Shown: positions 1-41,981 of the stretch, in pieces
Numbering within the stretch: the first letter of the stretch is position 1
How the letters are laid out: the number at the start of each line of letters is the position of its first letter
IMG/VR virus record: IMGVR_UViG_3300048924_000587
Location: 1-41,981 of that record
Direction: 5' to 3' (one strand)
From: a virus
Length of the DNA stretch: 41,981 bases
Position numbers and translations under genes: made by a program
The notes under the pieces: model-generated
What the model was told of the DNA's origin: nothing
The model's input: only the letters and a program-made list of their open reading frames with translations
The model's database searches: none

Positions 1-1140
1 TCAGGTCTTTTCTGACGTGCCAACGACGGGAACATCGAAGTCGTAGACGTCGAGCATCTGCTGCGATTTGTGGCCGCTGGCCTGTTGCTTCTCGCCACGC
101 GTGCCCTTCGTGTCGGTGATGCCCTTACGCTTCAGGTCGTGCGGGCCGAAGCGCTGTTCGGCTGTGATCACTCCATCGGCGATCGCGAGCTTCATCAGCC
201 GCTGGAACGCGCTGTCGAAACTGCTCTTTGCGAGAGGTCCGCCGGTCTGGTTCACGAAGACAGGCCGATCCTTCGCATGCATGGGAATGGGCATGCGCCT
301 GACTTGCCAGATGGAATCGCGCCGTTCCTTTATCATCTCCCACGCCTCGGTCAGTCGCGGTGTCCACGCCACGACGTTGTCCCTGGAGCCTTTGACTCGA
401 TTCGTCATCAGCCCATTAGGCAGCTCGGCGTCCTCCATAAGAGTGATGACTTCGATGCCGCGCAGCCGGCACAGATACATGATCTCGACGGCAGGCCAGA
501 GGTAAGCAGCCAACGCGCCTTTCCGGTGTGCCGTCCAGGCGCCGCGGCTACGCGCAAAGTCTGCGAGGTTCTTGAGCACCTGGTCGTCGGGGAGCCTGCG
601 ACGCTTCCTCTCTTTGGCTTGCTCGAGTCCTGCGCACGGGTTGTGCTCGCAGTACCCGCGGTTCTTCGCCCATCGAAACATGCGGCGTAGGTATCGAAGC
701 AGCGCGTTCGCCTTTGTCGGCGTGCCTTGGTCGGCGATCTTGTCGATGATCTTCTGCATCAGCGGCGCGGATAGCCCGCGCACGGCAAGCGTGCCCAGCT
801 TGCCGGCGGCAGTCGGGAACTCGCTGGCCACCTTCTGGTATTTCTCGTATCCGTCCTGCGTCGCTGGCGCGAGGCTGCGAAACTTCTCGCTGGCCGCAAA
901 CTGCTCCATCACGAAGTCCAGCGATCGTCTATCGATGCCGGCGAGCTGCTCCATGACGCGGTGAAGGTCGGACATCAGGGCCGAAGAATCGGCGACCTTC
1001 CGGCGCGCCGTCTTTGTCCCGCCGAGGATCGTGTACCAAACGCGGTCCCGCTTATCCCAGTAGCAGCCCTTGGGCAGCTTGGACTGGTCGATGTGGTCCG
1101 GAATGGAGGCATCCGGCCGCCGTGGGCGTCCTACGGGCAT
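1..1140 (-). CDS. int: Phage tyrosine integrase
   Basis: This 379-residue protein is a site-specific tyrosine recombinase that would integrate and excise the prophage. The N-terminal half resembles a SAM-like core-binding domain (about residues 55-165). The catalytic half shows the box I arginine in the motif LCRLRGIEV, the box II motif HDLKRKG (H334, with K337/R338 in place of the usual HxxR), H357 in SGHKS and the nucleophile Y366 in VYDFD. Length is normal for the family. It is the last gene of the leftward early operon, and its ATG overlaps the stop of the excisionase-like gene (TAATG). The window starts exactly at its stop codon, so the attachment site expected beyond it is not visible. 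Confidence 0.96.
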   Translation of the reverse strand: MPVGRPRRPDASIPDHIDQSKLPKGCYWDKRDRVWYTILGGTKTARRKVADSSALMSDLHRVMEQLAGIDRRSLDFVMEQFAASEKFRSLAPATQDGYEKYQKVASEFPTAAGKLGTLAVRGLSAPLMQKIIDKIADQGTPTKANALLRYLRRMFRWAKNRGYCEHNPCAGLEQAKERKRRRLPDDQVLKNLADFARSRGAWTAHRKGALAAYLWPAVEIMYLCRLRGIEVITLMEDAELPNGLMTNRVKGSRDNVVAWTPRLTEAWEMIKERRDSIWQVRRMPIPMHAKDRPVFVNQTGGPLAKSSFDSAFQRLMKLAIADGVITAEQRFGPHDLKRKGITDTKGTRGEKQQASGHKSQQMLDVYDFDVPVVGTSEKT

Positions 1141-1346
1141 TACACGATGTCCGGCGAATAGGCGTGGTCGTTGGCCGCCGAGGATACGCCCAGTGCCTTG
1201 TTGATGGCTTCCAGGGTGGTCCAGGGGCCATCAGCGCCCTCGCTCACAGGGATTCCCTGATTGCTCGCCCATCGCTTCACTGCCGCTGCCTGCTGTAGGC
1301 CGGACAGGCGTCGAAGTTCCGATGCGTCAATGATGTGGTGGTTCAC
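1140..1346 (-). CDS. DUF4224-like protein, probable excisionase/regulator
   Basis: A 68-residue protein starting at a GTG that is preceded by AAGGAGG at good spacing, which decides this start over a longer in-frame ATG. The sequence has the DUF4224 pattern: ASELRRLSGLQQ, then a predicted short helix-turn-helix with KRWASNQGIP, then a small wing. Proteins of this family usually sit immediately upstream of phage integrases and are thought to act as DNA-binding recombination directionality factors. Here it overlaps int by one base and overlaps the preceding gene through GTGA. The function is inferred from family and position. Confidence 0.72.
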   Translation of the reverse strand: MNHHIIDASELRRLSGLQQAAAVKRWASNQGIPVSEGADGPWTTLEAINKALGVSSAANDHAYSPDIV

Positions 1347-1609
1347 GGCTTCGCCGCCTCCTTCGATAGAGCGTGTGCGGTGTGACGGGCGTAGGTCGAA
1401 ACGGCTCGCCAATACGCGGCCATCGGGCCCTTGCGCTTAGCCCAAGCCTTTTCTGCTTCGGTGTTCGCCTGGTGACGGAGTTGACGCAATAGGTCTTCGA
1501 GCGGCGCCCGCTGAGCCGCCGGCAGTTCCGACAAGGCTCTTCCGGCGGGCAGTTGGAGCAACGGATTGAGGTAGCCCATCAGCGCACCCCCGCGAGAGAT
1601 ATCCGGCAT
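1343..1609 (-). CDS. Small early protein of unknown function
   Basis: An 88-residue (or 78-residue, from the ATG at 1579) basic, Ala/Leu-rich protein that I do not recognise. It appears mostly helical and has a Lys/Arg-rich stretch near AEKAWAKRKG. The stop overlaps the GTG start of the excisionase-like gene, which indicates translational coupling. The second ATG has a G-rich upstream sequence that could serve as ribosome-binding site. No cysteine motif, signal peptide or membrane segment is visible. Confidence 0.55.
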   Translation of the reverse strand: MPDISRGGALMGYLNPLLQLPAGRALSELPAAQRAPLEDLLRQLRHQANTEAEKAWAKRKGPMAAYWRAVSTYARHTAHALSKEAAKP

Positions 1610-1651
1610 ACCCGATAATCGGCAATTACAGGCGGTAGTACATGTTCGCGC

Positions 1652-1714
1652 TTGTCCACCGCGCCCGACGCCTGCACCATGGCGCCATTCATCAGGATGG
1701 GGATTTCACGCATG
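1652..1714 (+). repeat. Upstream element of plus-strand cassette 1 (copy A)
   Basis: This 63-bp stretch is colinear with 2229-2291. Both copies read TTG, then 20 bases, then CACCAT (1675-1680), then 12 bases, then a 22-base block from CAGGATGGGGA to the start codon (1693-1714) that differs at only one position. The block includes a G-rich ribosome-binding sequence 8 bases from the ATG. The reading frame is open through both copies, so some similarity may be old coding homology. Spacing TTG-N20-CACCAT resembles promoter geometry, but the -10 match is poor. Confidence 0.6.
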
Positions 1715-1975
1715 TGGTACACCGTTGGCAAGTACGTGGTCATGACCGGTTCCCGCTCCGAAGAGCCCGGGAAGTGGTTTGCGGACTGGACGATCAGCGA
1801 AATTCAGGAGGACGGCGCCCTCCGGTCCATTACGCATGGGCGAGGAAAGCCACTGTCCGAGCAACCGATGGACGCGGCTGAAGGCGCCGTTCCTTTGGGA
1901 GTCGAAGAGGCGCGCCGACTGCAGGGCGACATGACGCTGCCATTCACCCCGTACCGTCCGACGATGGGCAAGTAG
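1712..1975 (+). CDS. Hypothetical protein in reversed cassette 1
   Basis: An 87-residue protein encoded against the direction of the surrounding operon. The start is chosen because AGGATGGGGA lies 8 bases upstream and the same leader precedes the next plus-strand gene. The protein starts MWYTVGKYVVM, is rather hydrophilic and carries acidic and proline-containing segments. No recognisable domain or membrane segment is seen. It ends 5 bases before the stop of the convergent minus-strand gene. Orientation and isolated expression signals suggest a moron. A competing minus-strand reading frame exists but looks less protein-like. Confidence 0.5.
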   Translation: MWYTVGKYVVMTGSRSEEPGKWFADWTISEIQEDGALRSITHGRGKPLSEQPMDAAEGAVPLGVEEARRLQGDMTLPFTPYRPTMGK

Positions 1976-1980
1976 TTGCC

Positions 1981-2214
1981 TCACGACCCCACCTCACCGA
2001 TCTCTGCACATCCCGTATCAGCCGTTGCGACGATTCGATCCGTTGCCGAGTAGAGGCGCCATTCGGCGATACCCACTGATAGCTCGGGAACGGGAGGCTG
2101 ATCTTCCGTATAGAAGACTTCGTAACCGTCGACTCGCGTGACGTAGAACGTGCGCTGCCCATTGGTCAGAACATCGCCTGGAGCGGGGTTAATACGCGGG
2201 TCCCGATCAGCCAC
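1981..2214 (-). CDS. Small early protein of unknown function
   Basis: A 77-residue protein beginning at GTG with the ribosome-binding sequence GGAGGTG six bases upstream. The 16-base start context (2211-2226) is identical to that of the gene starting at 3205. The sequence suggests a small beta-rich fold (GQRTFYVTRVDGYEVFYTE) and is acidic at the C-terminus. It is not recognised. It lies between the two reversed cassettes and was probably part of a continuous early operon before they were inserted. Confidence 0.6.
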   Translation of the reverse strand: MADRDPRINPAPGDVLTNGQRTFYVTRVDGYEVFYTEDQPPVPELSVGIAEWRLYSATDRIVATADTGCAEIGEVGS

Positions 2215-2228
2215 GGGGCACCTCCGTC

Positions 2229-2291
2229 TTGCGGCCTTCGCGTATGGCGAGCACCATCGATCTATTGAACAGGATGGGGAGTTCACGCATG
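2229..2291 (+). repeat. Upstream element of plus-strand cassette 2 (copy B)
   Basis: The partner of 1652-1714, with the same spacing of TTG, CACCAT (2252-2257) and the 22-base block ending in the start codon (2270-2291). The 21-of-22 identity immediately before two otherwise unrelated plus-strand genes is more than a shared Shine-Dalgarno sequence would give. It may be a common expression leader or a recombination boundary. Confidence 0.6.
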
Positions 2292-2873
2292 GCAGGAGGT
2301 CCGGAAATATTCGGGATCGCAGTCGGCGACATTGCGACCTGGGTAGGCGCCGCTATGTCGTTCGCCGCTGTAGTTACCGCGCTTAGGCTTGCCGGCCGCG
2401 AATCGCGCGAAAAACGACGGGATAGTGAGGATCTTGAGCGCGTATTTGCTCCTGCGGTTGCTGAGGAACTGTTGCAGATCCGATGGGTATGCGACCAGAT
2501 TGTGAGAATCTGGAACAGCGACACTGGAGTCGGACGTCGTTACAGAGACATGTATGAGCATCTCGGAAGCCTGAGGGCGCCGACGCTTGATCTCGTTGCT
2601 TCGCGCGACGTTTATCGCGGCGAGCGTGGAAGGAAACTGATGAGCCTTTACGCAGCTCTCCTTCGACAGGCTGCAGACATGCCACATTTTGCTCGGCCAG
2701 GAAACGAGGACGTCCTTGAGTTTCCGGCAAGTGACATAGCCGGGACGGCGAGGGAGATTTACCAGCAAGCGGAAGCCGCTTTGACTTTGATCTGGCAGGT
2801 CACACCGCACCCGTTGACCCCGATACCGGCTTCGCATGAACCGCCCGGGTATCGCGCGCGCGTCGCAGGCTGA
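2289..2873 (+). CDS. Membrane-anchored hypothetical protein in reversed cassette 2
   Basis: A 194-residue protein with one N-terminal hydrophobic segment (about residues 8-34, from FGIAVGDIATWVG to ALRLAG) followed by a charged RESREKRRDSEDLERV stretch and a mainly helical soluble domain. This gives a likely single-pass inner-membrane anchor with a cytoplasmic domain. The gene runs opposite to the early operon, has its own ribosome-binding site and ends 5 bases before the stop of the convergent gene. Such membrane-anchored morons often change the surface or exclude other phages, but no family is recognised here and the function is inference. Confidence 0.65.
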   Translation: MAGGPEIFGIAVGDIATWVGAAMSFAAVVTALRLAGRESREKRRDSEDLERVFAPAVAEELLQIRWVCDQIVRIWNSDTGVGRRYRDMYEHLGSLRAPTLDLVASRDVYRGERGRKLMSLYAALLRQAADMPHFARPGNEDVLEFPASDIAGTAREIYQQAEAALTLIWQVTPHPLTPIPASHEPPGYRARVAG

Positions 2874-2878
2874 AACAA

Positions 2879-3205
2879 TCACGGCTGCACCTCCCCGTTA
2901 CCTGCCATGCCGGTATCGGGCAGAAGCTTGATGCGCTGATGGCCTAGCATTCCGGTGGCGGCGAGCATGCGTCCGCCAGGAAGCGACATGAGATGCCCGA
3001 GGATCGAAGCCTCCCGCTTCGCAACTTCGAGCCGACGCTCTTTCTCTTCTGGGGACAGCTTCGCCCACCTCTCGGCAATCCGTTTCTGCCGCTGCAACTC
3101 AGCATCGTAGGCGCGGCGCCCCTCATCGGCTCGCTTTTGCTTGGCGGCTTCCACAGCTCCTGCCACGCGCTGGTCACGCGTGCCGCGACGCTTAGCCTCA
3201 CCCAC
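2879..3205 (-). CDS. Small basic helical early protein (MGEAKRR type)
   Basis: A 108-residue protein starting at GTG, with N-terminus (M)GEAKRRGTRDQRVA. It is strongly charged and predicted as a long helix or coiled coil between residues 10 and 65 (AAKQKRADEGRRAYDAE and EEKERRLEVAKREA). The MGEAKRR opening is common in small phage and bacterial proteins of unknown role. The start has GGAGGTG at ideal spacing and overlaps the preceding gene by 8 bases. Its own stop region carries a second GGAGGTG followed by GTGA, the signature of a coupled downstream gene that is no longer there. Confidence 0.65.
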   Translation of the reverse strand: MGEAKRRGTRDQRVAGAVEAAKQKRADEGRRAYDAELQRQKRIAERWAKLSPEEKERRLEVAKREASILGHLMSLPGGRMLAATGMLGHQRIKLLPDTGMAGNGEVQP

Positions 3206-3545
3206 GGGGCACCTCCGGCGCGGCCGCAAGCGGCATCCAGTGGGTTGGGTGCAATACGTAATCGTCGTTTCTCCACGACTGGCCGTTCCAGTGCCCGATC
3301 GCACGGCTGCAGGTGAAACCGTCAACACGCTGGCCATAAAGAAGAACGTCCGATCCGTCCATCGGTGCGGTGTCGATCGGTCGCCACTCAGGCAGTGCGG
3401 CTCGCAGTTCTTGCACGAGGTCGCAAAGGCCCGTGATGTGCTCTTCAGCAGCCGAAGCCACCGGAAAAGCCTTGACGTAGTTACGCGAGTACTGGAGAGC
3501 CATCGCGCACTTCCGGTCGAGCGGCTGATCGTCGTAGTAGCTCAC
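3198..3545 (-). CDS. DUF551-like phage protein
   Basis: A 115-residue protein starting at a GTG that overlaps the stop of the upstream gene (GTGA). The C-terminal half has the pattern WRPIDTAPMDGSDVLLY then GHWNGQSW and THWMPL, typical of the DUF551 family found in phage early regions. The biochemical role of that family is unknown. It overlaps the downstream gene by 8 bases, as expected within one transcript. Confidence 0.7.
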   Translation of the reverse strand: MSYYDDQPLDRKCAMALQYSRNYVKAFPVASAAEEHITGLCDLVQELRAALPEWRPIDTAPMDGSDVLLYGQRVDGFTCSRAIGHWNGQSWRNDDYVLHPTHWMPLAAAPEVPRG

Positions 3546-3904
3546 GACTTCACCCCCACAGATCTGGCGAGTTCGTGGCAGCCGGCGTAGCCCAGCGGCT
3601 CCTCGCCCAGGGCGGCACGCCGGCAGTCGTTCCAGCCGGAACGGTAGGCGAGGGCGCCATCCTCCCAGCCGCGAGCGCGACACTCGTTCAGGTGGACGAT
3701 GGGCGGCGGCACCTTGCCCTGGCTGCGGAGGGCGGCCTTCCATGCTGCGTACGCCATGTTTTCTTGGTAGCTGTTGTAGTGCAGGTCAGGGCAATGTTTT
3801 TTCATGCCTTCCGGAGACCTGCGGATCGGCTTCGTGGTTTGGTAGTGATCCGCATACCACGTCTCGAAGTCGTCCTGGCGATCATCTGTGACGCTGGTGG
3901 TCAT
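3542..3904 (-). CDS. Hypothetical early phage protein
   Basis: A 120-residue acidic protein with the arrangement DDFETWYADHYQ near the N-terminus and AYAAWKAALRSQ in the middle, a pattern seen in many small phage early proteins of unknown function. Several cysteines (HCPDL, NECRARG, NDCRRA, GCHEL) could bind metal but do not form a classical zinc finger. The start overlaps the stop of the preceding 43-residue gene (ATGA). Confidence 0.65.
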   Translation of the reverse strand: MTTSVTDDRQDDFETWYADHYQTTKPIRRSPEGMKKHCPDLHYNSYQENMAYAAWKAALRSQGKVPPPIVHLNECRARGWEDGALAYRSGWNDCRRAALGEEPLGYAGCHELARSVGVKS

Positions 3905-4032
3905 GGCTTGCTCCAGATAATCAATCGAATTACAAAGAAAACCGTCATCGCTCCGATGCCAGTAAGCACGCAGATAAGCCCATAGAAAGCGCCTTCAGCG
4001 AACTCGTAAAGAGTCTTCTTCCAGCCAGCCAT
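3901..4032 (-). CDS. 43-residue single-pass membrane peptide
   Basis: This very small gene starts at an ATG overlapping the stop of the upstream gene (TGATG), and its own TGA overlaps the next ATG (ATGA), so it fills an otherwise empty stretch exactly. The peptide has a short soluble N-terminus (MAGWKKTLYEF), then about 22 hydrophobic residues including GLICVLTGIGAMTVFFVIRL, then a basic end. One inner-membrane helix is expected. Function is unknown. Perfect coupling on both sides is the main evidence that it is real. Confidence 0.65.
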   Translation of the reverse strand: MAGWKKTLYEFAEGAFYGLICVLTGIGAMTVFFVIRLIIWSKP

Positions 4033-4721
4033 CACACACCCCCGGCGGAAGGTGAGGCGGCGATCATGGCTTTCCACGTACGCGTGAACTCGTAGTCGAA
4101 GTCATCGTCTTCACCATCAAGTGGCGCATGTACTTCTCTGGCCCGCTCTAACATTTCAGGTGTCGGCTCAACCGGAACGACCCTGTATCCGGTGGGGATG
4201 GTGGGTGTGGTGAATAGCTTGCGGAACTCCATTCGCGACCATGAGGTTTCCATCCACCTGTCGTAGGTTTCCTTGTCGATCATGTGCCACACCGGCGACG
4301 GGCCTTCCTCTGTGATGCAGCGATACTGCCAAGCCACAGCCTCCCCCTGCGCAACGAGATTGAACGGCTTGCTAATCAGCTTCAACTCTCCGCCTTCCGT
4401 GTGAACCAACTGGTGACCTTCCGGGTGCTGGACAATGGAGTAGATGCTCTCTCCATTCGCAAAAGACCAAACGGGGTCGCCATCGCAGTCGTGGGATACG
4501 TACCCCTGCGCAACGGGCTGGGGTTGGGACAGATGAGCGTCGATGGCCTGTCGTGCCAAAGAGATTCGGCCGCCGAGGCGAGCGAACATGCTGACGATCT
4601 TCTCGTTCACCGCACCCGAAACATCGGCGACACCGCGAGCCATCACAACCTTCTCGCAGTCGGCAAACAACTCGCCGAGTTCCTTAGATGCCAGGTCAAG
4701 GGTCATGGTTTCAGTGCTCAT
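4032..4721 (-). CDS. Hypothetical early phage protein
   Basis: A 229-residue protein. The C-terminal third contains PTGYRVVPVEPTPEMLERA, a module widely repeated in early proteins of temperate phages. Before it lies an EAVAWQYRC block that precedes it in many such proteins. The N-terminal part is helical. No catalytic motif is visible. It is coupled to both neighbours by overlapping stop and start codons. Confidence 0.7.
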   Translation of the reverse strand: MSTETMTLDLASKELGELFADCEKVVMARGVADVSGAVNEKIVSMFARLGGRISLARQAIDAHLSQPQPVAQGYVSHDCDGDPVWSFANGESIYSIVQHPEGHQLVHTEGGELKLISKPFNLVAQGEAVAWQYRCITEEGPSPVWHMIDKETYDRWMETSWSRMEFRKLFTTPTIPTGYRVVPVEPTPEMLERAREVHAPLDGEDDDFDYEFTRTWKAMIAASPSAGGV

Positions 4722-4984
4722 GCGTCGGTGTCCTTTGCCAGGGGCAGGGCGTAGAAATGGAGTTCGCCGACGTTGCCGTTCGTGACGACGACGGCGTGTT
4801 TCAGAAGGCGGGCGGTGCGGATCTTTGCGGCGGTGACGTCGTTCACGGTGAACGAGCCTATGTGTTGGCCGCCGGGGTAGTCGTTGAACCAGCTGCCGCG
4901 CCGCTGCTCTTCGCGCCGCTCAAGCTCGGCGACCCGAGCCCGCATGGCGCGCGCCTCGCGCTGGGTGATGGGCTTGGTGGTCAT
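4718..4984 (-). CDS. Hypothetical early phage protein
   Basis: An 88-residue protein with a charged N-terminal helix (REARAMRARVAELERREEQ) that may form a coiled coil, followed by a beta-rich C-terminal half (TARLLKHAVVVTNGN). Not recognised. Both ends overlap neighbouring genes through ATGA, so it is co-translated with the adenine methyltransferase upstream. Confidence 0.65.
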   Translation of the reverse strand: MTTKPITQREARAMRARVAELERREEQRRGSWFNDYPGGQHIGSFTVNDVTAAKIRTARLLKHAVVVTNGNVGELHFYALPLAKDTDA

Positions 4985-5844
4985 GCGATCGCGTCCTTCG
5001 CGAAGAGGCCGTCCGACCGTCCATGAAGGGCGGCGCGGCAGGCGGGGTTGATCCAGACGACCTCTGTCCGCAGCGCGGTGCCGCGTCCAGCCGAGATCCG
5101 CGAAGCGGTCTCATGTCGCTCCCAGGTCTCGAGACGCTCGTCGTAGAGGTCCGATCGGTAGCCTGAGAGCACGACCATGCCTTCCAGCTCGAGGAGGGCG
5201 GTCAGTAGCTCGTCGTGCTGGTCGTTAGACATCTCGTGCCGGTAGTAGCCGGCTTTGCCCTGCTGCATCACGCGGGTGGCATGGACATACGGCGGATCGA
5301 CGAAGTGGAGCGTCGCCGGCAGATCGTGCTGGCGCATGACCTCGATCGCCGGCCGGTTCTCGATCAGCACGCCAGCAAACCGTTCGCCAACGGCGGCGAT
5401 CGAGGCCGGGTACTCGGCCCACAACTGCTGTGCCGTTCCATACGCCCTGGCCGTGTCGATACGGAACCCAGTCGTGCCCTTGCTTGCGCCGGCGGATCCG
5501 AAGCCCATTTGGGCACGGATGGCGATGCGGCGAGCACGCTCAACCGGCTCGTCGGAAGGCTCCCACGCCCCGTCGAATTCAGCTCGAGCGTACGGTGTCG
5601 CCTGGATGGCTTCGACGAATCTAGCTCGAGTATCCCGATCCCGAATGACACTGAAGAAACTGACGATGTCCCCGTCGAGGTCGTTGTAGACCTCGGCGTA
5701 CGAACGTGGCTTCTGAAGCAGAACGCCTGCGGCCCCGCCAAAGGGCTCGACATAGCACCGGTGCGGCGGGAAGAAGCCGAGGATCCAGCTGGCCAGTCGG
5801 AACTTAGCGCCGTGGTATCGAAGGGCAGGCTTGGTCACGGTCAT
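4981..5844 (-). CDS. DNA adenine N6-methyltransferase, D12 (Dam-like) class
   Basis: A 287-residue S-adenosylmethionine-dependent DNA adenine methylase. The N-terminal RYHGAK motif and PFGGAAGVLLQ (residues 34-44) form the cofactor site, and DPPY at 183-186 is the catalytic motif. The order of motifs (cofactor site first, DPPY later) matches the alpha/D12 class. The start at 5844 overlaps the stop of the upstream cytosine methylase (ATGA). A longer reading frame upstream is only the overlap. Its likely role is to protect phage DNA from host restriction or to act in regulation. The target sequence cannot be read from the protein. Confidence 0.93.
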   Translation of the reverse strand: MTVTKPALRYHGAKFRLASWILGFFPPHRCYVEPFGGAAGVLLQKPRSYAEVYNDLDGDIVSFFSVIRDRDTRARFVEAIQATPYARAEFDGAWEPSDEPVERARRIAIRAQMGFGSAGASKGTTGFRIDTARAYGTAQQLWAEYPASIAAVGERFAGVLIENRPAIEVMRQHDLPATLHFVDPPYVHATRVMQQGKAGYYRHEMSNDQHDELLTALLELEGMVVLSGYRSDLYDERLETWERHETASRISAGRGTALRTEVVWINPACRAALHGRSDGLFAKDAIA

Positions 5845-7205
5845 GCGGCTTCCTGCTGGCGCGCGCCGCGCTCGATGTGTGCGTTCAAGCGCTGGCCGAT
5901 CCACGCCATGACGTTGGTCGCCATGGAGTTGCCGAGCGCCTTGTAGCGCGGGCCATCGGCGGCGAAGCCATTGCGGTAGGGAATGTTGGTGTAGCCGTCA
6001 GGGAAGCCCTGGAGTCGCTCGCACTCAGTGGGTGTCAGCCGGCGCACGCCGCCCGGGACGCTCGCAGCAAGATGATCGCCGCCGTTCTGATGGCTGCCGG
6101 AAGGGCCCATGGCTCGCATCGTGGACGACACATCGCCGACGCCGAACCCGGCAAGCCCCGGCGCCTTGCAGTCGAAGGCAACGGCCGGCGCGTGGGCATG
6201 TGCGGCAAGCGGGTGGCAGGCGTCGCCCGGCCGGGGCTGCGACCGATTGGCTGCGCTGGTGATTTGCGTCGTGTCGAACGGAACCGGAATCATGGTCTCG
6301 CTCTCGCTGTCGATGCGGCCCATTGCGCCCGCGTTGAGGCACAGGGAGATCTCTGGTACGAGGAGTCCGCTCTCAGCGTCTTGCTGTGTAGCGCTGCCGG
6401 CGGCCTTGCCGCTTGCCTGAAGCGTGCCCGCTACGAGGTTGTCGCTTCCGTCACCTCGGGGACTACTGTAGCCATGGTGGCCAGCGCTCGCAGCAAGGGC
6501 GGCGGCAGCACTTTGCCCCGCCGTTCGGCGCGGCGCAGAATCCCGGCGCAGGCCTTCCCACTCAAGAAGTACCTGGGCGGGATCGAACCCGTCTCGAGCA
6601 CTTGCGACAACGAACACACGACGGCGTCGTTGGGCCAGTCCGAAATATTGGGCGTCCAGGGTCCGCCATGCGATTGCTCGCGCGGGTCCATACACACAAC
6701 CAACGTTCGACCACCGCTTCCCTGGCGGGACGAGCTCGACATCTTCGCCGGCAAGGCCTCCCAGAAAGCACCCGAGCGCGTTGTCTTTGGTGCTGAGGAC
6801 GCCGGGGACGTTTTCCCAGACGATGCGGACGGGAGGCTTTCCGGCGCGGAGCCGAACAAAGTCGATTGCATTGGCAAGTTCCATGAAGCGGAGCGTGAGA
6901 TTGCCGCGCGCATCGTCCAGCGACTGGCGGGCGCCGGCGACGCTGAAGGCCTGGCAGGGCGTGCCACCCACCAGAATGTCGGGCGCGACTACCTCGCCAC
7001 TCAGCACGCGCCGAGCGATGGTCGTCATATCGCCGAGGTTCGGAACGACCGGATAGTGGTGCGCGAGAACCGCAGAAGGGAACGGCTCGATCTCGGCGAA
7101 CCACGCAGCCTTCCAGCCGAGTGGTTCCCACGCAACGGACGCGGCTTCGATGCCGCTGCACACGCTTCCGTAGGTGATCTCGTTGGGGCGGCTACCGTCA
7201 GCCAT
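5841..7205 (-). CDS. DNA C5-cytosine methyltransferase
   Basis: A 454-residue enzyme methylating cytosine at carbon 5. Motif I is GSVCSGIEAAS (residues 13-23), the catalytic PCQ lies at 83-85, ENV at 131-133, RRRRVFVVA marks motif VIII, and LTPTECERLQGFPDGYT with GNSM near the end are motifs IX and X. The variable target-recognition region between them is long and Ala/Gly/Ser-rich. The start at 7205 has AGGAG upstream and overlaps the preceding gene by 8 bases. No cognate restriction enzyme gene is present, so this is an orphan methylase. Confidence 0.95.
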   Translation of the reverse strand: MADGSRPNEITYGSVCSGIEAASVAWEPLGWKAAWFAEIEPFPSAVLAHHYPVVPNLGDMTTIARRVLSGEVVAPDILVGGTPCQAFSVAGARQSLDDARGNLTLRFMELANAIDFVRLRAGKPPVRIVWENVPGVLSTKDNALGCFLGGLAGEDVELVPPGKRWSNVGCVYGPARAIAWRTLDAQYFGLAQRRRRVFVVASARDGFDPAQVLLEWEGLRRDSAPRRTAGQSAAAALAASAGHHGYSSPRGDGSDNLVAGTLQASGKAAGSATQQDAESGLLVPEISLCLNAGAMGRIDSESETMIPVPFDTTQITSAANRSQPRPGDACHPLAAHAHAPAVAFDCKAPGLAGFGVGDVSSTMRAMGPSGSHQNGGDHLAASVPGGVRRLTPTECERLQGFPDGYTNIPYRNGFAADGPRYKALGNSMATNVMAWIGQRLNAHIERGARQQEAA

Positions 7206-7410
7206 GTGCGCGAAGCTCCTGTGGTGCGTTGGCGTTCTGCGGAAGATCGGGATAGGTGCCCCACGGCGCGCGGAGTTCGCGCCACGGGTTGTCGGAAGCG
7301 ATGGCGGAGCGATGTGCGTGACGACCGCGAACCCCGTTGTCCCAGTACTCGCGGTGGCGAGTTGTCTGGTTGTCGAACCAGCCGGTGAGCATGTCGGGCG
7401 TGCGCGGCAT
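7198..7410 (-). CDS. Small hypothetical early protein
   Basis: A 70-residue, Arg/His/Asn-rich protein with no recognisable domain. The sequence contains GWFDNQTTRHREYWDNG and a proline-rich C-terminal half. It lies 3 bases after the preceding gene and overlaps the cytosine methylase start by 8 bases. The context supports expression; the protein itself is unrecognised. Confidence 0.5.
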   Translation of the reverse strand: MPRTPDMLTGWFDNQTTRHREYWDNGVRGRHAHRSAIASDNPWRELRAPWGTYPDLPQNANAPQELRAHG

Positions 7411-7413
7411 AGC

Positions 7414-7653
7414 TCAGGCCGCCTTAGTGATCGCGAACGGCGGAAGGTCTCCACCGTCGTGCTGGGCAAAGATCGTGAGCATCTGGCTAGCCCTCTCGAA
7501 GTCACCGCGACGGATGGCGCCGGCAACCTCTGACCAGGTCTTCGGCCTGTTGATCGGCACCTTCCGCTCGAGGCCCAAGCCTCGAAGGTCGTCGTCGGTC
7601 ATGGCGCCGAGGATGTCCTCGCGATCTACTTCCACCTCAACGGTCACGTACAT
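7414..7653 (-). CDS. Hypothetical early phage protein
   Basis: A 79-residue protein from the ATG at 7653, beginning MYVTVEVEVDREDILGAM. This is a small alpha/beta protein with a helical C-terminal half (TWSEVAGAIRRGDFERASQML). Similar short proteins accompany SSB genes in temperate phages, but I cannot assign a role. The G-rich sequence upstream of the ATG supports the start. Confidence 0.6.
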   Translation of the reverse strand: MYVTVEVEVDREDILGAMTDDDLRGLGLERKVPINRPKTWSEVAGAIRRGDFERASQMLTIFAQHDGGDLPPFAITKAA

Positions 7654-7687
7654 GGAAATTCCTTTGCCGGCCGAAGCCGGCTCGTTG

Positions 7688-8203
7688 CTAAAAGGGAATC
7701 GTGTCGTCGTCAAAGCCATCGTCTGCCGGTGCGGCGGACTGGGGCGGCTTGTCGTGGGTGCGCTGGGCAAAGTCACGTTGCGCACGGCCCTTGCCGGTGC
7801 CACCGTTGGAGCGCTCACCGCCGCCGTAGCGCGACTCGCCGTAACGGTCTGACGGACGGTCCGAGGGCTGGCCGCCGAGCATCTGCATCTCGTTGCCGAT
7901 GATGTCGGTCGAGTAGCGCTCGATGCCGTCTTTGTCGGTGTACTTATCGGTGCGCAGCGATCCTTCGATGTAGACCTGGCGACCTTTCTTCAGGTACTCG
8001 CCTGCGATCTCGGCCAGCTTCCCGAAGAGCTTCACGCGGTGCCACTCAGTGCGCTCCTGCTTCTCGCCGGAGTGCTTGTCGGTCCAGGCTTCGGAGGTCG
8101 CGATGCGCAGCGACGTGATGGCCGTGCCGCTGCCCGTGTAGCGTGTCTCCGGATCTGCGCCGAGGTTGCCGACGATGATCACTTTGTTGATGCCGCGAGC
8201 CAT
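7688..8203 (-). CDS. ssb: Single-stranded DNA-binding protein
   Basis: A 171-residue SSB. The OB fold spans residues 1-108, with the typical opening [33 protein letters not shown] and [15 protein letters not shown] Gly/Arg/Ser-rich linker and the acidic tip DDDTIPF follow; this tip is the docking site for replication and repair partners. Length is typical of bacterial-type SSBs. It sits in the leftward early operon and its ATG overlaps the stop of the preceding gene (TAATG). It should support phage DNA replication and recombination. Confidence 0.97.
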
Positions 8204-8412
8204 TACGCGGGCTCGGCTTCGGGCGTGGTGGCGGTCTCGACGTCGACGCCGGCATGGATGGCGAGCACGAGCTCGTCCTGACCAGCTACCTCGACGGTGT
8301 ACTCGTCCAACGCGACGTGCCGAAGGGCCTGCGGCTGTGAGGTAGCGCGCACAAGGCGCGGCTTCGAGTCATCGCGCTTGACGATGTAGATGCGTGTCGG
8401 GGTCTTGCTCAT
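8203..8412 (-). CDS. Small hypothetical protein upstream of ssb
   Basis: A 69-residue protein beginning [15 protein letters not shown], predicted as a small alpha/beta fold with a low-complexity acidic end (ATTPEAEPA). Proteins of this type commonly precede SSB or other early genes in phages of Xanthomonadales, with unknown function. The stop overlaps the ssb start (TAATG). Confidence 0.65.
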
Positions 8413-8473
8413 GGTGCTAATTCCTTTGCCGAGTCACCCCGGCGTGGCGTTAAGGCGTGACGAACGATGGGCT

Positions 8474-8605
8474 TCAGCGGTGCGGCAGGACCGCGAGCGC
8501 GATGGGAAGCAGGAGGGCAGGGAGGACGAAGAGCAGCACCGCCGTCCTCTCGTCGCAGGGCGCGGACATCCACCACGCGATGGCTTTCTGGATGCGCGCT
8601 TCCAT
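8474..8605 (-). CDS. Second 43-residue membrane peptide
   Basis: The gene starts at an ATG overlapping the stop of the upstream gene (TGATG) and ends about 60 bases before the next gene. The peptide opens MEARIQKAIAWWMS, then has a hydrophobic helix (VLLFVLPALLLPIALAVL) and ends with PHR. A single inner-membrane helix is expected. It has the same length and the same coupling type as the peptide at 3901-4032, but the sequences are not obviously homologous. Confidence 0.55.
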   Translation of the reverse strand: MEARIQKAIAWWMSAPCDERTAVLLFVLPALLLPIALAVLPHR

Positions 8606-8967
8606 CACGGCTTCGCCTTGCAGGGCACGTCGGTCACCATGACCACCGGTGCTCCCTGGGCGCCGTACGATCCGATCTGCCGCGTCTTGTAGCCGCGCAC
8701 GCAGTGGTCGCCGTTATCGGGCAGGGTGAGCGTCGAGGTCGGATGACCGCCGGGCTTGAATGCGCCGCAGGCAGCCAGGCCGAAGATCGCGAGACCGAGC
8801 ATGAGCGCGACGGTGATCACGGCGCCGTTGTCACCCGCGCGCTGAAGCGTCGGGGTCGACGAGCTGGCATGACGAAGCTGCTCGGCCGCGCGAACTTCGT
8901 CGTCACCCGCGTGCTTGATGGCCATGTAGCGCCGCGCGTTGCGCTGGCGGATGTTGAGGATGCTCAT
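8605..8967 (-). CDS. Single-pass membrane protein of the early operon
   Basis: A 120-residue protein with a charged N-terminal region, one internal hydrophobic segment (about residues 50-68, VITVALMLGLAIFGLAACG) and a C-terminal tail of about 50 residues with two cysteines. The segment ends in AACG, which resembles a lipobox, but its internal position makes a transmembrane helix more likely. It overlaps the preceding gene by 4 bases. Function unknown. Confidence 0.6.
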   Translation of the reverse strand: MSILNIRQRNARRYMAIKHAGDDEVRAAEQLRHASSSTPTLQRAGDNGAVITVALMLGLAIFGLAACGAFKPGGHPTSTLTLPDNGDHCVRGYKTRQIGSYGAQGAPVVMVTDVPCKAKP

Positions 8968-9215
8968 GCCGCCACCTGCTTCGCGTCACGCGCCATGCCC
9001 AGATAATGCGTCGCGGCACGCTCGCGGGCGCTGTCGATCAGGGCGTTATGGGCAGAGGCGAGGGCCTTAAACGCGTCCTTCGCATGGAAGGCGGCATCGG
9101 ACGGCGCCGAGATATCCGACTCGATGTCGGCGATCAGGTCGTTGACGACCTTGACCAGGGCGCCCGTCCGGTCGGCGAGCTGCTGGTGGTTCGAATTGAG
9201 TGCGTTGGTGCCCAT
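8964..9215 (-). CDS. First gene of the leftward early operon, unknown function
   Basis: An 83-residue acidic helical protein. The ATG has AGGGAGAGG at good spacing and lies about 30 bases downstream of the predicted start site of the left promoter. It is therefore the first product made on induction, the position of N in lambda, but it lacks the Arg-rich N-terminal motif of N proteins. No domain recognised. Confidence 0.65.
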   Translation of the reverse strand: MGTNALNSNHQQLADRTGALVKVVNDLIADIESDISAPSDAAFHAKDAFKALASAHNALIDSARERAATHYLGMARDAKQVAA

Positions 9216-9251
9216 CGTCCTCTCCCTTCGCCGGTTGGTGGCGTGGAAAAG

Positions 9252-9281
9252 AGATTACGGCATTCCGTAATTACATGTCAA
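9252..9281 (-). promoter_or_regulatory. Left early promoter (PL-like)
   Basis: On the minus strand the sequence reads TTGACA (9281-9276), 18 bases, then TAATCT (9257-9252). The same hexamers at the same spacing occur at the right promoter. Two repressor operators cover the -35 and -10 regions, so repressor binding would block polymerase. It would drive the whole block from 9215 to 1. Confidence 0.8.
9254..9271. promoter_or_regulatory. Repressor operator OL1
   Basis: An 18-bp near-perfect palindrome, ATTACGG-N4-CCGTAAT, lying over the -10 region of the left promoter. The right-hand operator at 11334-11351 has the same two half-sites. It is the expected binding site of the CI-like repressor encoded at 10578-11285. 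Confidence 0.8.
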
Positions 9282-9295
9282 CGGTATTCCGTAAC
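9278..9295. promoter_or_regulatory. Repressor operator OL2
   Basis: A second, less perfect copy of the palindrome (CAACGG-N4-CCGTAA core), overlapping the -35 hexamer of the left promoter. Its centre lies 24 bp from OL1, the same spacing as between OR1 and OR2, which suggests cooperative binding of two dimers. Confidence 0.7.
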
Positions 9296-9340
9296 TTTTC
9301 TGCGGCATCGTATCGGCAAGGATCTTCAGGGGGATGGATG

Positions 9341-9997
9341 ATGTTCAAGACAGACGATGGCGCCACGGCAGCTATTACGCGCAGCTGGCGAATGGACCGC
9401 TCAACGAACGAGTTGGTTGGGATATGCCGCGGCATCCTCGCAGATGGCGAGGTGAACCTGACCGAGGCTAAATTCCTCTTGGGCTGGCTCGAGAGGCATG
9501 CCGAGTTCGGCAGCCAGTTTCCTTATAGCGTGCTGTATCCACGTGTTGCTGAGGCTCTTCAAGATGGTGTCCTGGACCTCGACGAGGAGCGGGATCTGCT
9601 TGAGGCTCTTACGGCGACGGTAGGAGGCGAAGTCGCCCATCCTACCGGCGCAAACAGCCTAAGCACCGAGTTGCCATACGACGAGCCGCTGCCCACGATT
9701 CTTCATTCGGCGAGCGTCTTCGTCGTCACCGGTACTTTCAGTTATGGGAAGCGGCGCGCGGTGACTGAAGCGATAGAATCGCGCATGGGCGTGATTCGGA
9801 GCGCGGTGAGCAAGTCCACCGACTACGTTATTGTTGGTGAGGTGGGTTCGCGCGACTGGTTACACTCGTCCTTCGGGCGAAAGATCCAGGAGGCGGTGGA
9901 CTTCAGGAGCCAGGGCGCCATGATTTCTATTGTGCCTGAGAGACACTGGGCCTCGTCACTGAAGCCGTTGATCCAGGACTCACCACTCGAGTATTGA
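9341..9997 (+). CDS. BRCT-domain protein with TerB-like N-terminal region
   Basis: A 218-residue protein. The start is one of two consecutive ATG codons (9338 or 9341); AGGGGG favours the second. The N-terminal half has two repeats of the type ADGEVNLTEAKFLLGWLE and QDGVLDLDEERDLLEAL, resembling TerB-like acidic helical domains. The C-terminal half (about 110-205) is a BRCT fold: VFVVTGTFSYGKRRAVTEAIE, then VSKSTDYVIVGEVGS. BRCT modules bind DNA ends or partner proteins. The gene diverges from the left operon across the operators, so the repressor may also affect it. Its role in the phage is unknown. Confidence 0.8.
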   Translation: MFKTDDGATAAITRSWRMDRSTNELVGICRGILADGEVNLTEAKFLLGWLERHAEFGSQFPYSVLYPRVAEALQDGVLDLDEERDLLEALTATVGGEVAHPTGANSLSTELPYDEPLPTILHSASVFVVTGTFSYGKRRAVTEAIESRMGVIRSAVSKSTDYVIVGEVGSRDWLHSSFGRKIQEAVDFRSQGAMISIVPERHWASSLKPLIQDSPLEY

Positions 9998-10049
9998 ATG
10001 GCAACGAGAGCGAGAGGCCTGCCAATTGGCCGGACTCCGCCGTCAAGCC

Positions 10050-10481
10050 TTACAGGGTGGTAGGAGTGATCTCGACGCCTGAATTCGGATTAATCGTGAT
10101 CCTGAAACGCTTCTCGTCATGCGGCTTCAGCATGGCGGGGGCTTCACGCCGGTCTATACCCTCTCGGTATCCGCACATGCCGGACCCTGTATTCCACGTG
10201 CCAATAATGTGCTCGCCGGCGGGTACGTGGAATGTGGCACGTTCGCCGGTCGCGAGCTTGGCAATGACCTGTCCGTCCAGAAATACCGCGCCAAGACAGC
10301 CGCTTCCACTGAAGCCTACGTCGCGGGTGACTATGATTGTCGCATCGCCATCGGCGTCGGACTGGAAGCCCAGAAGGCGATCGGCCGTCGGTACGCGGAG
10401 CTGATCAGGGCGAGGTGGCTTTGTAGCGCACCCAGTGATGAGAAGCATAGAGCAGGCGGCAAAGAGCCGGGCGTGACGCAT
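10050..10481 (-). CDS. Lipoprotein downstream of the repressor
   Basis: A 143-residue protein with a lipoprotein signal peptide (MRHARLFAACSMLLITGC, lipobox LITG-C18). The mature part is beta-rich with GAVFLDGQVIAKLATGE and FHVPAGEHIIGTW, the pattern seen in DUF2846-like periplasmic lipoproteins. It reads in the same direction as the repressor, about 96 bases behind it, so it is probably expressed in the lysogen. This makes it a candidate lysogenic conversion or exclusion factor. The family match is tentative. Confidence 0.75.
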   Translation of the reverse strand: MRHARLFAACSMLLITGCATKPPRPDQLRVPTADRLLGFQSDADGDATIIVTRDVGFSGSGCLGAVFLDGQVIAKLATGERATFHVPAGEHIIGTWNTGSGMCGYREGIDRREAPAMLKPHDEKRFRITINPNSGVEITPTTL

Positions 10482-10557
10482 TCCATTCCCCTGTGTTTCG
10501 TTGTGCTCAATTCGGTGAGTCGAACGTGTGATTTTCCGACAACAACAGCGACCGGTC

Positions 10558-10575
10558 TGTAGGTATTCGCCTACA
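10558..10575 (-). other. Hairpin just after the repressor stop codon
   Basis: The perfect inverted repeat TGTAGG-N6-CCTACA starts two bases after the repressor TAG on the minus strand. There is no T-run behind it, so it is not a classical terminator. It could be a weak attenuator or a protective 3-prime structure between the repressor and the lipoprotein gene. Confidence 0.35.
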
Positions 10576-10577
10576 AG

Positions 10578-11285
10578 CTAGAACTCCTGCAGGGTCCAAG
10601 CCGCCAGGGCACGGCCGCCAATCTCGATGTCGTCGATGGGGGCATCGATCGCGGGATAGTCTGGATTCTTGCTCAGGATGCGCAGGGTATTGCGGCCAAC
10701 GAACTGGAGTCGCTTTACGAGCACGCGGCCTTCCCAGCGGAAGCAATAGGCCGAGTCTTGGTCGAAGCTCTTCACCCGCGTGTCGAGGAAGATCAGGTCC
10801 CCGTCGTTGAACTGGCCTTTCATGCTGTCGCCGCGGCCGGTCATCACTCGAATAACCTCGGGTGGCACGCCGGGGAACTTGCGCTCAACCCAGTCCCTGG
10901 AAACCCGGAGGCTTGTGACGACCTCCGGATAGTCACCTACATAATCTCCTTTCCCCATGCCCGCGAATCCCTCCAAGAGTGGGAAGCGAACATAGCCCTC
11001 GTCGGTCTCAAATCTCGCTACTCCATGAGACGTGTAGCCGTCATCGACACCGACACTTTGGTTTGCAAGCGCTTCCATGGCGCCACGTCCGGTCTCCAGC
11101 CATTCGACCCGAACGCCGAGGCGTCGTGCGATGCGGTGCAGGGCGGTCGTGTTCTCCTGGTAGCCGTTTTCAATATCGGCCAGCGTCGAGTAGGCGATGC
11201 CGACCGCAGCGGCCAGGTCCTTCCGGGATACCTTGCCCGCCGGTCCGTCGGTGCGCGCCTGTTTAATTCGATCGCCGATTGTCAT
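10578..11285 (-). CDS. CI-like repressor with S24 peptidase domain
   Basis: A 235-residue lysogeny repressor. An HTH_3 DNA-binding domain occupies about residues 1-65 (RKDLAAAVGIAYSTLADIENG). A LexA/UmuD-type S24 domain follows with the Ala-Gly cleavage site at 108-109 (GFAGMGKG), catalytic S154 in GDSMKGQFNDGD and K191 in VLVKRL. It should hold both early promoters off and be cleaved by itself after RecA activation. The start at 11285 is chosen because GGGGG lies upstream and the domain begins there. It faces the Cro-like gene across three operators. Confidence 0.94.
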   Translation of the reverse strand: MTIGDRIKQARTDGPAGKVSRKDLAAAVGIAYSTLADIENGYQENTTALHRIARRLGVRVEWLETGRGAMEALANQSVGVDDGYTSHGVARFETDEGYVRFPLLEGFAGMGKGDYVGDYPEVVTSLRVSRDWVERKFPGVPPEVIRVMTGRGDSMKGQFNDGDLIFLDTRVKSFDQDSAYCFRWEGRVLVKRLQFVGRNTLRILSKNPDYPAIDAPIDDIEIGGRALAAWTLQEF

Positions 11286-11296
11286 ATGCCCCCATT

Positions 11297-11314
11297 GCAA
11301 CGGAACTCCGTTAC
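11297..11314. promoter_or_regulatory. Repressor operator OR3
   Basis: A copy of the palindrome (CAACGG-N4-CCGTTA core) closest to the repressor start codon. It overlaps OR2 by five bases, so occupancy of the two is probably exclusive. By analogy with lambda OR3 it could mediate autoregulation of the repressor; no convincing repressor promoter hexamers were found. Confidence 0.6.
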
Positions 11315-11327
11315 GGGATGCCGTTGA
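11310..11327. promoter_or_regulatory. Repressor operator OR2
   Basis: A copy of the palindrome (TTACGG-N4-CCGTTG core) overlapping the -35 hexamer of the right promoter. Its centre is 24 bp from OR1, exactly the OL1-OL2 spacing. Confidence 0.7.
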
Positions 11328-11353
11328 CACCGTATTACGGAATACCGTAATCT
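11324..11353 (+). promoter_or_regulatory. Right early promoter (PR-like)
   Basis: TTGACA (11324-11329), 18 bases, TAATCT (11348-11353). The hexamers and the spacing are identical to the left promoter. The -10 ends only six bases before the ATG of the Cro-like gene, so the transcript should begin at or within a base or two of the start codon. OR1 and OR2 cover the promoter. Confidence 0.82.
11334..11351. promoter_or_regulatory. Repressor operator OR1
   Basis: The best copy of the palindrome, ATTACGG-N4-CCGTAAT, lying over the -10 region of the right promoter. It corresponds to OL1 on the other side. Confidence 0.8.
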
Positions 11354-11359
11354 GACTCA

Positions 11360-11641
11360 ATGCAGACATGGGCAACCCGGATCAGCGACCTGACCTCCCG
11401 CGGCATGACGTATGCCGAGATCGGAGAGCGGATTGGATTGGCACCGTCGACGGTTGGCGACCTTGCCTCGGGCAGGAGCAAGTCTCCTCGCGGCGAGGCA
11501 GCCATCAGGCTCAATGACCTCCATCGCGAACGCGCTGGCAACCCGAAACAGGCCGCGCGCGAACGACACCGACCCACGGCCGCCTCGGCAGGGGCGACGG
11601 CCGAAGCAGCTGAAGTTGTTCTGACCCGGAAGGCCAGCTGA
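11360..11641 (+). CDS. Cro-like HTH protein, probably translated from a leaderless mRNA
   Basis: A 93-residue protein with an N-terminal helix-turn-helix (residues 6-35: ISDLTSRGMTYAEIGERIG then APSTVGDLASGRS) and a basic, Ala-rich tail. The position, opposite the repressor and under the right promoter, is that of Cro. No Shine-Dalgarno sequence is present, and the ATG falls at the predicted transcription start, so leaderless translation is likely. The fold is closer to short XRE/resolvase-like HTH units than to classical Cro, so the name is by position. Confidence 0.75.
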   Translation: MQTWATRISDLTSRGMTYAEIGERIGLAPSTVGDLASGRSKSPRGEAAIRLNDLHRERAGNPKQAARERHRPTAASAGATAEAAEVVLTRKAS

Positions 11642-11821
11642 CGTGGGCGCCGACGCGCTCGTGCTGCTGGCCTTCGCTTTGTGCGCGCTCTGGCCCACGA
11701 GGAAGCGGGCAGGGCGCTGACGCTCCACCGCTTCGACGTTCCCTGATTCCCCTGTCGTGATCTCCATGGTGACGACTCTACCAACCGGGCCCACGCGGCT
11801 CACCATTTGAGATTGACCCGC

Positions 11822-12277
11822 ATGAATGTCCTCGATGCAGCCCAGGCAACCGTAAAGGCTTACCCCGGCGGTGCGGAATCGCTGGCGCCGCGGCTCGACA
11901 TGTCCGGTGCTCTGCTGCGCGGCAAGGTGAACCCGACCTACGACCGGAACCACCTGACGCTGGCTGAAGCCGATCTTCTGATGACCGTCACCGGTGACCA
12001 TCGCATCCTCCACGCGCTGGCGCACTCGCACGGATACGTCTTGCAGCGGTTCGATGACCTCGAAGCCGAGCGCGCCGATGCGCAGCACCGCGTGGACGAG
12101 CTCGTCCTGCAGCTGATGCGAGCAACGGGCACCTTCGCAGGCACGATTGCCGAAGCCCGAGAGGACGGCGTGATCACCCACAATGAGGCGAAGGACGCTT
12201 CGAACGCGGGCATGGACGTGCAGAAGACCGTCGTCGACCTGGTTGCCGCGATCCAGAACCAGGTGAGGCTCGGCTGA
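11822..12277 (+). CDS. CII-like regulator, phage CP76 family
   Basis: A 151-residue protein with the family pattern NVLDAAQATVKAYPGGAESLAPRL, then LRGKVNP and LTLAEADLLMTVTGDHRILHALA. These are the helices of the phage regulatory protein family called CII/CP76. Members are DNA-binding regulators of the lysis-lysogeny decision or early transcription. The C-terminal part is a helical region (about 80-150). The ATG at 11822 is preferred to an upstream in-frame codon because the conserved region begins there; the ribosome-binding sequence is weak. Confidence 0.82.
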   Translation: MNVLDAAQATVKAYPGGAESLAPRLDMSGALLRGKVNPTYDRNHLTLAEADLLMTVTGDHRILHALAHSHGYVLQRFDDLEAERADAQHRVDELVLQLMRATGTFAGTIAEAREDGVITHNEAKDASNAGMDVQKTVVDLVAAIQNQVRLG

Positions 12278-12459
12278 TGGATGCATCCCCGAAACCAAGG
12301 GGGCAAGTGGCAGGGTTTCGCGGCGGCACGACGCCGGCTGTCACTGACCATAGAGGCCGGCATCTTCAAGGCTCGCCAACGATGAAACCTCGCTTCAATC
12401 CCATCGAGTGGACCATCTGGTTCCGCTCGATGATCGCGCTGAAACACTTCTCCCGATGA
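12277..12459 (+). CDS. Small hypothetical protein
   Basis: A 60-residue basic protein whose ATG overlaps the stop of the CII-like gene (TGATG) and whose stop overlaps the next ATG (ATGA). The N-terminal part is low-complexity. The C-terminal part (MKPRFNPIEWTIWFRSMIALKHFSR region) is more protein-like and could be the true product from an internal ATG at 12381. Not recognised. Confidence 0.45.
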   Translation: MDASPKPRGQVAGFRGGTTPAVTDHRGRHLQGSPTMKPRFNPIEWTIWFRSMIALKHFSR

Positions 12460-12686
12460 AGCGCTTGTCGTCCCCTGGCTTCCACCACGCGCGTGCCGTC
12501 GTGCCTGTCGTGCTGGCGCATGGGCCGACAGCTGAGCAGCTCGTCGCTGCCGAAATGTATCTCGCCTCGCTGGCCCCTTCGCCGCAGGTTTCGTTGTTCA
12601 ACACCGCGCCGCCCACCCGGGAGTCATGCCCCGTGGTCGTGCCCAGCCTACAGGCCGGGCGGCGCGGTCCTTTCGTAGGACGGTAG
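12456..12686 (+). CDS. Small hypothetical protein
   Basis: A 76-residue protein translated from an ATG overlapping the previous stop. It contains a helix (TAEQLVAAEMYLASLA) and a proline-rich end. Function unknown. It stops 6 bases before the replication gene and lies in the rightward early transcript. Confidence 0.5.
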   Translation: MKRLSSPGFHHARAVVPVVLAHGPTAEQLVAAEMYLASLAPSPQVSLFNTAPPTRESCPVVVPSLQAGRRGPFVGR

Positions 12687-12692
12687 GAACAC

Positions 12693-13490
12693 ATGGCAAC
12701 TGAACACTGGTATCGCTGGCACCACGGCACCGTCACAGATCCGAAGTGGCTGACCGTTGCGTCACGTGCAAAAACATCACTGTCACGCAATGTCACGGTT
12801 GGTCACGTCGTGTCCGTTTGGTGCGCGATGATGGAGAACGCGTCACAGGCAAATCCGCGTGGTGTGCTCCTCAACTGGTCTGACGAGGACATCGGCGCCG
12901 CCCTGGGTATGCCCGAAGACGAGGTGTGCGCCATCCGTGCCGCTATGCAGGGAAAGACGCTCGACGGCGACGTACTGACGTCGTGGAATCGTAGGCAGCC
13001 CAAGGCCGAGGACCGTACTGCAGCTGACCGAAAGCGTGCTCAGCGAGAGCGTGATAAGTCCCATGACGTCACGGCTCACAACATCGAGTCACGCAATGTC
13101 ACGGGCGGTCACGACAGAGGAGAGGAGAGGAGAGTAGAAGAGAAGAAGCAAGAGCAGATGCCGCCAACTTCGTCGGCGCACACTGCACTTTCTCTCGTTT
13201 CCGATCCAGCTCCCGGCGAAAAGGCTCCCAGGCGCAACGGCACACGCCTTCCGGCAGACTGGAAGCCGACGCCTGAGCTGATCGCTGCGGCCCGCGCCGA
13301 ACGCCCCGACATCGACCTTCGCGTGGAGACGGCCAAGTTCCGTGACCACTGGCACGCCAAGGCCGGAAGGGACGCCGCGAAGCTCGACTGGGACGCCACC
13401 TACCGGAACTGGATCCGCAACGCTCGCGGCCCGGCAGGCTTTGGTGGGCGCGTTGAGCCAGCGCGCAATCGCCAGGAGCTCCGCCGATGA
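12693..13490 (+). CDS. Replication initiator / helicase loader, O-like
   Basis: A 265-residue protein starting MATEHWYRWHHGTVTDPKW. The N-terminal domain resembles phage replication proteins of the DUF1376/O type (VSVWCAMMENAS, then NWSDEDIGAALGM, a winged-helix-like region). A charged linker (DRKRAQRERD onwards) leads to a C-terminal DnaT-like motif (LDWDATYRNWIRNARG). Such proteins bind the phage origin and recruit the helicase, whose gene follows with an ATGA overlap. The gene itself contains two arrays of GTCACG repeats, so the origin is probably inside it, as in lambda. Confidence 0.82.
   Translation: MATEHWYRWHHGTVTDPKWLTVASRAKTSLSRNVTVGHVVSVWCAMMENASQANPRGVLLNWSDEDIGAALGMPEDEVCAIRAAMQGKTLDGDVLTSWNRRQPKAEDRTAADRKRAQRERDKSHDVTAHNIESRNVTGGHDRGEERRVEEKKQEQMPPTSSAHTALSLVSDPAPGEKAPRRNGTRLPADWKPTPELIAAARAERPDIDLRVETAKFRDHWHAKAGRDAAKLDWDATYRNWIRNARGPAGFGGRVEPARNRQELRR
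12761..12807 (+). repeat. Iteron array 1 inside the O-like gene
   Basis: GTCACG occurs at 12761, 12782, 12792 and 12802. The last three are spaced exactly 10 bp. The block from 12782 is nearly identical to that from 13088. Repeats in helical phase within a replication initiator gene are the usual form of a lambda-type origin. Confidence 0.65.
13068..13113 (+). repeat. Iteron array 2 inside the O-like gene
   Basis: GTCACG occurs at 13068, 13088, 13098 and 13108, all in a 10-bp register. The 26-bp core differs from array 1 at only two interior positions, and at the protein level both arrays encode SRNVTxGH. The first copy lies in the palindrome TGACGTCA. Confidence 0.65.
13112..13158 (+). other. 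Purine-rich tract next to the iterons, possible unwinding element
   Basis: About 46 bases of nearly pure A and G follow array 2 directly, built of GAGGA and GAAGA units. In lambda-type origins the iterons are flanked by an easily melted region. An AG tract of this kind could serve that role or form a triplex. It encodes the charged linker RGEERRVEEKKQEQ, so protein constraint is an alternative cause. Confidence 0.4.
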
Positions 13491-14836
13491 GGCCGCCCGA
13501 TACTGGATGGATGGGCCTGCGCGTGCCGCCGTCGGCTGTTGACGCCGAGCAGAGCGTGCTTGGCGGCCTGATGATGGTTCCAGATCGCATCGACGCCGTG
13601 TCGGCGAAGCTGGCGGAGGACGACTTCTACCGCCGCGACCACCGGATGATCTACCGGTCCATGATCGAGCTGGCGCGCCGGGGCACGCCGTGCGACGCGA
13701 TCACCCTGGGCGAGTGGTTCGTGCGCAACGGCATCGAGATGATTGAGCCGGCCTACTTGCTCGACTTGGTGAACAACACCCCGAGCGCGGCGAACATCGA
13801 GGCTTACGCCGCCATCGTTCGCGAGAAGTCCGTGCGCCGCCGAGTGATCGACGTTGCGACCCAGATGGTCGAGAACGCCTTCGGTGCCGAGCAGGACGCC
13901 ACGGCGCTCGTAGACGGCGGAATCGCGCAGCTGATGGGCATGCAGCACGTCGAGAAGAGCACCGAGTACACGCTCCGTCAGGCCTTGACGATTGCGTATG
14001 ACGCCGCCGATGCCGCCAAGGCTCGCGGCGGCAAGATCCCCGGTATCCCGACCGGCCTGACCGAGCTCGACGATGTTCTCGGCGGCCTGCACAAGTCGGA
14101 CCTGATCATCATCGGCGCGCGTCCGTCGATGGGTAAGACGGCGCTGCTGCTGAACATGGCCCTCGGCGACTCAGGTGACGCAGGCCTCATTTCCACCGAG
14201 CAGCCCGTCGTCCAGATCGGCTCGCGCATCCTCGCCATCCAGGGCAACGTCAATGCCTCGCGGCTGCGCAACGGCTCGCATGACGACGAGGACCTGGCCC
14301 GGCTGTTTAACGCCACCGCCGCGCTGCTGGACCCTGAGAACCCGCGCGAGCTCATGATCTGCGACCAGGCCGGCATGACCATCGGAGAGCTGCAGCGCAT
14401 CGCGCGCCGCTGGAAGCAGAAGCACGGCATTCAGCGCTTGCTCGTGGACTACCTCCAGCGCGTGAAGGGCAACGACCCACGCGCCTCTCGTATCGACCAG
14501 GTGGGCGAGGTTGCCATCGGCCTGAAGGACATCGCCCGCGAGCTGGATATCCCGGTGGTGGCACTGGCGCAGGTAAACCGCGAGGTGGAAAAGCGCGCGG
14601 ACAAGCGGCCGAACATGGGCGACTTGGCCAACTCGAGCGAGATCGAGAAGGAAGCCGACCAGGTCCTGATGCTCTACCGCGACGAGATCTACAACAAGGA
14701 CACGCCGGACAAGGGCATCGCCGAGATCAGCGTCGAGAAGAACCGTCACGGTCCGACGGGCTTCGTCCGCGCCGCCTGGCAGGCCGAGACCATGCGCTTC
14801 CGCGACCTCTCGCACCACGGCGCCTATGACTACTGA
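13487..14836 (+). CDS. dnaB: Replicative DNA helicase, DnaB family
   Basis: A 449-residue hexameric helicase. The N-terminal DnaB domain covers about 14-115 (DAEQSVLGGLMM and DFYRRDHRMIY). The RecA-like motor follows with Walker A GARPSMGKT at 210-218, the Walker B strand LLVDYLQ and the C-terminal motifs ALAQVNREVEKR, GDLANSSEIEKEADQ and KNRHGPTG. It unwinds phage DNA at the fork after loading by the O-like protein, whose stop overlaps its ATG. Length and motif order are normal. Confidence 0.97.
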   Translation: MRPPDTGWMGLRVPPSAVDAEQSVLGGLMMVPDRIDAVSAKLAEDDFYRRDHRMIYRSMIELARRGTPCDAITLGEWFVRNGIEMIEPAYLLDLVNNTPSAANIEAYAAIVREKSVRRRVIDVATQMVENAFGAEQDATALVDGGIAQLMGMQHVEKSTEYTLRQALTIAYDAADAAKARGGKIPGIPTGLTELDDVLGGLHKSDLIIIGARPSMGKTALLLNMALGDSGDAGLISTEQPVVQIGSRILAIQGNVNASRLRNGSHDDEDLARLFNATAALLDPENPRELMICDQAGMTIGELQRIARRWKQKHGIQRLLVDYLQRVKGNDPRASRIDQVGEVAIGLKDIARELDIPVVALAQVNREVEKRADKRPNMGDLANSSEIEKEADQVLMLYRDEIYNKDTPDKGIAEISVEKNRHGPTGFVRAAWQAETMRFRDLSHHGAYDY

Positions 14837-15185
14837 CCTTCTCACGCGGATCACCGCCGATCGCCAGCGCATCGAGAAGGAGCGCGAGGCGAACCGGAAG
14901 CGCCATCCGTTTGCGATGGAGTTGTTCGACGGTTTTCGCGAGGCAGGCCTGGAGCCAAGGCTCAAGCACGCGGTTAATGCCGCTGGCGAGGAACTCGGCT
15001 CGCCACCGAAGGTGTCCGGCTTCGTGGTGGACGGCGACAAGCTGGCGCACCTGTGCAGCAACGATCCGACAGTCGTTACCTACGAGTCCAGCTGGCGCCG
15101 CTTTTACGGCAAGAAGGCCGAGACCAATGCCACCTACCGCGAGCGCATGCAGCGCGCCATCAAGCCTGGGATGGGAATCGAATGA
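14826..15185 (+). CDS. Hypothetical early protein
   Basis: A 119-residue charged protein whose ATG lies 11 bases inside the end of the helicase gene. The N-terminal part is a strongly charged helix (ADRQRIEKEREANRKR). The rest contains LAHLCSNDPTVVTYESSWRRFYGKK. I do not recognise a family. Its stop overlaps the start of the Ref-like nuclease. Confidence 0.65.
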   Translation: MTTDLLTRITADRQRIEKEREANRKRHPFAMELFDGFREAGLEPRLKHAVNAAGEELGSPPKVSGFVVDGDKLAHLCSNDPTVVTYESSWRRFYGKKAETNATYRERMQRAIKPGMGIE

Positions 15186-15733
15186 AACGCACGCCCATGC
15201 AACGGAAGACTCCGCTTCAGGCGAACCGAGGGTTTGCAAGAACGGGCGACTTGCGAAAAAAAGCAAACTCCCAGCTCGTGACGGTCGAGTTCGACGAGGA
15301 CGGCAAGGTCATCACGGTCTACAACCGTAAGGGCTTGACGGTCCGTCGGCAGCCGGTCGCCACGAAGGCGCAGAAGGAGCGCTGGGCCGAGGCAAAGGCG
15401 CGCGGCTGCGTGGCCTGCCACCTCAATGGTGTCGATCATGGGCTGGCGCGCGCGAGCTACGGGAACGACCTTGAGATGCACCACCTGCTATCTGGCGGTC
15501 GCCGCATCGGCCACGACTCCACCGTGTGCCTGTGCCACTTCCACCACCAGGCTAAGCGCCTCCCCTTCGCCGACCGCGGCTACGAGGCTCAGGCGTTGAT
15601 CTACGGGCCCAGCCTGGAGCGCGAGTCGCGCCGCTTCCACGAGTTCTACGGCACTGACGAGCAGCTGCTGGCCTATCAGGAAATCATGCTCGTGCAGCTG
15701 GCGCCGCAGTTCGGGCCGGAGGCGTCATGGTGA
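15182..15733 (+). CDS. Ref-family RecA-dependent nuclease
   Basis: A 183-residue protein starting MKRTPMQRKTPLQ. The HNH-like core has C76 and C79 (RGCVACH), H100-H101 (LEMHHLLSGGRRIGH) and the CLCHFHHQ cluster (116-123). This is the arrangement of the P1 Ref (recombination enhancement function) family, which cuts DNA at RecA-promoted D-loops. It likely helps phage recombination. It overlaps the genes on both sides, with RusA-like resolvase next. Confidence 0.85.
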   Translation: MKRTPMQRKTPLQANRGFARTGDLRKKANSQLVTVEFDEDGKVITVYNRKGLTVRRQPVATKAQKERWAEAKARGCVACHLNGVDHGLARASYGNDLEMHHLLSGGRRIGHDSTVCLCHFHHQAKRLPFADRGYEAQALIYGPSLERESRRFHEFYGTDEQLLAYQEIMLVQLAPQFGPEASW

Positions 15734-16080
15734 AGCCGCTGATCATCGAGATCGAGGATATGCGCCTGAAGGCCGGGCTCAACGCCCGGGAGCATCGAAT
15801 GGTCCGTGCGAGTCGCACGAAGCGAGAGCGGCAAACGGCACACTGGATGCTGCTAGATGCCAGGCGCCCGCCGCTGCCGGTGGTCGTGCGCTTGGTCCGG
15901 ATCTCGCCGCGCGCGTTCGACGACGACAACCTCCAGGGCGCCTTCAAGGCGATCCGTGACGGGGTGGCAGACGCCTATGGCATCGCCGACAACGACAAGA
16001 GGCTGATCCGCTTCGAGTACGACGCGGAGCGCGGCAAGCCTCACCAGTACAGCGTCCGCATCGAGATATCGCCGGCATGA
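15727..16080 (+). CDS. RusA-like Holliday junction resolvase
   Basis: A 117-residue protein with the RusA signature FDDDNLQGAFKAIRDGVADAYGIADNDKRL (key acids D65-D67, D78 and D88/D90) followed by a beta hairpin. RusA enzymes resolve four-way junctions during phage recombination and before packaging. Length fits the family. The neighbouring Ref-like nuclease suggests a recombination module. Confidence 0.85.
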   Translation: MVKPLIIEIEDMRLKAGLNAREHRMVRASRTKRERQTAHWMLLDARRPPLPVVVRLVRISPRAFDDDNLQGAFKAIRDGVADAYGIADNDKRLIRFEYDAERGKPHQYSVRIEISPA

Positions 16081-16304
16081 ACCTCGGCGGCCTGCTCGCA
16101 GAGCGCGCCCAGTACAAGCTGGACGCTGTCACGCGCCTGACCGCCGATATCGCCGACCCATCGTTAAGCCTTGACGACATCGCGAACCGCTGCGACCAGG
16201 CGGCCCGCGACCTGATAGCGGCAGCGTCGCTCGTACGGCGAATCGCGAAGCAACAGAAAAAGAGCGGTGCCGCTGGCGCCGTGCACGACACGCATCAGAA
16301 ATAG
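16077..16304 (+). CDS. Small helical early protein
   Basis: A 75-residue all-helical protein starting at an ATG overlapping the resolvase stop. It has a DDIANRCDQAARDLIAAASLVRRI helix and a basic tail (KQQKKSG). Similar small proteins sit before Q in other phages, with no known role. Not recognised. Confidence 0.6.
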   Translation: MNLGGLLAERAQYKLDAVTRLTADIADPSLSLDDIANRCDQAARDLIAAASLVRRIAKQQKKSGAAGAVHDTHQK

Positions 16305-16313
16305 GGGAACACC

Positions 16314-16979
16314 ATGCACACCGGGAAACGTCTCGCCATGCTCAACGCCAAGAACTGCAGGTTCGACATCGGGTCGGGTGGTATTCCTGACATTGTTGCC
16401 ACGGACGTCGCTGCCGCCCTGGGCATGGTCGCCGCTGGCATCGGCCGCGAGGTGCTGTGCCGTGTGTGGTGGCCCGACGGCGCCAAGCTGTCCAAGGACC
16501 AGCTCAACGACATGGTCGACGCCCTGATGCGCGACGAATGGGCCAAGCGCGAGGCGTCAATGCTTGACGGCTTGCTGGCGATCGCAACGCGTGGCAGCCG
16601 AGGGCAGGGCGCCTACGCGACCGCTCATGCAAACCGCTGGCCGCGCCTGGTCATCACCGAGCGCGGCCTCACGACGCTGGCCGAAGGGTACGGCAAGGTC
16701 CGGACTGCGGTGCTCAATGAGTTGGCCAGCGCTGGCCTGTGCTCATCGTGCGCAGGCCGCGGGATGACGGTGAACAGCATGTCCGTCTACAAGACTTGCG
16801 CAGCATGCGAGGGCATCGGCCACCTTAGCCTCAGCGAACGTGGTCGCGCGAACTTGGCAGGGTTTTCGTGGACCGCGTTTCGGGCTGGCTGGCAGTCCGT
16901 CTATGAGTGGACCTTCGCCCGCTGCACGGAAGATATGCAGCGAGCAGAGCGTCAGTTCGCCACAGCGCTCGGCGACTAA
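16314..16979 (+). CDS. Q-like late antiterminator with DnaJ-type zinc finger
   Basis: A 221-residue protein with a zinc-binding module in its C-terminal half: CSSCAGRG (C143, C146) and CAACEGIG (C162, C165), the CxxCxGxG pattern found in one family of phage antitermination proteins. The N-terminal part is helical. Its position, last gene of the right early operon and directly before the lysis region, is that of Q. It would let RNA polymerase pass the terminator at 17679 and express the late genes. Direct evidence for Q activity is lacking. Confidence 0.7.
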   Translation: MHTGKRLAMLNAKNCRFDIGSGGIPDIVATDVAAALGMVAAGIGREVLCRVWWPDGAKLSKDQLNDMVDALMRDEWAKREASMLDGLLAIATRGSRGQGAYATAHANRWPRLVITERGLTTLAEGYGKVRTAVLNELASAGLCSSCAGRGMTVNSMSVYKTCAACEGIGHLSLSERGRANLAGFSWTAFRAGWQSVYEWTFARCTEDMQRAERQFATALGD

Positions 16980-17602
16980 TCCTTGGGTGCGTCGCGCTTT
17001 TCGATTGCCTTTAGGGCGCCATCAGGGAGGGCATCGAAGAGCGCTTGCACCTGGCGGGGCTTGCTAATCCTGTCTTCTACGATGAAATTGATCAGGTCAA
17101 AGATTGCAAGCGCGGTGGCCGGGGTTGCCGTTAGATCAATCTCTCCTGGATGGACGGCGTTGTTACCGACGACGCGGCACACGTCCAGGGCCTGCTGAAT
17201 GCGCGGCGGGAGTCCGTCTCGCACAAGCGCCGCAATATCGGCGTTTATGTTGTCGCCGGGTTGCCCCAGGTCGACCATGAGCTTCTGAATTACCAAACGA
17301 AGCAATGCAGCGGCGCCCCTTGGCGAGGTAGCGAAGATCTCGCGGGCTTCCTCGAAGTCGGCTTTGCAGTTCTCGGGCAGGTCAGGGTGCGACGGCGTTA
17401 CTGCGACTTCTGCTGGCCAAATCAGCCTTCCGTGACCGTCCCAGAGCGCGACCGCCTCGCATCGTTCGCACCTAGTTCCGCCATAAGCGGTGAATCGACC
17501 TCCCAAGGTAAGACGGCTGGTTTCCTGCTTTGCATAGGCAAAGCAGAAAGGACAGTTGAACGCATCGAGTCTGATGTTGGGTGCTACGTGCGGCGGAGGC
17601 AT
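16976..17602 (-). CDS. DUF4145 protein with zinc ribbon, reversed moron
   Basis: A 208-residue protein. The N-terminus holds a zinc ribbon (C17, C20, C45, C48 in NCPFC and RCERC). The rest is a DUF4145 domain with AALLRLVIQKLMVDLG, LPPRIQQALDVCRVVGNNAVHPG and DLINFIVED. DUF4145 occurs alone and fused to restriction-type enzymes, and its role is not settled; abortive infection or exclusion is a reasonable inference. The gene is on the minus strand between Q and lysis. Its stop overlaps that of Q by four bases (CTAA). Confidence 0.85.
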   Translation of the reverse strand: MPPPHVAPNIRLDAFNCPFCFAYAKQETSRLTLGGRFTAYGGTRCERCEAVALWDGHGRLIWPAEVAVTPSHPDLPENCKADFEEAREIFATSPRGAAALLRLVIQKLMVDLGQPGDNINADIAALVRDGLPPRIQQALDVCRVVGNNAVHPGEIDLTATPATALAIFDLINFIVEDRISKPRQVQALFDALPDGALKAIEKRDAPKD

Positions 17603-17610
17603 ACGGATTC

Positions 17611-17640
17611 CTTGTATGTGGGCGGGTGATGACCGCTCAA
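17611..17640 (-). promoter_or_regulatory. Possible own promoter of the DUF4145 gene
   Basis: On the minus strand TTGAGC (17640-17635), 18 bases, TACAAG (17616-17611). The -10 ends only eight bases before the ATG, so the transcript would be nearly leaderless. No operator copies lie here, so expression from the silent prophage is possible. Hexamer matches are four out of six each. Confidence 0.35.
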
Positions 17641-17678
17641 ATTATCCGTATTCTCGCGCCTAGTGATAGTCACCATCG

Positions 17679-17711
17679 AAACCCGGTCCCGTGCCGGGTT
17701 TCTTCGTTCTG
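17679..17711 (+). terminator. Intrinsic terminator before the lysis genes (tR-prime-like)
   Basis: The perfect 8-bp stem AAACCCGG / CCGGGTTT with a 7-base loop is followed by a pyrimidine-rich CTTCGTTCT tract. There is no plus-strand gene just upstream, so its probable task is to stop a short late leader transcript until the Q-like protein acts. A convincing late promoter was not identified; TATTCT at 17649 and GATAGT at 17665 are weak -10 candidates. Confidence 0.65.
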
Positions 17712-17787
17712 TGCCCGCCTCCCTTGGGCGCACCGGTCAGTGCGTTGCTCCCCTCAACGCGTTGACCAACCTATTCAGGAGCACGCG

Positions 17788-18333
17788 ATGGACGCCAAGA
17801 CATTCCAGGCGGCTGCCGCTGTATCCGCTCCACGCGCTTCCGAGTGGGCTGGCCCCGTCTCGGCAGCGATGGATGAGTTCGGTGTTGTTACGCCTGATCA
17901 GCAGGCAGCATTCATCGCTCAATGGGCGCATGAGACCGCCGGCTTCGCGCTCTTGCGCGAGGTGTGGGGTCCGACGGCGACGCAGCTCCGTTACGAGGGC
18001 CGCGCTGATCTAGGCAACACGCAGCCTGGCGATGGCAAGCGTTTCATGGGGCGTGGATTTCCGCAGCTCACTGGCCGCGCCAATTACGCCGCGGCTGGCG
18101 CTGCTCTCGGCATAGACCTGGTAAGGAACCCTCAGCTCGTCGAGCAGCCGGCGCTAGCCGCGCGAGTCGGTGGATGGTTCTGGAAGGCGAACGGTCTAAG
18201 CCGGTACGCCGACAGAGGCGACTTCCTCGGCCTATCGATCCGCATCAACGGCCAGAACAAGGATGGGTTCCCGAACGGTTGGGAAGATCGCCAGCGTCGC
18301 TGGACCATCGCCAAGCGTGCGTTGGGTATCTGA
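17788..18333 (+). CDS. Endolysin, glycoside hydrolase family 19
   Basis: A 181-residue lytic enzyme with chitinase-type GH19 motifs: QWAHETAGFALLREVW with the catalytic glutamate, FMGRGFPQLTGRANY and a C-terminal substrate-binding region (LSIRINGQNKDGFPNGW). GH19 endolysins cleave the glycan strands of peptidoglycan. AGGAG seven bases before the ATG fixes the start. No signal peptide is present, so release depends on the holin encoded two genes downstream. It is the first late gene. Confidence 0.93.
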   Translation: MDAKTFQAAAAVSAPRASEWAGPVSAAMDEFGVVTPDQQAAFIAQWAHETAGFALLREVWGPTATQLRYEGRADLGNTQPGDGKRFMGRGFPQLTGRANYAAAGAALGIDLVRNPQLVEQPALAARVGGWFWKANGLSRYADRGDFLGLSIRINGQNKDGFPNGWEDRQRRWTIAKRALGI

Positions 18334-18336
18334 CGA

Positions 18337-18672
18337 GTGGATGAGCCCATGGATATCAAGCGCGGCGAAGACTCCAGCTGGCATTTCAAGCTCGGCCCGG
18401 TCGAGCGCATCGTCATCGGCGGCGCATTTACGCTGCTGGTCTTCCTGATCAGCTACGTCTTCAGTTCGTTCGACAGCCGGCTCGCTGCGCAGGACAAGAC
18501 CATGCAGGCCGTGGTGACGTCACAGGCGGTCACGAACGCACAGCTTCAGACGCTGAGTCAGCAACTGTCCGACATTCCCGGCCTAACCCGAAAGATGGCC
18601 GAGATTGATGTGCGGACCGAGCGAAACACCCAGGACATCCACGAGCTGCAGCAAGTGAGGCACCTCAAATGA
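18337..18672 (+). CDS. Membrane protein of the lysis cassette
   Basis: A 111-residue protein (or 107 from the second ATG) with one transmembrane segment (about 25-46, IVIGGAFTLLVFLISYVF) and a long polar C-terminal region predicted to be a coiled coil (LQTLSQQLSDIPGLTRKM). The layout is like that of phage proteins often annotated as holin-associated. It overlaps the following holin gene by 4 bases. An accessory role in lysis is inferred from position. Confidence 0.7.
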   Translation: MDEPMDIKRGEDSSWHFKLGPVERIVIGGAFTLLVFLISYVFSSFDSRLAAQDKTMQAVVTSQAVTNAQLQTLSQQLSDIPGLTRKMAEIDVRTERNTQDIHELQQVRHLK

Positions 18673-18923
18673 AGCTCGTTGACGACGCGCGCAGCTGGTG
18701 GAAGTGGCACAGCACTTACGTGTTCGCCGTGCTCGCCGTGCTGCCAGAGGTATGGATCAGCTCGCCGGAGCTTCAGTCGATGCTTCCCCTGTGGCTGGTG
18801 GCGAAGATCGCACCGTTCATTGGCGGCCTCGGCTTCTTGCTGCGCATCCGCGCCCAGGGCCAGAAGCTGCCACCACAGCCGCGCCCAACGGCGCCGAAAG
18901 ACCAGAGGTTGCCACCGGCATGA
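18669..18923 (+). CDS. Holin
   Basis: An 84-residue protein with two hydrophobic segments, STYVFAVLAVLPEVW and MLPLWLVAKIAPFIGGLGFLL, and a charged C-terminus. The MKLVDDARSWWKWHS opening is typical of a holin-like family in Proteobacteria phages. It would form the membrane lesion that frees the endolysin. It lies between the accessory membrane protein and Rz and overlaps both. Confidence 0.8.
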   Translation: MKLVDDARSWWKWHSTYVFAVLAVLPEVWISSPELQSMLPLWLVAKIAPFIGGLGFLLRIRAQGQKLPPQPRPTAPKDQRLPPA

Positions 18924-19291
18924 CCAAGATCTACGCATACGCGATCGGGGCGTTGTTGGCGGTCATCGCCTTGGGTGCCACGGTCTGGTACATCTCAAGC
19001 TTGCGAGGCGACGTCGCTTCGGCGAGGTCGAACCAGGCGATCGCCGAGGGTAACGTCAGCACGTGCGCGAGCGCACTGAAGCAGGCTGATGATGCTACCG
19101 CCGCAGCACAGGCGAAGGCCGAGGCCTACCGCGCCCAGGCGCAGGCCATCATCGACTCGGCTACGACGCAGAAGGGGAAGAACACAGCCGCCGGCACCGT
19201 GTTCGCCACGAAGCTTACGACGAGCGCAAAGAGCGCTGACTGTCAGACCGTTCTGGAGGCTCAGCTATGCCCCGCTCTTTCTGGCTACTGA
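18920..19291 (+). CDS. i-spanin, Rz-like
   Basis: A 123-residue protein with an N-terminal membrane anchor (residues 4-27, IYAYAIGALLAVIALGATVWY) and an Ala/Gln-rich coiled-coil periplasmic domain. This is the inner-membrane spanin subunit that joins with Rz1 to disrupt the outer membrane. Its start overlaps the holin stop, and its last 25 bases overlap the Rz1-like gene in another frame. Confidence 0.82.
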   Translation: MTKIYAYAIGALLAVIALGATVWYISSLRGDVASARSNQAIAEGNVSTCASALKQADDATAAAQAKAEAYRAQAQAIIDSATTQKGKNTAAGTVFATKLTTSAKSADCQTVLEAQLCPALSGY

Positions 19292-19551
19292 CGACCTTCG
19301 TCGTGCTGCTCACCGGCTGCACACCCACGGTGAAGCCGGTTGCCGTGCCGCAGGTCGTTCGAGTGGAAGTGCCCGTGTATGTGCAGATGCCGCCCGACCT
19401 CACGGCGGACTGCCCGATTGCCGAGCCGGCCTCTCTCAAGGTGGAAGAAGTCGTTCGAGTAGCCAATGCCCGAAAGGTCGCGCTTCAGAACTGCAACACG
19501 GACAAGGCCGCTATCCGCGCCATTGGCGTGCCACCGCCTCTTTCGAAGTAA
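19267..19551 (+). CDS. o-spanin lipoprotein, Rz1-like
   Basis: A 94-residue outer-membrane lipoprotein with signal peptide MPRSFWLLTTFVVLLTGC (lipobox LLTG-C18), a proline- and valine-rich mature part, and a C-terminal ALQNCNTDKAAIRAI motif common in Rz1 partners. It is the second half of a two-component spanin. The start lies within the end of the Rz-like gene in the +2 frame, a usual arrangement. Confidence 0.85.
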   Translation: MPRSFWLLTTFVVLLTGCTPTVKPVAVPQVVRVEVPVYVQMPPDLTADCPIAEPASLKVEEVVRVANARKVALQNCNTDKAAIRAIGVPPPLSK

Positions 19552-19555
19552 GTCA

Positions 19556-19864
19556 GTGGCACGGCTAAGGACGTTGGGGAACAGGGTCGCCATGGCGCCG
19601 AGCAGGCAGCCAGCCACCCACCGGTCAGCCGATAGGCGCATGACTGGTCGAGCCCTACAGGAACGTCGGCTGCGCATATGGGCGCGTGACCCGCACTGTG
19701 CCGACTGCGGTCGCCTGGTGGCGATGCACGAGTTCGAGCTCGACCACAAGGTGGCTCTGGTCAACGGCGGTCCGGACGTGGACGACAACTGCCAGGTGCT
19801 GTGCATCGGCCCGGACGGGTGCCACCACCGCAAGACGCAAGTCGACCTCAGCCGCAGGGCGTGA
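19556..19864 (+). CDS. HNH endonuclease next to the terminase genes
   Basis: A 102-residue HNH nuclease. The GTG start gives MARLRTLGNRVA, a typical opening of this group; an ATG at 19592 is possible. Zinc-binding CADC, then FELDHKVALVNGGPDVDDN and LCIGPDGCHHRKT form the HNH core. In HK97-like phages this gene beside the terminase is needed for cos cleavage by the terminase. That role is inferred by position. Confidence 0.88.
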   Translation: MARLRTLGNRVAMAPSRQPATHRSADRRMTGRALQERRLRIWARDPHCADCGRLVAMHEFELDHKVALVNGGPDVDDNCQVLCIGPDGCHHRKTQVDLSRRA

Positions 19865-19925
19865 ACGCGAACGAGTCTCATCGCGAAGCCTGAAGAGACC
19901 GAGCGGTCGGCAGGGCTTCGAACGA

Positions 19926-19952
19926 GGTCGGTCGGGCCGAAGCCGACCGACC
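19926..19952. other. Strong 10-bp inverted repeat between HNH and terminase genes
   Basis: GGTCGGTCGG (19926-19935), 7-base loop, CCGACCGACC (19943-19952), a perfect stem. No T-run follows in either direction. It could be a terminator-like element behind the HNH gene or part of the packaging region. Confidence 0.55.
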
Positions 19953-19959
19953 GATAGGT

Positions 19960-20035
19960 AGGGGCGGGTCAAATGTTTGGGCCGATCCGGCCCGGAAACC
20001 GACTGTCCTCTCACGCACAGAAAATATCCCCTGTT
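19960..20035. other. Candidate cos (packaging) region
   Basis: The 253-base gap between the HNH and small terminase genes has no gene. It contains GGGCGGGTCAAA (19961-19972), a GGGCC/GGCCC inverted repeat at 19979-19993, and then CCTCTCACGC followed by an A/T-rich GAAAATATCCCC. This succession of a GC-rich block with GGGTCAA and a short A/T core before the terminase gene resembles cos regions of related siphophages. The cut position cannot be read from sequence. Confidence 0.35.
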
Positions 20036-20117
20036 TGATTAATCGCAGCAGGGTCGGGAAATCAAACAACCCGCGCCGCGCAAGGCTTTGAGCCTCTTCG
20101 GCGCATCGAGGTGATGA

Positions 20118-20516
20118 ATGCCACGCGGAGGTCCCCGCCCAGGCGCTGGCCGACCGAAAGGAAGCGGCGCGAAGGGCAAGAAAGAGTCCGCTGCGAAGGC
20201 GGACGCCAAGAAGACAAAGCCGAAGGGCGGAAAAGTCACGGTGCTGCCACCCGGCCCCACCCCGGATGACGAAGTGCTCGTTGGCGAGGTTCTGCCGGCC
20301 AACATGAACCCTCTGGAGTACATGCTCCACGTCATGAATAACCGGAAGGCCGAACCGGAGCGCCGCGACCGGATGGCCGTGGCTGCCGCTCCCTACGTGC
20401 ACGGCAAGATGGGCGAGCAGGGCAAGAAAGCTGCGAAGGATGCCGCCGCCGCGGCTGTCGGTGGTGGGAGCCGCTTCGGAGCTGCCCCGCCGCCGCGCCG
20501 AAACAACGTGAACTGA
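20118..20516 (+). CDS. terS: Terminase small subunit
   Basis: A 132-residue basic protein opening MPRGGPRPGAGRPKGSG, the typical start of phage small terminases of the HK97 type. A Lys-rich stretch (residues 17-40), a helical core (MNPLEYMLHVMNNRKAEPERRDRMAVAAAPYVHGK) and a low-complexity tail follow. It recognises phage DNA and brings the large subunit to the packaging site. The start has GAGGTG just upstream. It precedes terL by 4 bases. Confidence 0.85.
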   Translation: MPRGGPRPGAGRPKGSGAKGKKESAAKADAKKTKPKGGKVTVLPPGPTPDDEVLVGEVLPANMNPLEYMLHVMNNRKAEPERRDRMAVAAAPYVHGKMGEQGKKAAKDAAAAAVGGGSRFGAAPPPRRNNVN

Positions 20517-20520
20517 TCGG

Positions 20521-22200
20521 ATGGACTGGAGTACCGCCTGTCCCGACTGGGCCGAACGCCTAGTTGCGGGGCAGTCGATCATTCCGCCGCCGATCTTCCC
20601 CGACGAAGCCGCTCGCGCGCTGGCGATCTTCAAGCAGTTGAAGGTTGTTGACTTGCCTGGCAAGCCGACGTTCGGCGAGTGCAGCGACGATTTCGTATTC
20701 GATTTCGTGGCTGCGATCTTCGGAGCCTACGACAGCGAGACCGGAAAGCAGCTGATCCGCGAGTTCTTCCTGCTTATCAGCAAGAAGAACACGAAGTCCA
20801 CGATCGCCGCAGGCATCATGCTGACGGCGGTTATCCTCTGCTGGCGGGACGACGAGGAGCACCTAATCCTCGCGCCGACGAAGGAAGTCGCGGACAACAG
20901 CTTCAAGCCTGCCGCCGGCATGGTGCGCGCTGACGAGGAACTCAGCGACCTGTTCCACGTCCAGGACCATATCCGGACCATTACGCGGCGGGATTCGAAG
21001 GCCTCTCTAAAGGTTGTCGCCGCCGATACAGATACGGTCTCCGGAAAGAAGTCGGGCAAGGTCCTGGTAGACGAGCACTGGCTCTTCGGAAAACGCGCCA
21101 ATGCCGAATCCATGTTCATGGAGGCCTTCGGCGGGCAGATATCGCGCGATGAGGGCTGGGTGATCCTGCTAAGCACGCAATCGGACGAACCCCCGGCTGG
21201 TGTTTTCCGGGAGAAGTTGCAGTACTACCGCGACGTTCGCGACGGCAAAATCGTCGACAAGAAGTCGCTCGGCGTGATCTACGAGTTCCCACCGGACATG
21301 GTGAAGGCAAAGGCCTACCTGGATCCGAAGAACTTCTATATCACCAACCCGAATATGGGACGCTCGGTCAGCGCCGAATGGCTGGACGACGAGCTGCGGA
21401 AGAACCTTCCCAAGACTGACGGAACGCTTCAGCAGTTCCTGGCAAAGCACCTCAACGTCGAGATCGGCCTCAACCTGCGGTCCGACCGCTGGGCTGGCGC
21501 AGACTTCTGGGAGCAGCAGGCTCGCCGCGAAGTCACTTTCGACTACCTGCTGGAATGGTCTGAGGTCATCGACTTCGGGGTCGATGGCGGTGGCCTGGAC
21601 GATCTACTCGGCGCCGGCGCCATCGGTCGGCACCGTGTAACCAAGGAATGGCTGGTCTGGACGCACGCCTGGGCGCATCCATCGGTGCTCGCTCGGCGAA
21701 CGGAGATCGCTCCGGCTCTGCGTGACTTCGCGCGGCAGGGCCACCTCACTCTGGTGACGCGAATCGGAGAGGACGTGGCCGAGCTGGCCACTTACGTGGC
21801 TCGAATCGAGAACGCCGGATTGTTGGACATGGTCGGCGTCGATCCCGCTGGGCTCGGCGGCGTTCTGGACGCTTTGGAGAATGAGGGCGTCCCGAAAGAC
21901 AAGATCGTTGGCGTCAGTCAAGGCTGGAAGCTCGGCGGTGCAATCAAGACGGTGGAGCGGAAACTGGCCGAGGGCACGATGATGCACGGCGGCCAGCCGA
22001 TGATGAACTGGTGCGTGGGCAACGCCCGGATCGTCGTCACCAGTAACGCGATCAACATCACGAAGCAGGCCAGTGGTACAGCAAAGATCGACCCGCTGAT
22101 GGCCGTGTTCAACGCTGCATCCCTCATGTCCCTGAACCCCGAGAGCAAATCGGGCATGGACGACTATCTAAACAGCGGCTTTTTCGGCCTCGTGGGTTAA
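20521..22200 (+). CDS. terL: Terminase large subunit
   Basis: A 559-residue DNA-packaging motor and nuclease. The ATPase domain has a deviant Walker A, LLISKKNTKST (about residues 83-93), and a Walker B strand with the catalytic acid (GKVLVDEHWLF, about 179-189). The nuclease domain begins near DFGVDGGGLDDL (about 343-354), with further acids in VGVDPAGLGG. Length and order fit the Terminase_1/HK97 family. It cuts concatemeric DNA and pumps it into proheads. Confidence 0.95.
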   Translation: MDWSTACPDWAERLVAGQSIIPPPIFPDEAARALAIFKQLKVVDLPGKPTFGECSDDFVFDFVAAIFGAYDSETGKQLIREFFLLISKKNTKSTIAAGIMLTAVILCWRDDEEHLILAPTKEVADNSFKPAAGMVRADEELSDLFHVQDHIRTITRRDSKASLKVVAADTDTVSGKKSGKVLVDEHWLFGKRANAESMFMEAFGGQISRDEGWVILLSTQSDEPPAGVFREKLQYYRDVRDGKIVDKKSLGVIYEFPPDMVKAKAYLDPKNFYITNPNMGRSVSAEWLDDELRKNLPKTDGTLQQFLAKHLNVEIGLNLRSDRWAGADFWEQQARREVTFDYLLEWSEVIDFGVDGGGLDDLLGAGAIGRHRVTKEWLVWTHAWAHPSVLARRTEIAPALRDFARQGHLTLVTRIGEDVAELATYVARIENAGLLDMVGVDPAGLGGVLDALENEGVPKDKIVGVSQGWKLGGAIKTVERKLAEGTMMHGGQPMMNWCVGNARIVVTSNAINITKQASGTAKIDPLMAVFNAASLMSLNPESKSGMDDYLNSGFFGLVG

Positions 22201-22202
22201 AT

Positions 22203-23429
22203 ATGGCGTCTCGCTGGTACAACCCGCTGTCCTGGCGCATGTTCGGGTACACCGACCCGGGCACCGGTAACTATGTCGAGGTCGACATGGAGATCGGCGG
22301 GAAACGGACGCGCTCTGGAGTGAAGATCACGCCGAAGCGGGCGATGACCATCGGAATCGTCTGGTCGTGCGTAAAAATCCTCGCTGAGTCGGCCTCGGGG
22401 CTTCCCCTCAAGGTCTACGACGACGCGACCGGTCGCCGAGAGCTCGTTCTGGAGCAGGGCGCGAAGAACAAGCGCATCATGCGCCTGCTTCGCAAGCCGA
22501 ACCCCTTCATGACGCGTCTGAATTTCCTCAAGGCCGTGATCGTCAACATGGCCCTGCAGGGCAACGCTTTCGCGATCATCGAGAGGAATGGGCAGGGCGA
22601 GTGGGTTGGTTTCATACCAGTGGGCACCGACTGCGTCGAGATCGACACGGATGGCGACCTCCTCTACTGGGTAACGCTCGACGGCAAGCGGTTTCCGGTA
22701 TCTCCGGAGAACATGCTGCACTTCAAGCTGTTCAGCGCTGACGGAATCATCGGGATGTCGCCGGTCGAGTACCAGGCGGAGACGATGGGCCTCGCGAAGG
22801 CCGGGCAGGACTGGTCCGCGCGCTTCATGCGCAAGGGAGGCTTCACCGGCGGCTACGTGATCTACGAACAGTTCCTCACGAAGCAGCAGCAAGCCCAGAT
22901 CATGGACAAGTTCCCCGATATTCGCGAAGGCGATGTCGAGGACATCGGCAAGATGGCCGTTCTGCAGGGCAACCCAAAGATTGTCCCGGCTGGCCTGAGC
23001 CAGAAGGACAGCCAGTTCATCGAATCGCAGCAGTTCCAGGAAGAGTCGCTCGCCGGCATCTGGGGCGTTCCGCTGTACCTGGCGAATCGCGCGAGCAAGA
23101 CCTCGATCATGGGGTCAAACCTCGAGCAGCAGACCAGCGGCTTCGTGACATTCGGGTTGAAGCCCTATCTCGACGCGATCGAAGACGAGTTCAACGACAA
23201 GCTCTTCTCGGCCTCGACCATGTTCGTCGAGTTCGTCGTGGAAGGGCTGCTGCGCGCCGACAGCGCTGCGCGAGCCCTCTACTACCAGGCTGCCCTGGGC
23301 GGCTCTGGCGGGTCTGGCTGGATGTCGATCAACGACGTCCGGATCAAAGAGAACCTCACGCGCCTCGATGGCGCGGAGTACGACAGCATCACCCGGTGGG
23401 AGATCCAGACCAATGCTAAGCAAGCTTGA
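22203..23429 (+). CDS. Portal protein, HK97 family
   Basis: A 408-residue portal subunit, the dodecameric ring through which DNA enters the head. Family patterns include WSCVKILAESASGLPLKVY, NMALQGNAFAIIERN and LAGIWGVPLYL. It starts 2 bases after terL stops. The last 17 bases overlap the prohead protease gene. Confidence 0.95.
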   Translation: MASRWYNPLSWRMFGYTDPGTGNYVEVDMEIGGKRTRSGVKITPKRAMTIGIVWSCVKILAESASGLPLKVYDDATGRRELVLEQGAKNKRIMRLLRKPNPFMTRLNFLKAVIVNMALQGNAFAIIERNGQGEWVGFIPVGTDCVEIDTDGDLLYWVTLDGKRFPVSPENMLHFKLFSADGIIGMSPVEYQAETMGLAKAGQDWSARFMRKGGFTGGYVIYEQFLTKQQQAQIMDKFPDIREGDVEDIGKMAVLQGNPKIVPAGLSQKDSQFIESQQFQEESLAGIWGVPLYLANRASKTSIMGSNLEQQTSGFVTFGLKPYLDAIEDEFNDKLFSASTMFVEFVVEGLLRADSAARALYYQAALGGSGGSGWMSINDVRIKENLTRLDGAEYDSITRWEIQTNAKQA

Positions 23430-24057
23430 GGTCCCGTTCGAGGTAAAGGCCGCGGACGACGCCGGCAATTTTGAGGGTTACGCGGCCGTCTTCAACAACG
23501 TGGATCTCGGCGACGATGTGATCCTGCCTGGCGCCTTCACTACGGTGAAGACGACACGTGCTGGGCGACTGAAGCTGGCCCTGTTCCATGACCTGACGAA
23601 GTTGGTTGGTTCGGCAGAGTTCAAGCAGGACGAGCATGGCCTCTTCATCAAGGGAAAGGTCAATACCAACGTCAGCTACGCGCGCGATGCGTACGAGCTG
23701 ATGAAAGACGGAACCCTGGACTCGATGTCCATCGGCTTCAACACCATCGAGGACGCGATCGAGACCCGTAACGGGCAGTCGGTGCGCGTCATCAAACAGG
23801 CCGAACTATGGGAGGCGTCCATCGTCCCGTTCGGCATGAATCCGGCGGCCCAGGTCACCAGCGTCAAGTCGGATATCAGGCTTTTCGAGGGCGCCCTCCG
23901 TGAGCGGATGGGCCTCTCGCAGAAGGAGGCGGCAGCAGTCGCCTCGCTCGGCTTTCCAGCGATCCACCGAGATGGTGACGACGCGGCCACGGTGACCGTG
24001 GAGGAGCTGAAGAAAATGCACCTCAACTTCCAATCCATCATCGGAGCAACGGCATGA
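23413..24057 (+). CDS. Prohead protease, HK97 family
   Basis: A 214-residue serine protease that matures the head. LALFHD provides the catalytic histidine and LDSMSIGF the serine, both standard motifs of the family. It opens MLSKLEVPFEVKAADDAGNFEGYAAVFNNVD, the usual start. The gene overlaps the portal gene in another frame and overlaps the capsid gene by 4 bases. Confidence 0.95.
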   Translation: MLSKLEVPFEVKAADDAGNFEGYAAVFNNVDLGDDVILPGAFTTVKTTRAGRLKLALFHDLTKLVGSAEFKQDEHGLFIKGKVNTNVSYARDAYELMKDGTLDSMSIGFNTIEDAIETRNGQSVRVIKQAELWEASIVPFGMNPAAQVTSVKSDIRLFEGALRERMGLSQKEAAAVASLGFPAIHRDGDDAATVTVEELKKMHLNFQSIIGATA

Positions 24058-25271
24058 CCACCGAAGTGAAAGACATTCGCGAATCCCTGGAGAAGCAGCT
24101 GAAGGAAGGCTTCTCCGGTCTCCAGCTCAAATATGACTCGGCCATCGGCGAGATCGAAAAGGGTAACAAGGTCACGGGCGACCTCAAGACCCAGATCGAG
24201 AACCAGAAGGGCGAGATCGAACGCGTCATCGAGCAGGTCCAGCAGCTCGAGGAGAAGGGCCTCAAGCTGCGCAACCCCGGCAATGAGCGGAAGAGCTTCA
24301 TCGACTTGGTCAAGGGTAACGACGACTACAAGGCCCTCAGCGAAAAGAAGCAGCAGAAGGCCGAGATCGAGTTCACCAAGGGCGACATGCTCTCGATGAT
24401 GGAGACCAAGCTGGTCACCAGTGCCGGCATCGTCGCTCCGAACTACGACCCGGTCATCCAGGACAAGCCGCGGCAGGAACTGCTGATTCGTGACCTGATC
24501 CCGAGCACGCCGGTGACCGGGAACTCGTACAGCTACTTCCGTGAGCTCCTGCACACCCGCGGTGCCGGCCCGGTTGCGGAAGGCGGCGCCAAGCCGACCA
24601 GCAATGTGACCTTCGAGCAGCACACCGACACCATCAAGAAGCTCGCTGTGTGGATGCCCGTTACCGACGAGGCGCTCGACGACGTGCCGCAGCTCCAGAG
24701 CTATCTGTGGGAGCTGCTCCGCTACGATCTGAAGCTCGAAGAGGAAGGCCAGCTCCTGAAGGGCGACGGCACGGGTAACAACCTCAACGGCGTCATGACG
24801 CAGGCGACCACGTTCGACCCGACGCTCAGCCGCGCGAACGACACCGCGATCGACACGGTCCGTCGTGCCATCTACCAGGTGCGTAAACAGTCCAAGCGCG
24901 CCGCGGATGCGGTCGTCATGTCCGACCTGGACTGGATGAACATCGAGCTGCAGAAGGACGGCGAGAACCGCTACTTGTTCGCCAACCTGCAGGGCCTCGT
25001 GACGCCGATCCTGTGGGGCCGCCCGGTTGTGGCGTCGGACAGCATGGACGAAGGCGATGGCGTCGACACCGGCGGCGAGTTCCTCGTCGGTTCGTTCGCC
25101 CAGGGCGCTCGGATCTACGACCGCATGGCCTACACGGTCAAGGTCGGCTGGATCAACGACGACTTCATCAAGAACCAGCGCGTTCTGCTGGTCGAGGAGC
25201 GCCTTGGCCTGGCCGTTCGCCGTACGTATGCCTTCGTGAAGGGCACCTTCGCCGTCCCCGCCGGCGGCTGA
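24054..25271 (+). CDS. Major capsid protein, HK97 fold
   Basis: A 405-residue coat protein. The first 100 residues are a coiled-coil delta domain (KDIRESLEKQLKEGF to QVQQLEEKG) that should be removed by the protease. The HK97 fold follows, with YSYFRELLHTRGAGPVAEGGAKP, WMPVTDEALDDVPQL and LLVEERLGLAVRRTYAFVKGTF at the end. Strong codon bias to C and G at third positions fits high expression. A stable hairpin follows the stop. Confidence 0.97.
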   Translation: MTTEVKDIRESLEKQLKEGFSGLQLKYDSAIGEIEKGNKVTGDLKTQIENQKGEIERVIEQVQQLEEKGLKLRNPGNERKSFIDLVKGNDDYKALSEKKQQKAEIEFTKGDMLSMMETKLVTSAGIVAPNYDPVIQDKPRQELLIRDLIPSTPVTGNSYSYFRELLHTRGAGPVAEGGAKPTSNVTFEQHTDTIKKLAVWMPVTDEALDDVPQLQSYLWELLRYDLKLEEEGQLLKGDGTGNNLNGVMTQATTFDPTLSRANDTAIDTVRRAIYQVRKQSKRAADAVVMSDLDWMNIELQKDGENRYLFANLQGLVTPILWGRPVVASDSMDEGDGVDTGGEFLVGSFAQGARIYDRMAYTVKVGWINDDFIKNQRVLLVEERLGLAVRRTYAFVKGTFAVPAGG

Positions 25272-25277
25272 TCTAAC

Positions 25278-25299
25278 GGGCGGGCCTTCGGGCCCGCCC
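25278..25299 (+). other. UUCG-capped hairpin behind the capsid gene
   Basis: GGGCGGGCC-TTCG-GGCCCGCCC, a perfect 9-bp GC stem with an extra-stable UUCG tetraloop. No T-run follows, so termination is unlikely to be efficient. It may protect the 3-prime end of the capsid mRNA or reduce expression of the genes after it. Confidence 0.6.
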
Positions 25300-25314
25300 C
25301 ACCAGGAGCGCGAC

Positions 25315-25533
25315 ATGAAGATCAAGGTGATTTGGGGTTTCAAGGGCGACCCGGGTAAGACCGGTACGACAGACGGGCGCGTGCTGGCTGGCCAGCAGCT
25401 CGACGTCGACGACGAATACGGCTACACGCTGGTCGGCAAGGGTTTGGCCGCCGAAGACGGTGGTGAAGCATCGAAGAGGGGCGCTAAGGCTCCTAAGTCC
25501 ACGAAGCCGGCCGAGCCGGACGAGAACAAGTGA
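25315..25533 (+). CDS. Small protein after the capsid gene
   Basis: A 72-residue protein with AGGAG upstream, opening MKIKVIWGFKGDPG. A beta-rich N-terminal half with DEYGYTLVGKGLA is followed by a Lys/Ala/Pro-rich tail. Proteins of this size follow the capsid gene in several HK97-type phages. A head decoration or connector role is only a guess. Confidence 0.7.
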   Translation: MKIKVIWGFKGDPGKTGTTDGRVLAGQQLDVDDEYGYTLVGKGLAAEDGGEASKRGAKAPKSTKPAEPDENK

Positions 25534-25841
25534 TGGCCCTCGCCCTCGATATCGCCACGGTGAAGGCCCAGCTGCGGCTGGATCCGGACGATACCGAGGA
25601 CGACCTCATTCAGCGCTACATCAGTGCCGCCACCGCGCACGTCGAGCAGCACTGCGACCGGACCATCGTCCAGGCGCCGGCTGACGACAGCGAGATGGCC
25701 CTCACGGACGACGTTTGGCAGGCGATTCTCCTGCTCGTCGGCCATTGGTATGCGAACCGCGAGGCCGTCGTTGTCGGTGTCGCTAATAGCCAGCTTCAGC
25801 TCGGCGTCGAACGTCTGCTTTGGTATCGGAAGAGGTTCTGA
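25533..25841 (+). CDS. Head-tail connector protein, gp6-like
   Basis: A 102-residue helical protein, MALALDIATVKAQLRLDPDDTEDDLIQRYISAATAHVE in outline (key pattern VKAQLRLD and DDLIQRYI), followed by VWQAILLLVGHWYANRE. This is the gp6 head-tail connector/DNA packaging family. The ATG overlaps the previous stop (TGATG); the GTG one codon upstream is an alternative. Confidence 0.88.
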   Translation: MALALDIATVKAQLRLDPDDTEDDLIQRYISAATAHVEQHCDRTIVQAPADDSEMALTDDVWQAILLLVGHWYANREAVVVGVANSQLQLGVERLLWYRKRF

Positions 25842-25843
25842 GG

Positions 25844-26185
25844 ATGCTACCCGCCGGCTCGCGCAACCGCCGCATCACGATTCAGAAGAGCACAAACGGA
25901 CACGATGGCGCTGGCCAGCCTATCAAAGTGTGGGTCAACGTCCTTCCGCCGGTGTGGGCAAACGTCAAGGGTCAGACCGGCCTCGGAACCATCGTTGGCG
26001 ACCAGGCTGGTGTGGCGACGTCAATCACGCGCTACAGCTTCCGGATCCGTTACCGCACCGGACTCGATGCGGGAATGCGTGTGCTCTTCGGAGGTGTCCC
26101 CTACGACATCACCTCTGTCCAGATGGACGAAGACCGCCGCGAGTGGACCGACCTGGTCTGTAACCGAGGAGCGAACGATGGCTGA
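25844..26185 (+). CDS. Head closure / head-tail adaptor protein
   Basis: A 113-residue beta-barrel protein with the adaptor pattern LPAGSRNRRITIQKSTNGHDGAGQ (key elements LPAGSRNRRITI and GAGQP) and RIRYRTGLDAGMRVLF then YDITSV. This is the family that closes the head after packaging and joins the tail (SPP1 gp16 / HK97 gp7 type). It starts 2 bases after the connector gene. Confidence 0.87.
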   Translation: MLPAGSRNRRITIQKSTNGHDGAGQPIKVWVNVLPPVWANVKGQTGLGTIVGDQAGVATSITRYSFRIRYRTGLDAGMRVLFGGVPYDITSVQMDEDRREWTDLVCNRGANDG

Positions 26186-26387
26186 GAAGGCCGGCTGGAT
26201 AGAGTTCGACTGCCCCTGTTGCCTCATCGATTTCGACTTCGTGGACGTCAGCGGCGAACCGCAGTGGCCGACCACGACATGCTTCGGTCAGCCGATCACT
26301 CATGCCCAGGCGGTGGAAGCCTGCCAGCACTACGACGCCGACTGCATCCCTACCGGAAAGACCCCGCCGGCGCACATCTATGGCTGA
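26178..26387 (+). CDS. Small cysteine-rich protein in the connector cluster
   Basis: A 69-residue protein with GAGGA before its ATG, overlapping both neighbours by 8 bases. It opens MAEKAGWIEFDCPCCLIDFDF with a CxCC cluster and has two more cysteines near QACQHYDADC-type positions (EACQHYDADC), so metal binding is possible. Not recognised. Its place between the adaptor and gp10-like genes suggests a virion or assembly role. Confidence 0.65.
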   Translation: MAEKAGWIEFDCPCCLIDFDFVDVSGEPQWPTTTCFGQPITHAQAVEACQHYDADCIPTGKTPPAHIYG

Positions 26388-26886
26388 CGGATTCGGCGCA
26401 AAGACCGACACGAAGAGCGCCTTCGCGGGGCTCGACCAACTGACAGGCCCGATCGCGACGAAGCTGGCCCGTTCGATGGGCGTTGCCAGCGGCACGGTGT
26501 ATCGCGACGAAGCAAAATTGCTCGCCCCGAAGGACGATGGCCTGCTGGCGAGTTCGATCTACCTTGCCTACAAGGAGAATCGGTCCAACGACGACAGCGT
26601 CACGTACTCCATCACGTGGAACGCAAAGAAGGCACCGCACGGCCACCTTCAGGAATTCGGACACTGGCAGACGCATGTGACCTACAAGGGTTCCGACGGC
26701 CACTGGTACACGCTTCCGAACGTTCCGTTGGCCCAGCCGCGGTGGGTGCCCGCGCATCCGTTCCTTCGTCCGGCCTTCGACGCGGCGCGGGATCGCGCAC
26801 AGCAAGCGGCAATCACGCGCGGTCGCGAGCGGCTTCCCGAGCTTCTCCGCGACGCCTACCAACCACCTGACGAAGACTTCGTATGA
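26380..26886 (+). CDS. HK97 gp10-like tail-completion protein
   Basis: A 168-residue protein with the gp10-type features: an N-terminal helical part (FAGLDQLTGPIATKLARSMG), LLAPKDDGLLASSIYLA, HGHLQEFG and VPAHPFLRPAFDAA near the C-terminus. Members act at the head-tail joint or tail end. It overlaps neighbours by 8 and 4 bases. Confidence 0.87.
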   Translation: MADGFGAKTDTKSAFAGLDQLTGPIATKLARSMGVASGTVYRDEAKLLAPKDDGLLASSIYLAYKENRSNDDSVTYSITWNAKKAPHGHLQEFGHWQTHVTYKGSDGHWYTLPNVPLAQPRWVPAHPFLRPAFDAARDRAQQAAITRGRERLPELLRDAYQPPDEDFV

Positions 26887-27239
26887 GCCTGGAAGAGAGC
26901 CTGTTCGCGCTACTCGGACCGCTCGTCGAAGGGCGCTGCACGCCGGATGTCACGGACGACAACCCCGCCTATCCGCTGATCGTCTACCAGGGTGCTGGTG
27001 GCCAGGCCATCGACTTCACCGACCAGACGCCTGCCGACAAGGACAACGCCAGAGTTCAGGTCTGGGTGTGGTGCCGCACCCGCCTGGAGGCGAGCGCGCT
27101 CTCGCGGCACGTGCGCGACGTTTTGCTCGCGAGCAGCCTGACCGTGAAGACCCTCGGCGCCGCCGTTCCCGACACCAACGCCGTCCTGAAGCTTTACGGG
27201 GCTCGCACCGATTTCAGCATCTGGTATCCGCGCACGTAG
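26883..27239 (+). CDS. Tail terminator/completion protein, DUF3168 family
   Basis: A 118-residue protein with the DUF3168 pattern SLEESLFALLGPLVEGRC, PLIVYQGAGGQ and ADKDNARVQVWVWCRT followed by a C-terminal RTDFSIWYP. It caps the tail tube and fits it to the head connector (lambda gpU-like). An intrinsic terminator follows 25 bases after the stop. Confidence 0.86.
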   Translation: MSLEESLFALLGPLVEGRCTPDVTDDNPAYPLIVYQGAGGQAIDFTDQTPADKDNARVQVWVWCRTRLEASALSRHVRDVLLASSLTVKTLGAAVPDTNAVLKLYGARTDFSIWYPRT

Positions 27240-27264
27240 CGGCGACCTGTCAGCAGCACCACCG

Positions 27265-27288
27265 GCCGCCGCAGGGCGGCTTTTTCTT
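27265..27288 (+). terminator. Intrinsic terminator before the tail tube gene
   Basis: GCCGCC-GCAG-GGCGGC followed by TTTTTCTT. A second small hairpin (CCGCC-GTTT-GGCGG) lies at 27291-27304. Antiterminated polymerase would read through; basal transcription would stop here, separating head and tail gene expression. Confidence 0.75.
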
Positions 27289-27340
27289 GCCCGCCGTTTG
27301 GCGGCGAACAAACCTACCGTCAAACTCAGAGGACTCACGC

Positions 27341-28003
27341 ATGAGCCTGAAATTCCCCAACGGCGCCGTCTTCGGTATCTCGACCGCGATCGCCGCCGCC
27401 ATCACCGCCACCGCTGTCTCGAACGCCAATCCGGCGGTGGCCACCGTCCCGACCGGATCCATCGACGAGGGCGATGTGCTCGTCCTTCTCTCGGACTGGG
27501 TTGACGCGAACAACACTGCCGTCGAGGCGGGCGATGTCACGGTCGGCGCGAGCGACACCGTGAAGTTGCTCGGGTTCGACGCGACGGATACGGACACCTT
27601 CGAAGCCGGCAAGGCGAACGCTCGCCTGGCGGTCGCATCCGGCTTCGTCGACTTCAGCCAGCAGGGCGAGGTGTCCACCAGTGGCGGCGATCAGCAGTTC
27701 TGGACCGGGCAGTTCCTCGAGGCCACCCGCCAGATCAGCGTGCCGACGGTGAAGAACGCGAAGACGTTCACGCTGCCGCTGTACTTCGACCCGAAGCTGC
27801 CGTGGTACGCGGCGGCCAAGGCCGCTGACCGCAAACGTGAGCCCATCGTGCTGCGCTGCAAGCTCCCCGGCGGCGACACGATCTATCGCTACGGCTACCT
27901 CTCTTTCGATGCCGACCCGACGATGGCTGCCAACACCCCGATGGGCAACACGGCGACCTTCTCGGCGCTGGGTGACTCCATCCTGGTGGAGGCTGACGCT
28001 TGA
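27341..28003 (+). CDS. Major tail tube protein
   Basis: A 220-residue tail protein, MSLKFPNGAVFGISTAIAAA at the start, rich in small residues and beta strands, with KLLGFDATDTDTFEAGKANARL and GQFLEATRQISVPT. The size, position between the terminator gene and the G/GT chaperone, and sequence pattern fit the lambda gpV-like tube protein family. GAGGA lies upstream. It overlaps the chaperone start by 4 bases. Confidence 0.87.
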   Translation: MSLKFPNGAVFGISTAIAAAITATAVSNANPAVATVPTGSIDEGDVLVLLSDWVDANNTAVEAGDVTVGASDTVKLLGFDATDTDTFEAGKANARLAVASGFVDFSQQGEVSTSGGDQQFWTGQFLEATRQISVPTVKNAKTFTLPLYFDPKLPWYAAAKAADRKREPIVLRCKLPGGDTIYRYGYLSFDADPTMAANTPMGNTATFSALGDSILVEADA

Positions 28004-28302
28004 GCCTGAAGAAGGGATCGGGCCCTAAAACCCTGCCGGCGACCCTGACCATCACCGGTCAGGGTTCGACGGACAAGCTCGATGTCACCTACCACAACCG
28101 GCGGCAGTCGGAAGTGATCGAACGTGCCCAGGGCGGCGGGTCGATGGGGGCCCTCGTTGTCTTCGTCGTGGAGTCGTGGGACACGGACTTCGATCTCACG
28201 GAAGAGGGCATCCAGGCGTTCGAGGACGAATACCCGGGCATCGTCGGGATCCTGATGGAGGGGTTCCACCAGGCACGCCGGAAGGAACTCGAAAAAAACT
28301 GA
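28000..28302 (+). CDS. Tail assembly chaperone, short form (G-like)
   Basis: A 100-residue protein from a TTG start that overlaps the tail tube stop; GGAGG lies 7 bases upstream and supports the rare start. Acidic C-terminal half (EEGIQAFEDEYPGIVGILMEG). The last sense codons are GAA AAA AAC before TGA, the slippery site for making the longer GT form. It guides tape measure and tube assembly. Confidence 0.85.
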   Translation: MSLKKGSGPKTLPATLTITGQGSTDKLDVTYHNRRQSEVIERAQGGGSMGALVVFVVESWDTDFDLTEEGIQAFEDEYPGIVGILMEGFHQARRKELEKN

Positions 28303-28610
28303 TCGCCGCCACTCGGGCGCTTTACTGGAAGCGCCCGAGCGAGGCGGAGCTCGCGGGTACCGGCCTGAAGCCGAAGCACTACATCGAGCCTGACGTGAGC
28401 GTTTGGCCCGAAACGTGGGATGCCATCCAGTTCTTCTACAAGGTCTGGTGCCAATGGCGCGTTGGCCAGGGCGGCGCCTACGCCCTCGATTACCTCGTCG
28501 TGTTCCACGAACTCGACCGCATGAACCTTCCCCCCGATCGCTACGACGAGATGCTCGCGCACCTGCGCGTCATCGAAGAGACGGCGCTCGAAGTCATCCA
28601 CAAGGGCTGA
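28000..28610 (+). CDS. Tail assembly chaperone, -1 frameshift fusion (GT-like)
   Basis: Slippage at A-AAA-AAC (28293-28299) joins the 100-residue short form to the -1 frame from 28299 to 28610 and gives a 203-residue protein. The added domain begins LIAATRALYWKRPSEAELAG and contains WPETWDAIQFFYKVWCQW and YALDYLVVFHELDRMN. It has no start codon or ribosome-binding site of its own, but it is clearly coding. The arrangement is that of lambda G-GT. Confidence 0.85.
28293..28347 (+). promoter_or_regulatory. Programmed -1 ribosomal frameshift signal
   Basis: The heptamer A AAA AAC in zero frame sits one codon before the stop TGA. Six bases downstream a long hairpin begins: CCGCC (28306-28310) pairs with GGCGG (28343-28347) and CTCGGGCGC (28312-28320) with GCGCCCGAG (28331-28339), loop of 10 bases. 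Slippery site, short spacer and stable stem are all present. Confidence 0.88.
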
Positions 28611-28613
28611 GCA

Positions 28614-31235
28614 ATGGCTGACGAAGAAAGCATCGGCACCGCCCGAATCGATGTCACGATCAACACCGCGACGATGGATGTCGGGGCGGAAGCTGCCAAG
28701 CGGAAGGTGTCGGGGCTCGGTGCGGAGGCTGCAGCCCAGTTCGACAAGGCGAATGCCAGCACGAAGCGGTACGCCGACAGCCTCCTTCGCCAGGCTGACA
28801 TGCTGGGCAAAACCCGCGCCGAGCAGATCGCCTATAACGCCCAGGTGAAGATCGGCGGCGAGCTGGGTGACCAGATCGCAAAGAAGGCGCTCGCCAACCA
28901 GGCCGCGCTGACGAAGGCGACTGACGATTACGTTATGAGCGACAAGGCGCGTGCCGCCGCGATGCGCGGCGTGCCCGCCCAGATCACGGACATTGTGTCG
29001 GGCCTGGCGACGGGCCAACGGCCGTTGTCGGTCTTGCTGCAGCAGGGCGGGCAGCTGAAAGACATGTTCGGCGGTGTTGTACCTGCTGCGAAGGCCCTAG
29101 GCGCATCTGTGCTCGGCCTGATCAACCCGGTCACGATCCTTGCGGGGGCTTCGGCGCTGCTTTTTGCCGCATGGAAGGCTGGCAGCGACGAACAGACCGA
29201 CTTCCAGAAGGCGATCATCAACACGGGCAACTACGCAAACACCACGGCTCAGCAGCTGCAGGGATATGCGGCGGACCTCGGCGCAGCGAATGGCAAGCAG
29301 CATGATGCTGCGCTCGTGCTCGCGGAAGTGACCGGATCGGGCAAGTTCACGTCTGATCAGCTGCGCCTGGTTGCCCAGGCCGCGCTTGCGGCCGGCGACG
29401 GTGCAAGCGACGTCGTCGCGCAGTTCGCGAAGCTCGGCGACGACCCCGTAAAGGCTTCGGTCGAGCTCAATTCGACCATGCACTTCCTCACCGCGGCCAC
29501 CTACGACCAGATCAAGGCGCTGGAGGATCAGGGTCGCACGCAGGATGCCGCCACGCTGGCTATGAAGACCTACAGTGCCGCCGTGGTTTCGCGGACCAAC
29601 GAGGTGAAGGCGAACCTCGGCCTGCTGGAAAAGTCCTGGGCTGGCGTCACCGGCGCCGCCAAGACTGCATGGGACACCATGATGGACGTGGGCCGGCCGC
29701 AGACCGACCAGGCCAAGTTCGATGTCCTTGCTCAGAATCGCGATGCGGCGAAACAACTTATCGACCGCGGCAAGGGCGGGATCTCGTTCTACGGCACGAC
29801 GGCGCAGAAGTACTACGACGACGCCACCCAGCAGCTCAGTGCGATGCAGGATGCCTACATCGCGGCCCAGAAGAAATCCACGCAGCAGGCGAACCTTCAG
29901 CAGGCCAATGATGCCGCTATTTCGCTGTCGCAGCAGGCCCAGCAGTACGAGTCCGACGAGACGAAGCGCGCCCGCGAGATCGCTGCCATCCACCAGCAGG
30001 CCAACGATGCGATCGCGAAAGCCAACCTGGCCGGCGACAAGGACCTCGCGGCGAAGATTCGAGCCAGTGAGGCCGCCGCTGTGGCTGGTATTCAGTCCAG
30101 GGCGCCGAAGGAAAAGGATCTGACGATCGACGTGTCTGACGGCTACAAGCAGATGCTTGACCAGATCGAAAAGAACATCACGGCCGACAAGAAAGAGATC
30201 GAGCAGCGCGCGAGGGCGACGGTTGAGCTGATCTCCTACCGGGAGGCCATGCAGCAGCGCCTCCAGACCGACAAGCAGGCCTTGGACCTTCAGGTGCAGA
30301 GCCTGGGGATGGGGCAGCACCAGATCGACCTACAGCGGCAGCTGCTGGACGTTCAGAAAGACGCAGACCGGGACCTGGCCAAGCTCAACGAGCCCTCGAA
30401 TCGCCGCACGCTGACCGACGACGAGTACCAGGCGCGCCTCGCCGCGATCAAGGACTACGAGGATCAGCGCACCCAGCTGATCTACGACGCCGATGCAAAG
30501 ATTCAGGCGGCGCGTGGCGACTGGACCAACGGTGCCAAGCGCGCGATCGCGGATATCCAGTACGACGCGGCCGACACGGCGGCCAGCGTGGGCAACCTGG
30601 TACAGAGCACCTACGGGAGCTTGTCAGACTTCATCGTCAACGCGGCGACCACCGGTAAGGCCAGCATCAAGGACCTGGTGTCCTCGATCCTGAAGGAGGT
30701 GGCGCGACTCGAGGCCAACAAGGCGGCCGCCGGCCTGCTGAGCTATGGAATCAATGCGCTGATTGGGAACGGCTACGGCGGCACAAACGGGCAGGGCGGC
30801 GTCACCTACGGCCAATCACCCGCTGGCATAACCGGCGGCGTTGGATTCGTCACGCATGTCAACGCAAAGGGCGGCGTCTACTCGTCGCCGGATCTTTCTC
30901 AATACAGCGGCAAGATCGTTGATCGCCCGACAACTTTCGCGTTTGCAAAGGGCGCGGGTCTGATGGGCGAGGCAGGGCCGGAGGCCATCATCCCGCTGAC
31001 GCGTACGGCCGACGGAAAACTCGGCGTCAAGCAGGTGGGTGGCGGCAGCAGTGGCGGTGACGGGGTGAACGTCAGCGTCGTCGTGAATGCCGATGGCAGC
31101 AGCGATGTGACCACCCAGGGCGATGGTGCACGCTTCGGCCAGCAGCTCGGGGATGCCATCAAAGCCACGGTGAAGCAGGAGCTGGCCATGGCGATGCGGC
31201 CTGGCGGCGCGCTGTGGCGGAGGCAGACGGCATGA
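28614..31235 (+). CDS. Tail tape measure protein
   Basis: An 873-residue protein that fixes tail length. The N-terminal part has a lambda-type tape measure region (MRGVPAQITDIVSGLATGQRPLSVLLQQGGQLKDMFG; key pattern QITDIVSGL and LLQQGGQLKD), then a hydrophobic segment (ASVLGLINPVTILAGASALLFAAW) and long coiled-coil stretches. The C-terminal part has SIKDLVSSILKEVARLEANKAA and GLMGEAGPEAIIPL. At about 1.5 angstrom per residue it predicts a tail near 130 nm. Confidence 0.96.
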   Translation: MADEESIGTARIDVTINTATMDVGAEAAKRKVSGLGAEAAAQFDKANASTKRYADSLLRQADMLGKTRAEQIAYNAQVKIGGELGDQIAKKALANQAALTKATDDYVMSDKARAAAMRGVPAQITDIVSGLATGQRPLSVLLQQGGQLKDMFGGVVPAAKALGASVLGLINPVTILAGASALLFAAWKAGSDEQTDFQKAIINTGNYANTTAQQLQGYAADLGAANGKQHDAALVLAEVTGSGKFTSDQLRLVAQAALAAGDGASDVVAQFAKLGDDPVKASVELNSTMHFLTAATYDQIKALEDQGRTQDAATLAMKTYSAAVVSRTNEVKANLGLLEKSWAGVTGAAKTAWDTMMDVGRPQTDQAKFDVLAQNRDAAKQLIDRGKGGISFYGTTAQKYYDDATQQLSAMQDAYIAAQKKSTQQANLQQANDAAISLSQQAQQYESDETKRAREIAAIHQQANDAIAKANLAGDKDLAAKIRASEAAAVAGIQSRAPKEKDLTIDVSDGYKQMLDQIEKNITADKKEIEQRARATVELISYREAMQQRLQTDKQALDLQVQSLGMGQHQIDLQRQLLDVQKDADRDLAKLNEPSNRRTLTDDEYQARLAAIKDYEDQRTQLIYDADAKIQAARGDWTNGAKRAIADIQYDAADTAASVGNLVQSTYGSLSDFIVNAATTGKASIKDLVSSILKEVARLEANKAAAGLLSYGINALIGNGYGGTNGQGGVTYGQSPAGITGGVGFVTHVNAKGGVYSSPDLSQYSGKIVDRPTTFAFAKGAGLMGEAGPEAIIPLTRTADGKLGVKQVGGGSSGGDGVNVSVVVNADGSSDVTTQGDGARFGQQLGDAIKATVKQELAMAMRPGGALWRRQTA

Positions 31236-31564
31236 CCGACACCTTCTCGTGGGCGACTCAGGCCGGGAACACCGGCACCGAGACAGGCTCGGTACTCGAA
31301 AGCCGCTATGGCGACGGGTATCGGGCGATCGTCGCCAACGGCATCGATCCGGTGTCGCGATCGTGGCCCTTTTCCTGGACAGGCCGGTGGCAGGACGTCT
31401 TCGCCATGCGCGACTTCCTCCGAGCGCACACTGGCGTGCCGTTCTACTGGACGGCGCCGCGTGACGTGCAGCAGCTCTACACCTGCAAGGAATGGCAGGT
31501 CCGCGACGTGGGCGGCCCGATCTACACCATTTCGGGCACTTTCGAGCAGTTCAACGCGTCATGA
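31232..31564 (+). CDS. Minor tail protein M
   Basis: A 110-residue protein of the lambda gpM family: MTDTFSWATQAGNTG, RYGDGYRAIVANGIDP and a C-terminal GTFEQFN. It belongs to the tail tip complex. The ATG overlaps the tape measure stop; a longer in-frame start upstream is not needed. Confidence 0.88.
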   Translation: MTDTFSWATQAGNTGTETGSVLESRYGDGYRAIVANGIDPVSRSWPFSWTGRWQDVFAMRDFLRAHTGVPFYWTAPRDVQQLYTCKEWQVRDVGGPIYTISGTFEQFNAS

Positions 31565-32268
31565 CCATCTATGCAGATATCCAGACCCTGGCGCCTGGTG
31601 CCTGGGTGGAACTCTTCGAGATCGACGCGCGCGCAATCACTGGTGGTGGATCGGGAGACATTCTCCGGTTTCACGGCTATACGCGCATGGGCCAGATATT
31701 CTGGCAGGGCAACGCCTACGACCCATGGCCGATTACGACCCAAGGGTTCAAGGTCGATCCCGATCAGCCGCCGGTACCGACTCTTTCCGCGGGCAACATC
31801 AACGGCCGCATGACGGCGTTGTGCCTCGCTTTCCAAGACCTGGTCGGCGCGCGGCTGACGCGCCGCCGCACGCTGGGTAAGTACCTCGACGCCATCAACT
31901 TCCCCGAAGGCAACCCGACGGCTGATCCCGAGCAGGAGATCCCGCCCGAGCTCTGGTTCATCGAACGGCGATCCGCCGAGGATTCCACCCAGGTCACGTG
32001 GGAGCTGGCCAGTCCGATGGACTTCGGCGGCCGTCAGCTGCCGGCACGGCAGATCATCGCAAACGTGTGCAGTTGGCTGATCAAGGGTGGCTATCGCGGC
32101 CCCTACTGCGGCTATACGGGCCCCGCGGTTGCCCAGGCCGACGACACACCTACGGATGACCCAGTGCTCGACGCGTGCAGCGGTCGCCTGCGGGGCTGCC
32201 GTCTTCGATTCGGCGAAACCAGTGAACTTCCCTATGGATCTTTCCCAGCCGCAACGCTGATCAAGTGA
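31561..32268 (+). CDS. Minor tail protein L
   Basis: A 235-residue tail tip protein of the lambda gpL family. It contains FHGYTRMGQIFWQGNAYDPWPI and LWFIERRSAEDSTQVTWELASPMDF. The last 65 residues hold cysteines in NVCSWLI, GPYCGYTG, LDACSG and RGCRLRF, matching the iron-sulfur cluster ligands reported for lambda gpL. It overlaps the M and K genes. Confidence 0.9.
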   Translation: MTIYADIQTLAPGAWVELFEIDARAITGGGSGDILRFHGYTRMGQIFWQGNAYDPWPITTQGFKVDPDQPPVPTLSAGNINGRMTALCLAFQDLVGARLTRRRTLGKYLDAINFPEGNPTADPEQEIPPELWFIERRSAEDSTQVTWELASPMDFGGRQLPARQIIANVCSWLIKGGYRGPYCGYTGPAVAQADDTPTDDPVLDACSGRLRGCRLRFGETSELPYGSFPAATLIK

Positions 32269-32999
32269 TGAAACTGACGACGCAAGCAGATATCCATGCG
32301 CACGCGCTGGCAGAGTACCCGCGCGAGTGCTGCGGTGTGATCGTCGTCCGCAAGGGGCGTGAGCGCTATATCGCATGCCATAACGTCGCCGAGACGCCTT
32401 CCGACCATTTCCGGATGTCTACGCAGGACGTGAAGGTCGCCGAGAGCGAAGGCGAAATCACGGCCGTCGTGCACTCGCATCCCAATGTGCCGGCGAGGCC
32501 TTCAGAGGCCGACCTGGTCGGCTGCGAACACTCGGAACTGCCTTGGGTGATCGTCAGCGTCATGCCCGGACCGGTTATTTCGGACACGCAGGTCATCCAG
32601 CCGAGCGGCTACGCGGCACCTCTGGTGGGCCGTAGCTGGGCGCACGGCGTGCTCGACTGCTGGGCACTGTGCCGGGACTGGTATGCGGCCGAGCGCGGCG
32701 TGCAGTTGCCTGACCCCGAACGGGCTGATAACTGGTGGGACGACGGCGTCAGCGACCTGTACGGCGATGCCGCCATGGAGTCCGCCGGGTTCACGAAGAT
32801 CAACCTGAGTGACATCGCCGAGGGCGATCTGATCCTCATGCAGATTCGGTCGAAGAACCTCGTCCCGAACCACGCCGCGATCTATCTGGGTGGCGGCCAC
32901 ATCATCCACCACCTCTATGGCCGCCTGAGCTCGCGGGACGTCTACGGCGGCTACTGGCAAGAGACGACGCGCTCGGTGTGGCGCCTGGAAACGACATGA
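32268..32999 (+). CDS. Tail assembly protein K, JAMM peptidase plus NlpC/P60
   Basis: A 243-residue two-domain protein. Residues 1-110 are a Mov34/JAB metalloprotease-like domain (E20, H69-S-H71, S79, D82). Residues 120-240 are an NlpC/P60 peptidoglycan hydrolase-like domain with C131 (LDCWALCRDWY), H202 (NHAAIYLGGG) and H214. All key catalytic residues are present. It acts in tail tip assembly and possibly in wall penetration. A GTG one codon upstream is an alternative start. Confidence 0.93.
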   Translation: MKLTTQADIHAHALAEYPRECCGVIVVRKGRERYIACHNVAETPSDHFRMSTQDVKVAESEGEITAVVHSHPNVPARPSEADLVGCEHSELPWVIVSVMPGPVISDTQVIQPSGYAAPLVGRSWAHGVLDCWALCRDWYAAERGVQLPDPERADNWWDDGVSDLYGDAAMESAGFTKINLSDIAEGDLILMQIRSKNLVPNHAAIYLGGGHIIHHLYGRLSSRDVYGGYWQETTRSVWRLETT

Positions 33000-33679
33000 C
33001 CGCAACGACCATTATTTTGTCTGGCCAGATGCGAAAGCGCTTCGGCCGCTCCTTTCAGTTGCATCTCGATACCAAGACGCCGGCAGAGGCTATACGCGCC
33101 CTGTGCACGATGGTCGACGGCTTCAGGCAATTCCTCATGGACGGGATGGACCGGGGCATCGAGTTCGCCATCTGGCGCGGCGAGGGCGCGCACGCCGAGA
33201 ACATCGGCAAAGAGCAAATGCGCGAACCGGCAGGGTCGGTGATCCGTATTGCGCCGGTCCACGCCGGCGCGAAGAACGGCGGTGTGCTGACCACGATCGT
33301 GGGCGCCGTGCTGGTGTTCATCGGGTTCGCAATCTCCGGGTTCTCCTTCGGCACCCTATCGCCCCTTGGCGCGATCTTCGTCACGGCCGGTATCGGCATG
33401 ATCGCCGGCGGCGTCGTGCAGCTGCTCAGTCCCCAGCCCAAGCTTCAGAAGGGTGGCGCCGACTCGGCAGACAACCAGGCTAGCTACGTGTTCAACGGTC
33501 CGGTCAATACGACGGCCCAGGGTGGGTGCATCCCGGTCCTTTACGGCGGCCCGATGGAGATCGGCTCGACGGTGATTTCAGCCGGTATCGAGGCTATGGA
33601 CTACAGCTCGCGGCCATCGAACGTCCATCTCGGTACGGCCCTCGGAAACACCAAGACCAGCCCCTACGACGCCGACTGA
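32996..33679 (+). CDS. Tail assembly protein I
   Basis: A 227-residue protein of the lambda gpI family. N-terminal ubiquitin-like part (IILSGQMRKRFGRSFQLHL, then TPAEAIRALCTMVDGFRQFL), then two hydrophobic stretches (VLTTIVGAVLVFIGFAISGF and LGAIFVTAGIGMIAGGVVQLL) and YVFNGPVNTTAQGGCIPVLYGGPMEIGS at the end. It helps assemble the tip. A terminator follows. Confidence 0.92.
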   Translation: MTATTIILSGQMRKRFGRSFQLHLDTKTPAEAIRALCTMVDGFRQFLMDGMDRGIEFAIWRGEGAHAENIGKEQMREPAGSVIRIAPVHAGAKNGGVLTTIVGAVLVFIGFAISGFSFGTLSPLGAIFVTAGIGMIAGGVVQLLSPQPKLQKGGADSADNQASYVFNGPVNTTAQGGCIPVLYGGPMEIGSTVISAGIEAMDYSSRPSNVHLGTALGNTKTSPYDAD

Positions 33680-33704
33680 TTCAGTCAAGTACGAACACCA
33701 CCCA

Positions 33705-33731
33705 GGCCCGCCATGAGCGGGCCTTTTCTTT
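33705..33731 (+). terminator. Intrinsic terminator between I and J
   Basis: GGCCCGC-CATGA-GCGGGCC, a 7-bp GC stem, followed by TTTTCTTT. It lies in the 61-base gap before the J gene and would reduce basal transcription of the host-range genes; the ATG of J follows ten bases behind the T-run. Confidence 0.8.
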
Positions 33732-33740
33732 GGGACATCC

Positions 33741-36700
33741 ATGGGCCTCGATCGAATCCTTGGTGCGAAGGGTGGCGCCGCGGCGCATACCCCTGTCGAA
33801 GCGCCGGACACGCTGCGCTCGATTTCCTACTTCCAGATCGAGGACGCGCTTTCCGAGGGCGAGATCGCCGGCCTGGTGAATGGCCTGCAGTCCGTGAAAC
33901 TGGACGGCACGCCAGTCGCCAACGCGGATGGGTCGCTGAACTTCACCGGCGTCTCGGTGCAATATCGGAGCGGCACGCAGGACCAGGCCTCTATCCCCGG
34001 CTATGGCTCGGTAAAGAACGAAATCGCGATCTCTACCGAGGTGAAGTCGGGTACGCCGTGGGTGCGTGCGGTCGACAACATCGAACTGTCCGCCGTGTCG
34101 CTAACCCTTCAGGTCGACGCGCTGCAGAAGAGCGACACCTCGAATGGCGACATCAATGGCTACCTGATTTCGTTCGCCATCGACATATCCACGGATGGGG
34201 GCGCCTACAACACCGTGGTCAACGGCGCGTTCAATGGCAAGGCTAGTGGGCCCTATCAGCGAACGATCCGCGTCGACCTTCCGCCGGCCACCTTGGGCTG
34301 GAACGTTCAGGTTCGTCGCCTCACTCCGAACGCCAACAGCGCAACGGTCGCAGATACCACGCGCATCGTGTCGATGACCGAGATCATCGACGCAAAGCTT
34401 CGCTACCCGAACACCGCCTATATCGCCATCAGTGGCGACGCTTCGCAGTTCTCGAATATCCCGGCTCGATCGTACGTGTGCTTTGGCCGAATGATCCGCG
34501 TGCCGAGCAACTACGACCCGCAGACTCGTGCCTATAACGGCATCTGGGACGGCTCATTCAAGATCGCCTGGACGAACAATCCGGCGTGGATCGTCTACGA
34601 CATGATCGTTCAGGACCGCTTTGGCCTGGGCGACCTCGTCGACGCGTCCCTGATCGACAAGTGGGAGCTGTACCGCATCGCGCAGTATTGCGACCAGCTG
34701 GTGCCGGATGGGAAGGGTGGTCAGGAGCCGCGCTACACCTGCACTGTTTACCTCCAGTCGCGCGCGGATGCCTTCCGCCTAATGGGCGATCTCGCCTCGG
34801 TATTCAGCGGCGTGACCTACTGGATGGGTGGGGCGATCACGACGATCGCCGACATGCCGCAGGACCCGGTCTACACCTACACCGCAGCGAACGTGATCGA
34901 CGGGCGGTTCACTTACCAGTCCAGTGCCCGCAAGACTCGCTTCTCGACCGCCCTGGTCACGTACAGCGATCCTACCAACAGCTACAAGCAGGTCCCGGAG
35001 TACGTACAGGACGCCGCGGCGATCGCTCGCTATGGCGTCCAGCAGGACGAGTTCGTGGCGTTCGGTTGCACGAGCCAGGGCCAGGCGCATCGACGCGGCC
35101 TGTGGGCCATCACGACGAGCCAATACGAGACCGACTCGGTCGTCTTCGCGGTGGGCCTCGAAGGTCTGCGCGCGGCACCTGGCCAGATCATCCGCGTGCA
35201 GGATCCTGCGCGCGCTGGCTTTCGTCAGGGTGGTCGCATCAGTGCGTCGACGGACACGAAGGTCACGGTCGATCGCGCGCCCGGAGAGGTTGCCGTAGGC
35301 GACACGCTGACGATCCATCTGCCGAACGGCACCGCCGAGACGCGGACGATAAGCCAGGTCAACGGCCGCGACCTCTACGTCAGCCAGCCCTTCACCGAGG
35401 CCCCGGTGGGACAGTCCGTTTGGGCGGTCGAGAGCCCGACGCTGGCCAACCAGACGTTCCGCATCCTCAACGTCTCTGAGGACAGCAGCCAGGGGGCCAT
35501 CAGCTTCACGATCAGTGCGGTCCAGCACAACGCGAGCAAGTTCGCGCACATCGACAATGGCGCGCAGATCCAGATCCCGCCGATCAGCAAGCTGCCCACG
35601 GGCGTCCAGCCGCCGCCGACCAACGTCCGCGTGTCCAGCCACCAAGTGGTGGAGCAGGGCATCGCGAACAACGTCATGACCATCGAATGGGATGCCGCCG
35701 CGGGGGCGTCCACCTACAAGGTCGAGTGGCAGAAGGACAACGGTCAGTGGATTCAGGCCGGCCAGCCCTCGACGACGTCGGTCGATGTAATCGGGGTCTA
35801 CACCGGTACCTACGTGGCGCGGGTGACCGCTATCAACAGCGGAAACACGCCTTCACTGGCTGCTTTGAGCGCTGCTACGCCGATCCTGGGCAAAACGGGC
35901 GCGCCGCCAGCGCTTACGACCCTCACGACGGAAAGCCTGATCTTCGGCATCAAGCTGGACTGGACCTTCCCGCCGAACGCGACCGATAGCCAGCGGACGG
36001 AGATTTGGGCCAGCCTTCACGCTTCCCGGCCGGCCGACGATCCGACGGCGATCAACGAGGACGCCTACAAGCTCGGCGACTTCGCTTACCCCGGCAACAG
36101 CACACAGATCAACGGCCTGTCGGCCGGCGTGTCCTTGTTCTTCTGGGGCCGCATCGTCGATAAGGCCGGGAACATCGGGCCGTGGTATCCAGCGGTCGGC
36201 GCAGTCAACGGTCAGTCGAGCAGCGATGCCAACGCCATCCTCGAGTACCTGACCGGAAAGATCGAGAAGAGCCAGCTTGGGCAGGAGTTGCTGGCCACCA
36301 TCGATTCGGTGGAAAGCCTGCAGAGCTTCATCCAGCCGCCGCCAGAGTGGGCTGCTGATGTCGCCTATCCCTACGGCGGCCTCGTCAGCCATAACGGCCA
36401 CCTGTGGACCGCCCTCGTCGCCGTGGCTATCGGGGGTCCGGAGCCCGGCACGAACGCGGCGGTCTGGCAGGACGTCGGTTCCATCAACCAGACAGCAGCC
36501 GGCCTCGCTCTGCAGATGTCCCAGGTGAATCTGAAGGTCGAGACGCTGGACGGCGTCGTGCAGTCCACGGCCGAGAAGACCGAATCGGTTTACGCCCAGC
36601 TCAATCCACCTTCGATCGGCAACCTGCCGGGCGCGGCGGGTGATCCGACGCAGATCCCTTGGGCTGGCTACTACGTCCAGACGCTTGCGCGCGTGTCTGG

Positions 36701-37325
36701 CGATATCGCGCTCGGACAGCGCATCGAAACGACGCAGGCGACGATTGGCGCGGTCAGCTCTGCGGTCACGACTGAAACGCAGGCTCGCGTGGAAGGAGAC
36801 CAGGCGATCGCTTCTCAGGTCACCACTGTCCAGGCTACGGCTGGCGCCGCGCAGGCCTCGGCCCAGCTCGCGTTTCAGACCGCTGCCAACCTCGACGGGA
36901 AGGTGGCGGCAGCGATCATCGGCAAGGTTGGCGTCACGGCGGATGGGAGGTATTACCAGGCGGGCTTCGCGGTCGGCATCGACAACAGCGGTGGCACCAT
37001 CCAGTCCCAGTTCCTCGTCACGGCCGACACGTTCGCAGTCCTGCCTACGACGGCCGGCGGCAACGTGGTGGCGCCCTTCGTCGTCCAGGGTGGCCAGACG
37101 TTCATCAGCCAGGCGCTCATCGGCACTGGCTGGATCACCGACGCCATGATCGGAAATCAGATCAGGTCGACAGCCTTGAACAACGTCGGTCTTCCCGTAT
37201 GGGAAATCAATAAGACCGGCACCCGCTACGTGCGCGGGAACGGCTTCACGGTCACAGAGGATGCGACCGGCTGGCGCATGGACAACGGCAGCGTCTTTGT
37301 CATCGAGATGGGGATCCTGACCTAA
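33741..37325 (+). CDS. Tip attachment protein J (central fibre, host specificity)
   Basis: An 1194-residue protein of the lambda gpJ family. The N-terminal 600 residues hold the tail hub domains (DTLRSISYFQIEDALSEGEI, LPPATLGWNVQVRRLTPN, YRIAQYCDQLVPDG). A fibronectin type III-like domain lies at about 620-720. A carbohydrate-binding-like module (W-A-DVAYPYGGLVSHNGHLW) is near 865-912. A DUF1983-like C-terminal region (from about 915) ends in the receptor-binding tip. It recognises the host surface. Confidence 0.95.
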   Translation: MGLDRILGAKGGAAAHTPVEAPDTLRSISYFQIEDALSEGEIAGLVNGLQSVKLDGTPVANADGSLNFTGVSVQYRSGTQDQASIPGYGSVKNEIAISTEVKSGTPWVRAVDNIELSAVSLTLQVDALQKSDTSNGDINGYLISFAIDISTDGGAYNTVVNGAFNGKASGPYQRTIRVDLPPATLGWNVQVRRLTPNANSATVADTTRIVSMTEIIDAKLRYPNTAYIAISGDASQFSNIPARSYVCFGRMIRVPSNYDPQTRAYNGIWDGSFKIAWTNNPAWIVYDMIVQDRFGLGDLVDASLIDKWELYRIAQYCDQLVPDGKGGQEPRYTCTVYLQSRADAFRLMGDLASVFSGVTYWMGGAITTIADMPQDPVYTYTAANVIDGRFTYQSSARKTRFSTALVTYSDPTNSYKQVPEYVQDAAAIARYGVQQDEFVAFGCTSQGQAHRRGLWAITTSQYETDSVVFAVGLEGLRAAPGQIIRVQDPARAGFRQGGRISASTDTKVTVDRAPGEVAVGDTLTIHLPNGTAETRTISQVNGRDLYVSQPFTEAPVGQSVWAVESPTLANQTFRILNVSEDSSQGAISFTISAVQHNASKFAHIDNGAQIQIPPISKLPTGVQPPPTNVRVSSHQVVEQGIANNVMTIEWDAAAGASTYKVEWQKDNGQWIQAGQPSTTSVDVIGVYTGTYVARVTAINSGNTPSLAALSAATPILGKTGAPPALTTLTTESLIFGIKLDWTFPPNATDSQRTEIWASLHASRPADDPTAINEDAYKLGDFAYPGNSTQINGLSAGVSLFFWGRIVDKAGNIGPWYPAVGAVNGQSSSDANAILEYLTGKIEKSQLGQELLATIDSVESLQSFIQPPPEWAADVAYPYGGLVSHNGHLWTALVAVAIGGPEPGTNAAVWQDVGSINQTAAGLALQMSQVNLKVETLDGVVQSTAEKTESVYAQLNPPSIGNLPGAAGDPTQIPWAGYYVQTLARVSGDIALGQRIETTQATIGAVSSAVTTETQARVEGDQAIASQVTTVQATAGAAQASAQLAFQTAANLDGKVAAAIIGKVGVTADGRYYQAGFAVGIDNSGGTIQSQFLVTADTFAVLPTTAGGNVVAPFVVQGGQTFISQALIGTGWITDAMIGNQIRSTALNNVGLPVWEINKTGTRYVRGNGFTVTEDATGWRMDNGSVFVIEMGILT

Positions 37326-37624
37326 TGGCCGTCGGTCTTCGTGTTCGCGACCCGGTCACGGGCGTGGTGCTGATCACCCTCGATACGCACCTGACCAAAG
37401 TCCTCGGTTTCTTCAATACGGGGAAGACGGATGGATCGATCGCCGACGGGAACCTCGCCAACGGCACACCCTTCTTCGCTACCGCGCCCTCGAGCGATGG
37501 TACGGGCGGGGAGATTCCACCGACGATTGTGATCACCAGCAATGGCCTCAGCTGGTCGTGGCAGAACAATCCATCCGCGCCTTTTAGGTCGTCGGTCGAC
37601 GTCACATATGGATTCTGGACTTGA
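37325..37624 (+). CDS. Tail tip / fibre-associated small protein
   Basis: A 99-residue beta-rich protein opening MAVGLRVRDPVTGVVLITLDTHLTKVLGF, with the ATG overlapping the J stop (TAATG). It resembles the DUF6453-type proteins that follow J in many siphophages. The next gene shows a similar layout. A virion role at the tail tip is inferred from position. Confidence 0.65.
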   Translation: MAVGLRVRDPVTGVVLITLDTHLTKVLGFFNTGKTDGSIADGNLANGTPFFATAPSSDGTGGEIPPTIVITSNGLSWSWQNNPSAPFRSSVDVTYGFWT

Positions 37625-38319
37625 TGGACATCGGCTATCGGACCAGAAACACTGGCGGTGGCATCCAGATCGACCAGACGTATCGAAACCTGTGCTTGCG
37701 TGCGAAGGGATCGTTTGCGCCTACGACCCCCTGGGTCACAACGTGGCGGATGGGCAGCATCACGGTCACCGGAAACTCGCCTGTGTTGGCCTGGCGATGC
37801 AATAGCCCGTGTGCGCTGGTCTCGTCGACTCGGTCGGGAACATCGATCACCTACACGTTCATGATGGCCGCGACGTCCGGGACGATCGAATGGTGGCTAT
37901 TCGATGACCCTGCTTTTGGCGTTGTGGTAGGAAATATCGGCCTGCGCATTCACAACCCGAGCAACGGCGTTGTCGTTTTCGATTCCAGGCAGAAGTACAT
38001 GCGCATCGTCGGCGGGCTTTCAGGGACGCTCGCTAATCCGTTCCCGACTGCCGCTATGAACTACCCGGGCTCCCCGGCCGTCGTGTCGGGCAATTCGGCC
38101 TACATCTACACGGCTCAGACGATCGGCGCCCCGGGCGGGCCGCCTCCTTACCCATGGCTCGATTTCGTCAGTTATCCGATGGCTGCGGTGAGCGGACAGC
38201 AGGTCACTTGGTCCGCGCAGACCAGCGGTGCCGTGAATCATCCGGCGAGCCAGACCTTCAACAGCCCGAGCAGGCAGGATGCCTACAACTACCTCGTCGT
38301 CGACGTTTCCAACTACTGA
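37624..38319 (+). CDS. Fibre-like / DUF6453-like tail protein
   Basis: A 231-residue beta-rich protein opening MDIGYRTRNTGGGIQIDQTYRNLCL, with GLRIHNPSNGVVVFDSRQKYMRIVG in the middle (key pattern HNPSNGVVVFDSR), typical of small tail proteins after J. Start at 37624 overlaps the previous stop; a TTG one codon upstream is possible. It may form part of a side fibre or tip complex. Confidence 0.65.
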   Translation: MDIGYRTRNTGGGIQIDQTYRNLCLRAKGSFAPTTPWVTTWRMGSITVTGNSPVLAWRCNSPCALVSSTRSGTSITYTFMMAATSGTIEWWLFDDPAFGVVVGNIGLRIHNPSNGVVVFDSRQKYMRIVGGLSGTLANPFPTAAMNYPGSPAVVSGNSAYIYTAQTIGAPGGPPPYPWLDFVSYPMAAVSGQQVTWSAQTSGAVNHPASQTFNSPSRQDAYNYLVVDVSNY

Positions 38320-38326
38320 GAACACC

Positions 38327-39382
38327 ATGTCCCTGATCACTCGCTTGGACTTCAACACGATCGCCGACGGCGGCGACGACGCAACTGGAGCGTTCCAGAA
38401 GCTCGACGCGAACGACGTCGCGCTCGACGAGGCCATTACCGCGGCCTTGGCCGATATTGCAGAGAACTCCGCCGCTCTCGATGCCCTCGGCACCGCTTCA
38501 GGCAGGGACGTGGGAACGGCAGCCGGGACCGTGGCGGCGGGCGACGACTCTCGCTTCCTCTCGCGTGGCCGCAGAAACCTGGTCATCTGCGGTGATCTAA
38601 GGGTGAATCAACGCGGTACTGCGGGCGGCGCTCACGCTGCAAACATCTATGGGTACGACCGATGGCGTACGTTCGGTGCCGCTGCGTCTTTCCAGCTTTC
38701 AGCCGACAATACGACCATCACGTTGAACGGCACCATTGGGCAGGTCATCGAGACGCCGTATGCCGGCGGCGCGACAGTCACTGTCTCGCTTTCGAATCCA
38801 TCAGGCCCCGTCACCATCAATCTCCGTCCTGATGCAACCACAGCGGCTGCGAGTGGCGTTATCCCCGCAGGTGCAGGTCTTCGATCCGTCACGCTTGCCA
38901 TCCCTTCGGCGATCACGGGTAACCTTTTCCTTCAGCTCACCACGGCTGCCGCTGTGACCTTCGATGGGCCGGCGAAGCGCTCCGGTATCCAGCTCGAGTT
39001 CGGGTCGTTCGCATCCGCATTCGAGACCACGACCGTCGCCGAGCAAGTGAACATGGCACAGCGCTACTATCGACGGATCGCGTGTAATGGCCTCACTGGG
39101 GTGGTTCTCAATACCACCAACATCATCATTGCCGGCAGGTTCGGCATTGAAATGCGCACGGCCCCGATCGTGACGAATCTCAAGGGAAGCTACGCGTCCG
39201 GCAGCTTCGAGATTCTTTGCGGGACCACTTGGGGCGGCGCGGCTGGTGCGAGCTTCACCGGAGTCGCTGCAAATTCATCGGGCTTCCAGCTTCAAGTCGC
39301 CGGGTTCGGCGGCCTCACCGGAGGCCAGCCCGTCATCATGAACAATGTGCAGCCGTTCGCAGCATTCGACGCGGAGTTGTGA
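38327..39382 (+). CDS. Tail fibre protein
   Basis: A 351-residue protein. The N-terminal part contains SGRDVGTAAGTVAAGDDSRF, a linker found in many phage tail fibres. NLVICGDLRVNQRG and YGYDRWRTFG then mark a fibre head domain of the kind starting with N-G-D-x-R-x-N-Q-R-G. The C-terminal two thirds are beta-rich and probably bind the receptor. It is followed within 2 bases by an assembly-like gene. Confidence 0.82.
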   Translation: MSLITRLDFNTIADGGDDATGAFQKLDANDVALDEAITAALADIAENSAALDALGTASGRDVGTAAGTVAAGDDSRFLSRGRRNLVICGDLRVNQRGTAGGAHAANIYGYDRWRTFGAAASFQLSADNTTITLNGTIGQVIETPYAGGATVTVSLSNPSGPVTINLRPDATTAAASGVIPAGAGLRSVTLAIPSAITGNLFLQLTTAAAVTFDGPAKRSGIQLEFGSFASAFETTTVAEQVNMAQRYYRRIACNGLTGVVLNTTNIIIAGRFGIEMRTAPIVTNLKGSYASGSFEILCGTTWGGAAGASFTGVAANSSGFQLQVAGFGGLTGGQPVIMNNVQPFAAFDAEL

Positions 39383-39383
39383 G

Positions 39384-39872
39384 ATGAAGCAGTACGCCTT
39401 GACGGAAGATCCGAACTTCGTACTGGACACCGAATCGGGGTCACATATCCCCGTGACAGGGACTTGGCAATCGGACCTGTATCAGCAGTGGCTGGATGCT
39501 GGAAACACCCCCGATCCCTCGCCATCGCCGACCTTTGCGGATTATGTCGCGCAATTCACGCCCGGGCTTTCCCAGTGGGTCGAGGATGTGGCACACAGCA
39601 ACGACTACGACTCGTCCCTTTCGTGCGTCTCGTACAAGGACTCGAGCGTCCATCAGTTCCAGCAGGACGCGGTGTCCTTCATCGCGTGGCGAGACGCCCT
39701 ATGGGTCGCGGCAGCGGCGTACCAGGTTGGCCAGAATGGGCAGTTACCGAACCCTATGCCCACCCTGGAGCAGGTGAAAGCCCTCATGCCACAGCCAGAA
39801 GACCATGGGTGGGTGGTGCACGCCAAGGGCGTGATCATCTCGGCCCAGGCACCGGTCGAGCAGACGGCCTGA
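39384..39872 (+). CDS. Tail fibre assembly-like protein
   Basis: A 162-residue protein opening MKQYALTEDPNFVLDTESGSHIPV. It has the fibre-assembly-type pattern of a short beta region, WLDAGNTPDPSP, and a helical C-terminal half (FIAWRDALWVAAAAYQ) with LEQVKALMPQPEDHGW. Such proteins act as chaperones for fibre trimers or form part of them. It begins one base after the fibre stop. Confidence 0.7.
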   Translation: MKQYALTEDPNFVLDTESGSHIPVTGTWQSDLYQQWLDAGNTPDPSPSPTFADYVAQFTPGLSQWVEDVAHSNDYDSSLSCVSYKDSSVHQFQQDAVSFIAWRDALWVAAAAYQVGQNGQLPNPMPTLEQVKALMPQPEDHGWVVHAKGVIISAQAPVEQTA

Positions 39873-39906
39873 CACGGGCATCACGCCGCGAAGGTATCCT
39901 GCGGCG

Positions 39907-40209
39907 ATGTCGATCGTCTGGAAACCGCCAAGCATCCCCGGGGCCGCCACCTTCGCCGAGTGGAACGGCGCAACGTTCGCCCTTGTCAGAAGCATGCCCG
40001 ATGGACAGTGGCGGGCTGCCGTATATCCCGACGGCGAGTCCCATCATTCGGTAGGCGCTATGGTGGCGACCGAGGCAATTGCTCGGAAGTTCGTCGAGCG
40101 CTGGGCCGAATTCAACCACCATCGGATCGCGCCGGCCAAGGGCCGCCAGATCATGCCGCATGAGGGGCTCAAGCCTCGGAAGCCGAAAGGCTCCGATGAG
40201 CGATCCTAA
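39907..40209 (+). CDS. Hypothetical protein at the end of the late operon
   Basis: A 100-residue protein opening MSIVWKPPSIPGAATFAEWNGATF with an alpha/beta core (GQWRAAVYPDGESHHSVGAMVATEAIARKFVERW in outline) and a basic tail. It is the last gene of the rightward late block. Its TAA shares the bases CTAA with the stop of the convergent minus-strand gene. Not recognised. Confidence 0.6.
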   Translation: MSIVWKPPSIPGAATFAEWNGATFALVRSMPDGQWRAAVYPDGESHHSVGAMVATEAIARKFVERWAEFNHHRIAPAKGRQIMPHEGLKPRKPKGSDERS

Positions 40210-40406
40210 GGGAGGTGCTGCGATCGCCTGCTCTCTTGCAGGTCGTCGTGCAGGCTGGTGGCGCACTGCGGACAGCCGCCGGTGGGGACGACCCGGCAGC
40301 CCATCTTCATGTGGGTGCGGTAGTGGCGCTGGTGCTTTGAACACCACGCCTCGGCGTTGAGGTTCTGGCGACCCTGGTAGCGTTCGCGCCGCCCTTGGAA
40401 AGGCAT
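40206..40406 (-). CDS. Tiny zinc-ribbon-like protein A
   Basis: A 66-residue basic protein with WCSKHQRHYRTH and GGCPQC, a CxxH...CPxC arrangement able to bind one zinc ion. It is encoded on the minus strand and its ATG overlaps the stop of the upstream gene (TGATG), which carries a related motif. Small size and positive charge suggest nucleic-acid binding. Function unknown. Confidence 0.55.
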   Translation of the reverse strand: MPFQGRRERYQGRQNLNAEAWCSKHQRHYRTHMKMGCRVVPTGGCPQCATSLHDDLQESRRSQHLP

Positions 40407-40591
40407 CAGCGTGGCCTTGCCCGTCGAGTCGCGGCTACCGAAGGCATGCAGGTGGGGCAGGGGTTGCCAATGGGGTAACGGAGGCGGTGACGCTCGCAGA
40501 AGCGGAAGCCTCGGCCGCCATCGGAAGATCGTCGGGTCAGCGCCTGGCGCTGTTCGCGCATGTCGCGCGCAATGCGGCTGAAAGAATCCAT
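40406..40591 (-). CDS. Tiny zinc-ribbon-like protein B
   Basis: A 61-residue basic protein opening MDSFSRIARDMREQRQAL, then FCERHRLRYPIGNPCPTC. The CxxH...CPxC pattern is shared with the next gene. It is the first gene of a two-gene minus-strand unit at the right end of the phage. No clear ribosome-binding site or promoter was found upstream. Function unknown. Confidence 0.55.
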   Translation of the reverse strand: MDSFSRIARDMREQRQALTRRSSDGGRGFRFCERHRLRYPIGNPCPTCMPSVAATRRARPR

Positions 40592-40670
40592 GTGGCTATT
40601 TTCTCGCCACCCGATCTCACCTAGCGCGACGCCATCGGGCTGGAATCAGCCTTCTCTTTTTACACATCAA

Positions 40671-40700
40671 TTTACACTCGACAGCCGATTCGACTATAGC
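40671..40700 (+). promoter_or_regulatory. Probable promoter of the right-end membrane protein genes
   Basis: TTTACA (40671-40676), 18 bases, TATAGC (40695-40700). It lies in the most A/T-rich stretch of the right end, with a second TTTACAC copy 12 bases upstream. No operator is present, so expression in the lysogen is expected. Confidence 0.5.
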
Positions 40701-40748
40701 TAGCATCGCGAAAACTTGCGATCTCATCTTGGTCAGGGAAGGCTAGTC

Positions 40749-41285
40749 GTGAAGATAAATCTACGGGCTTACTGGATTTTTGCTGCAGTCGTCGGCGGTG
40801 GCTGGCTGTTGCTGGGATTGGCCTCCTATTGGAGGCATGTGCCCTGGCCGGCGATTAGTGAGCTTCGCGCGGAGCGAGTGACCAAGGCCTGCACCATATT
40901 CCCATTCGGGACGCGGGTCGTACTTACCGATCGATATCCGGAGCCGGAGCTACGCATGATGGCTGCCGACCCAACGAAACTTTCGCCCTTGATCGCAGAG
41001 CTGGGGAAGAGCCGGAGCTCGCATGCCTCCCCTGAACTCATGAGGCTCGCAGCGCCGCCGTTCGACAAACCGTATAGCGCGAAAGATCAAGCGGCCGAGA
41101 TAGAGAGGTGGTCATCGTACATCCCGTACTGTGTTCGCTCTTTCGATAGGGACTACCGGACGGTACGCAAACGCGATGCAGCGATCGAATTTTCCTTCCG
41201 TGCAGGAAAGATTCTCAAGGTGCCATTGTGGCTACTGCTGTTCGGCGTGGGCCTTACCATCGTCCGTTTTTTCTCCAAGCGGTGA
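40749..41285 (+). CDS. Two-pass membrane protein, possible moron
   Basis: A 178-residue protein from a GTG preceded by GGGAAGG. It has an N-terminal transmembrane helix (about 7-28, WIFAAVVGGGWLLLGLASYW) and a C-terminal one (about 158-174, VPLWLLLFGVGLTIVRFF). About 125 soluble residues lie between them, including an invariant-looking pair of cysteines (TKACTIF and IPYCVRS) that suggests a periplasmic disulfide. Not recognised. It could be a phage moron or the first host gene. Confidence 0.65.
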   Translation: MKINLRAYWIFAAVVGGGWLLLGLASYWRHVPWPAISELRAERVTKACTIFPFGTRVVLTDRYPEPELRMMAADPTKLSPLIAELGKSRSSHASPELMRLAAPPFDKPYSAKDQAAEIERWSSYIPYCVRSFDRDYRTVRKRDAAIEFSFRAGKILKVPLWLLLFGVGLTIVRFFSKR

Positions 41286-41345
41286 CCTTTGACGCGTGCC
41301 GTGGAGCTCATTCTCGTCATTGGCTCAAGCCTGAATCGGTGACGC

Positions 41346-41981
41346 ATGCTAAGTAACCCACTGTTGCTGGCGTTCTTCACCATTTTCATGGGCGTGACAA
41401 CGGTCATGTACATCAAGCAGGTGAGCCGAGGTAAGCGTGGAGAGGACCAAATTGCGGACGCTATCACCAGAGCGCGAAAGCGGTTTGGCATCAGGCGACC
41501 AGGGGTTCGTGCCGATGGCGTAGAGGTGGTCGAACCCAGCGTTTACTTCAAGGCATTTTCGCTTTTCGTCGTGCTTGCCGCAATTTGTGCTATCGGCTCC
41601 TTCATCTATATATGGCGCGATACACCGGAGATGTGGCTAGGCAAAGGTCTGTTTTTTGTCGTGTGCGCACTGCCAGTACTGCTTCTAGCGTGCCATGCGT
41701 TAGGGACGAGACTGGAGATTGCCGATGATGCGATTACATTCCGAACCGCCTTCCGAACCCGTCGACTGGCTCGCGCGGATATCCGTGGCTACGTGTGGCA
41801 CCTGCACAACTACAAGTACTACAGCCCGCTTTCATCGCCCTACATGGAGCAGGTCATCTTCGACAAGCTTGGGACGGCGTACGTCATCCCCAACATCCTT
41901 AAGGACCGCATACCGCGCGACAGTTGGCTATGGGATCTTGAAGACCTGGGCCCAGGCAGAACCCGTTGGTGGCCCTGGTGA
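41346..41981 (+). CDS. Membrane protein with PH-like domain, possible moron
   Basis: A 211-residue protein with three hydrophobic segments (about 6-22, 70-90 and 100-118) followed by a C-terminal beta-rich region (TRLEIADDAITFRTAFRTRRLARADIRGY) like bacterial PH-type domains. It lies 60 bases behind the previous membrane protein gene in the same direction and probably forms a unit with it. Origin, phage or host, cannot be decided here. The window ends at its stop codon. Confidence 0.65.
   Translation: MLSNPLLLAFFTIFMGVTTVMYIKQVSRGKRGEDQIADAITRARKRFGIRRPGVRADGVEVVEPSVYFKAFSLFVVLAAICAIGSFIYIWRDTPEMWLGKGLFFVVCALPVLLLACHALGTRLEIADDAITFRTAFRTRRLARADIRGYVWHLHNYKYYSPLSSPYMEQVIFDKLGTAYVIPNILKDRIPRDSWLWDLEDLGPGRTRWWPW

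Follow-up and report, generated by a model that had tools for sequence, protein, structure and literature searches.

What are two short genes, each facing against the direction of the operon around them, doing in the left operon of a virus, and how does that operon accommodate them? The locus lies in a 41,981-base viral contig from IMG/VR, referred to here in its entirety as the window, which has a lambda-like arrangement of one leftward operon (int at 1–1140, excisionase, small genes, DNA methyltransferases, and SSB at 7688–8203) and a rightward part (a CII-like protein at 11807, replication initiator, DnaB, Q-like antiterminator, terminase and tape measure). A preliminary description had seen in the two genes interchangeable cargo slots with fixed ends, and both plus-strand ORFs are indeed present inside the minus-strand operon; all the figures given in that description proved correct. 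We propose that they belong to a family of reversed, promoter-headed single-gene cassettes carried on the int/xis side of the early operon of temperate phages of Rhodanobacteraceae, an explanation that we consider probable as a whole. The features of the locus are as follows.

1–3205, minus strand: section of the left operon, a continuous relay of overlapping frames whose last members are 1343–1579, the excisionase gene (from 1346) and the integrase gene (1–1140).
1579–1713, minus strand: 44-aa ORF that begins as an ASCH-gene relic (MREIPILMNGAMV...), its start lying antisense within header 1.
1651–1714, plus strand: header of cassette 1, with TTGTCC (1652–1657), 17 nt, CACCAT (1675–1680), the Shine-Dalgarno-like GGGGAT (1699–1704) and ATG at 1712.
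1706–1984, minus strand: open in-register antisense frame of 92 codons across cargo 1; its GTG overlaps the TGA of 1981–2214 and its TGA overlaps the ATG of 1579–1713 by 8 nt.
1712–1975, plus strand: cargo 1, 87 aa, family A, with a predicted beta-beta-beta-beta-alpha fold (AlphaFold2, mean pLDDT 92.4).
1981–1996, minus strand: start signal GAGGTGGGGTCGTGA, read as CACCTC/TCACG in the preliminary description.
1981–2214, minus strand: 77-aa gene (phrog_23694) between cassettes 1 and 2.
2207–2290, minus strand: 27-aa ASCH-gene relic MRELPILFNRSMVLAIREGRKTEVPRG (phrog_874 match, E 2e-5).
2228–2291, plus strand: header of cassette 2, with TTGCGG (2229–2234), 17 nt, CACCAT (2252–2257), the Shine-Dalgarno sequence GGGGAG (2276–2281) and ATG at 2289.
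2283–2882, minus strand: open in-register antisense frame of 199 codons across cargo 2, with a GTGA-coupled start and a TGA that overlaps the ATG of 2207–2290.
2289–2873, plus strand: cargo 2, 194 aa, family B, with an N-terminal hydrophobic segment and a predicted helical domain.
2879–2894, minus strand: start signal GGAGGTGCAGCCGTGA.

Phage records gave no close DNA relative of the left end of the window. Its integrase and excisionase region is related to three other loci, L005 (90.5% identical over 1–1581), L008 (85% over int/xis) and L074 (80% over int/xis). L005 also appears as a locus of genome G118, whose family takes in Dyella mobilis and Luteibacter sp., and the host of the window virus therefore most likely belongs to Rhodanobacteraceae. 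The integrase stop codon is the very beginning of the record, and the attachment-site side is therefore missing. We also observed an identical junction, GGAGGTGCCCCGTGG, at 2210–2226 and 3201–3217, two gene boundaries of the minus-strand operon at which the stop after ...EVPRG overlaps a GTG start; it is a second repeated boundary besides the header.

The layout might be read the other way round, with ordinary operon genes on the minus strand and the plus-strand ORFs as GC-rich antisense shadows of them, and two observations fit such a reading: the antisense frames have Shine-Dalgarno or GTGA starts and stops overlapping the next gene, and a test of amino-acid composition is neutral for cargo 2 (-0.04 bits per codon). 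However, in all 13 homologous cargo pairs it is the third codon position of the plus strand that varies most (476, 387 and 786 mismatches at positions 1–3), a pattern that is reversed (253, 123, 145) in controls from empty sites, where the real gene is on the minus strand. The plus translation scores 1.7–3.4 times higher than the antisense translation in these 13 pairs, composition favours the plus strand in 39 of 43 cargos, and cargo 1 folds confidently in prediction. The comparison shows the cargos to be coded on the plus strand; the minus strand was rejected as their coding strand on codon-position variation, and we regard the shadow reading as very improbable.

What precedes the two genes is less simple. 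The preliminary description had noted a shared 63-bp element before each ATG, and the two copies are identical at 21 of the 22 bases up to the ATG, with no third copy in the window at up to three mismatches (shuffled sequences are expected to give none). A 65-position header model, whose construction included both window sites, finds exactly two sites in the window, 1651–1714 (E 8e-16) and 2228–2291 (E 3e-18). On the plus strand the element resembles a promoter-bearing header (TTG-N17-CACCAT, GGGGAG, ATG); on the minus strand it corresponds to the opening ~25 codons of an ASCH-domain gene (phrog_874) and begins two short ORFs, MRELPILFN... (2207–2290) and MREIPILMN... (1579–1713), the ATG of each overlapping the plus-strand ATG as CATG. 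Since the phrog_874 match of ORF 2207–2290 is limited to its first 23 residues, this ORF is on profile evidence a relic and not a member of phrog_874, and its full-length relatives carry the ASCH domain. That the element might be coding homology between paralogues had been named as a way for the preliminary description to fail: coding homology it is, though with the N-terminal end of an ASCH gene on the other strand and not between paralogous cargos, and the element persists where the ASCH gene has gone.

Empty sites show what the gene looks like by itself. In Pseudomonas phage F116, Serratia phage Eta, Burkholderia phage BgManors32 and phages of Klebsiella and Pantoea a gene on the same strand precedes the ASCH gene, most often overlapping it by 4 nt, and the ASCH gene has a Shine-Dalgarno sequence. 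Among 74 further IMG/VR ASCH loci, 51 had a same-strand upstream ORF and one (L124) a clear reversed cargo. Within the host family, ASCH genes of M[KR]ERP type are mostly empty and have their own Shine-Dalgarno sequence, whereas those of MRELP type carry cargo and lack one, the exception being an MRERP gene with cargo (L040/L179); a broader scan again separated the empty and cargo-bearing states. Beside the header of L005 the minus strand encodes a DUF1643 protein (E 1e-39, residues 32–165) whose gene begins with an ASCH relic (MRELPILMNGAMV...), that is, with the header relic fused to a different gene.

Part of the conservation of the header is thus ASCH coding, and one may ask whether there is a special header at all, or simply a conserved ASCH gene start, next to which ordinary mosaic recombination brings varying neighbours. 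ASCH occurs widely among phages, and 16 of 44 leaders have the element as ASCH coding sequence. The other 28, however, lie in contexts where the minus-strand ORF is no longer ASCH, and there the sequence from about -57 to -38 is near random (mostly 0–0.3 bits) while A at -36 (1.8 bits) and T at -32 (2.0 bits) are retained, and the stretch from -18 to the ATG, including the Shine-Dalgarno sequence, stays conserved. These key -10 bases, A and T, are both present in 44 of 45 leaders; some leaders replace CACCAT with TATCCT, and in four of the six that lost the codons for ASCH Met-Val the -10 place reads TATCCT or TAATCT (TAnnnT). Of 29 non-ASCH contexts, 13 have a TTG placed precisely at -60, compared with 0–3 at other positions, and the start context of empty-site ASCH genes is different. 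We therefore find it quite unlikely that the element is nothing but an ASCH start. The pattern is the one expected of a sigma-70-type promoter followed by a ribosome site. Such a promoter can only be inferred, however, because the hexamers are weak (3 of 6 bases each) and no promoter in the cassette region was returned by a generic scan. The simplest history would be that the portable header arose from a promoter lying antisense within the beginning of the ASCH gene.

Genome scans find the header again in prophages of Dyella, Luteibacter and relatives, the two named genera being soil bacteria: with up to two mismatches the element occurs in 36 of 234 genomes of the Dyella/Luteibacter family (the database holding one genome per species), and a reversed-pattern control gave few matches. 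As a query against phage records, the header alone returned only a weak match in a Pantoea phage, which we rejected as a cassette since it is an ordinary empty-site ASCH gene. At L015 and L028 an ATT replaces the ATG after the header and there is no obvious cargo; a decayed cassette is a possibility there.

If the header is portable, different genes should stand behind it. An exact IMG/VR scan for AGGATGGGGANTTCACGCATG found 11 contigs, all 11 with an ORF at its ATG, and these ORFs (66–235 aa) encode 11 different proteins. A set of 44 cargo ORFs, from which chance pattern matches had been removed by hand (e.g. L013, L019–L023, L045, L056–L058, L063, L065), forms 23 BLASTP clusters, and between phages the homology of 59 distinct plus-strand genes ends at the ATG. 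Left flanks could be aligned as far as the ATG in 143 locus pairs, and in 140 of these the homology is lost within the 15 nt that follow. Comparing the same locus in related phages, as the preliminary description had suggested, revealed other plus-strand genes behind the same header: L007 and L069 have both flanks in common and unrelated 74-aa cargos, L008 and L067 both flanks in common and a different cargo, and the int/xis relatives of the window carry cargos of 184 aa (L005), 204 aa (L008) and 88 aa (L074) in place of its 87-aa one. Because most loci were gathered by means of the header, the link between header and cargo is partly one of construction; the abrupt end of homology at the ATG, the swaps between matched flanks, a search starting from a cargo and an out-of-sample codon test (both described below) are free of this circularity.

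Several loci contain cassettes in tandem (three in L006; also L017, L040, L041, L042, L049 and L051), and in six of them the distance from stop to next start is 46–67 nt, about the size of the header. Single-gene units, tandem arrays and a fixed 5' boundary recall integron-like cassettes moved by site-specific recombination. Against this, no 9-mer is common to more than two of the 3' ends of 43 cassettes, each unit has its own promoter-like header, and the orientation opposes that of the operon; the attC-type 3' site and promoterless cargo that mark an integron gene cassette are both lacking, and we give the integron-like reading an almost negligible probability. The fixed ends of the preliminary description thus hold for the 5' side: as far as these alignments go, the cassette has only its 5' end fixed, and the 3' end is free. 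It is true that both window genes end 5 bases before TCA and that the following TCACG...CACCTC agrees at 14 of 18 bases, but this sequence does not mark the end of the cargo, being the GTGA start/stop overlap (CGTGA) and Shine-Dalgarno sequence (GAGGTG) of the minus strand; nor is the 5-base spacing fixed, as relatives show spacings of 2, 5, 8, 11 and so on, following a rule of register.

The slots do not assort freely either, although they are interchangeable in the sense just described. Profile clustering placed 34 of 59 cargos in two hyperdiverse superfamilies, one of them membrane-anchored: family A (12 members of 71–97 aa, among them cargo 1) and family B (22 members, cargo 2 being one). 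IMG/VR protein scans with cargo 1 or cargo 2 found no relatives; when cargo 2 served as the query in the 234 genomes, without use of the header, three relatives emerged, all at header sites. A cargo-first search with a 79-aa family found relatives both behind headers and elsewhere. AlphaFold2 predicts four strands and a helix for cargo 1, with no significant match in a fold search of the PDB (best E 0.07) or viral models (0.02) and no solved relative in a profile search; the model of cargo 2 was discarded, its mean pLDDT of 48.8 being too low. The membrane-anchored protein of the preliminary description is borne out for one of the two genes, cargo 2, by its N-terminal anchor-like segment, and a hydrophobic segment occurs in 26 of 30 cargos longer than 100 aa. 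Pfam, PHROGs, PADLOC and NCBIfam scans of the cargos gave nothing functional and no convincing named family, the sole match being phrog_33632, a family without assigned function; PADLOC on 42 cargos gave one chance-level match (E 0.014) and no defence family. Some family B cargos (e.g. L010 and L017) have a similar N-terminal membrane segment before unrelated C-terminal parts, with 53% identity confined to the first 66 residues, which suggests exchange inside the gene too. The arrays of L017, L042 and L051 have a cargo of 67–68 aa with a membrane segment (L017_1142 type) followed by a family B cargo, possibly a pair.

There remains the strand opposite the cargos. In the window the minus-strand frames overlap without a break from 3205 to the end of int, passing through both cargos, with overlaps of 4, 8, 8, 4, 8, 1, 4 and 1 nt. 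Near the cargo end, a coupled minus-strand start overlapping the stop of the preceding minus-strand ORF was found at 21 loci and lies in register at 20 (16 of 17, p 3e-7, and 4 of 4); at the opposite end, the TGA contained in the header's CATGCGTGA terminates the antisense frame, giving an 8-nt overlap with the next ATG. Stops in this register arise from the sense codons TTA, CTA and TCA. In 43 cargos, which use A-ending codons twice as often as reference genes, TCA and CTA make up 12 of 645 codons (1.9%) compared with 442 of 2594 (17.0%) for other NNA codons in six four-fold boxes; the TCA and CTA share is 5.6% in reference genes and 8.7% in ASCH genes. The idea of stop avoidance was formed on these 43 cargos and then tested on 16 fresh ones, in which the corresponding counts are 2 of 237 (0.8%) and 168 of 944 (p 3e-15). 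GC3-matched control genes have no such gap (13–22% for TCA and CTA versus 16–23%), and the two shares track together at every GC3 level among 221 further genes from these loci. The antisense frame is free of stops in 33 of 43 cargos compared with 3 of 46 control genes with GC3 <0.72, and in 14 of the 16 out-of-sample cargos; stops are thus present in 10 of 43 and 2 of 16. In the 79-aa family, cassette members have no antisense stop or one near the end, while close homologues outside cassettes have one to three and the distant L262 has none.

Open, coupled and co-terminal frames are also what would be expected if both strands encoded functional proteins, the antisense frame being an overprinted second gene, and a precedent exists in Pseudomonas phage Fc02, in which olg1 and gene 10 lie on opposite strands and both exclude phages (PMC9936078). 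The antisense translation is, however, poorly conserved relative to that of the plus strand (e.g. scores of 165 and 452), and we think a second functional gene unlikely. A further alternative would be that stops are avoided for some other reason. Selection appears instead to keep the antisense stretch translatable, with the absence of stops apparently its only constrained property. Since the cargos avoid codons that create antisense stops, the operon and the reversed gene inside it look adapted to each other's presence. We read the antisense stretch as translated because its frame is open, its start is coupled to the preceding gene and its stop overlaps the next start. On this stronger claim, namely a translated noncontiguous operon in which cargo codons are selected for antisense transparency and a relay of ribosomes lets the operon host exchangeable genes without polarity, we would put an even chance.

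Under the cassette explanation, the early operon would be silent in the lysogen and the header would express the cargo; after induction or infection, early-operon transcription through the cassette would shut the cargo down. Ribosomes would then cross the cassette in the open antisense frame, and the downstream ASCH, xis and int genes would escape polarity, the likely reason for keeping the frame translatable being that an untranslated stretch would lower their expression through Rho-dependent polarity. Cargo may move by homologous recombination in the header and flanks. It could benefit the lysogen, for example by superinfection exclusion, though this is a guess that we offer only tentatively.

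These observations suggest a way in which genes can keep being swapped into an operon that the phage needs: backwards, with a promoter of their own, and with the other strand left readable. Avoidance of antisense stops is measurable from sequence alone, and if our reading is true, translation of the opposite strand imposes selection on the codon choice of a gene. The header of ~63 bp is a handle with which many unannotated prophage genes can be pulled from genomes, and the two hyperdiverse cargo families have likely been tuned by conflict between phages or between phage and host.

Among known systems, sieB of lambda and P22 is a membrane protein gene reversed in the left operon, with its own promoter, that confers superinfection exclusion. 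The cargos resemble it in their reversed position and, for one of the two in the window, in the membrane anchor; unlike the cassettes, sieB is a single gene and not a swap slot, and the cargos, for which Pfam, NCBIfam and PADLOC returned no family, show no sequence relation to it or membership of a SieB-type exclusion family. In P22 the antisense RNA sas acts on sieB, and an antisense position relative to lytic genes has been called characteristic of morons and prophage accessory loci (PMC7067206). Like morons, the cassettes are extra, orientation-breaking genes with a promoter-like header, added relative to related phages and exchangeable; unlike morons, they share that header, form arrays, avoid antisense stops and have no terminator of their own that a generic scan could find (no terminator-like site in 1500–3300). 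The anti-phage hotspots of P2 and P4 likewise place variable genes between conserved phage genes (PMC9122126), but the cassettes are single genes, have a header nested in a coding gene and match no known defence family. In Fc02, olg1 and gene 10 form one locus with two functional proteins, a lysogeny-expressed gene being fully antisense to a lytic-operon gene (PMC9936078), as opposed to a family of cassettes. A parallel in layout is the noncontiguous operon, an operon containing a reversed gene, as in menE-menC-MW1733-ytkD of Staphylococcus aureus (PMC7154746); in phage 80alpha, the Tha/Ith noncontiguous operon switches a defence system between lysogeny and lysis (PMC11087260). Cargos 1 and 2 have this arrangement, lying on the opposite strand inside the coupled minus-strand series from 3205 to 1. 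However, the antisense part of a noncontiguous operon mRNA is described in review as untranslated (PMC7154746), whereas here the frame across the antisense stretch is open and coupled, and phages exchange the reversed gene behind a fixed header.
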